A stretch of 33,480 bases of DNA. Origin: an uncultured Armatimonadota bacterium. Its GTDB lineage: Bacteria > Armatimonadota > Fimbriimonadia > Fimbriimonadales > Fimbriimonadaceae. The DNA lies in the NCBI GenBank assembly GCA_903833215.1, contig CAILEM010000117.1, positions 1 through 33,480 on the forward strand, written 5' to 3'. Of this stretch, positions 1-33,480 are shown piece after piece (the stretch's first letter is position 1; every line of letters begins with the position of its first letter). Under the pieces are notes generated by a model. That model was not told the DNA's origin. It was given only the letters and a program-made list of their open reading frames with translations, and did no database searches. Both the position numbers and the translations under genes were made by a program.

Positions 1-234
1 GGTGTGAGGTTCGGAAGAAAACTGGTCGCGGTTACCGACATGAGCGGTGCGAAATCGCTCGGGGACGAGGATTTCGACAACTTGCGGCTGAAGGTCATCG
101 GCCAGATAGCCGAAGAGCTTTGTCGTTTGAGAGTTCACCAGGACAATCGTGCCTGATACATCCGCGATGACCATTGCATCAGGGGCTGAATTGAGCAGTT
201 CTCGAAACAGGGAATCCCCAATCTTCGTTGGCAT
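1..234 (-). CDS. PAS-domain sensor protein, N-terminal part (runs off left edge)
   Basis: The first 78 residues of a minus-strand gene that continues beyond the window. The frame is open from ATG at 234 to base 1. It reads as a classic PAS domain starting about residue 10: FRELLNSAPDAMVIAD, then G-TIVLVNSQTTKLFGY, then the VEILVPERFR stretch. PAS domains of this type sense a ligand, redox state or light and usually sit in front of a histidine kinase, a GGDEF domain or a PP2C phosphatase. The output domain lies outside the window, so the class of signalling protein is not known. There is no signal peptide or membrane segment at the N-terminus, so this part is cytoplasmic. The Shine-Dalgarno is weak. 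Confidence 0.75.
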   Translation of the reverse strand, partial: MPTKIGDSLFRELLNSAPDAMVIADVSGTIVLVNSQTTKLFGYLADDLQPQVVEILVPERFRTAHVGNRDQFSSEPHT

Positions 235-834
235 ATCGACTCTTGGTAAGCTTACTTCCTGGCAGACACTGAGTTCCTAGACAATTCGGTTAGTGCGTTG
301 CTACCGTTTCCTCTACGTTACAAGATTCATCGCAATGCATTAACGATCTATCACAGAATCGTCACCGTTCAATTACCTGTTTCTGCGTCTGTCACCTTTA
401 GTGAAGCCACTATCATGACGTACAGGGACGTCGGATAGCGATAGTTGCCATCGCGTCATCCACCCAAGGCTCTTTATCCGCGAAACACATCAGTCTCGGG
501 TATATCACCGAGTGACCAATGGGTGAGGATCAGGGTTCCCGTCCAAACGACTGAGAATATCGTAACTGCGTAGTGCTGGGCACAATTCCGCCGGATGTAC
601 GAAGTGGCCTTCAGCCCTAGTCAGCTATACATCGCAGAGGAGCTGAACCAACTGGATACTTCTTAATCGTCGAAAGATAAAGCGTAGATTTCAGTTTTCC
701 TTCTTTGGCAATTTGGGAAGTCTATGCCATGATAAAGTGCAATGATCATAGTCCCGCCTAGAAGCATGTTGACCGGACGAAGCCAGCCGATGGCAGCAGA
801 CAGAGGCCTCGCTGGAGTACCCGTCAACCTGGGG
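235..834. other. Intergenic stretch, no convincing gene
   Basis: About 600 bases with no convincing gene. The one structure noted is an interrupted inverted repeat at 409-445 (ACTATC/GATAGT outside, GACGT/ACGTC inside) with no T-tract, so it is not an obvious terminator. A 23-codon frame at 595-666 looks protein-like but has no start signal. A T-rich patch around 690-720 precedes the pseudopilin gene. Confidence 0.5.
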
Positions 835-1518
835 ATGAGGCCACGGGGTTTTACGCTCATTGAGTTACTGGTGGTGATCGCGATCATAGCGATTCTTGCC
901 GCACTCCTCTTTCCTGTGTTTCAACGAGCTAAGGCCGCAGCAGGTGATTCCGTTTCTATCAGTAATTCTAAGCAATTGGGTCTGGGATTCCAACTCTATT
1001 TGGACGACAACGATGACGTTTACCCGCAGGCACCCGACGGTACCCCCGGCATTGGGCTTAATGGAGGTTGGATCTTTTACTCTGTTTTTGGAAACACCGA
1101 AGCAGGGACCTTTGACTCCACGAAAGGAAGTATTTACCCCTACGTGAACTCAAAGCCTCTATACCAGTCCAAGGCGGACAAGGACGCTGTGAAATCTGGG
1201 GATTCGTTTGCGATGAACGGATATTTGACGGTCTGGTCAGGGACAGGGATGAATACTTCGAAAAGCGCCACGACCGTTGACAGTCCTTCCAGCACCATGC
1301 TTCTCGGTGAGGAGGGTACCGGCGAACCCCAGTTGCTCTCCTATGGCTACGTGAATGGAACCAACGATGGCTACTTCAATCCGCCAACCGATCATTTTGG
1401 AAAGTTCCATCCGGGTGGAACGGTTATCCTGTATTGCGACGGTCACTCGAAGATCTCGCAGGCTGAAGACCACATGATAATGACGATTTGCGGCTCTCCC
1501 GTTCTGTGCTACCACTAA
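835..1518 (+). CDS. Type IV pseudopilin-like protein with H-X9-DG C-terminal motif
   Basis: Secreted or pilus-like protein of the family with a prepilin cleavage/methylation N-terminus (DUF1559/SBP_bac_10-like), abundant in Planctomycetota and Armatimonadota. From ATG 835 the protein starts [20 protein letters not shown]. That gives a short basic leader, the G|F prepilin peptidase site, Glu at +5 and a roughly 20-residue hydrophobic helix. The C-terminus has [12 protein letters not shown], which fits the H-X9-DG processing-associated motif. The start is ambiguous. ATG 742 is in frame and has a GATAAA five bases upstream, but it would add 31 residues ahead of the leader. ATG 835 gives the canonical leader, so I prefer it. 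No pilus assembly genes lie nearby, so this is an orphan pseudopilin. Its real role is unknown. Confidence 0.85.
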
Positions 1519-1544
1519 AAAATGCCAAAATTGGCGGGGTCATC

Positions 1545-2864
1545 CTATTGGGCGGATACCCGGAGTTCACCGGGGCCAGCGTGGGTGATGCCGCCGCCGC
1601 CGCATCGATCAAAGAACCGAACTGAAAGCACGTTTCTGCCGGGTCTGACTAACTTGCCGGGAATTGCGTATGTGCGAGGTTTCCAGAGCCAATATGGGTC
1701 GTCGGTAGTCGTTCGTCCTACTTCTACCCCGTTGAAGTACGTGTAATCAAGGGATTCAACGAGCCCCAAATTTACGATCAAGTCTCGGCCGCCAAGTCGG
1801 TTGGGTACGGAGACGTCCTTTCTCATGACGGTGTCTCCGCTCCATCGATCTCCCGACCAATCGCCTACCCACTTCGTTCTCCACATGGGAACGGGTACTT
1901 CTTGCCAAGTTTTGTCGTCGAATTTGGGAAGAGTCGCGGACCTGGCCTCGGCAGAAGGACCTGGATCGTCGTGGCACACTCCGTCGGCCTTAATCTTGTC
2001 TACGAATTTCGCCCGCCATTTACCGGCAAGATCAAAAGTCCAAGACGGCTCCTTCTGCGGGTGCCCCCTGACAGCATCCCAGTAACGCAACGTCTCATCG
2101 CGGAAGTCCCGGTCGTCGTGCTCAAGCCCGGGCCAGGCGACAGCTTTAACCCTAAACCCGATGCTCCTCAGAGCATCAGCTGTGGCGGTTCCATCATTCT
2201 TGAATTTCTCATCATTGAGTCCTCTGCCCAAAAACAGTGCGATATTCGGTGCATGCCGCCTGAGGTTGTCAATGTCTGTGAAGGTGGCCACAGACAGTTC
2301 CTTGGACCAGCCATATCCATATAGTCCGAGAAATGCGGTTCGCTCAGGGATGCGCGAAACCAGAGACATTGCCAATTCAGCTCCCGCCGATGTACCAAAG
2401 ACCACGAGTTTATTTCCTTCTACATGGTAGTTCTCACAGACTTCATCGATGACCTGCACAATGGCTTGTGGGTCTTTGTCGTACTCCCAGTAGGCAAGGT
2501 GCGGTGTCTTGCGGTTTCGTATTTGATGGACGCCTTGGGGAGCCAACAGAATGACCTGCCGCTGTTTTGCATACCAATACCACTCACATAACGCATCTTC
2601 AGATGCGCCCGCGATGCCGTGTAAGGTTATCCAAAGCTCATACTTTTTCGTTGGAGCGTAATCTGGAGGGACAAGGAGGAGATACCTGGCTTCCGGCCGT
2701 GTCGCAACGTGGAACTCAATTGCGCCGTCCACCCGGCCCGACCACACTTTTGAGTAGAGGTCCCTTTGATTTGGGTGAGTACATCCCATCAAAATAAATA
2801 TGAGGACTGTAGCCGCGAGTTTAGTGAATGTGGTCAAATCGGCGCTAGGATTCGTTGTGTTCAT
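1545..2864 (-). CDS. Lipoprotein alpha/beta-hydrolase (esterase) with C-terminal galactose-binding-like domain
   Basis: About 439 residues. The N-terminus is a lipoprotein signal peptide (hydrophobic stretch ending LMGC), so the enzyme is probably anchored in the periplasm or outer membrane. The alpha/beta-hydrolase core follows: LHGIAG oxyanion region, nucleophile elbow GTSAG (Ser about 159), an Asp in GLND and a His in GLEHDD, a complete-looking triad. This arrangement resembles PHB-depolymerase or feruloyl-esterase-type enzymes. After about residue 280 comes a beta-rich region (WQEVPVPMWR... YFNGVEVG... LVRPGRNVLSVRFFD) typical of the jelly-roll carbohydrate-binding domains of sialate-O-acetylesterases and beta-galactosidases. 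A polysaccharide deacylase is therefore plausible. The in-frame GTG at 2873 is an alternative start; ATG 2864 gives the cleaner signal peptide. The gene is convergent with the pseudopilin gene. Confidence 0.75.
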   Translation of the reverse strand: MNTTNPSADLTTFTKLAATVLIFILMGCTHPNQRDLYSKVWSGRVDGAIEFHVATRPEARYLLLVPPDYAPTKKYELWITLHGIAGASEDALCEWYWYAKQRQVILLAPQGVHQIRNRKTPHLAYWEYDKDPQAIVQVIDEVCENYHVEGNKLVVFGTSAGAELAMSLVSRIPERTAFLGLYGYGWSKELSVATFTDIDNLRRHAPNIALFLGRGLNDEKFKNDGTATADALRSIGFRVKAVAWPGLEHDDRDFRDETLRYWDAVRGHPQKEPSWTFDLAGKWRAKFVDKIKADGVCHDDPGPSAEARSATLPKFDDKTWQEVPVPMWRTKWVGDWSGDRWSGDTVMRKDVSVPNRLGGRDLIVNLGLVESLDYTYFNGVEVGRTTTDDPYWLWKPRTYAIPGKLVRPGRNVLSVRFFDRCGGGGITHAGPGELRVSAQ

Positions 2865-2891
2865 TGAAATCACATCGAGTGTTAATCTTGC

Positions 2892-2897
2892 ATTATA
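2892..2897 (-). promoter_or_regulatory. Consensus -10 box for the lipoprotein esterase
   Basis: On the minus strand the bases read TATAAT, a perfect -10 hexamer. It is placed so that transcription would begin about 2885, giving a leader of roughly 12 (GTG 2873) or 21 (ATG 2864) bases. No good -35 box is visible at 16-18 bases. Confidence 0.45.
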
Positions 2898-3316
2898 TTT
2901 AGTTTGGGCTCGTCAGATTCTAGCCAATACATGCGCATACATGTTGAAAATGTGCGGCGCTCAACCTAGGGGCTACCGGATTAAGCCATCGGACAATAGC
3001 GCTTGCCCCCCAAGCCGTCCTGTTGTTATGTTTGTCGATTGCTTTCATTGCCCGAACAAAATGGACTTGAGCCTTCTTGACGGTAAGTCAATAGCAAAGT
3101 CTTATGGTGCCGCAATTGCACGTTCCAAACCTATCATTATCTAAATCAAGAAGACGATGATAATGTGGCTATTTTCATTGACGCTAAACCTTGGACATGG
3201 AAATCCCCACTTGCCCAGCAGCAAGAAAGCTTCCAACCTTCAGGGCACACCGACTTGGGGAACTTTTTGTAGATGCTCAAGAAATGCATAGAGCAATTAG
3301 GTTCTGCTTTCGGTTC
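2898..3316. other. Intergenic stretch between divergent units, no gene seen
   Basis: About 420 bases between the divergent esterase and the cysteine-rich protein cluster. One reading frame across it is long (2800-3144, plus strand), but it starts inside the esterase gene, has no ribosome binding site and no recognisable protein character. The promoter of the downstream cluster should lie here. A GATAAT at 3159-3164 is a weak candidate. Confidence 0.4.
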
Positions 3317-3324
3317 AAAGGAGG
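3317..3324 (+). promoter_or_regulatory. Strong Shine-Dalgarno that fixes a TTG start
   Basis: AAAGGAGG, a near-perfect anti-16S match, ends five bases before an in-frame TTG at 3330. The upstream ATG at 3273 has no such signal and would put 19 charged residues before the signal peptide. This site therefore decides the start of the cysteine-rich secreted protein. Confidence 0.75.
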
Positions 3325-3329
3325 ATCTC

Positions 3330-3746
3330 TTGCTTCATCTCAAGACTAATGCCATTAGACGTCGCGTCGTTGTTACAACAAGTGCCCTGATCTGCTTCTT
3401 GGCCGTGCCGATGAGTTTCGGGTCCCAGAACGGAGTGCCATTTCAAAACGACATAGTGCCGACATTGGCCAATATCAACCACTCCCACTGCACGACACCC
3501 ACATACTCGTGCGAAAATCACGATTGTGTTACGGGCATGCAGATTAATATCCCTTGGTTGAGCTTCGGTGTCTGCTGTTCGGTAGTGACGGGCGGAGGAA
3601 CCCAGATCAAAACGTGTCAACCTGCCGAGGGAGCACTTACGTGCTGGCCATATTGGAATCAGTGTTCAACCGAGACCATTATGCTAGGCGGTTGCCCTGG
3701 CACATCGACCGTGGCGACAATCAAGCTCTACTCGATTGCCTGTTAG
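3330..3746 (+). CDS. Small secreted cysteine-rich protein, function unknown
   Basis: 138 residues from the TTG start chosen by the AAAGGAGG site. The N-terminus is a textbook Sec signal peptide: a basic patch (HLKTNAIRRR), a hydrophobic core (VVVTTSALICFLAVPM) and a small-residue cut region (SFGS). The mature part is about 105 residues with 10 cysteines. They include a CC pair in SFGVCCSVV, a TCQ...TCW...QCS...GGC series and a cysteine as the very last residue. An even number of cysteines in an exported protein suggests up to five disulphides. I do not recognise the family. It is the first gene of a five-gene same-strand run with a LolA-like protein, two DUF1573 proteins and an O-antigen-ligase-like protein. 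It could be a secreted substrate handled by those neighbours, a toxin-like or adhesive peptide, or a surface structural protein; the sequence does not decide. Confidence 0.65.
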   Translation: MLHLKTNAIRRRVVVTTSALICFLAVPMSFGSQNGVPFQNDIVPTLANINHSHCTTPTYSCENHDCVTGMQINIPWLSFGVCCSVVTGGGTQIKTCQPAEGALTCWPYWNQCSTETIMLGGCPGTSTVATIKLYSIAC

Positions 3747-3751
3747 CGTTC

Positions 3752-3798
3752 TAGAAGGAGGCATCTGCAGATTGACGGTTAGGCTGCGCCCCCTTCTA
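3752..3798 (+). promoter_or_regulatory. Stem-loop holding an unused Shine-Dalgarno-like sequence
   Basis: The 3752-3762 arm pairs with 3788-3798 (11 positions, one A-C mismatch), and GCAG 3767-3770 can pair with CTGC 3784-3787 inside. The left arm contains AGAAGGAGG but no sensible reading frame follows it. There is no T-tract, so it is not a standard intrinsic terminator. It lies between the cysteine-rich protein gene and the next gene, where it could stabilise or process the mRNA and set unequal expression. Confidence 0.4.
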
Positions 3799-3852
3799 AA
3801 ATGAATAAATGCGCTCCCAACGGCGCACGATCGCGCCCCTTGCAGATACATC

Positions 3853-4905
3853 ATGAAAATGAAAGTAAGTGTCGGCCATAGAATTCTAGTTTGCGGTGTT
3901 GTCGGCAGTATTCTTCTGCCAATGAGCCCGATTGCATACTCGCAAGCACCAAAACCAACAGTTGACCTGTTGCTTGCAAGTTGGAAGAAGCTGAGCCGCC
4001 AACTAAAGAGCGTGACCAAGTACGAAATCAATGGGTCATATACGCACGTTGCTTATTTGAAACAAACCTTGCGGGACGACGTAAATTGGAGAATCCTAAG
4101 AGATGGAGTGAAACTCCATTGGAGGTTCACGAGAACTTCATCGTACCAGCCCAAGGACATTGATGAAGCTGCATTCGACGGACTTCAATGGTACTCATCC
4201 GACCGAATCTCTTTGCCCGGTGTCGTGAGCCAAGGGCAGATTTGGACCGACCCCGTTCTAAAGATGGGCGAATTGCCGACAGACAAAATGCGGGCGGTTT
4301 CAATCGCCTATCCGTTCGATTTGAACCAACTCGTTGACCAACCCATTAAGTTTCTGGGCGGCTCACTTCCAGACGTGTTCCGCGAACGGGAAGGCGATCT
4401 TTCGGTAACAAACTCGGTTGGGAAACAGGCTCAGGACTTTACATTGTCTTTTAAGTCTAAGACCCCCCAGAACAATTTGCCGACAGCCGTGTACTTCACT
4501 GATATTGAAGATAAGTTTGTGCCAAGAGCCTTTTTATCTACACGTCCGGGTGTAAGTGTAATTCTGCAGTACACGGGATTTCAGACAATCGATTCCGTCG
4601 CCATACCCAATAGCTGGACTGAACAAGCATACACCGTCGACAGCGCAGGTAAAAGTACTCTCGTCGTTAAAAACACGGGCCGCTTTCAAGTTAGTCTGCC
4701 CCAACATATTCCTGACGACAACTTCCGCCTCACGTTCGACAAGTCAATGGCGGTCTACTCCCAAAAAACTGGAGATGTAGTGAGCCCGGAACAAATTTCG
4801 CATCGGCCTAAAGTGGCGAAAAGAGGAACCCTCGGCCTGATTATCGGGATAGTCGTGATCGCATTTGTCGCCATCGCCTTGGTTATCAGGCTGCGAAAGC
4901 GATAG
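3853..4905 (+). CDS. Periplasmic LolA/DUF2092-like protein with C-terminal membrane anchor (uncertain family)
   Basis: 350 residues. An N-terminal signal peptide (MKMKVSVGHRILVCGVVGSI..., ending about PIAYSQA) is followed by a region LLASWKKLSRQLKSVTKYEINGS. This resembles the start of LolA/LolB-fold proteins, in which a helix precedes a half-barrel. The rest is beta-rich with no catalytic motif. The C-terminus carries a single membrane helix (GLIIGIVVIAFVAIALVI) with a basic RLRKR tail, so the protein is probably anchored with its bulk in the periplasm. Family assignment is by general appearance only. It sits 106 bases after the cysteine-rich protein gene and 80 bases before the DUF1573 lipoprotein gene, all on one strand, which suggests a shared operon and perhaps a chaperone or lipid-handling role. 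The ATG has only a weak ribosome binding site. Confidence 0.5.
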   Translation: MKMKVSVGHRILVCGVVGSILLPMSPIAYSQAPKPTVDLLLASWKKLSRQLKSVTKYEINGSYTHVAYLKQTLRDDVNWRILRDGVKLHWRFTRTSSYQPKDIDEAAFDGLQWYSSDRISLPGVVSQGQIWTDPVLKMGELPTDKMRAVSIAYPFDLNQLVDQPIKFLGGSLPDVFREREGDLSVTNSVGKQAQDFTLSFKSKTPQNNLPTAVYFTDIEDKFVPRAFLSTRPGVSVILQYTGFQTIDSVAIPNSWTEQAYTVDSAGKSTLVVKNTGRFQVSLPQHIPDDNFRLTFDKSMAVYSQKTGDVVSPEQISHRPKVAKRGTLGLIIGIVVIAFVAIALVIRLRKR

Positions 4906-4985
4906 CTATTCGAAAACCTTGGTGAGCGCAATACTCTTGCTTGGCATGGCTCTCGGTCAGTAATCTGCCAGCAGGAAGGTGTTAT

Positions 4986-6050
4986 TTGAAGAAAGATATG
5001 AGTTCATACCACAAACCTCCAAGAAACACCGTTCCTCTTACCGTACGTAGACGCCGAATCTTCGCTACCTGTATACTGCAGATTGTTTCTTTTATCATTT
5101 TGTCTAGCTGCAACGGCACAAAAGGTCCTCCGCAGCTAATGGGCACAGAGAGATTATCAGCGTTAAGTAGTCATGGGTTCTATGCAGAAGATCAAGTTCC
5201 TGGAACGATTGAAGGTTCTACTGAAATCTCTAACACCGGATCCGCAGCCATCGGTCCACTTGAACTTAGCACATCTTGTGGTTGCCTTACACTCGACGGA
5301 CCTTCACGTGCTTTAACTTTGGCGGCACATCAGAAGTTTGCAGTAAGATTCCGATACCAAGTCGGGCTTTTGGGGAAGCAAACCCAAACGATTTTCGTCC
5401 GAAGAGCGGATGTCATCATTTGCCGCATTCCCGTCACCGTCGTGACAGTTGCACCCTTCGTTGACAGCACTAGTAAAAGGGTTGAAATGCCGCCGCTGCG
5501 GCGCGCCTACTCGTCCGCTTGGAGCGCTCCGGCCACATTTCGGCTCAAACTCGGCCAACATGTCAAGCTAGTGCGCCTCAAGACCTCGTGCTCGTGGATT
5601 AAGCTAGAGCAGAAAGCAGAGGGAGGAGAACTTGTCGGGACGGTCAGGGCGACCCCGAGTGCTGACGAGGGACCCTATAACGCTCCGGTTTCCGTCTATT
5701 ACTCGACAGCACGATCCGAAGGGATGACGACGATTTCATTCACAGGATCGATTACTTCGGATTTGATTTCGACTCCAGAAACTTTGGATTGGGGAATAGT
5801 TTCACTTACGAAGCCGTCGCCTGAGCTAGTGGCTAGTATTTCTTGGAAGAAGATGAACTGGAGAAGCTTGACGGTTCAGTCGACGTCGAAAGATATTTTG
5901 ACTCGTGTAATCTCCAATGGGCCCGAATCTTTGTCACTGGGCGTTCGGTTGCGGCAGCACACCACAGGTAATTTAAAATGTTGTCTTAAAATACTGGTCC
6001 TAAAGCACCTAGTTGCGGTGATTCCTATTAGGGCATACGTTATAAAGTGA
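4986..6050 (+). CDS. DUF1573-domain lipoprotein
   Basis: About 354 residues from TTG 4986, which has AGGAAGG six bases upstream. ATG 4998 is the alternative start. The N-terminus has four arginines, a hydrophobic segment and a lipobox LSSC (Cys 42 from the TTG), so it is a probable lipoprotein. The first folded part has the DUF1573 hallmark: an Ig-like immunoglobulin-type repeat EISNTGSAAIGPLELSTSCGC with the Cys-Gly-Cys pair (about residues 98-100), then a FRYQVG.LGKQTQTIFV strand. A second beta region contains a lone cysteine in KTSCSWI, so it may be a diverged copy of the domain. A third beta region follows (LDWGIVSLTKPSPE). DUF1573 proteins are exported Ig-like (ASPM-SPD-2-Hydin-type) domains of unsettled function. 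It lies 44 bases upstream of the O-antigen-ligase-like gene. Confidence 0.7.
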   Translation: MKKDMSSYHKPPRNTVPLTVRRRRIFATCILQIVSFIILSSCNGTKGPPQLMGTERLSALSSHGFYAEDQVPGTIEGSTEISNTGSAAIGPLELSTSCGCLTLDGPSRALTLAAHQKFAVRFRYQVGLLGKQTQTIFVRRADVIICRIPVTVVTVAPFVDSTSKRVEMPPLRRAYSSAWSAPATFRLKLGQHVKLVRLKTSCSWIKLEQKAEGGELVGTVRATPSADEGPYNAPVSVYYSTARSEGMTTISFTGSITSDLISTPETLDWGIVSLTKPSPELVASISWKKMNWRSLTVQSTSKDILTRVISNGPESLSLGVRLRQHTTGNLKCCLKILVLKHLVAVIPIRAYVIK

Positions 6051-6094
6051 GAGCGTGGCGTCACTCACAAGAATGGTAGGATCAATAGATTATC

Positions 6095-7375
6095 GTGAGA
6101 CTAAAATCGGAGCGCGTTTCACATCTATTGCCCGTATTATCACAGGCGGCCTGTAGCTCGACGGTTGTCTTTGTGCTTATTGCTGCGCTTTGCCCATTTC
6201 CGCTTCGGGCGGCCCAACCTCTTGGAATCCCATACAGAGGTCTTCAGGAGCTACTTGAGCGCCCTGCCATATCCGGCTTTGTAAGTTGCGTACTAATACT
6301 GACCGTGCTTTCTGTTCTCATTCGGACTCTGACTCCTCCATCTCTGCCTGTAATATGTGTGTCGTTTCTTTGCTGGTTTTCCCTTAGAGGGCAGAACCTG
6401 GCCGACCAGAATATTCTAGTCGGCCAGTGGTTTGTGTTTTTGCTAGCATTCATGCTGCGGGGCAAAGCGCCTCATGCAGTGTTATGCATTTTGCTAGTGA
6501 TCCTGACGTTGCATGTCACCTCAGGGTTAATCCTGTACTGCATAGGTGCGCACCAATTCGTGACGCCAGGGTTCGGGCGGCGCCTCAGTGGGTTATATGA
6601 AAATCCAGACACATTCTACCCTTTAGCAATCTTGTCGCTAGCCTGGTCCCTGACCGTCGGCCTTAGTTCAAGGTTCACGATGAAGTCTCTTTGGTTCTTC
6701 CTGGCCGGATTATCATCTGTCTCCATTGTTTTGACCTTCTCCCGCTCAGCCATTCTTGGGCTGAGCGTGGTGTACGCTCTGCAGAGTTGGAGGCTGTCAT
6801 CGGGTGCCGGAAAGGTATTCATGGTGTGTATCGCCTGTGTGTGCCTACTGTTGTCTGTCTTTGTGCGGAGTCCCAGTAGCAAATTCGCATTCTTTTCAGA
6901 TCGATCTGCAAGAGGTCGAATTGCAATCTGGCATTACTGCATTCTTAAAATTGAGCAGGAACCTTTTGGGGGATTCGGGCTCGAGTCGTTCGAACGGTTG
7001 TCAACCAGTGAGCCCGGGGCGAGTCTGGCGGGCCTTGGAGCTCTTCCATCTGAGAGCAAGAACTTGTTCTTAAATGTTCTGCTGGATCTCGGATTACCAG
7101 GCTTGGCAGCTCTCATAGTGTTTGCAGGGGCGACATTCAAATGTGCTTCTTTGAGGCGATCGATGCCTCCTTACCCGTGGCATGAACGTGCTTTGGATGG
7201 TATTGTGACGATCGCCATGCCCGCACTGTTAGTCTGCGGAGTTTTCGATACACCTTTGTTCTCAGACGCATCGCGTACGCCGGGTTCGATTGCGTTTATG
7301 ACTCTGGCCGGTCTCTGCGTCGGTTACCGTTATCGGCAGAGCTTGGTCCCTGCGGGGTTGTCTGCTTGTCCATAG
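6095..7375 (+). CDS. O-antigen ligase/polymerase (Wzy_C, WaaL-type) family membrane protein
   Basis: 426 residues with a GTG start and about ten hydrophobic segments. The family signature is visible: NPDTFYPLA in the middle, FSRSAILGL (the basic loop helix), then RGRIAIWHYC at about 273-282, EPFGGFGLESF, and ESKNLFLNVLLDLGLPGL near 320-337. Relatives join sugar chains to lipid or protein acceptors on the outer face of the inner membrane. The loop normally reads as a His-Asn-x-x-Leu motif, and the histidine appears replaced by Lys322. It may therefore be a diverged ligase acting on something other than O-antigen. No glycosyltransferase or polysaccharide gene is nearby, which is unusual for this family. 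The downstream DUF1573 gene starts 8 bases after its stop, so translation is probably coupled. Confidence 0.7.
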   Translation: MRLKSERVSHLLPVLSQAACSSTVVFVLIAALCPFPLRAAQPLGIPYRGLQELLERPAISGFVSCVLILTVLSVLIRTLTPPSLPVICVSFLCWFSLRGQNLADQNILVGQWFVFLLAFMLRGKAPHAVLCILLVILTLHVTSGLILYCIGAHQFVTPGFGRRLSGLYENPDTFYPLAILSLAWSLTVGLSSRFTMKSLWFFLAGLSSVSIVLTFSRSAILGLSVVYALQSWRLSSGAGKVFMVCIACVCLLLSVFVRSPSSKFAFFSDRSARGRIAIWHYCILKIEQEPFGGFGLESFERLSTSEPGASLAGLGALPSESKNLFLNVLLDLGLPGLAALIVFAGATFKCASLRRSMPPYPWHERALDGIVTIAMPALLVCGVFDTPLFSDASRTPGSIAFMTLAGLCVGYRYRQSLVPAGLSACP

Positions 7376-7383
7376 CCGCACGT

Positions 7384-7803
7384 ATGAATCGGCCAATCGC
7401 TGCTGTAGTGTTGTGCTGCTTCACTTTTCTGGTTCTGATAGTTCTAGGCAACGTGTTTGATGGCGACTTGTCTGTCTCGCCAAGAAGAGTCGAAATAACC
7501 GCCACTGCTAACAAAGTGCAAATCTTCAAGATTGCCATCAGAAACCGCTCTTGGAGGTTTGTCAACCTGGAACTTGAACCTGGCTGTGGATGCACCACGG
7601 GAGTCCTTGGCACACACCAGTTGATTCCTTATGGAGCCACCACTCTCACGTTGGTTGTCGACACTCAAGAAATAACAGGACCCTTTGTATTCGTCATACA
7701 CTCTGACCTCCACGTTCCACAAGAGATTGCAATCGACGTCTTGTACAAAGACAGTCCGAGAGCCCATCCGGTCAACAAATATCCAGGCGTCAGATCGTAT
7801 TAA
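7384..7803 (+). CDS. Short membrane-anchored DUF1573 protein
   Basis: 139 residues from ATG 7384. An in-frame TTG at 7366, which would overlap the previous gene, is possible. A hydrophobic N-terminal segment (PIAAVVLCCFTFLVLIVLG) acts as signal or anchor. A single Ig-like domain follows with the DUF1573 hallmark PGCGCTTG, preceded by IRNRSWRFVNLELE and followed by LIPYGATTLTLVVDT. It is thus a one-domain relative of the DUF1573 lipoprotein encoded two genes upstream. It is the last gene of the five-gene run and is immediately followed by IS21 remains. The Cys-Gly-Cys pair is conserved in both paralogues, which fits a role with metal, thiol chemistry or a cysteine-rich partner; the partner is my inference. 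Confidence 0.65.
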   Translation: MNRPIAAVVLCCFTFLVLIVLGNVFDGDLSVSPRRVEITATANKVQIFKIAIRNRSWRFVNLELEPGCGCTTGVLGTHQLIPYGATTLTLVVDTQEITGPFVFVIHSDLHVPQEIAIDVLYKDSPRAHPVNKYPGVRSY

Positions 7804-7981
7804 AAAGCCGCCGCATCGTTTTAACGAGAGAATTAGTAAAGCGACATAAAGCCGAGCCATGGCGCGTTCCAACGGAGTCCGGCTGACCGGTCCCCGGATT
7901 CTGATTTAATTCAGCCACCCAATCCATGGGAAAACGGCCATGTGCATTTGCACCATTGCGGCTAGGTCTGTGGGTCCTGCT

Positions 7982-8013
7982 TCCGGTCCCTTGACCACCG
8001 GGTCAGGACCGGA
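7982..8013 (+). promoter_or_regulatory. Strong hairpin just upstream of the istA remnant
   Basis: An 8-bp stem (7982-7989 with 8006-8013) and a stacked 5-bp stem (7992-7996 with 8001-8005) have only a two-base bulge and a four-base loop. An AAGGAG Shine-Dalgarno at 8020-8025 and ATG 8030 follow. There is no T-tract. It may once have limited transposase translation from outside transcripts. Confidence 0.45.
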
Positions 8014-8029
8014 GTTGTCAAGGAGACCC

Positions 8030-8208
8030 ATGGATATGCGCAAGATTCGTGAAGTGTTGCGGCCTCGGTATTGTCTGAAGGCAAGTTAGCAAAGATCGCA
8101 CTCTTTCAGGCAGCCTGGCCCGTTCGACGGTAGCGGAATATTTCTACCGTTCGGACGTGGCGGTGCCGGTGCCTTAGTTGGCCGCTTCCCGATTTCATCA
8201 CCTTCAGG
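8030..8208 (+). pseudogene. istA: IS21 istA (transposase) N-terminal remnant, frameshifted
   Basis: The N-terminal helix-turn-helix region of an IS21 transposase can be read only by joining three frames. ATG 8030, with a good AAGGAG site, gives MRKIREVLRPRYCLKAS and then TAG at 8087. The next frame, from 8112, gives SLARSTVAEYFYRSDV and stops at 8175. The third frame, from 8179, gives WPLPDFITFR. The order MRKIREVLR... / SR.TVAEY.RR / WPLP matches the first 70 or so residues of IstA proteins. The DDE catalytic part is absent, so the gene is dead. It lies on the strand opposite to the intact istB. Confidence 0.7.
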
Positions 8209-8411
8209 TAATTCAGGGAACTTGTGGAGGAAGATCCGCCGCATCACGCGGTAGGGGACTTCTCTGGCTTTACGTTCGGTGATTTCCCGACTGAGTTTCC
8301 TTCGGTACAGATCTTGGGTTCTTTGATTCCAGTTTCATCTGGCTGAGAGTAGAGATAGTCCATAGTGCGATACGTTTGGGATAGATTTCCTAACGATCAT
8401 CCTGTTGCCGG

Positions 8412-8478
8412 TGCCGGTCGAAAAATACAGAGGTCTGCCGGTCGAAAAGTACAGAACTGTGCCGGTCGAATTATGCAC
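8412..8478 (+). repeat. Three 19-bp direct repeats with exact 24-bp period (IS21 end repeats)
   Basis: The unit TGCCGGTCGAAAAATACAG begins at 8412, is repeated with one change at 8436, and recurs with a diverged second half at 8460. Multiple short internal repeats at each end, bound by the transposase, are typical of IS21-family elements. They lie between the dead istA start and the istB gene and could belong to either. Confidence 0.7.
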
Positions 8479-8521
8479 AACTTGTAGGGTTTTAGAGTGC
8501 TTGGAGGGGACGAATCTCTGA

Positions 8522-8575
8522 GGATTTCCAGGGAAGTAGGAGGGAGCGTAGCGACCGACGTTTCCCTGGAAATCC
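8522..8575. repeat. 14-bp perfect inverted repeat downstream of istB
   Basis: The 8522-8535 arm (GGATTTCCAGGGAA) is matched perfectly by 8562-8575, with a 26-base spacer. It sits 22 bases after the istB stop on the minus strand. It lacks a T-tract, so it may be an RNA structure or a protein site rather than an intrinsic terminator. Confidence 0.6.
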
Positions 8576-8597
8576 GGCGGCCGCTCCCCCTGGGGTG

Positions 8598-9353
8598 TTA
8601 TGCGGTTCTTGCCTGAAGGCTCTGTGCGAGTCGATAGCTTCTAGCGTTCATTTCAAGGATATGAACGTGATGGGTCAAGCGATCGAGCATCGCGTGGGTG
8701 AGCGGTTCGGAGGCAAGTACAGATATCCATTCCTCGAATGGCAGGTTGGTTGTCAGAACGATAGACCGTCTCTCATACCTGTCGGAAATGACTTCGAAGA
8801 GCAGATCGGCACCGGTAGCCGGGAGCGGAACAAAGCCGAGTTCATCCAGGACGAGTAGATCAAGCTTCTTTAGAGCTGTCCGCATTCTTGAGAGTGCACG
8901 TTCAGATCTCGCCTCAATGAGAGCCTCTACGAGTTGCGAGACCGTGTAGAAGCGAACGGAGAGCTTGTGCTTGCATGCTTCCACCGCGATCGCCGTTGCA
9001 AGGTGTGTTTTGCCAGTGCCGTTACCTCCGACAAGCAGCACATTCTCGGCCTTGGCTACGAACTCACAGCTTGCGAGCTGGTGGACTTTCATTGGATCCA
9101 AAGCAGGGATAGCAGCGAAGTCGAATTCGGCGAGCGTCTTCTTTGACGGCAGCCGAGCATCCTTGATCCGTTTGGCAAAGACCCTTGCATCGCGGTCTGC
9201 GAGTTCCATCTCCATCAACTTCAGGAGATACCGCTCGTGGGAAACACCTTCATTTACAGCATCGACTGCCGTCTTTGCGTACTCGCGCTTGACGCTTGGC
9301 AGACGAAGTGTCTTGAGATGTGCTGCTAGACTCAGCCTCTCTCCTGGGTTCAT
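8598..9353 (-). CDS. istB: IS21-family ATPase helper IstB, intact
   Basis: 251 residues, full length for IstB. The AAA+ (DnaA/DnaC-like) ATPase shows Walker A GGNGTGKTHLA at about 109-118 (the usual GPPGTGKT has GN here), Walker B LLVLDELGF, the sensor segment RSIVLTTNLPFEEW and the C-terminal AMLDRLTHHVHIL...SYRL. The N-terminal LKTLRLPSVKREY helix is also typical. IstB loads target DNA for the IstA transposase. Its ATG overlaps the stop of the upstream istA tail by the ATGA arrangement usual in IS21. There is no functional istA here, so this copy cannot move unless a transposase is supplied elsewhere. Confidence 0.92.
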   Translation of the reverse strand: MNPGERLSLAAHLKTLRLPSVKREYAKTAVDAVNEGVSHERYLLKLMEMELADRDARVFAKRIKDARLPSKKTLAEFDFAAIPALDPMKVHQLASCEFVAKAENVLLVGGNGTGKTHLATAIAVEACKHKLSVRFYTVSQLVEALIEARSERALSRMRTALKKLDLLVLDELGFVPLPATGADLLFEVISDRYERRSIVLTTNLPFEEWISVLASEPLTHAMLDRLTHHVHILEMNARSYRLAQSLQARTA

Positions 9354-9538
9354 GCTGCCACCTCCAGAAGCTTCGCGTATTCAGACAGCGAAGCTCGCTC
9401 GACATTCGGACAAAGTGCTCCAGTGGAACTCTCCCACTTAGAACTTGCCGGGACTTCATCGAACTGAGGGATGACCAGGAGGCGGACATCCGAAGGATCT
9501 TTGACCCCAGTGAGCCTTCGTCTCAAGACTGAGATTAA
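9350..9538 (-). pseudogene. istA: Probable istA C-terminal fragment
   Basis: 62 codons on the minus strand are open from just after a TAG at 9539-9541 and end in a TGA at 9350-9352 that overlaps the istB ATG. The end LSEYAKLLEVAA is the kind of C-terminus IstA proteins have, and the overlap with istB is the normal IS21 layout. The rest of istA is missing; sequence beyond 9541 shows no transposase. The assignment rests mainly on context. Confidence 0.4.
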
Positions 9539-9625
9539 CTACGTCTGTTGAGGGACCCTGTTGAAACACAGAATACGACTACGTTCCGAATGCCTTTACA
9601 GTTCACGCAAGAGAAGCGCAAATGA

Positions 9626-10789
9626 TTACCCGGCAAATGTTCGCCTGTAGAGTTCAAGAAATTCCGCTTTGCCGACCGGAACAGGATTGGTCTCAGCAGG
9701 TGGATCAACCGCGGCCATGCTCGCCATTTCCTCAAAACGTTCATCCCCAATGCCAAGATCGACGAGCGTATGCGGAATAGCAAGTTCCTGACGAAGTTCC
9801 AGAATCCACTCGACAAACGCTTCGAATCGGGTGTCGGCGAAACCCATATAGGCCGCCAGACGCGTGATTTTTGGTTCAATGGCAGATCGGTTGAACTGCA
9901 AGACGTACGGCAGGAAAACGGCATTGGTGAGACCATGGTGGGTACCGTAGATCGCACCAATCGGATGGCTCAAGGCATGCACTGCACCGAGGCCCTTCTG
10001 GAAGGCCGTGGCTCCCATCGTCGCGGCAGCAAGCATTTGGGCTCGCGCGACGAGGTCTGTTCCGTCGTGATAGGCACGGCCAAGATACTGGTGACAGAGC
10101 CTAACGCCTTCGACCGCGATCCCCTCACCCATTGGATGACAGGTCGGCGCGCAGTAGGCTTCCAAGTTGTGGGCCAGGGCATCAAAGCCGGTTCCCGCCG
10201 TCATTTTGGGAGACATTCCGACTGTCAATTCCGGATCTAGGATTGCCGTTATCGGCAGCATTTTAGGGTGAAAGATAATCTTCTTCGTGTGAGTTGAAGC
10301 ATCCGTGATGACGGAGCAACGTCCGACCTCCGAACCAGTCCCTGCCGTCGTCGGCACTGCAATGACTGGGGCGATTCCATCCACGTAGGCTCGTTTGAAG
10401 TTGTCGCCAATATCCTCAAAATCCCAGAGGGGGCGCGATTGTGGCAGCATGAAGGCGATTGCCTTTGCGACATCCAGCGGGCTACCGCCACCCAAAGCGA
10501 TAACACCGTCATGCTCTCCTGTGCGATAGGCTTCCAGCCCCGCATCCACGTTGGCGGAGACCGGATTGGCCTGAACGCCGGAAAAAACGCCCGTCTGTAA
10601 GCCCGCACTTTCGTTTCTAGACAAGATCTCGGCAACCATCGGCAATCCTGCCAAGCCAGGGTCGGTTACCAGGAGGGGGCGCCGAATTCCGGCTGCTGTG
10701 CAGACCTCAGTCAATTCCGTAATTCTCCCCTTGCCAAATCGGATCGGGGTTGGATAGTTCCAGTTGCCTTTTAGTTGTTCGATGTTCAT
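9626..10789 (-). CDS. Iron-type (group III) alcohol dehydrogenase
   Basis: 387 residues, full length for the family. The N-terminal nucleotide-binding half has GGGSPLDVAKAIA and PTTAGTGSEVG. The C-terminal half has the metal ligands in TGFDALAHNLEAY, HALSHPIGAIYGTHHG. These cytoplasmic enzymes interconvert alcohols and aldehydes with NAD(P) and Fe2+ or Zn2+. The ATG overlaps the stop of the aldehyde dehydrogenase gene (ATGA), so the two are translationally coupled and transcribed with the glutamine-synthetase-like gene. Pairing an alcohol and an aldehyde dehydrogenase suggests stepwise oxidation of a terminal alcohol to an acid. The gene ends about 90 bases from IS21 remains. The substrate is inferred from neighbours only. 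Confidence 0.9.
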   Translation of the reverse strand: MNIEQLKGNWNYPTPIRFGKGRITELTEVCTAAGIRRPLLVTDPGLAGLPMVAEILSRNESAGLQTGVFSGVQANPVSANVDAGLEAYRTGEHDGVIALGGGSPLDVAKAIAFMLPQSRPLWDFEDIGDNFKRAYVDGIAPVIAVPTTAGTGSEVGRCSVITDASTHTKKIIFHPKMLPITAILDPELTVGMSPKMTAGTGFDALAHNLEAYCAPTCHPMGEGIAVEGVRLCHQYLGRAYHDGTDLVARAQMLAAATMGATAFQKGLGAVHALSHPIGAIYGTHHGLTNAVFLPYVLQFNRSAIEPKITRLAAYMGFADTRFEAFVEWILELRQELAIPHTLVDLGIGDERFEEMASMAAVDPPAETNPVPVGKAEFLELYRRTFAG

Positions 10790-12177
10790 GGATTCGTGCG
10801 CAGGTGATAGGATTTGAGGCGAGTGAATTGGTCAAAGCCAAACTCAGACAGCGTGCAGCCGTGGCCGGAGTCTTTCACTCCCGTCCAGGCCAATAGTGGG
10901 TCGAGATAGTCGCAGCGGTTCATAAAGACGGTGCCCACAAGAAGCCGCTTGGCCATTTGCTTGACCGCCTCGACATCGGATGTCCAGATTGAGGCAGTCA
11001 GACCATAGTCGCTGTCATTGATCAATCCCAGCGCTTCCTCATCACTTGAAACCGAGATGATGCCAGCGACTGGACCGAATGTTTCTTCCCGCATGATGCT
11101 TATGTTGTCATCGACTTCCACCAACAGCTGCGGCGCGACATAAAGCGACTTCGGTTGCGCCATGAGAAAAAGAGACTCGTCAATAAGCGGTTTAGCTCCA
11201 GCAGCAACGGCATCCGCCACCTTTGACCGAATCCAAGCAGCCGACTTGGCATTCACAACTGGCCCCAAAGTGGTCTCCGGATCTCGCGGATCGCCAAGCA
11301 CGTATCTGCTCATAAGGCTGGCGGCCATCGCCACGAACTCCTCATAGACTTGTTCGTGAACGTACACCCGCTCCACTGCGCAGCATGACTGTCCAGAGTT
11401 GAAACAAATACCATCGACGATATTCTCAACTGCAAAGGCAAGGTCGGCATCCGCGCGAACATAGGCGGCATCCTTTCCACCCAGTTCCAAGCCCAATCTG
11501 ATAAAGTGGCCAGCGGCCGCCTGCTCCACCTTCCGCCCCACGGCCACAGAGCCAGTGAACGCAACGAAGTCGACAGCCGGACTCTGAATCAGCGCTTCGG
11601 CAGAGGCATCGCTCATGTGCAGGAACTGGAACACACCTTCGGGCAAGCCAGCCTCAGCCAACCCCTCCGCAATTCTTTCTGCGCACAGCGGGGTCTGGGG
11701 AGAGTGCTTAAGGATCACCGAATTGCCCGCGAGCAAGGCAGGAATCACGGTGTTCACTGCGGTGAGGTAGGGATAGTTCCAAGGAACGATGGCGAAAACC
11801 ACCCCGACGGGTTCTCGCTCAATCCACCGCTCAAACCCTGTCTTTTCAGGGAGAATCGAATTCGCGAGGGCCTTGGGAGCCAAGGCGCACATCGTCAACG
11901 TTCGGTCAACAAGTCCATCGATTTCACTGGCGGAGTAGCGGATCGGTCGCCCCATCTGCATCGTGATTTCTCGGCCTAACTCCTCGCGCTGCGCCTTCAT
12001 GATCTCGGCAAACCGAGTGCAGATCGCAATCCGCTTGTCAAGCGGCTCTTTGCACCACTGCTGGTGCGATTTCCATGCCAAGATTTCGGCGGCACGGATC
12101 TCCCTGTCGGTGGCGAGCAACCGTTCCACCACGAGGTGGCCGTCAATTGGAGAGTAGGTTCGCTGAACGTTCTGCAC
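10786..12177 (-). CDS. NAD(P)-dependent aldehyde dehydrogenase
   Basis: 463 residues from GTG 12177. That start has AGGAG five bases upstream, which overlaps the end of the glutamine-synthetase-like gene. A longer frame reaches 12345 but would overlap that gene heavily with no support. Family landmarks are VPWNYPYLTAVNTVIPAL, FTGSVAVGR, the glutamate in LELGGKDAAYV, the catalytic cysteine in FNSGQSCC (Cys 265 or the adjacent 266), and EETFGPV near the end. It resembles enzymes oxidising amino- or gamma-glutamylamino-aldehydes and succinate semialdehyde. It lies between the ligase-like gene and the alcohol dehydrogenase gene with no gaps, so one operon is near certain. Confidence 0.92.
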   Translation of the reverse strand: MQNVQRTYSPIDGHLVVERLLATDREIRAAEILAWKSHQQWCKEPLDKRIAICTRFAEIMKAQREELGREITMQMGRPIRYSASEIDGLVDRTLTMCALAPKALANSILPEKTGFERWIEREPVGVVFAIVPWNYPYLTAVNTVIPALLAGNSVILKHSPQTPLCAERIAEGLAEAGLPEGVFQFLHMSDASAEALIQSPAVDFVAFTGSVAVGRKVEQAAAGHFIRLGLELGGKDAAYVRADADLAFAVENIVDGICFNSGQSCCAVERVYVHEQVYEEFVAMAASLMSRYVLGDPRDPETTLGPVVNAKSAAWIRSKVADAVAAGAKPLIDESLFLMAQPKSLYVAPQLLVEVDDNISIMREETFGPVAGIISVSSDEEALGLINDSDYGLTASIWTSDVEAVKQMAKRLLVGTVFMNRCDYLDPLLAWTGVKDSGHGCTLSEFGFDQFTRLKSYHLRTNP

Positions 12178-12185
12178 TTGCACTC

Positions 12186-13553
12186 CTATATGATCTCGAA
12201 GTAACGGGCCAGTTCCCAGTCGGTGACGTGCTTTCGGAAAGCACGCTCTTCCCACTCGCGTGAGGCGGCATAGTGGTCCACGAAAATGTCGCCAAAAAGA
12301 TCCCGCGCGGCCGCAGATGCCTTCAATCGCTGGGCTGCATCCCAAAGCGTCGCCGGCATCTCACTCTCAGGTGGAAGCTTCTGCTCGTATGCATTTCCCT
12401 GGATCGGCTCGGGAGGCTGAATTCCGTGCTCGATGCCATAGAGCCCAGACCCAACTGCGGCGGCTAGGGCTAGGTACGGATTAGCGTCCGACGCGGCAAC
12501 GCGATACTCAACCCGCTGAGACTTCGGCGAACCGGGAATCGCTCGGATCGCACAGGTTCGATTTTCGATACCCCAAGTCGCACTGGTCGGTGCCCATAGA
12601 CCCGGCACGAGCCGAGAGTAAGAGTTGACTGTGCTTCCCACCATCGCCAATAGTTCGGGCATTAGCTTCTGTTGCCCTCCGATAAATTGCAGCATCTCTT
12701 GGCTCATCCCGTGCTCAGCGTCATTGTCGTAAAAAGCTGGATTGCCATCTTCCCGCTGAAACGAAATGTGGATATGGCCGCTCTGGCCCGCCTGCTTCTC
12801 CGACCATTTGGCCATAAAAGTCGTCATCAGTCCATTGCGCTGGGCAAGCACCTTGGCAAAGGTTTTGAACAGTGAAGCTTTGTCCGCAGCCGCAAGTGCC
12901 TCATCCACGCCGATCGCGCCTTCAAGAACGCCGGGTCCCGTCTCGGTATGCAGGCCCTCCAGCGGAAAGTCCATTGTCACGCACATGTCTAGGAGTGCGT
13001 GATAAAACTCAGACCCTACTGAATTGCGCAGCACGGAGTATCCGAACGAGCCGACCGAGAGCGGTTTCATGTTTCGGTACCCTTTCTCTCGCACGGAGTG
13101 TGGCGTCTCCTCAAACGTGAAGAACTCGTACTCAAAAGCGGCAGAAACTTTGAAACCGGCTTTCTCTGCCCGATTCAGGACAGATTGAAGAATGGAACGG
13201 GGACAGATCGCGGTGGCTGTCTCCACAAACTCGCACACAAAGAGAAGTGTTTGCGGCTCGAATGGAATCTCTCTGCAGGATTCAGGGATTACTCGAACTT
13301 TTGCGTCGGGAAATCCCGTATGCCAGCCAGTGTAACTGACGTTGTCGTAGGGCTGGTCGTCCACGTCCCACCCCAGGATGACATCGCAGAACCCTAAGCC
13401 ACTCTCAAGGCCAGAGAGGAATTTGTCTCGCGAGACGTATTTTCCGCGCATCACGCCATCGAGGTCAAACACGCCGATCTTGACGTAGGCAATTTCCCGT
13501 TCCCGTACGATGGCTTTTGCATCTTCGACCGTTCGAACATCCCTTGGACTCAT
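12186..13553 (-). CDS. Glutamine-synthetase family ligase (PuuA/GlnA4-like gamma-glutamyl-amine ligase)
   Basis: 455 residues. It has the full glutamine synthetase fold: EYEFF metal site, ETGPGVLEGAI, GQSGHIHISF, the long NSYSRLVPG...WAPTSATWGIENR segment and RVEYRVAASDANPYLALAA. The N-terminus (VKIGVFDLDGVMRGKYVSRDKF) is typical of the PuuA/FluG-like subgroup, not of the nitrogen-assimilating GlnA with its adenylylation loop. These relatives join glutamate to an amine (putrescine, ethanolamine, isopropylamine) using ATP. ATG 13553 has AGGA six bases upstream. It is the first gene of the three-gene minus-strand operon and divergent from an APC permease, which would import the amine. The real amine is not visible in the sequence. 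Confidence 0.88.
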   Translation of the reverse strand: MSPRDVRTVEDAKAIVREREIAYVKIGVFDLDGVMRGKYVSRDKFLSGLESGLGFCDVILGWDVDDQPYDNVSYTGWHTGFPDAKVRVIPESCREIPFEPQTLLFVCEFVETATAICPRSILQSVLNRAEKAGFKVSAAFEYEFFTFEETPHSVREKGYRNMKPLSVGSFGYSVLRNSVGSEFYHALLDMCVTMDFPLEGLHTETGPGVLEGAIGVDEALAAADKASLFKTFAKVLAQRNGLMTTFMAKWSEKQAGQSGHIHISFQREDGNPAFYDNDAEHGMSQEMLQFIGGQQKLMPELLAMVGSTVNSYSRLVPGLWAPTSATWGIENRTCAIRAIPGSPKSQRVEYRVAASDANPYLALAAAVGSGLYGIEHGIQPPEPIQGNAYEQKLPPESEMPATLWDAAQRLKASAAARDLFGDIFVDHYAASREWEERAFRKHVTDWELARYFEII

Positions 13554-13646
13554 GAGATTCCTATTATGGGCTCTGACTCCTCAATCATCTGTTCGTAAAT
13601 ATTAAGGATCGTGCGGGCGACCATAATTCCGACGGATTGCTTGGGT

Positions 13647-13652
13647 TAGAAT
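13647..13652 (+). promoter_or_regulatory. Possible -10 box for the permease
   Basis: TAGAAT lies 26 bases before the permease ATG in the 125-base divergent spacer. No good -35 was found. A CATAAT on the other strand (13562-13567) could serve the ligase operon. Confidence 0.3.
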
Positions 13653-13678
13653 AGTGCCCACGTTCAACCTGGCCACCT

Positions 13679-15253
13679 ATGACCCAACCTCCCGAAAATC
13701 CTAACAGTCCTGTCCCGCTCACCGAGGATGCAGACCGTCAACTTTTGCACCAGATGGGCTACGCCCAGGAACTGTTGCGCGGGATGCGGACGTTCCAAAA
13801 CTTCGCGATTTCCTTCAGCATCATCTGCATTCTCGCTGGTGGAGTGAATTCATTCAGCCAGGCCCTCAGCAGTGTGGGAGGTGCGAGTATCGGATTGGGC
13901 TGGCCCCTCGCCACCGTCATCGCGATGTTGTTCGCCTGCGCAATGGGGCAAATTGGATCGGCCTATCCCACTGCCGGCGGCCTGTACCACTGGGGTTCTA
14001 TCTTGGGAGGGCGCGGATTAGGGTGGCTGACGGCTTGGACTAACTTGTTTGGCCTCATCACCGTTCTAGCCGCCGTCAACGTCAGCGCCTATCAGTTCTT
14101 CATAAGCAGCCTTGGCCCCAACATCGGACTGGATATGAAGTTATTGGCTCCTGCCACGCCAACGCTGGCGAGCGTTACGATCCAAACAGTTGCCGTCATT
14201 CTGATTACCTGCTCGCAGGCCGTTTTAAACCACTTAGGCATCAAGCTCACGTCTAAACTGACGGACCTCTCCGGCATCCTGATCTTTCTGACCGCGATCG
14301 GGCTCACCATCGCGTTGTTTGCCTTCGCACCAACACACGATTTCGGAAGGCTGGTCAGCTTTCAGAACTTTAGCGGCAAAGCGGGCGGCGATGTATTCCC
14401 GGAGACATCGAGCCTCTCCTACCTGTTTCTGCTTGGACTCCTGCTTCCCGCATTCACCATCACCGGGTTCGATGCCTCTGCCCACACGGCGGAGGAGACG
14501 ATCGATGCTCCAAGGGCGATCCCGAAGGGGATGATCCACTCTGTCCTCTGGTCGGGCTTCGTCGGCTGGCTGTTCCTCTGCGCCCTGATCATCGCCGCGC
14601 CAGACCTAAAGGATGCGGCGGCACAGGGAACAAACAGTTTCTCTTGGATCCTAGAGAAGACCCTTCCCGGTTGGCTGAGGCTGACGTTTTCTGCGGCCAT
14701 CTTCCTGTGCCAGTACCTCTGCGGCCTCGCCACGGTCACCTCGCTGAGCCGAATGGTGTTTGCCTTTGCCCGCGATGGCGGACTGCCCTGGTCCCACAAG
14801 TTGAAACACGTCAGTCACCGATACCGAACCCCGGGCGTTGCCATTTGGGTTGCATCGCTGGCCAGTATCCTCTTCACGATCTACACCCCGGTCTACACAA
14901 TCCTTGCCGCCGTCTGCGCGATGTTCGTGTACCTCTCCTATGTCCTCCCGGTAGCAGCTGGGCTGTTTTCGTATCGAAAATCGTGGACCAAGATGGGCCC
15001 ATTCGACCTCGGCCCCTGGTACCGGCCCATCGCTGTCGTTTGCATTCTCGGGTGTGCCTTGTTCATCTACATTGGCACCCAGCCACCCAACGGCAAGAGC
15101 CTGCAGATCCTCATCGGTGCTGGAATCCTCACCTTAATCGGCTGGTTTGGGTTTGAGAAAAAGCGGTTCCAAGGGCCGCCAATTGGCCAACGCATTCAGG
15201 AACTTCAGGCGGAGATCACCCATGCGGAAGTTGAGATGAACGTTCCGGAATAG
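13679..15253 (+). CDS. APC-superfamily amino acid/amine permease
   Basis: 524 residues with about twelve hydrophobic segments. The start ELLRGMRTFQNFAISFSIICILAGG, with YPTAGGLYHW shortly after and FDASAHTAEET in the middle, is typical of the amino acid-choline (UGA4/BAT-like) branch of the APC superfamily. These inner-membrane carriers take up GABA, choline, polyamines or amino acids with protons. The gene is divergent from the glutamine-synthetase-like ligase, 125 bases away, and is therefore the likely uptake system for the amine used by that operon. The start ATG has no clear Shine-Dalgarno. The C-terminal tail after the last helix is cytoplasmic and acidic. Confidence 0.88.
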   Translation: MTQPPENPNSPVPLTEDADRQLLHQMGYAQELLRGMRTFQNFAISFSIICILAGGVNSFSQALSSVGGASIGLGWPLATVIAMLFACAMGQIGSAYPTAGGLYHWGSILGGRGLGWLTAWTNLFGLITVLAAVNVSAYQFFISSLGPNIGLDMKLLAPATPTLASVTIQTVAVILITCSQAVLNHLGIKLTSKLTDLSGILIFLTAIGLTIALFAFAPTHDFGRLVSFQNFSGKAGGDVFPETSSLSYLFLLGLLLPAFTITGFDASAHTAEETIDAPRAIPKGMIHSVLWSGFVGWLFLCALIIAAPDLKDAAAQGTNSFSWILEKTLPGWLRLTFSAAIFLCQYLCGLATVTSLSRMVFAFARDGGLPWSHKLKHVSHRYRTPGVAIWVASLASILFTIYTPVYTILAAVCAMFVYLSYVLPVAAGLFSYRKSWTKMGPFDLGPWYRPIAVVCILGCALFIYIGTQPPNGKSLQILIGAGILTLIGWFGFEKKRFQGPPIGQRIQELQAEITHAEVEMNVPE

Positions 15254-15365
15254 GATAGTGGGTCGCCTTTTGGCCCCCGCGAAGCAGAATTTCCCACGCG
15301 AGTTCCACTTTATGAATCGTGGTGGCGGCTAGGATCTTAAAGACGACCCTAGCTGGCGGTCATCG

Positions 15366-16358
15366 CTAGAAGTGGATCACGAAGCGGGCACCGAGCGTGA
15401 AATCGGGGCCAATGTTAGCGAGTTCGGGTACGTGGTAGGTGTTTGCCCAATCACCGTCTTCCGTGAAATACACCTCGAACATCCGATGCTCGCCGATGCG
15501 GCGTTGGTATCCAACGCTCACCGTTCGGTGCGGAGAATCCGATCCACCGACACCAGTGGTCACACCAGAAGATTCGGTTTGCCACTGGAAGACATAGCTG
15601 TCGTAGTCGTTTGCTTTGTGCATAAGGACAAGGGAGCCGATCGGATTCAACCCTCGTGTGCTTTGAAGGTCTGTTGCTTGACCCTGGCCAACCAAGCCTG
15701 CTTGCAGTTGCATCTGCCACCGATGACTTATGGGCATTTTGTATTGGACGTCAAAAGCACCATCAAAATTCCCGCTGCCGAGGATCTGATGGGCATTGCC
15801 TGTTGGAAGTTTCACCGCGACCGTGCTCATCAACCGGGGCGTCAGCTCCTTCGAAATTGCGAGTGAAACATCTCCAATACCGATTGCATCTCGAAAAGTA
15901 TCGGCCCCCGGGACTTGGATAAACGCTTGTCCGTACGGAGCACCTGTTCGAGCGTTGTTTGTGAGGTCGAATAATTTGTGCCAAGCACTGATGATCGGGT
16001 CCATGAATCCACCACCACGAGAAACGAGGGGAACATCGAGTGTGAAATCAAGGCCATGACCAAGGCCCTGGCGGTATCGGGTCCTGAGGACGTCGTTTTC
16101 ATAGTCCTCGTTGATCCTTTGGACGCCATTGACATCCATCTTCCGGATGTCGTTAGCAGCAGAAAAACTGAAGGAAATGGATTTTTCACCTTTCACCAGA
16201 ATCCACTCTCTCGGATCCAGTCGCAAGAACGGCATTGAAAGGTCCCGAAGGTTTCGTGTTTCGATCGGGACGTAGTCTTTTGCGCCTTGACAATGCGCGG
16301 CTGTGGGAATCGCAACGAGGATGACGAAAAGGCTGAGAGCGATCAAGCGACAATGCAC
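15366..16358 (-). CDS. DUF3187-like outer-membrane beta-barrel protein
   Basis: 330 residues from GTG 16358. A signal peptide (LIALSLFVILVAIPTAAHCQ) is followed by a region of alternating polar and hydrophobic residues ending in a C-terminal phenylalanine (ARFVIHF), as outer-membrane barrels do. The text RNLRDLSMPFLRLDP near the start, the middle SLAISKEL.PRLMSTVAVKLPTGN and VSVGYQRRIGEHRMFEVYFTEDG fit the DUF3187 family of Gram-negative bacteria, whose function is unknown. It is divergent from the AbrB-efflux operon with a possible operator palindrome between them. No partner gene suggests a specific role. Confidence 0.65.
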   Translation of the reverse strand: MHCRLIALSLFVILVAIPTAAHCQGAKDYVPIETRNLRDLSMPFLRLDPREWILVKGEKSISFSFSAANDIRKMDVNGVQRINEDYENDVLRTRYRQGLGHGLDFTLDVPLVSRGGGFMDPIISAWHKLFDLTNNARTGAPYGQAFIQVPGADTFRDAIGIGDVSLAISKELTPRLMSTVAVKLPTGNAHQILGSGNFDGAFDVQYKMPISHRWQMQLQAGLVGQGQATDLQSTRGLNPIGSLVLMHKANDYDSYVFQWQTESSGVTTGVGGSDSPHRTVSVGYQRRIGEHRMFEVYFTEDGDWANTYHVPELANIGPDFTLGARFVIHF

Positions 16359-16367
16359 CCGTAAAAA

Positions 16368-16379
16368 CTACCCGGGTAG
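16368..16379. promoter_or_regulatory. 12-bp perfect palindrome, possible operator
   Basis: CTACCCGGGTAG lies 10 bases upstream of the DUF3187 start codon and about 100 bases upstream of the AbrB start. It falls just downstream of a weak minus-strand promoter (TTTACA, then GATACT about 19 bases later). A dimeric repressor could bind here. Which one is not known. Confidence 0.3.
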
Positions 16380-16476
16380 ACGCTCTTGTCAAACAGTATC
16401 TAGAAATCAAGCACAAATATGTAAACGCAATGCGCCTCTGACTCGTAGATCAGGTATCACACCATGTGTAATTGGT

Positions 16477-16749
16477 ATGAAAAGTATGAATGATCATTCG
16501 AAAGCGAGATGTACGAACTTCTCTGACGCGTTTTACGGAACGTGTACGGTTGGAGAGCGGGGCCAAATTGTCATTCCAGCAGAAGCGAGGTCTGAGATTG
16601 GGTTCCATGCAGGAGACAAAGTTGTGATCATGAAACACCCCGTTCACAACGGGCTGATGGTTTTCAAACTTGACGCGATGAGAGAATTTTTGGATGACTT
16701 TTCCGCCGGATTGGCGCGGATCGAAGAGGATGCAGAGGCGAATAAATGA
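16477..16749 (+). CDS. AbrB/SpoVT-family DNA-binding regulator
   Basis: 90 residues from ATG 16477; ATG 16486 is a close alternative. The single swapped-hairpin AbrB domain is clear: GTCTVGERGQIVIPAEAR, SEIGFHAGDKVVIM, then a short acidic helical tail. Such proteins are dimeric transcription regulators or antitoxins. No toxin gene follows. The stop overlaps the ATG of the TolC-like gene (ATGA), so it is the first cistron of the efflux operon and probably its regulator. A palindrome GAATGATCATTC at 16488-16499 covers its first codons and could be an autoregulatory site. The start has a poor ribosome binding site. Confidence 0.8.
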   Translation: MKSMNDHSKARCTNFSDAFYGTCTVGERGQIVIPAEARSEIGFHAGDKVVIMKHPVHNGLMVFKLDAMREFLDDFSAGLARIEEDAEANK

Positions 16750-18083
16750 TTGAGATTGCGAAATCTATTGGTGCGCTACTAGCCACACTCAACGGTGGTT
16801 CAGCTATTCAAAGCGGCCCACTTACGTTGGAAGAAGCGATTGGAATTGCTCAGCGGAATGCATTTGCGGTTCGCATTCAGCAATCTGTGATTGAAAAGGA
16901 TCGACAGAAGCTGAATGAATCACGCAGCAATTTAGGGCCACAAATCAGTTTGGGAGCGAACTACACCCGATATGGTCAGGAAACGACGGCCAATTTCGGA
17001 GGAGCAAATGTTGTTCTGCAGCCCATCGATACGAAGACAGCGAACGCGACGCTAACGCTACCGATAGATATCTCCGGAAACCGTTCGCGTCTCGTGAGCG
17101 CAGCCAAGTCGACCCGACGCTCGTCGGAACTGAGCCTCAACGCGACGTACAGCGACACACGGTTAGCGGTGCGGCAAGCCTACTTCGCCGTCCTTCGAGC
17201 GAAGGCGCTAATCGAAGTGGATACCAAAGCACTTGATGACGCAAAAGGCCGCTTAGACCAAGGCCAAAAGCAGTTTGACCAGCAGCAGGTAGCAAAGCTC
17301 GATGTCACTCGCTATAAAGCTCAGGTGGCACAGTCGAATGCGGACCTTATCGCCGCAAAGGACAACTTGACTCTGGCCACCTATGCCCTAAACCTCGCAC
17401 TCGCTCGACCCATTGAAACTCCCGTTACTGCGGTGGATGTGACCGAGTTGCCTGCCGTAGAACCCACAGAATCGGATCTCGTGAGCGCAGCACAAGCTAG
17501 CCGACCAGAGGTTTTGGCTTTGACTGAAAATCTCCACGCATTAGCAAGTATTCGGCGTGCGACGGAGCAGGGAATGAATCCGACTTTGAATTTCCAGTTG
17601 CAGCACAGCCGAACAATTGATCCACAAGGCTTTTCGTCGACTTCACAAACGAATACGGGAACGCTCTTGCTGAACATACCGATCTTCGACTCGGGAGTTA
17701 CCCGAGCCAAGGTGAAAGAGGCTCGGCAGGACGAAACTCAAGCGAAAATCAGTTTGGAACAAACCAAACTTCAAATTTCCCAGGAAGTTCGAAGTGCAAT
17801 TGCCAACCTCACGAGTGCTAAAGCGCGGCTCGAAAATGCAACAGAGCAGGTTGGTCTTGCCGCCGAAGTCTTCAGACTCGCCAAAGTTCGGCAGGATGCA
17901 GGCGCGGGGACTTACTACGAAGTCATTGATGCCGAAGCACAGCTTACTTTGGCAAGAAATGGCGAGGTGGGTGCCCGCTACGACTATTTGACAAGTTACT
18001 CACAACTTCAACGCGCGGTAGGTTCCGACGATGTCGCCGCCGCGGTAGCAAGCATGACCAAATCTCCTAAGGGGGGCAAATAG
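16746..18083 (+). CDS. TolC-family outer-membrane efflux protein
   Basis: 445 residues. A short hydrophobic N-terminus is followed by LTLEEAIGIAQRNAFAVRIQQ, the usual opening of outer-membrane factor proteins. Two long alpha-helical repeats follow, each with the LxxARxxLxxAxxxLxxAxxxLxxA coiled-coil pattern (residues about 130-220 and 310-420). The mature protein would be a trimeric outer-membrane channel with a periplasmic tunnel. The gene abuts the adaptor gene directly (stop TAG, then ATG) and overlaps the AbrB gene upstream. It forms the exit duct of the tripartite pump encoded here. Confidence 0.9.
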   Translation: MIEIAKSIGALLATLNGGSAIQSGPLTLEEAIGIAQRNAFAVRIQQSVIEKDRQKLNESRSNLGPQISLGANYTRYGQETTANFGGANVVLQPIDTKTANATLTLPIDISGNRSRLVSAAKSTRRSSELSLNATYSDTRLAVRQAYFAVLRAKALIEVDTKALDDAKGRLDQGQKQFDQQQVAKLDVTRYKAQVAQSNADLIAAKDNLTLATYALNLALARPIETPVTAVDVTELPAVEPTESDLVSAAQASRPEVLALTENLHALASIRRATEQGMNPTLNFQLQHSRTIDPQGFSSTSQTNTGTLLLNIPIFDSGVTRAKVKEARQDETQAKISLEQTKLQISQEVRSAIANLTSAKARLENATEQVGLAAEVFRLAKVRQDAGAGTYYEVIDAEAQLTLARNGEVGARYDYLTSYSQLQRAVGSDDVAAAVASMTKSPKGGK

Positions 18084-19613
18084 ATGAATCGTTGGCTTTT
18101 ATGGACTGCCAGTAGCGTCTTGGCTTTTTCGGCCGTTGGATGTGTGGATCGGCAAGCGCAAACAGAATCTAAGGCTACAGAAAAAATCGTCAACAATCCG
18201 GTGAAATCGGTCACCGTCCAAACGGCTGCTACCGACAACGTTACGGAGGATGTCGAGGTAACTGGCGATGTAACTGCAAGTGACGACACTACGATTGGGT
18301 CGAAACAGACCAATAGGGTCACATCTGTGTTCGTTAAGGACGGAGATGTTGTTTCCAAGGGGCAGCTACTTGCCACATTGGATGACACAAGCGCCCAGGC
18401 ACAACTTAAGCAGGCTCAAGCGCAGGTGTCAACAGCACTTGCCAACATGGCGTCGGCGAGGGCGAGTCTCGCTCAAGCGATGAAGAATTACGCGGTTGGC
18501 CCTCATCGCAGCAGTGTCCAAGTAAGTCTCGCAAGAGCACAGGTTTCCGGTTCGCAACATAACCTGGACAAGGTGATTCACGGAGCACGTCCAGAAGAGC
18601 GAAAGCAAGCTCTTGCCAACCTGGATTCGGCAAAGGCTAATTTGGACCTTCAAAAGAAGCAGCTTGAGCGGATTAAAACCCTAGTGGATCAAGGTGCGCT
18701 GTCAGGTCAATCTCTGGACCAACAGAGAGCCACCTACGATCAGGCTGCAGCCCAGGTTAAGAGCGCTCAAGAAGCGGTCAATATGAACCAGAACGGCAGT
18801 CGACAAGAGGATATCGACTCGGCTAAGTCTCAGTACCAACAGGCGGTAGAAGGGCTTCGAAATGCGGAAGACCAGAAGAAGCTTGATCCGCTGCTCAAGG
18901 ACCAAGTTGATGCCGCCAACGCACAGGTTGAAAGCGCACGGGCTCAACTGGATTCGGCGAGAGCTCAGATCCAAATTGCGAATCAGACGATTGCCGATAC
19001 CCGTGTCTATGCGCCGTTCGCAGGCAGAGTGTCAGGTCGACCTATTCAAGTGGGAACCGTTGCTGGCAATAGCACTCCTATCGTTAGAATCGTCGGTGGC
19101 GCTGGTGTGTATTTCAATGGCCAAATTCCAAGCTCGAATATCGATAAGGTGCATCCCGGTATGGCTGTCAAGGTTCGCGTGGATGGGTCGAGTGGCAAGG
19201 TTTACACTGGAACGATTGTTGGTGTGAACCCCCTTGCCGATAGTGTTGGGCGGTTATTCTCGGTTCGTGTTCAGTTCAATGGTTCCATTCAGGGACTTCA
19301 GCCCGGAATGTTTGCTCGCGGAACGGTTGCCATTCGAACGATTAGCAACACCGTTGTTGTGAGCAGCCAAGCCGTTCAAACGCGTGGCGACGACAAGTAT
19401 GTGATGGTTATCGAAGGCAATAAGGCCCGCAAAGTGAAAGTCACCACAGGCCTCACCAAGGGTGAGTGGGTCCAAGTAACGGGCGTTACGGCGGGTCAAA
19501 AGGTTGTCGTAGAGGGTCAAGAAGATTTGGTTGAAGGAGCGACAGTGAACGTAAAGGGTACGACGACGGCGCTGAAAACAAATCCCGACGGGGTAAGTGA
19601 GGCTCAAGGATGA
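18084..19613 (+). CDS. RND membrane-fusion (HlyD/AcrA-type) adaptor lipoprotein
   Basis: 509 residues, longer than the usual 370-400. The signal peptide ends SAVGC (Cys 20), a lipobox. Half a lipoyl domain is seen at VFVKDGDVVSKGQLLATLD and the matching half at TRVYAPFAGRVSGRPIQVG. Between them lies an extended coiled-coil hairpin of about 200 residues, rich in Ala, Gln and Lys, which explains the extra length. The beta-barrel part (GMAVKVRVDG... GTIVGVNPLADSVGRLFSVRVQF) and the membrane-proximal domain complete the adaptor. It links the inner-membrane pump to the TolC-like channel. Its TGA overlaps the pump ATG by four bases. Confidence 0.9.
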   Translation: MNRWLLWTASSVLAFSAVGCVDRQAQTESKATEKIVNNPVKSVTVQTAATDNVTEDVEVTGDVTASDDTTIGSKQTNRVTSVFVKDGDVVSKGQLLATLDDTSAQAQLKQAQAQVSTALANMASARASLAQAMKNYAVGPHRSSVQVSLARAQVSGSQHNLDKVIHGARPEERKQALANLDSAKANLDLQKKQLERIKTLVDQGALSGQSLDQQRATYDQAAAQVKSAQEAVNMNQNGSRQEDIDSAKSQYQQAVEGLRNAEDQKKLDPLLKDQVDAANAQVESARAQLDSARAQIQIANQTIADTRVYAPFAGRVSGRPIQVGTVAGNSTPIVRIVGGAGVYFNGQIPSSNIDKVHPGMAVKVRVDGSSGKVYTGTIVGVNPLADSVGRLFSVRVQFNGSIQGLQPGMFARGTVAIRTISNTVVVSSQAVQTRGDDKYVMVIEGNKARKVKVTTGLTKGEWVQVTGVTAGQKVVVEGQEDLVEGATVNVKGTTTALKTNPDGVSEAQG

Positions 19614-22600
19614 ACCTAACGAAAGTAGCAATTACTCGTCCGGTCTTCATCTTTGTGCTGATGATTGCGGCGTTCCTTATGGGGACGATATCGTACAACA
19701 GCATGCATTTGGAGCTGAACCCTGAAGTCAGCTTTGGCGTTGTCACGATCTCAACCGCATATCCTGGCGCAGGCCCGGATGATATCAACGAGTTGGTATC
19801 GAGAAAGATCGAAGAAGCTGTTTCTGGTGTGAGTGGTATTCGTGAGATCACGAGTACTTCCCAAGAAGGCATTTCGACGGTTGTCGTGACCCTCGAACTC
19901 GGGGCGAATATCGATAATGCACTCAGCGATGTTCGTTCCAAGGTGGATGCAATTGTCAACAGCCTTCCTAAGGAAGTTCTGAAGCCCGCTGTTCAGAAGT
20001 TTGACAACAGTTCGGCCCCCGTTCTGACGTTGGCGTTTAGCAGCAGCTTGTCCAGTAAGGGTCTTCGAGACCTAATGGATGACAAACTCGCCGATCGATT
20101 CTCACAGATCAGCGGCGTTGCCAGTGCATCTGTTCAGGGTGGAGACCAGAGAGAGATCCAGGTTCGTGTGAAGAAGGATCGACTTCTTTCCTATGGAATT
20201 GGCATCAGCCAGATCCAGCAAGCAGTCGCGGCCGCTTCTTTGAACGCACCGAGTGGACGTGTGATCACGAAGGACCAAGAGTTCTCCGTGCGTGTGAAGG
20301 CAGATTTCACCAATGTCTCGCAAATCGCGAACATGATTATCGAGATTTCGGATCCAAAGAATCCGCAATCCAAGGCGCGCACAGTGCGTCTGTCCGATGT
20401 GGCATCCGTTGAGGACGCCACGGTCGAGCGCAAAGCTTACTCGCGACTTGATGGCAAAGACACGATCGTTATCGCTATTCAGAAGGCGCGAGATGGTAAC
20501 TCGGTCGAAATTGCCAAGCAGGCTGAGCAAGTCATTGCTGGCATGGAGAAGGAGTATGCGGGAATCAAGCTGAAGGTCGTTGAGACGCACAACGAAGCGA
20601 CGCAGATCAAGGACTCCATTAGTGACCTGAACTTTGCCCTCGGATTTGGCATCTTGCTGGTCGCCGCAATTGTGTTCATCTTCCTGCACAACATGCGCGG
20701 AACGATTATTGTTGCGCTCGCCATTCCGACATCCATCTTCGCCACCTTTGTTGCGATGAACATCCTTGGGTTTTCGATCAACAACATGACGATGCTATCG
20801 TTATCGTTGGCGATCGGCGTGTTGGTTGACGATGCCATCGTCGTTCTTGAGAACATTTACCGTCACTTGAAGTTGGGTGAAGATCCCCGCGAAGCGGCAA
20901 TAAATGGACGTGCGGAAATTGGCATGGCGGCACTCGCCATTACTTTCGCCGACGTGGTCGTGTTCTTGCCGATTGCGTTCATGGGCGGTATTGTTGGCCA
21001 GTTCTTCAAGCCGATGGCGCTTGGTTTTGTCTGCGCCACGTTGTTCTCGCTTTTTGTCTCGTTCACTTTGACCCCACTCCTCGCGGCGCGATGGTATCGC
21101 TCCGGTGAGGATATGGAGCATGCGACGGGCTGGTTTGCCGTGGGCTTCGAGAAGATGTTCGAACGCTTGCAGCATGGCTATCGCAGAATTCTCGAGTGGG
21201 CGCTTCACCACCGATGGTTCGTTTTCCTTACTGGAAACATGGCCCTGTTTGCCGTGATCTTCTTTATCGTCGGATCCTTCACGCCAGCCACGGTTCCTGC
21301 CGGAGCCCAAGCAGGGAAGGCTGCGGTTGGTGTTGCTGGTGCCTTCAGTAAGGGCATGGTGCTCTTCCCAATCCTTATAGGAATTGGATTGATCGTCACC
21401 CTGGTCAACTTCTTCCGATCGAAGAAATTCAGCTTCAAATACGTCCTGGGCGCAGCCGCATTCGGGATGATTTTCCCACTCGCGGCGGTGAGTGGGTTCT
21501 CTTATGCTCAATGGAAAGGTGAGGCTGTCTTCAAGTTCGGCTTCTTGCCAGACAGCGATGGTGGCCAAGTTCAGGCAAATATCCAGCTAGGTCCCAGTGC
21601 GAATCTTGCCGACGCTCAGCGTGTTGTTGAACAAGTCGAAAAGATCATGAAGGCTGAACCAGATGTTCAGTATGTGGTGTCAAATGTTGGAACCCAAGGC
21701 GTCGGCTCGATGTCGGCTGCAAGTTCAGGGTCAAACTACGCTCAGGTCCAAGCAACCCTCTATGATCGTCAATCGGTCACAGATAAATTGCCTTGGAGCA
21801 AACACACTGGGCATTTCCGGCAGCGGTCGAGCACGAGCGTAGCCGCGCAATTCACGAAGCAGATCGATCACATTGCGGGTGCATCGGTTAAGGTATCTGC
21901 GACGAGTGGATTTGGATTCGGTTCAGCGATTCAGCTGTCGTTCACATCCGACAACCGCGCGATGCTGCTAAAGACCGTTCAATCGGTTAAGGACGGCCTT
22001 GCGAAGGGTGCGATCAAGGGTGTCATCAATCCTGATGTCAGTTCTAAAGAAGGAAAGCCGGAACTACAGGTGCAGCCAGATCGCCTGGCATTGGCGGATC
22101 GAGGCATTAATGTCTCGTCGTTCGCCCGTGCGATTCAGATCCTGTACCAAGGAAACGACGACACGAAGATGCGAGTCAACGGTCGAGAGTATCCGATTCG
22201 CGTGATGATGGATGTGAACGATCGTAACGATCCAAATATCCTCAGCGAAGTCCCAGTGACCTATTCACAGAGCAATCCGGTATTCATCCCGTCGGTTGCG
22301 AAGATTCTCCAGACGCCTGGCATCGACAAGATCACGCGGCGACAGAGAGCTGAAGAAATCCAGGTTACGGCGGATCTCTTGCCCGGTTACGCGAACGGTA
22401 CTGTTGCCGCTGAAATCACGAAGTGGATCACGGACAACAAGCTCGTGCCACCTCAGGTGACCTACAAGCCGCTTGGACAGGCAGACGCCCAAGCACGAGA
22501 GTCTGGATACCTATTTGGAGCGCTCATCATGGGCTTCATCCTGGTGTACATGCTGCTGTCGTCACTTTACGATAACTGGCTCTATCCGTTCATTATCCAA

Positions 22601-23095
22601 ATGGCACAGCCGCAGGCGATGGTTGGTGCTTTGCTTGCACTGATGCTCACAGATAAGTCACTAAACCTCGTCGGGTTTATCGGAATTATCTCGCTCATCG
22701 GCCTTGTCGGTAAGAACGCGATTCTGCTCGTCGATTATACAAACACCTTGAGAGATCGAGGTCGTACGCGTCACGATGCTCTGGTTGAAGCAGGTCCCAT
22801 TCGACTTCGCCCAATCTTGATGACAACGATGGCGTTGATTCTTGGAATGCTCCCGGTTGCATTGGCAATTGGACGTGGTTCCGAATTCAGAGAGACGATT
22901 GGTATCACGATCATCGGAGGCATTTCGCTTTCGACGATTTTGACTCTCGTCGTTATCCCATGCTCCTACACCATCTTCGACGACATCGTGATCGGTATCA
23001 GCCGATTACGCGGAATCAAGCCCCAGCATTTGGTTGCCGGGGACGAAGAGATTGAAGGTCATAGGGATCCAGTAGCTGAATCCGTATCCAAGTAA
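19610..23095 (+). CDS. RND-family efflux permease (AcrB/MdtB-like), enlarged
   Basis: 1161 residues against about 1040 for AcrB. The first transmembrane helix (PVFIFVLMIAAFLMG) and the porter motif AYPGAGPDDI are typical. The proton-relay pair is Asp407-Asp408 in GVLVDDAIVVLENIYRH, and the relay lysine is Lys1035 in LVGKNAILLVDY, so the motor is intact. An extra 95 or so residues at about 548-643 separate TM7 from the second porter loop. They contain two more hydrophobic segments (MVLFPILIGIGLIVTLVNFF and YVLGAAAFGMIFPLAAVSGF). The pump exports drugs or lipophilic compounds by proton antiport, together with the upstream adaptor and channel. It ends at a strong terminator. The substrate is unknown. 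Confidence 0.93.
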   Translation: MNLTKVAITRPVFIFVLMIAAFLMGTISYNSMHLELNPEVSFGVVTISTAYPGAGPDDINELVSRKIEEAVSGVSGIREITSTSQEGISTVVVTLELGANIDNALSDVRSKVDAIVNSLPKEVLKPAVQKFDNSSAPVLTLAFSSSLSSKGLRDLMDDKLADRFSQISGVASASVQGGDQREIQVRVKKDRLLSYGIGISQIQQAVAAASLNAPSGRVITKDQEFSVRVKADFTNVSQIANMIIEISDPKNPQSKARTVRLSDVASVEDATVERKAYSRLDGKDTIVIAIQKARDGNSVEIAKQAEQVIAGMEKEYAGIKLKVVETHNEATQIKDSISDLNFALGFGILLVAAIVFIFLHNMRGTIIVALAIPTSIFATFVAMNILGFSINNMTMLSLSLAIGVLVDDAIVVLENIYRHLKLGEDPREAAINGRAEIGMAALAITFADVVVFLPIAFMGGIVGQFFKPMALGFVCATLFSLFVSFTLTPLLAARWYRSGEDMEHATGWFAVGFEKMFERLQHGYRRILEWALHHRWFVFLTGNMALFAVIFFIVGSFTPATVPAGAQAGKAAVGVAGAFSKGMVLFPILIGIGLIVTLVNFFRSKKFSFKYVLGAAAFGMIFPLAAVSGFSYAQWKGEAVFKFGFLPDSDGGQVQANIQLGPSANLADAQRVVEQVEKIMKAEPDVQYVVSNVGTQGVGSMSAASSGSNYAQVQATLYDRQSVTDKLPWSKHTGHFRQRSSTSVAAQFTKQIDHIAGASVKVSATSGFGFGSAIQLSFTSDNRAMLLKTVQSVKDGLAKGAIKGVINPDVSSKEGKPELQVQPDRLALADRGINVSSFARAIQILYQGNDDTKMRVNGREYPIRVMMDVNDRNDPNILSEVPVTYSQSNPVFIPSVAKILQTPGIDKITRRQRAEEIQVTADLLPGYANGTVAAEITKWITDNKLVPPQVTYKPLGQADAQARESGYLFGALIMGFILVYMLLSSLYDNWLYPFIIQMAQPQAMVGALLALMLTDKSLNLVGFIGIISLIGLVGKNAILLVDYTNTLRDRGRTRHDALVEAGPIRLRPILMTTMALILGMLPVALAIGRGSEFRETIGITIIGGISLSTILTLVVIPCSYTIFDDIVIGISRLRGIKPQHLVAGDEEIEGHRDPVAESVSK

Positions 23096-23114
23096 CAAGC
23101 TGGTTCCTAAAGAG

Positions 23115-23152
23115 AATCTGGCCGATCTGATTCAACTCAGATCGGCCAGATT
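23115..23152. terminator. Bidirectional-type terminator hairpin
   Basis: A perfect 16-bp stem (23115-23130 with 23137-23152) and a six-base loop lie between two convergent genes. The T-tract after it is short, so efficiency is uncertain, but position and stem strength fit a terminator for the efflux operon and for the opposing lipoprotein gene. Confidence 0.75.
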
Positions 23153-23175
23153 TGCTCATATAGACTGACTTTGCG

Positions 23176-23631
23176 TTAGGGTTTCTTAGGAGCCGTCTCG
23201 ACGACGGCGCTTAATCGAATGGTCGTCTTCTTGTCCTTGGAGCTAATTGTCAAGGCCACTGAAGACTTGTTAGCCGATGACCCAAGAAACTCTGCATTGC
23301 CGTTGTTCATTCCACCATTAAGAACGGGAATCTTGCTCTTATAGAACGAAACCACTTTGGGTAGAGGATCAGGTGTGACCAACACAAGTGTGTAACGCCC
23401 TTCGGTTACGCCCATCGTGACAGAGCTTTGGCCCTCAGGAGCTTCAGCACCAGGGTACAGCGGCACGCCTTGTTTTGTAGCCATCTCTTCTTTGCCGATG
23501 GCAACGGCGCCTTCCGGCTTTGCGTCTTTGACGACATGGATGGCGTCTGAATCTGGATTTGATCCGGATGAATTACACCCGCCGACGGCGAGTAATAGAC
23601 CTAAACTTAGAGCGACTGTTCCGTATCTCAC
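23176..23631 (-). CDS. Small lipoprotein, function unknown
   Basis: 151 residues from GTG 23631. An in-frame TTG at 23676 would add 15 residues. I chose the GTG because a TAGAAT box lies exactly five bases before it, as in other genes here, and because it places the signal peptide at the very N-terminus (RYGTVALSLGLLLAVGGC). The cysteine after AVGG marks a lipoprotein. The mature part has a low-complexity linker and then a small alpha/beta region (GVPLYPGAEAPEG...YTLVLVTPDPLPKVVSFYKSKI) resembling families in which a folded YPGA-type segment reports protein instability or metal state. I cannot name the family with confidence. Confidence 0.65.
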   Translation of the reverse strand: MRYGTVALSLGLLLAVGGCNSSGSNPDSDAIHVVKDAKPEGAVAIGKEEMATKQGVPLYPGAEAPEGQSSVTMGVTEGRYTLVLVTPDPLPKVVSFYKSKIPVLNGGMNNGNAEFLGSSANKSSVALTISSKDKKTTIRLSAVVETAPKKP

Positions 23632-23636
23632 ACTCG

Positions 23637-23642
23637 ATTCTA
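23637..23642 (-). promoter_or_regulatory. -10 box five bases before a GTG start (leaderless type)
   Basis: On the minus strand TAGAAT is followed by CGAGT and then GTG 23631. The expected start site therefore falls on or next to the start codon. No -35 was found. Confidence 0.5.
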
Positions 23643-23735
23643 ACGTGAATAAACGTTTTTGCACAGCTAGAACCAATTGTTGGGGTTTCTGCCGCTCGAA
23701 TGTTGGATAGAGAGGAGACGCACGCCTAAGCCCGG

Positions 23736-23741
23736 TACAAT
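23736..23741 (+). promoter_or_regulatory. -10 box five bases before a GTG start (leaderless type)
   Basis: TACAAT is followed by CGAAC and then GTG 23747 of the pseudouridine synthase gene. There is no Shine-Dalgarno, so initiation on a leaderless message is likely. Confidence 0.55.
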
Positions 23742-23746
23742 CGAAC

Positions 23747-24649
23747 GTGGAGTACGAAGTCGATCAAAAGGAGCGCCTAGACAAGTTTCTAGCACAAATG
23801 CTCCCGGAGCACAGCCGCACACGTCTAGCGAAGATCGTGGAATCAGGGTTGGTTCTCGTGAATGGCGTCGCTCAAAAGCCATCTTTTGCCCTTCAACCGG
23901 GTATGTCAGTGTCCATTCCAGAGTTAGGGCCGACGGAGGTCCATGACTTGACGCCAGCCTACATTCCGCTTGAGATTCTATTTGAAGATGAGTCTTTGCT
24001 CGTAGTAAATAAGCCGCGTGGCTTGGCCGCCCACCCAGCTGCATCGCTTAAGGAGCCCTCACTAGTTAACGCCCTCTTGGCGAGAAACACCTCTCTGAGT
24101 CAGACTGCCGGTTCGTTTCGACCTGGAATTGTCCACCGTCTTGACAAAGAGACGACTGGCCTCATGGTTGTTGCCAAAACTGATAAGGCGCACGTGCTGC
24201 TGGCAAAGCAGATGGAAACTAAGACTGCCGAACGTCGGTACTTTGCCGTCGTCGCTGGCGATATTGAGCAGACGCATTTCAAGATTGATGGTCCGATCGC
24301 GAGAGACAAACATAACCGCCTGTTGATGACCGTAGATCCGAATGGAAAGCACGCGGTTACGTACATCAAGCGAATCGCGCGGTGTACTCAGGGGATTCTT
24401 GTTGGTGCTCGCCTTGAAACAGGTCGTACCCATCAGATTCGCGTTCACCTAAGGGCAGTAGGACATCCGATTCTAGGAGATAAGGTTTACGCCCCACGAG
24501 AATTTGGGTCAGGTCCAATGCAATTGCACGCTGCCTATCTTGCTTTTGATCATCCCGTCAGCGGGGAGCGAATTGCAATCTACGCCGACCCTGATGATTC
24601 CTTCTATGGTCGTGATTTTGTGAGCCGGAAACACTTAGAAGACTTTTAG
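23747..24649 (+). CDS. RluA-family 23S rRNA pseudouridine synthase
   Basis: 300 residues, normal for RluC/RluD-type enzymes. The N-terminal S4 RNA-binding domain (RLDKFLAQMLPEHSRTRLAKIVESGLVLVNG) is followed by the catalytic domain. It contains NKPRGLAAHP, the active-site motif HRLDKETTGLMVVAKT (catalytic Asp133), RYFAVVAGD and LETGRTHQIRVHL..GHPILGDKVY. The enzyme isomerises uridines in large-subunit rRNA, as RluD does for U1911/1915/1917 in E. coli; the exact sites here are unknown. The GTG start sits right behind a TACAAT box, so this is a leaderless housekeeping gene. It is divergent from the small lipoprotein gene. Confidence 0.92.
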   Translation: MEYEVDQKERLDKFLAQMLPEHSRTRLAKIVESGLVLVNGVAQKPSFALQPGMSVSIPELGPTEVHDLTPAYIPLEILFEDESLLVVNKPRGLAAHPAASLKEPSLVNALLARNTSLSQTAGSFRPGIVHRLDKETTGLMVVAKTDKAHVLLAKQMETKTAERRYFAVVAGDIEQTHFKIDGPIARDKHNRLLMTVDPNGKHAVTYIKRIARCTQGILVGARLETGRTHQIRVHLRAVGHPILGDKVYAPREFGSGPMQLHAAYLAFDHPVSGERIAIYADPDDSFYGRDFVSRKHLEDF

Positions 24650-24676
24650 GAAGCGACAAACATTTACCGGTTAGGC

Positions 24677-24682
24677 TACGAT
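24677..24682 (+). promoter_or_regulatory. -10 box six bases before an ATG start (leaderless type)
   Basis: TACGAT is followed by GGAGTT and then ATG 24689. A GCGACA 18 bases upstream (24653-24658) could act as a -35. The GGAG is too close to the ATG to work as a ribosome binding site. Confidence 0.45.
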
Positions 24683-24688
24683 GGAGTT

Positions 24689-25393
24689 ATGAAAACAAAT
24701 CTGGGGTATCGCGGCCTCGGGCTTTTGATATTGTTATCGTGTTGCGTGGTGGCTGTCGCTCAGGGTGGAGCACAACAGGCCAGAGGTAATCCTCCGAGAC
24801 CACAGCTTCGAGTGATTGATGGCAAGCTTGGAGAGTGGGTTGGTGTTGGCTCATTTCGGTATCGAGCAACCTCCACGGCAAGCGGGCTAAGAGACTATCG
24901 GCAGCAATATAACCAAGGTGGAAAGCGGTTGCATCCTGGTTTTCCTTCGGATAGGCTCGCGGTTGTCCAATTGGAAGTGCTCAATATGTCCCCTCGAGCG
25001 GTTGAACCACCGATCTTCATGGCTGCTTTGATCGACAGCGATGGAGTGCGAGGAACAGACTGGCTTCTGGACGTAAGGCAACAGGCATTTCTGGAAGAAT
25101 CTTCTCGTGGCGGTCGCGCTTCGTCAAGAATTCCTGCGATGATCGCGAGCAACCAGACCATGAAGATGGCGGTTGTTTTCAGCATCTCCGCCAAGGCAAA
25201 GCCAGTCAGCTTAGAGTTTTCTCCAGAGAACTTCCGTGACATGCGTTTTGGAGATGCAGGTCGATATCAGCGGGGTGGAGCCGTGCCTACACCCGCTCAA
25301 GGGCAGATCGGTCCCCGTGGTGGCGGTCAAAATCGACAAGGTCCTCCGCGTGACGCGATCCGCGTAAGCATTGATCTTGTTCACACCAAATAA
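24689..25393 (+). CDS. Secreted protein, function unknown
   Basis: 234 residues. A signal peptide (GLGLLILLSCCVVAVAQG) is followed by a Gly/Gln/Pro linker and a beta-rich domain (LRVIDGKLGEWVGVGSFRYRATS... LAVVQLEVLNMSPRAVEPPIFMAALIDSDG). The hydrophobic pattern looks like an Ig-like extracellular domain of the DUF4352 kind, but I cannot assign the family. The C-terminus is a disordered Gly/Arg/Gln-rich tail (about residues 190-225). It stands alone between the pseudouridine synthase gene and a good terminator, with its own promoter. A structural or binding role on the cell surface is possible; no catalytic motif was seen. Confidence 0.6.
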   Translation: MKTNLGYRGLGLLILLSCCVVAVAQGGAQQARGNPPRPQLRVIDGKLGEWVGVGSFRYRATSTASGLRDYRQQYNQGGKRLHPGFPSDRLAVVQLEVLNMSPRAVEPPIFMAALIDSDGVRGTDWLLDVRQQAFLEESSRGGRASSRIPAMIASNQTMKMAVVFSISAKAKPVSLEFSPENFRDMRFGDAGRYQRGGAVPTPAQGQIGPRGGGQNRQGPPRDAIRVSIDLVHTK

Positions 25394-25415
25394 GCTTAGG
25401 CTGTAAATCGACAAT

Positions 25416-25456
25416 ATGGCCGCTGCCCGGATCTTTGGGCAGCGGCTATTTTGTTT
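25416..25456 (+). terminator. Intrinsic terminator
   Basis: A GC-rich stem (25419-25428 with 25437-25446, extendable to 25416/25449 with one G-T pair) has an eight-base loop and is followed by TATTTTGTTT. It is a textbook rho-independent terminator for the secreted protein gene. Confidence 0.9.
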
Positions 25457-25509
25457 GGTTGAATCCTTGCCCGTTGCTCCTTATCTCGTCCGGACTGGAT
25501 GGCATGGGT

Positions 25510-25515
25510 GATAAT
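25510..25515 (+). promoter_or_regulatory. -10 box six bases before an ATG start (leaderless type)
   Basis: GATAAT is followed by AGACTC and then ATG 25522. This supports the short form of the hydrolase instead of an in-frame start 29 codons upstream. Confidence 0.5.
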
Positions 25516-25521
25516 AGACTC

Positions 25522-26199
25522 ATGAGTTCGGAGATGATTCAGTTCAGTGCAGGCAATACCAATGTGGATGCCTACTTGGCCCCGGCCGTTGGGGGCAAAG
25601 GCCCAGGCATTATCGTGCTTCAGGAGTGGTGGGGATTGGTTCCTCACATCAAGAACGTGGCGGATCGCTTTGCTGCCGCGGGATTCACTGCTTTGGCACC
25701 CGACCTCTACGGCGGTAAGACGGCAACCGAGCCGGACGATGCCGGATCGTTAATGATGGCGTTGGGCATTGGTGAGACCGAACGGGTTCTGGCTGAAGCC
25801 GTTGCCGCTCTCCTTGCCAATCCAGCCACTCAAGGCGACAAGGTTGGTGTCGTTGGCTTTTGCATGGGCGGACAACTTTCGCTATTTGCTGCATGCTGCA
25901 ATCCAGCGATACGGGCATGCGTCGATTTCTACGGAATCCATCCTAATGTGCAGCCCGCCCTTCGTGACTTGAACGGGCCTGTCCTTGGGATTTTCGCAGA
26001 AGACGATGCGTACGCTGGACCGGACCAGGTCAACGCCCTTACTGAAGAATTGACACTGCTCGGAAAACCCCACCAGTTCATCACCTATCCCGGAACCAAG
26101 CATGCCTTCTTCAACGATGAGCGGCCAGCTTACAATGAAGAGGCAGCGAAAGATGCTTGGTCACGGGTCACTGCGTTCTTCACGGAAGAGCTAGGGTAA
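25522..26199 (+). CDS. Dienelactone hydrolase family protein
   Basis: 225 residues from ATG 25522, chosen because GATAAT lies six bases upstream. The in-frame start at 25435 sits in the terminator of the previous gene. The alpha/beta-hydrolase of the DLH family shows IIVLQEWWGLVPHIKNVADR at the start, the nucleophile elbow GFCMGG with Cys114 in place of serine, Asp161 in FAEDDAY and His194 in GTKHAFFND: a complete Cys-Asp-His triad. Relatives open the lactone ring of dienelactone in chlorocatechol breakdown or act on other small esters. No aromatic-degradation genes are nearby, so the natural substrate is unclear. It is probably cytoplasmic, as no signal peptide was found. Confidence 0.88.
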   Translation: MSSEMIQFSAGNTNVDAYLAPAVGGKGPGIIVLQEWWGLVPHIKNVADRFAAAGFTALAPDLYGGKTATEPDDAGSLMMALGIGETERVLAEAVAALLANPATQGDKVGVVGFCMGGQLSLFAACCNPAIRACVDFYGIHPNVQPALRDLNGPVLGIFAEDDAYAGPDQVNALTEELTLLGKPHQFITYPGTKHAFFNDERPAYNEEAAKDAWSRVTAFFTEELG

Positions 26200-26254
26200 G
26201 GCCGACAACCTGCACTCATTGAACTACGGATTCAAATAGACGCGTCTACTGACC

Positions 26255-27550
26255 ATGGTGCTTCTGTCATCACTTGTTGCCTTCGTCGCCCTGTTGAATC
26301 CACAGAGTGATGATTCTCTGTTGGCGAAGCTTGTTCATTCACCGACGGGCAAAAATGGTTATGAGGACTACCTCCGAGCGGGTGATATCGCGGGTAGTGA
26401 GCTTTGGGGAAAATACGAAACCTGGATCGCTTATCAACGACAGTTGGTTCGTTCAGCATCAAGAGGACCCGAAGATCAGCCCGAAATGCCTGAGGTCCCG
26501 TTGGGCGTCACTCCAGGTATGTCAGAGCTATCTGTTCGCAAAGTTGCGAACGATCGACTCGGGGGAGTATGCGCCGTCATTGAACTTGGGAATCGGAAAC
26601 CCGTATCCGATCCTCGCCCTTCTTACTCGATGTCAACGCCGGTGCCTGAGCTTGGTCGGTTCAAGATGCTCGCCAAGATCTATGCAAATCGGGCTCATGT
26701 AGAATTTGCCGATGGGCGGTCTGGTCTTGCCGTAAAAGACTTGATCGAAGGAATGAAGTTTGGTCGCGGACTCTTTGGATCAACTGTGATCTCCAGCATG
26801 GTTTCTATTGCGATTCAGGCGATCATGCTCGCAGAGTTCCAGGAGCACCTGGGGCAATTATCGCTGACAGATGCGCAACTGATCCAGAAGTATTGCCGGG
26901 CTACTCTCAACACACCGCTTCCAATGGGTGAGGTTCTAAAACGAGAGTTCGATGCGGTTACAGGTTCCCTGGATGAGATCATTGATCATCCAAGTGTCGC
27001 CCTCAATGAAGACCTGAACAAGGAGTTTGGACCTGCGTTAAGCTCTCTTGGGAGTGCAGAACGACAAAAGCTGAAGGGGCTTGTCACGAATTCCATGCAC
27101 GAACGGTACGCTGAGATGGCCTTTAAACTAACGAGTTCCGCGTCGACTTGGCCTCTGAACGATGCTTCAACTGATCCAATCATTCGCAAAGAAGATCACT
27201 CGGTCTCAAACCTCGCCCTTCTCCTGGTAACTGAACTTTACGGAAAAGATCAGCAGCGCCAATACACGCGTGCTCTAGCCAGGATTCAAATTCAACTACG
27301 ACTCTTAATGCTGCACGGGAAGCTCATCGATTATCACTGGCAGCATAATCGTTGGCCTCTGAACATTGAAGAGTTTGCCGATCCGTTTTCGGCGATGGAC
27401 CCTTTTAGCGGAGAACCATTTCACTACGAATTCAAAGAGGGAAGTTATCGCCTCTTCAGCATCGGCATTCCTGGCTTAGGGCCGATTGAACTGAAATACA
27501 GACCACTACCAAATTTGCAGCAGGCAGGAGCAATTCGTCCGCCGGCGTAA
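26255..27550 (+). CDS. Secreted protein with pseudopilin-like C-terminus, function unknown
   Basis: 431 residues. A short signal peptide (MVLLSSLVAFVALLNPQ) starts the protein. The middle is mostly helical, with LGRFKMLAKIYANRAHVEFADG.SGLAVKDLIEGMKFGR reading like a helical repeat. The C-terminus (HQHNRWPLNIEEFADPFSAMDPFSGEPFHYEFKEGSYRLFSIG, quoted as short runs WPLNIEEF, DPFSGEPFHY and YRLFSIG) resembles the C-terminal segment of pseudopilins of the DPFSG-type, although no prepilin leader is present. I know the pattern from proteins of unknown function in Armatimonadota and Planctomycetota. It is convergent with the NTF2-like array. Function cannot be stated. Confidence 0.6.
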   Translation: MVLLSSLVAFVALLNPQSDDSLLAKLVHSPTGKNGYEDYLRAGDIAGSELWGKYETWIAYQRQLVRSASRGPEDQPEMPEVPLGVTPGMSELSVRKVANDRLGGVCAVIELGNRKPVSDPRPSYSMSTPVPELGRFKMLAKIYANRAHVEFADGRSGLAVKDLIEGMKFGRGLFGSTVISSMVSIAIQAIMLAEFQEHLGQLSLTDAQLIQKYCRATLNTPLPMGEVLKREFDAVTGSLDEIIDHPSVALNEDLNKEFGPALSSLGSAERQKLKGLVTNSMHERYAEMAFKLTSSASTWPLNDASTDPIIRKEDHSVSNLALLLVTELYGKDQQRQYTRALARIQIQLRLLMLHGKLIDYHWQHNRWPLNIEEFADPFSAMDPFSGEPFHYEFKEGSYRLFSIGIPGLGPIELKYRPLPNLQQAGAIRPPA

Positions 27551-27574
27551 AGTTAGCAGTGGTCTGTTTGGCGT

Positions 27575-28105
27575 CTAGCCGGTCGGAATGGACTTTCCGT
27601 CTTGTGTTGCCGTCTCTGTAAGAGTCTTCGAAACCTTGAGTTTCCAGGCTGATCCCACTTTAACCCAAGTGTCTTCGCTCTTCGACTTCTGTACGAATTT
27701 GTGAGGTGGGTTCGTTTTGTCAGATTTCGTCGTCATAGCGACTACCGAATTTACGGTCGCAACGGCGACACCCTTCTTGACGACGACGTGGTCAATCTTT
27801 GAAGAACATTCGTAAACGACGTCGATGGAAGGCATGACGCCTTCCATCGATTGCATCGCATCTTCACGAGTTTTGGCCTGCGTCTTACCAGAACCATCTG
27901 GCTTGGAAATAAAGCTGCAGTCACTCGTCGAAACCTGACTAAGGAGCAGTCGCAAGCCCTTAATGTCTTTCTTGCTGGCGAGATTGTCCATTTTCGCGTA
28001 GATGGACTGAAGGGTTACTTTGACCTGAGCTGGCGATTGAATAGCAAATGCCGACGAGGTGGCAATCGCTAAGTAGATGGCGAGGATAGATTTAGCTGTT
28101 TTCAT
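27575..28105 (-). CDS. Secreted NTF2-like (DUF4440/SnoaL-type) protein, array copy 4
   Basis: 176 residues from ATG 28105 (MKTAKSILAIYLAIATSSAFA signal peptide). An in-frame TTG at 28126 is a less likely start. The mature protein has the pattern shared by the four neighbours: an I..IYAKMD helix, ASKKDIKGLRLLLS, a F..KPDGSGK turn, a strand region with VV.KKGVAVATV, and SEDTWVKVGSAWKLK near the end. That W-x-x-x-GS-WKL ending is typical of NTF2-like cone-shaped folds, where it forms the last strands. It is closest to copy 3. It is the last gene of a four-gene tandem array and ends against the opposing 431-residue secreted protein gene. Two cysteines, in TSDCSF and YECSS, could form a disulphide. 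Confidence 0.65.
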   Translation of the reverse strand: MKTAKSILAIYLAIATSSAFAIQSPAQVKVTLQSIYAKMDNLASKKDIKGLRLLLSQVSTSDCSFISKPDGSGKTQAKTREDAMQSMEGVMPSIDVVYECSSKIDHVVVKKGVAVATVNSVVAMTTKSDKTNPPHKFVQKSKSEDTWVKVGSAWKLKVSKTLTETATQDGKSIPTG

Positions 28106-28136
28106 ATTCGTATTTGTGAACCGCAAGGCAGATTAG

Positions 28137-28652
28137 TTATTGGGAGAACGGCTTGCCATCAAGCGTTTTAGAATCTCCGGCGCTTTTCGAAGTCCTCAAT
28201 TTCCAATCAGACCCGATGCGTACCCAGGTGTCCTCGGCGAGGATTCGGCTCCCCAACCTATGAATTTTTCCATCGCCTTTGGGAAGGCTGGTCATTTGAA
28301 TGTCGATAATGACGTAAGCCACGATTGAATCCTTGGCAGTCACCAATTTTTTGACCTGGGTGGATGCCTTCGAAAAGGTAGCGATCATTGGCATGACCTT
28401 TTCGAGATCGTTAATCGTTTCTTGTCTCGTCCGCGTCTTGGACTTTCCTGAACGATCAGGCGGGAAGAGGAATAAATAGTCTTGGGCGGTATTGGCCACC
28501 ATTAGCTTGCGCAAACCCTCAACGTCCTTCTTAAGTGTGAGCTTATCAACCTTGGCGTAATAAGCCTTGATTGTTTTGGTTCCATTCGATTGAGCCGCAC
28601 TGGCTCCCCCAACAAGGACGGCTAGGACGGCGATAGACGTTAGGATTTTCAT
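28137..28652 (-). CDS. Secreted NTF2-like protein, array copy 3
   Basis: 171 residues. The signal peptide is MKILTSIAVLAVLVGGASA. The fold pattern follows copy 4 closely: IKAYYAKVDKLTLKKDVEGLRKLM, FLFPPDRSGKSKTRTRQE, then VVMP-type spacing and ILAEDTWVRIGSDWKLR before a short tail ending in DGKPFSQ (copy 4 ends DGKSIPTG). The two are probably a recent duplication relative to copies 1 and 2. NTF2-like exported proteins bind small hydrophobic ligands or act as assembly scaffolds; no catalytic residues can be pointed out here. The gap to copy 2 is 61 bases, so the copies may be one transcript. Confidence 0.65.
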   Translation of the reverse strand: MKILTSIAVLAVLVGGASAAQSNGTKTIKAYYAKVDKLTLKKDVEGLRKLMVANTAQDYLFLFPPDRSGKSKTRTRQETINDLEKVMPMIATFSKASTQVKKLVTAKDSIVAYVIIDIQMTSLPKGDGKIHRLGSRILAEDTWVRIGSDWKLRTSKSAGDSKTLDGKPFSQ

Positions 28653-28713
28653 TTAGGTTGTCTCAATTTCAGTTGCTCAACGAGTTTGACATATGAGGCA
28701 AAGGGGTCCAGAT

Positions 28714-29208
28714 TCAATTTGTCACTGCCCTACCATCGCGGATCAAGTTTTCGGAGACGACATGCGATAGCTTTAGCTTCCATGACCCCTTGATCTGTAC
28801 CCATACGTCGACTCCGTGCACGGTTTGACTAATTGTATGAATACGTTTCTCAGTCGGAGACTGTGAGGTGAGTTCGATCACCGTGGTAATCGTCGCGACA
28901 CTTGATGCGGCATTTACCTTTAGGTCTTCGATTTTCACGGTGGCCTTTCGAACGTTATACGCGCCGAGCACACTCTTCATAGACGAAATAATCTCTGGCA
29001 GCTTGCGGTTTGGTTTGCCGGGCGACGTGTAGGTAAAGTCGGTCGTCCTCGTCTGGATGAAGAAGTCACCAAGCTTGTTAAGATCTTTCTTGACCAATAG
29101 AGAAGTAGATTGATCGTACAGTGCCTGGATTTTTGGTCTCACCGGGGCCAATTGGGGCTGGGCACCAGCCTGGCTAACCATGAGCACGACAGCGAATGGC
29201 CACTTCAT
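28714..29208 (-). CDS. Secreted NTF2-like protein, array copy 2
   Basis: 164 residues. The signal peptide is MKWPFAVVLMVSQAGAQ. The domain pattern is IQALYDQSTSLLVKKDLNKLGDFF, then FTYTSPGKPNRKL, and near the end DVWVQIKGSWKLKLSH with a short tail ending DGRAVTN. It starts six bases after the stop of copy 1, so translation is probably coupled. Copies 1 and 2 share the FTYTS motif. Role unknown, as for the other copies. Confidence 0.65.
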   Translation of the reverse strand: MKWPFAVVLMVSQAGAQPQLAPVRPKIQALYDQSTSLLVKKDLNKLGDFFIQTRTTDFTYTSPGKPNRKLPEIISSMKSVLGAYNVRKATVKIEDLKVNAASSVATITTVIELTSQSPTEKRIHTISQTVHGVDVWVQIKGSWKLKLSHVVSENLIRDGRAVTN

Positions 29209-29214
29209 TTCAAA

Positions 29215-29694
29215 CTAACCGCCTTCTTGATGCATCTGAGTATCCGCATTGATTTGAATGACCTTCACAAGTTTCCAATCCGACCCCGACTGTTGCCAGG
29301 TTTCATACGTCACGCTTTGATCGGTTAGTGTCAATCTTCGAGAATCGAAAACCACGAGTCCTTTGAACTCGGTGGCGACGGTCGCGACAATCGTTGTCCC
29401 TGTTCGCTTGAATTCTCGAACCTGAAGTGTGGATTGAAGCACCTTGGTGGTCTGAGCTAATTGGCCCAAGATGCCGTTTTGATATCCCGCTCGGTCAAAT
29501 TTGGCTTTGTGATACGACGTGTACGTGAATTTGGAGGCGCAGTTGGACTCAATCCAAGCGCGCATTCCCTTGGAATCGCTCTTTAAAATGTTTTTGTTGA
29601 ACTGCTGATAACGCTTCGTCAGGATCTCTTGGGGCGTTGCGCCAAGGCTAATGGCGGCGAGCGCCAAGAGGGGCAATGAGGCCAGTCGCTTCAT
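29215..29694 (-). CDS. Secreted NTF2-like protein, array copy 1
   Basis: 159 residues from ATG 29694. The frame is open to 29808, but the ATG at 29694 gives the signal peptide at the N-terminus (MKRLASLPLLALAAISLGA), and a promoter with CACAAT five bases away precedes it. The mature part reads ILTKRYQQFNKNILKSDSKGMRAWI, then KFTYTSYHKAKFD, and ends VTYETWQQSGSDWKLVKVIQ, the same plan as the other three. It is the first gene of the array and divergent from smc. No known catalytic signature. Confidence 0.65.
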   Translation of the reverse strand: MKRLASLPLLALAAISLGATPQEILTKRYQQFNKNILKSDSKGMRAWIESNCASKFTYTSYHKAKFDRAGYQNGILGQLAQTTKVLQSTLQVREFKRTGTTIVATVATEFKGLVVFDSRRLTLTDQSVTYETWQQSGSDWKLVKVIQINADTQMHQEGG

Positions 29695-29699
29695 ATCCC

Positions 29700-29727
29700 A
29701 TTGTGGCATGACGTCGATTAGGTTCAA
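29700..29727 (-). promoter_or_regulatory. Promoter of the NTF2-like array (leaderless type)
   Basis: On the minus strand TTGAAC (29722-29727), 16 bases, CACAAT (29700-29705), five bases, then ATG 29694. It is the best -35/-10 pair seen in the window and puts the start site at the first codon. Confidence 0.5.
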
Positions 29728-29793
29728 CGGTGGAAAACTAGTTGAGAAGACAGCATCCAAGCGAGGGTGGGTCAACGTCCGTTTACGCGTAGG

Positions 29794-29799
29794 TATGAT
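29794..29799 (+). promoter_or_regulatory. Possible -10 box for smc
   Basis: TATGAT lies 29 bases before the smc ATG, which suggests a leader of about 23 bases. A GTCAAC 17 bases upstream is a poor -35. Confidence 0.3.
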
Positions 29800-29828
29800 G
29801 TGCTTCACTCCTTGATGTCCCTGCTGCT

Positions 29829-32800
29829 ATGCGCCTGAAGAGAGTCAAAATCTTTGGATTCAAGACCTTTGCGGACCGCGCCGAGTTTAATCTCGACGGC
29901 GGTGTCATCGCTGTTGTGGGTCCGAACGGCTGCGGAAAATCCAACCTCGTCGACGCGATCCTATGGGGATTAGGCGAAGGCAATTCGAGGCATCTTCGTG
30001 CGCAAACGAGCCAGGACGTCATCTTCAGCGGAACGCCTAGGCGAAAAGCGGTGGGTTATGCCGAAGTCAACCTATTGTTTGACAACGAAGATGGATCCTT
30101 GCCCATTGACACTCCAGAAGTTTCAATCACACGACGCCTAACCCGATCGGGGGATACCGAATACTCCATCAACCGCCAGTCTTGTCGTCTGCGAGACATC
30201 TATGACCTTCTGGCTGACTCAGGGTTGGGCCGGGCAGGGTATGCCATCGTTGGCCAGAAAGAGATCGATACCGCTCTCTCTGCCTCCGCAGAAGATCGAC
30301 GTGGATGGGTGGACGAAGCAGCAGGTGTCCAACGGTATCGCGTACGCAAGGTGGAGAGCCAGCGTCGACTCGCGCAGGCGCTAGAGCACCTCTCTCGGGT
30401 TGCCGATATTCTGTCCGAGCTCGATGCCCAACGAGAACCACTCAAGGAAGAGGCAGAAGTTGCCCTTCGGTACAAGAACATCATGGCCTCCCTCCGAGAG
30501 GTAGAAATTGGCCTCTTGGTTGATGAGGTAGCCAAGGCCGTTCGAGAGGTCGCTGACCTTGAGAAACGCCTTGAGGACTCCGCCAAATTGATGGGCGCCG
30601 AACTGGTTCGCGCCGATAGTGTGGATGCCGAAGCCCGTCGAACTGGGGCGAAGATTTCGGACCTTGAGCAGGAGATGGATGACATCCGCGAAAGGCAGCA
30701 GGCATCGCTGACCGCACTGGAAAGAGCAGCTTCGCAACTCAAACTGCTTCAACAAAGGCTGCTCAACCTCGATGAGCAGGAGAAGTCTCTTGCTGCTGAT
30801 ACCGAAGAGGGAGCAACTCGAATTAGCGATACCGAGGCCGAACTGGCGGCTTTGGTTGAGGAGGAAGCTAAGGAAAGCAAAGCGCTCGATGACCTGAGGA
30901 TTGAGCTCTCCGGGGTTGGGGCCGAAGCCCAGCAACTCCGAAGCAAGCTCGTGCAGGTCGAGAGGGAGCTGGACGACGCGCGCCGAAAGCATGCGCTTCA
31001 GCTCAAATATGAGGCTGAGCAAGCCCATCGGTCCGAGCGGAAGAAGCTCGCCGAACGTGAGCTCAAAGGAATCGATGCATCTCTACCTGAACTGAATCAA
31101 GCCCTCGCCGAAGCTCAGGCAAGCTTCGATGAATTGGCAGCAGCAAGTCAGGCATATACCGATGAGGTCAAACGCCTTGAATCGCGGCAGATCGAAGTTC
31201 GCCGTGAGGAAGAAGCGGATGCGCAATCGGTCCGAAAATCGATGGCAGAGAAAGCTGCCCTCGAGGGTCGGCGACGCGGAATTGAGGCGACCATTGACGC
31301 CCACGAGGGGCTTAATCAAGGTTCACGCGCCGTGCTAGAGGCAGTTGATCGCGGAATCTTAAAAGGTGAATACACCGCCGTGGGTTCCGCGGTGGAGGTC
31401 GACAAGGATCTAGCACTAGCCATTGAAACCGCCCTCGGTGGCTCGATTAACGACCTCATTGTCGACGATCAGCAGGACGCGAAGATAGCGATCGAGTGGC
31501 TAAAACAGCACCGTGCCGGTCGTGCAACTTTCCAGCCGATCCCGTTGATGCGCCCCTCTGAAGTCAGTTATGAATTGAAGCGTCTGCTGGGCGAAAAGGG
31601 AATTGTCGGCCGAGCCAGCGAACTGATCCAGTGCAAGAACAAGCATCGTCCGGTCATTGATAGCCTATTAGGTCGGGTCGTGGTCGTTGAGGATATCGAC
31701 ACTGCTCTGAAGCATGCCCGTACGCAGGGTTGGGCAAGAATGGTTACGCTCGAAGGCGAAGTTGTCCACAGCAGCGGTGCCGTCACGGGTGGTCAGCAGG
31801 CTAAGCAGGGATACGGTTTGGTCCAAAGGAAGGCCGATCTGGCTGAACTTGGCAGGGAAGTATCGCGCCTTGAAAAGATCATTAACGAGTATGAGAAGCG
31901 TTCAGCTTCCCGCAAGCGGGCCAGCCAAGAAGCTGAGGCTGGAATTGTCCAGCAGCGCCAGAAGATGCAGGCGGAACAGGGCGATCTTAAAGATGCTCGC
32001 TCCTATCTACAAAATATCGCCGATGAACTCAAGAGCACGCAACGCTCTCGCGAGAAGCTGATCCACGAACTTGAGCAGTTGAGTCTCGGCGCCGCAGGTT
32101 CAGATAATCAAGTGGATGTCGCGGAAATTGAGAAACGCAGGGACGAGGCGCTGAAGGCACTTGCTGGGAAATCCGCCGACGCTGAGCAGGCAGAAGCACG
32201 ACTCCGGGAAGCCGAACAACGGCTTTCGCAAGCTCAGTCGCGATCGTTCGCGGGCAAGAGACGACTTCAGACGGCAAAGGAAACTGAACTTCAGCGGCAC
32301 CATCGCCTGCTTAACCTTGAGCCGGAGAGAGTTAAGACACGCACTGAAATCGTCCATGTTGAGCTTCAGCACGCAGAAGCGATCAAGCTTAAGACAGAGG
32401 CGGAAACTCAACTTGAAGCTGCCCAGCGGAATAAAAGGGCGCTCTTGGAGAAGAGCCTCGAACTCACGGAAGAGGCGAAGAGTGCCCGTGCGAATGCGGC
32501 TGCGATTGGCGATGCCACGCATCAAGCCGAACTGAGTCGAACCCGTCTCGAAGCAAAGAGAACTGCAGCCGTCCAGCGACTGATGGAGGAGTACGAAATC
32601 TCCGAGGAGGACGCACTTGAGCAAGAGGGAACTCACGAAGTGCCTGCTGATGCCGCGACCGTCGTGAACCGCCTGCGTCGGGAACTGCGTTCGATGGGAG
32701 ACGTTAACGTCGGTGCAATCGAGGCCTATCTTCGATTGACGACACGGACCGAAGAATTGTCGGCCCAAAAGGATGACATCATGACCGGCATCGAGCAAGT

Positions 32801-33332
32801 CGAGGCGAGTATCTCGGAGCTCGACAAGATGACTCGCGATCGATTCCTGACGACTTTCGTAGCCGTGCAGGAGAGCTTTACCGAGATGTTCTCCAAGCTG
32901 TTCCGTGGCGGTGAAGGGAAGTTGGCACTCTCAGATCCTGTTCACGTCCTCGAGAGTGGAATCGAGCTTGAAATCACCTTGCCTGGCAAGAAGCGTCAGC
33001 CTCTCGCCCTGTTGAGCGGCGGCGAAAGGGCGCTTTGTGCATCGGCATTCCTGTTTGCTTTGCTCAAAGTGAAGCCATCGCCCTTGGTCGTCCTTGACGA
33101 GGTTGATGCGCCCATGGATGGAACGAATGTCGAGCGATTTGCCCAACTTCTCCATGAGTTCACAGATCGCTCTCAGTTTATTGTGATCACCCACAACCCA
33201 ACGACCATCCAATCTGCTCTCGTTTGGCTGGGCGTGACGATGCAGGAACCGGGAATATCGACCTTGCTTCCAACCCGACTCCCGCCAGTGCAAGGCGTTG
33301 AACCCCAGGCTGAGTTAGCAGCATCGGTCTGA
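29829..33332 (+). CDS. smc: Chromosome segregation ATPase SMC (complete)
   Basis: 1167 residues, the expected length. The N-terminal ATPase half has the Walker A motif GPNGCGKSN (residues 31-39) and SSHLR-type NSRHLRAQTSQDVIFSG. The Q-loop/coil entry is QKEIDTALSASAEDRRG. Two long coiled coils flank the hinge domain (about 511-657: EYTAVGSAVEVD...ALGGSINDLIV...GWARMVTLEG...GAVTGGQ). The C-terminal half has the signature LLSGGERALCASAFLFAL (about 1060), Walker B LVVLDEVDAPMDGTN (about 1086-1100) and the VITHNPTTIQ switch. SMC dimers with ScpA and ScpB form the condensin that organises and segregates the chromosome. No scpA or scpB lies in the window. It is divergent from the NTF2-like array. 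No terminator was found after the stop. Confidence 0.97.
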   Translation: MRLKRVKIFGFKTFADRAEFNLDGGVIAVVGPNGCGKSNLVDAILWGLGEGNSRHLRAQTSQDVIFSGTPRRKAVGYAEVNLLFDNEDGSLPIDTPEVSITRRLTRSGDTEYSINRQSCRLRDIYDLLADSGLGRAGYAIVGQKEIDTALSASAEDRRGWVDEAAGVQRYRVRKVESQRRLAQALEHLSRVADILSELDAQREPLKEEAEVALRYKNIMASLREVEIGLLVDEVAKAVREVADLEKRLEDSAKLMGAELVRADSVDAEARRTGAKISDLEQEMDDIRERQQASLTALERAASQLKLLQQRLLNLDEQEKSLAADTEEGATRISDTEAELAALVEEEAKESKALDDLRIELSGVGAEAQQLRSKLVQVERELDDARRKHALQLKYEAEQAHRSERKKLAERELKGIDASLPELNQALAEAQASFDELAAASQAYTDEVKRLESRQIEVRREEEADAQSVRKSMAEKAALEGRRRGIEATIDAHEGLNQGSRAVLEAVDRGILKGEYTAVGSAVEVDKDLALAIETALGGSINDLIVDDQQDAKIAIEWLKQHRAGRATFQPIPLMRPSEVSYELKRLLGEKGIVGRASELIQCKNKHRPVIDSLLGRVVVVEDIDTALKHARTQGWARMVTLEGEVVHSSGAVTGGQQAKQGYGLVQRKADLAELGREVSRLEKIINEYEKRSASRKRASQEAEAGIVQQRQKMQAEQGDLKDARSYLQNIADELKSTQRSREKLIHELEQLSLGAAGSDNQVDVAEIEKRRDEALKALAGKSADAEQAEARLREAEQRLSQAQSRSFAGKRRLQTAKETELQRHHRLLNLEPERVKTRTEIVHVELQHAEAIKLKTEAETQLEAAQRNKRALLEKSLELTEEAKSARANAAAIGDATHQAELSRTRLEAKRTAAVQRLMEEYEISEEDALEQEGTHEVPADAATVVNRLRRELRSMGDVNVGAIEAYLRLTTRTEELSAQKDDIMTGIEQVEASISELDKMTRDRFLTTFVAVQESFTEMFSKLFRGGEGKLALSDPVHVLESGIELEITLPGKKRQPLALLSGGERALCASAFLFALLKVKPSPLVVLDEVDAPMDGTNVERFAQLLHEFTDRSQFIVITHNPTTIQSALVWLGVTMQEPGISTLLPTRLPPVQGVEPQAELAASV

Positions 33333-33357
33333 TCGGGCATACTAGTATATCGTTCCA

Positions 33358-33480
33358 TTAATTGATCGACATGGCTTCAATCTCTTCAAGCGCTTGGAAT
33401 TTGGTCCATCTGAAAATGACGGGTTCTTCGTTCATCTCTTGAATACCCAAGAGAATTCGCCTTTTGAGTTCGGCTTTGGA
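33358..33480 (-). CDS. Probable IS630-family transposase, C-terminal end (runs off right edge)
   Basis: The last 40 residues of a minus-strand gene, open from the window edge to TAA at 33358-33360. The text SKAELKRRILLGIQEMNEEP, then VIFRWTKFQALEE, matches the end of IS630/Tc1-type DDE transposases, where a helix ends in a conserved FRW followed by a short tail. The catalytic residues lie outside the window. It is convergent with smc. The assignment is from a short stretch and should be treated as likely, not certain. Confidence 0.55.
   Translation of the reverse strand, partial: SKAELKRRILLGIQEMNEEPVIFRWTKFQALEEIEAMSIN

Follow-up and report, generated by a model that had tools for sequence, protein, structure and literature searches.

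Candidate −10 boxes set directly before start codons predict leaderless or nearly leaderless genes in a bacterial genome and its relatives

Five genes in the window, the 33,480-nucleotide stretch of DNA analysed here, have a short box five or six bases before the start codon, raising the question of whether these boxes are promoter elements set so close that the mRNA begins at the start codon. An earlier note had read them in this way, and all five lie exactly where it placed them. We scored each box with a −10 matrix trained without the window genes and express the result as a decoy fraction, the share of internal decoy codons that score as well.

Five boxes and the genes behind them

23176–23631, minus strand: predicted lipoprotein gene, 151 aa, lipobox-like N terminus by eye
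23637–23642, minus strand: −10 box TAGAAT, 5 bases before GTG 23631; decoy fraction 0.0005
23736–23741, plus strand: −10 box TACAAT, 5 bases before GTG 23747; decoy fraction 0.0016
23747–24649, plus strand: RluA/RluD-type pseudouridine synthase, S4 and PseudoU_synth_2 domains, 300 aa (PF00849, 6.4e-32; PF01479, 3.3e-11)
24677–24682, plus strand: −10-like box TACGAT, 6 bases before ATG 24689; decoy fraction 0.020
24689–25393, plus strand: ORF of 234 aa, signal-peptide-like N terminus by eye, atypical codon score
25510–25515, plus strand: −10-like box GATAAT, 6 bases before ATG 25522; decoy fraction 0.064
25522–26199, plus strand: dienelactone hydrolase family protein, 225 aa (PF01738, 3.1e-54)
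29215–29694, minus strand: predicted secreted protein, 159 aa
29700–29705, minus strand: −10-like box CACAAT, 5 bases before ATG 29694; decoy fraction 0.018
3797..3809, plus strand: TAAAAT, then 6 bases and ATG 3809 (pattern match); decoy fraction 0.0002

The boxes before 23631 and 23747 are individually strong, and the other three are weaker and suggestive only. The products of 23176–23631, 24689–25393 and 29215–29694 have no match in a Pfam search. None of the five genes has a useful Shine-Dalgarno (SD) motif, as had been noted earlier, despite a GGAG 2 bases upstream of ATG 24689. The idea that the boxes help to choose starts fares unevenly. A gene caller working from coding score alone arrives at the same start for 23631, 23747 and 25522, but prefers ATG 29709 to 29694, and this rival start is also preceded by a comparable box, CCTAAT, with a decoy fraction of 0.051. 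At 24689 the caller finds no gene, and the codon-model score of ORF 24689–25393 is lower than that of every called gene of at least 300 bases. Beyond the five, the strongest such box in the window is the last entry, at ATG 3809; it opens a 15-codon ORF whose end overlaps ATG 3853 as ATGA.

Several of the boxes recur before orthologues. Specifically, the 23631 gene has TAGAAT-N5-GTG in one close relative (L164) and TAAAAT-N5-GTG in another (L166), both at the same place, and in L164 two divergent genes lie only 51 bp apart, one with TAGAAT-N5-GTG and its neighbour with TAAAAT-N5-GTG. The 25522 gene is preceded by TAGGAT-N6-ATG in L166, and its L164 orthologue is without a clear box at that distance. 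Among rluD orthologues, 12 of 28 scored (own included) have a −10-like box at the matching place with a decoy fraction of at most 0.05; the other 16 exceed 0.05, some having an SD-like motif instead. These 28 come from 30 loci, two of which (L183 and L188) were dropped as the aligned position is without a start codon. The best 80 of 264 relatives of the pseudouridine synthase share 38–47% identity and come from many phyla. For the 24689 and 29694 genes, no orthologue was found among the related loci compared.

Genome-wide placement of the box and its interpretation

We examined gene starts in 1.342 Mb of the 6.22 Mb genome, choosing them by coding score alone, without any upstream signal; counts of gaps of 6 and 11 bases cover whole genomes. 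The caller finds 867 genes in the 1.342 Mb (72.5% coding), missing short or atypical genes and leaving starts near stretch ends uncalled. The genome-wide TANNNT enrichment that the earlier note had proposed as a check is present, as a sharp peak 13 to 11 bases upstream of starts. TANNNT lies at −13 to −11 before 115 of 867 starts (13.3%); the corresponding rates are 1.2% for in-frame ATG/GTG codons within genes (118 of 10,003) and 4.2% for upstream ATG/GTG triplets (36 of 849). The same pipeline finds the box at 1 of 161 starts in E. coli and at 14 of 119 on a plasmid of Deinococcus deserti, from a clade known for leaderless genes. By position, the 867 starts give 30 hits at −13, 67 at −12 and 20 at −11, against 9.5 per position at −45 to −18 (Poisson P = 2e-35); the boxes keep a fixed distance to the start codon. 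The hits are spread over contigs, with 6–21 in each of seven large ones. Within the window, 3 of 21 caller-chosen starts have a strict TANNNT at −13 to −11, and the window is therefore average, not a hot spot.

Further controls give the same picture. The true −10 matrix scores 87 genes above 4, and four column-permuted matrices score 4–26. When starts are re-selected, the strict box precedes 149 of 879. A gene-free count over the 1.342 Mb finds TANAAT-N6-ATG 29 times, compared with 5–15 times at other gaps from 2 to 15, and over the whole genome the pattern occurs 95 times, compared with 54 for a gap of 11. The box probably serves about 13–17% of genes, or about one in seven, beside the SD mode.

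The box has the consensus (G)(G)TANA(A/C)T, peaks at −12 and is near-invariant at its T, A and final T. Upstream of the 67 genes with a box at −12, neither TTG nor base composition peaks near −35, and G is enriched at both positions immediately preceding the box (38/67 and 34/67). The GG is reminiscent of the TGn of extended −10 promoters, which do not require a −35 element, but is not equal to it, as T is not enriched (P = 0.46). Enrichment of the initiator signature, a pyrimidine at −1, falls short of significance (P = 0.097), but that of C at −1 alone is significant (P = 0.0086). Bacterial leaderless genes strongly favour ATG/GTG over TTG; here TTG starts number 2 of 115 in the box class and 30 of 752 among the others, a difference that is not significant (P = 0.30). 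Bacterial leaderless genes also usually open a transcription unit, and the box likewise precedes a larger share of operon heads (87/576) than of genes within operons (12/152; P = 0.023).

Leaderless starts are supported by the position peak across the genome, by the comparisons with decoys and E. coli, by the operon-head bias, and by the relatives and orthologues. We infer that the boxes are very probably sigma-70-type −10 elements, with transcription starting at the start codon's first base or 1–2 bases from it. Such mRNAs would have no leader or hardly any, and their translation would follow a start-codon-first route for which SD is not needed.

If the box is a promoter whose transcripts start 1–5 bases upstream, the genes would have very short leaders and would not be strictly leaderless. 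This is possible, if on the unlikely side: TANNNT shows a secondary enrichment at −17 to −14 (18, 13, 15 and 11 hits against 9.5), and the distance from the −10 element to the transcription start site varies in bacteria, but with the peak at −12 the discriminator is 6 bases long, as is usual when transcription starts on the A of ATG, and boxes further out are far rarer. As judged from the letters, leaders of 1–3 bases are indistinguishable from none. We consider a role of the A/T-rich box as a translation signal, such as the non-canonical ribosome-binding site of Bacteroidetes, highly improbable; the box does occur at some inside-operon genes, at a rate (12/152) above the 1.2% of the decoys, but TANA(A/C)T, in which T, A and the final T hardly vary, is the consensus of a −10 element, operon heads are preferred, both 16S genes keep an intact anti-SD (CCTCC), and SD motifs are in use.

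TANNNT is also loose enough for a searching reader to find some near starts. Three of the five boxes have decoy fractions of 0.018–0.064, GATAAT and CACAAT are not TANNNT, and the reader was free in choosing starts. Chance or selective reading is nonetheless a very remote explanation, countered by the genome-wide peak, the gene-free gap count and the clade-wide recurrence; it is refuted for the whole genome, and may hold for individual genes, for example 24689 or 29694.

Some methods and controls were set aside. The pattern read backward is too lenient a control, as the gap-11 pattern also beats it (54 vs 22 in the own genome); gap 11 was therefore taken as the control, and a count over 20 named genomes with the backward control only was discarded. 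A mix of 80 named loci is a poor negative control, being slightly enriched itself (43/641), as expected from mixed phyla. Random-start EM finds the SD motif, not the −10 motif, with the best 6 of 40 runs all SD-like, and on the D. deserti plasmid (119 genes) EM missed the −10 motif that the position count picks up. EM mixture weights were rejected as gene fractions because shuffled upstreams also weigh heavily (likelihood gain 53, compared with 239 for real ones), and our inference thus rests on counts.

Distribution among relatives and known systems

The pattern is present in the genus, family and order: in each of the 41 genomes searched, which comprise this genome and others of its genus, family and order, TANAAT and ATG are more often 6 than 11 bases apart. 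A sampled relative from the order (G029) has no significant peak at −13 to −11 (10/160, P = 0.084). Across the phylum, a survey of 81 genomes finds significant enrichment in 15, confined to 4 of 28 families, reaching 963 vs 259 hits in one family (f16) and being absent from three others (f11, f17 and f19). The distribution is thus patchy, at the level of families, and adds a clade useful for studies of gain and loss of leaderless initiation. Tentatively, the phylum, probably Armatimonadota to judge from 16S features, could be an unreported leaderless stronghold in which the trait was acquired or lost in separate families, using a promoter that lacks a −35 element and draws its strength from GG-TANA(A/C)T; if so, it would form a natural series on how genomes shift between SD-led and leaderless initiation.

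The leaderless mechanism is already known from other phyla, and is common to the organism's relatives and not special to the window. In bacterial leaderless genes TANNNT precedes the start by about 12 bp, and averages among positive genomes are 39% in Deinococcus-Thermus, 19% in Actinobacteria and 13% in Acidobacteria (Zheng et al. 2011, PMC3160421). Our genome shares with that set the consensus, the distance and the mixture with SD genes, but belongs to another clade, with about 13–17% of genes predicted from sequence alone. In Deinococcus-Thermus, mutation and reporters show that a −10 motif adjacent to ORFs acts as the −10 region, and the same work scanned the bacterial domain (Zhong et al. 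2025, Fig. S7; PMC12340547). A −10 box directly before the ORF and the lack of a ribosome-binding site are shared with that system; the phylum is different, and the motif described here falls within their general domain-wide result. GeneMarkS-2 predicts leaderless transcription in 21.6% of bacterial species, with up to 40% of transcripts (PMC9581028), and the present genome appears to be of the same mixed kind. Low SD usage (25%) is described for Fimbriimonadia of the Armatimonadota (PMC10783764), which would be in keeping with frequent SD-less initiation in this clade, if the genome belongs there; the parts of that source considered here report no leaderless genes for Fimbriimonadia, a statement about this source and not about the literature. 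In genomes such as this one, SD-tuned gene callers would misplace about one in seven starts, which the boxes would correct.

Shine-Dalgarno use and the 3.3–7.8 kb cluster

The earlier note had contrasted the five genes with a cluster at 3.3–7.8 kb, and suggested from the SD signals there that its origin might differ. A good SD precedes only two of the five cluster genes (TTG 3330 and TTG 4986), and SD motifs also precede ordinary window genes at 9353 (minus), 12177 (minus), 13553 (minus) and 16746 (plus). The genome uses SD generally, as its second mode, and for these reasons we reject SD as a mark of foreign origin. The cluster is atypical by the codon model, which is an argument separate from SD use. 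An SD 5-mer at −16 to −8 is found in 0 of the 115 −10 starts, a weak test as box and SD overlap physically. SD motifs are commoner inside operons (27/152) than at operon heads (50/576; P = 0.0027).

A -10-like box before start codons across the genome

A coding model called 867 genes in 81 sequences (1.342 Mb): the window, on contig C117, plus stretches totalling 1.31 Mb on other contigs of its own assembly (6.22 Mb in 168 contigs). Starts were picked by coding score and start-codon type alone, so an upstream signal cannot bias their choice. TANNNT occurs at a level of about 9.5 per position across −45 to −18 of these starts, and peaks with 30 occurrences at −13, 67 at −12 and 20 at −11. Specifically, 115 of the 867 starts carry it at −13 to −11, versus 118 of 10,003 internal decoys and, as a second control, 36 of 849 ATG/GTG triplets upstream of genes. 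The same pipeline finds it at 1 of 161 starts in 200 kb of E. coli K-12 and at 14 of 119 in 200 kb of a Deinococcus deserti plasmid, from a clade with established leaderless genes. In a count that needs no gene calling, the sample has 29 cases of TANAAT with a 6-base gap to ATG, versus 5–15 at each other gap from 2 to 15, and the box excess is distributed across large contigs. The genome-wide count proposed in the earlier note thus reveals an enrichment that is real and a property of the genome, not specific to the window (3 of 21 starts with a strict TANNNT box at −13 to −11).

By strict matching, the -10 class comprises 13% of starts. Once starts are re-picked with learned matrices, a strict box precedes 149 of 879 (17%), although re-selection itself raises counts somewhat (87 genes score above 4 with the true matrix; four column-permuted matrices give 4, 11, 14 and 26).

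Among the 67 genes whose box sits at −12, both bases preceding the box are enriched in G (38/67 and 34/67, versus 225/752 and 192/752), as is −2 (29/67 versus 134/752), and −1 is enriched in C (31/67 versus 226/752, P = 0.0086). Pyrimidines pooled at −1 show no significant enrichment in these genes (P = 0.097), and no −35 peak is visible upstream of them. Six bases is the usual spacing between a -10 element and the first transcribed base. With a box beginning at −12, six bases separate it from the start codon, so the transcript would begin on the start codon itself.

The -10 class is found at 87 of 576 transcription-unit heads versus 12 of 152 inside-operon starts (P = 0.023), while the Shine-Dalgarno (SD) class shows the opposite trend (50/576 versus 27/152, P = 0.0027), a pattern that a promoter would be expected to show. 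Counting against a promoter are the 12 inside-operon boxes, the lack of significant depletion of TTG starts in the -10 class, and unsupervised single-motif searches, which returned the SD motif and not the -10 motif.

The five window genes and their orthologues

Five window genes had been proposed to be leaderless, and their boxes lie exactly where claimed, 5 or 6 bases 5′ of the proposed start codons. Each box was scored against a -10 matrix learned from the sample after removal of the window genes; the decoy fraction is the share of internal in-frame ATG/GTG codons scoring as well.

Boxes of the five genes (start, strand, gene, box, decoy fraction)
23631, minus, predicted lipoprotein gene: TAGAAT, 0.0005, exceptional
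23747, plus, pseudouridine synthase: TACAAT, 0.0016, exceptional
29694, minus: CACAAT, 0.018, suggestive only
24689, plus: TACGAT, 0.020, suggestive only
25522, plus, dienelactone hydrolase: GATAAT, 0.064, suggestive only

Of 28 scored pseudouridine synthase orthologues, own gene included, 12 have a box at the matching place at a decoy fraction of at most 0.05 (8 at most 0.01), amid largely dissimilar flanking bases; 16 have none at 0.05, and in two loci of the same genus, L176 and L178, an SD-like AGGAAG replaces it. The divergent lipoprotein gene has four matches in total, including TAGAAT-N5-GTG in L164 and TAAAAT-N5-GTG in L166; the more distant L176 and L178 give no clear call. In L164, the divergent GTG starts are just 51 bp apart, each with a -10 box 5 bases away, leaving scarcely any space for leaders. 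For the dienelactone hydrolase gene, L166 shows TAGGAT-N6-ATG and L164 no clear box. No orthologue of genes 24689 and 29694 was found among the relatives' loci compared, so their support comes from the window alone; in addition, the codon score of the former is atypical, and the latter has a rival start at 29709. Overall, the leaderless reading has good support for the genome as a whole and for two of the five genes, and is plausible for the other three.

Distribution among relatives and known systems

We compared TANAAT-N6-ATG with TANAAT-N11-ATG in whole genomes.

Gap-6 versus gap-11 counts
Own genome: 95 vs 54
Same genus, 19 genomes: 1202 vs 544; gap 6 higher in 19/19, P < 0.05 in 18
Same family, 5 genomes: 259 vs 78; gap 6 higher in 5/5
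Same order, 16 genomes: 832 vs 498; gap 6 higher in 16/16, P < 0.05 in 11

Of 81 genomes drawn evenly across the phylum, 15 lie beyond the Bonferroni limit, namely 7/10 in family f1, 5/6 in f16, 2/3 in f23 and 1/2 in f18; the gap-6/gap-11 ratio is 0.96 in f11, 0.85 in f17 and 0.81 in f19, and weak signals would be missed in AT-rich genomes because of their high background. In 200-kb samples, the start peak is clear in two family members (G107, 18/156; G024, 29/171), weaker in the genus member G007 (12/145), and not significant in the order member G029 (10/160). Two f16 genomes, G051 and G103, lie far above our genome's excess (345 vs 63 and 286 vs 49), perhaps reflecting far heavier leaderless usage.

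The signal is exactly that which Zheng et al. 2011 (PMC3160421), in its account of TANNNT about 12 bp upstream, reports with an average share per phylum. Zhong et al. 2025 (PMC12340547) report, from mutation and reporter assays, that the box functions as a -10 element in Deinococcus, and they also scan the bacterial domain. According to PMC9581028, GeneMarkS-2 predicted that 21.6% of bacterial species have leaderless transcription. Our clade is a further clade of this already described kind. By its 16S features the clade may be Armatimonadota; if it is, the low SD usage of 25% given for Fimbriimonadia (PMC10783764) would fit.

Shine-Dalgarno usage and the 3.3–7.8 kb cluster

An SD 5-mer at −16 to −8 precedes 84 of 867 starts, versus 3.2% of decoys, and both 16S genes of the assembly retain an intact anti-SD CCTCC; a large share of genes has neither strict signal. 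The two 16S genes, L001 on contig C167 and L002 on C37, are 73.5% identical, so one of these contigs is probably from another organism; the assembly's reported contaminant share is 1.8%.

The earlier note held the 3.3–7.8 kb cluster to be SD-led and took this as a hint of a different origin. The first part holds for TTG 3330 (AGGAGG) and TTG 4986, which have good SDs, but not for ATG 3853, GTG 6095 and ATG 7384. The second part fails, because typical window genes (9353, 12177 and 13553, minus; 16746, plus) also carry good SDs, and SD usage therefore does not point to a foreign origin. Among the five cluster ORFs (3330–7803), four have codon-model scores under every called gene of at least 300 bases, a contrast that is partly circular, as the gene caller demands a minimum score. 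One cluster ORF encodes an O-antigen ligase-like membrane protein (Wzy_C), and another is DUF1573-like, with a match below the curated cut-off.

At 3797–3856, TAAAAT-N6-ATG (3809) heads an ORF of 15 codons, with its stop and ATG 3853 overlapping as ATGA; this may be a leaderless leader peptide translationally coupled to the gene at 3853, or just a promoter that gives a 44-base leader. Within 8410–9353, several short tgccggtcga repeats (around 8410–8470) lie next to an IS21-type IstB gene and are likely IS ends.
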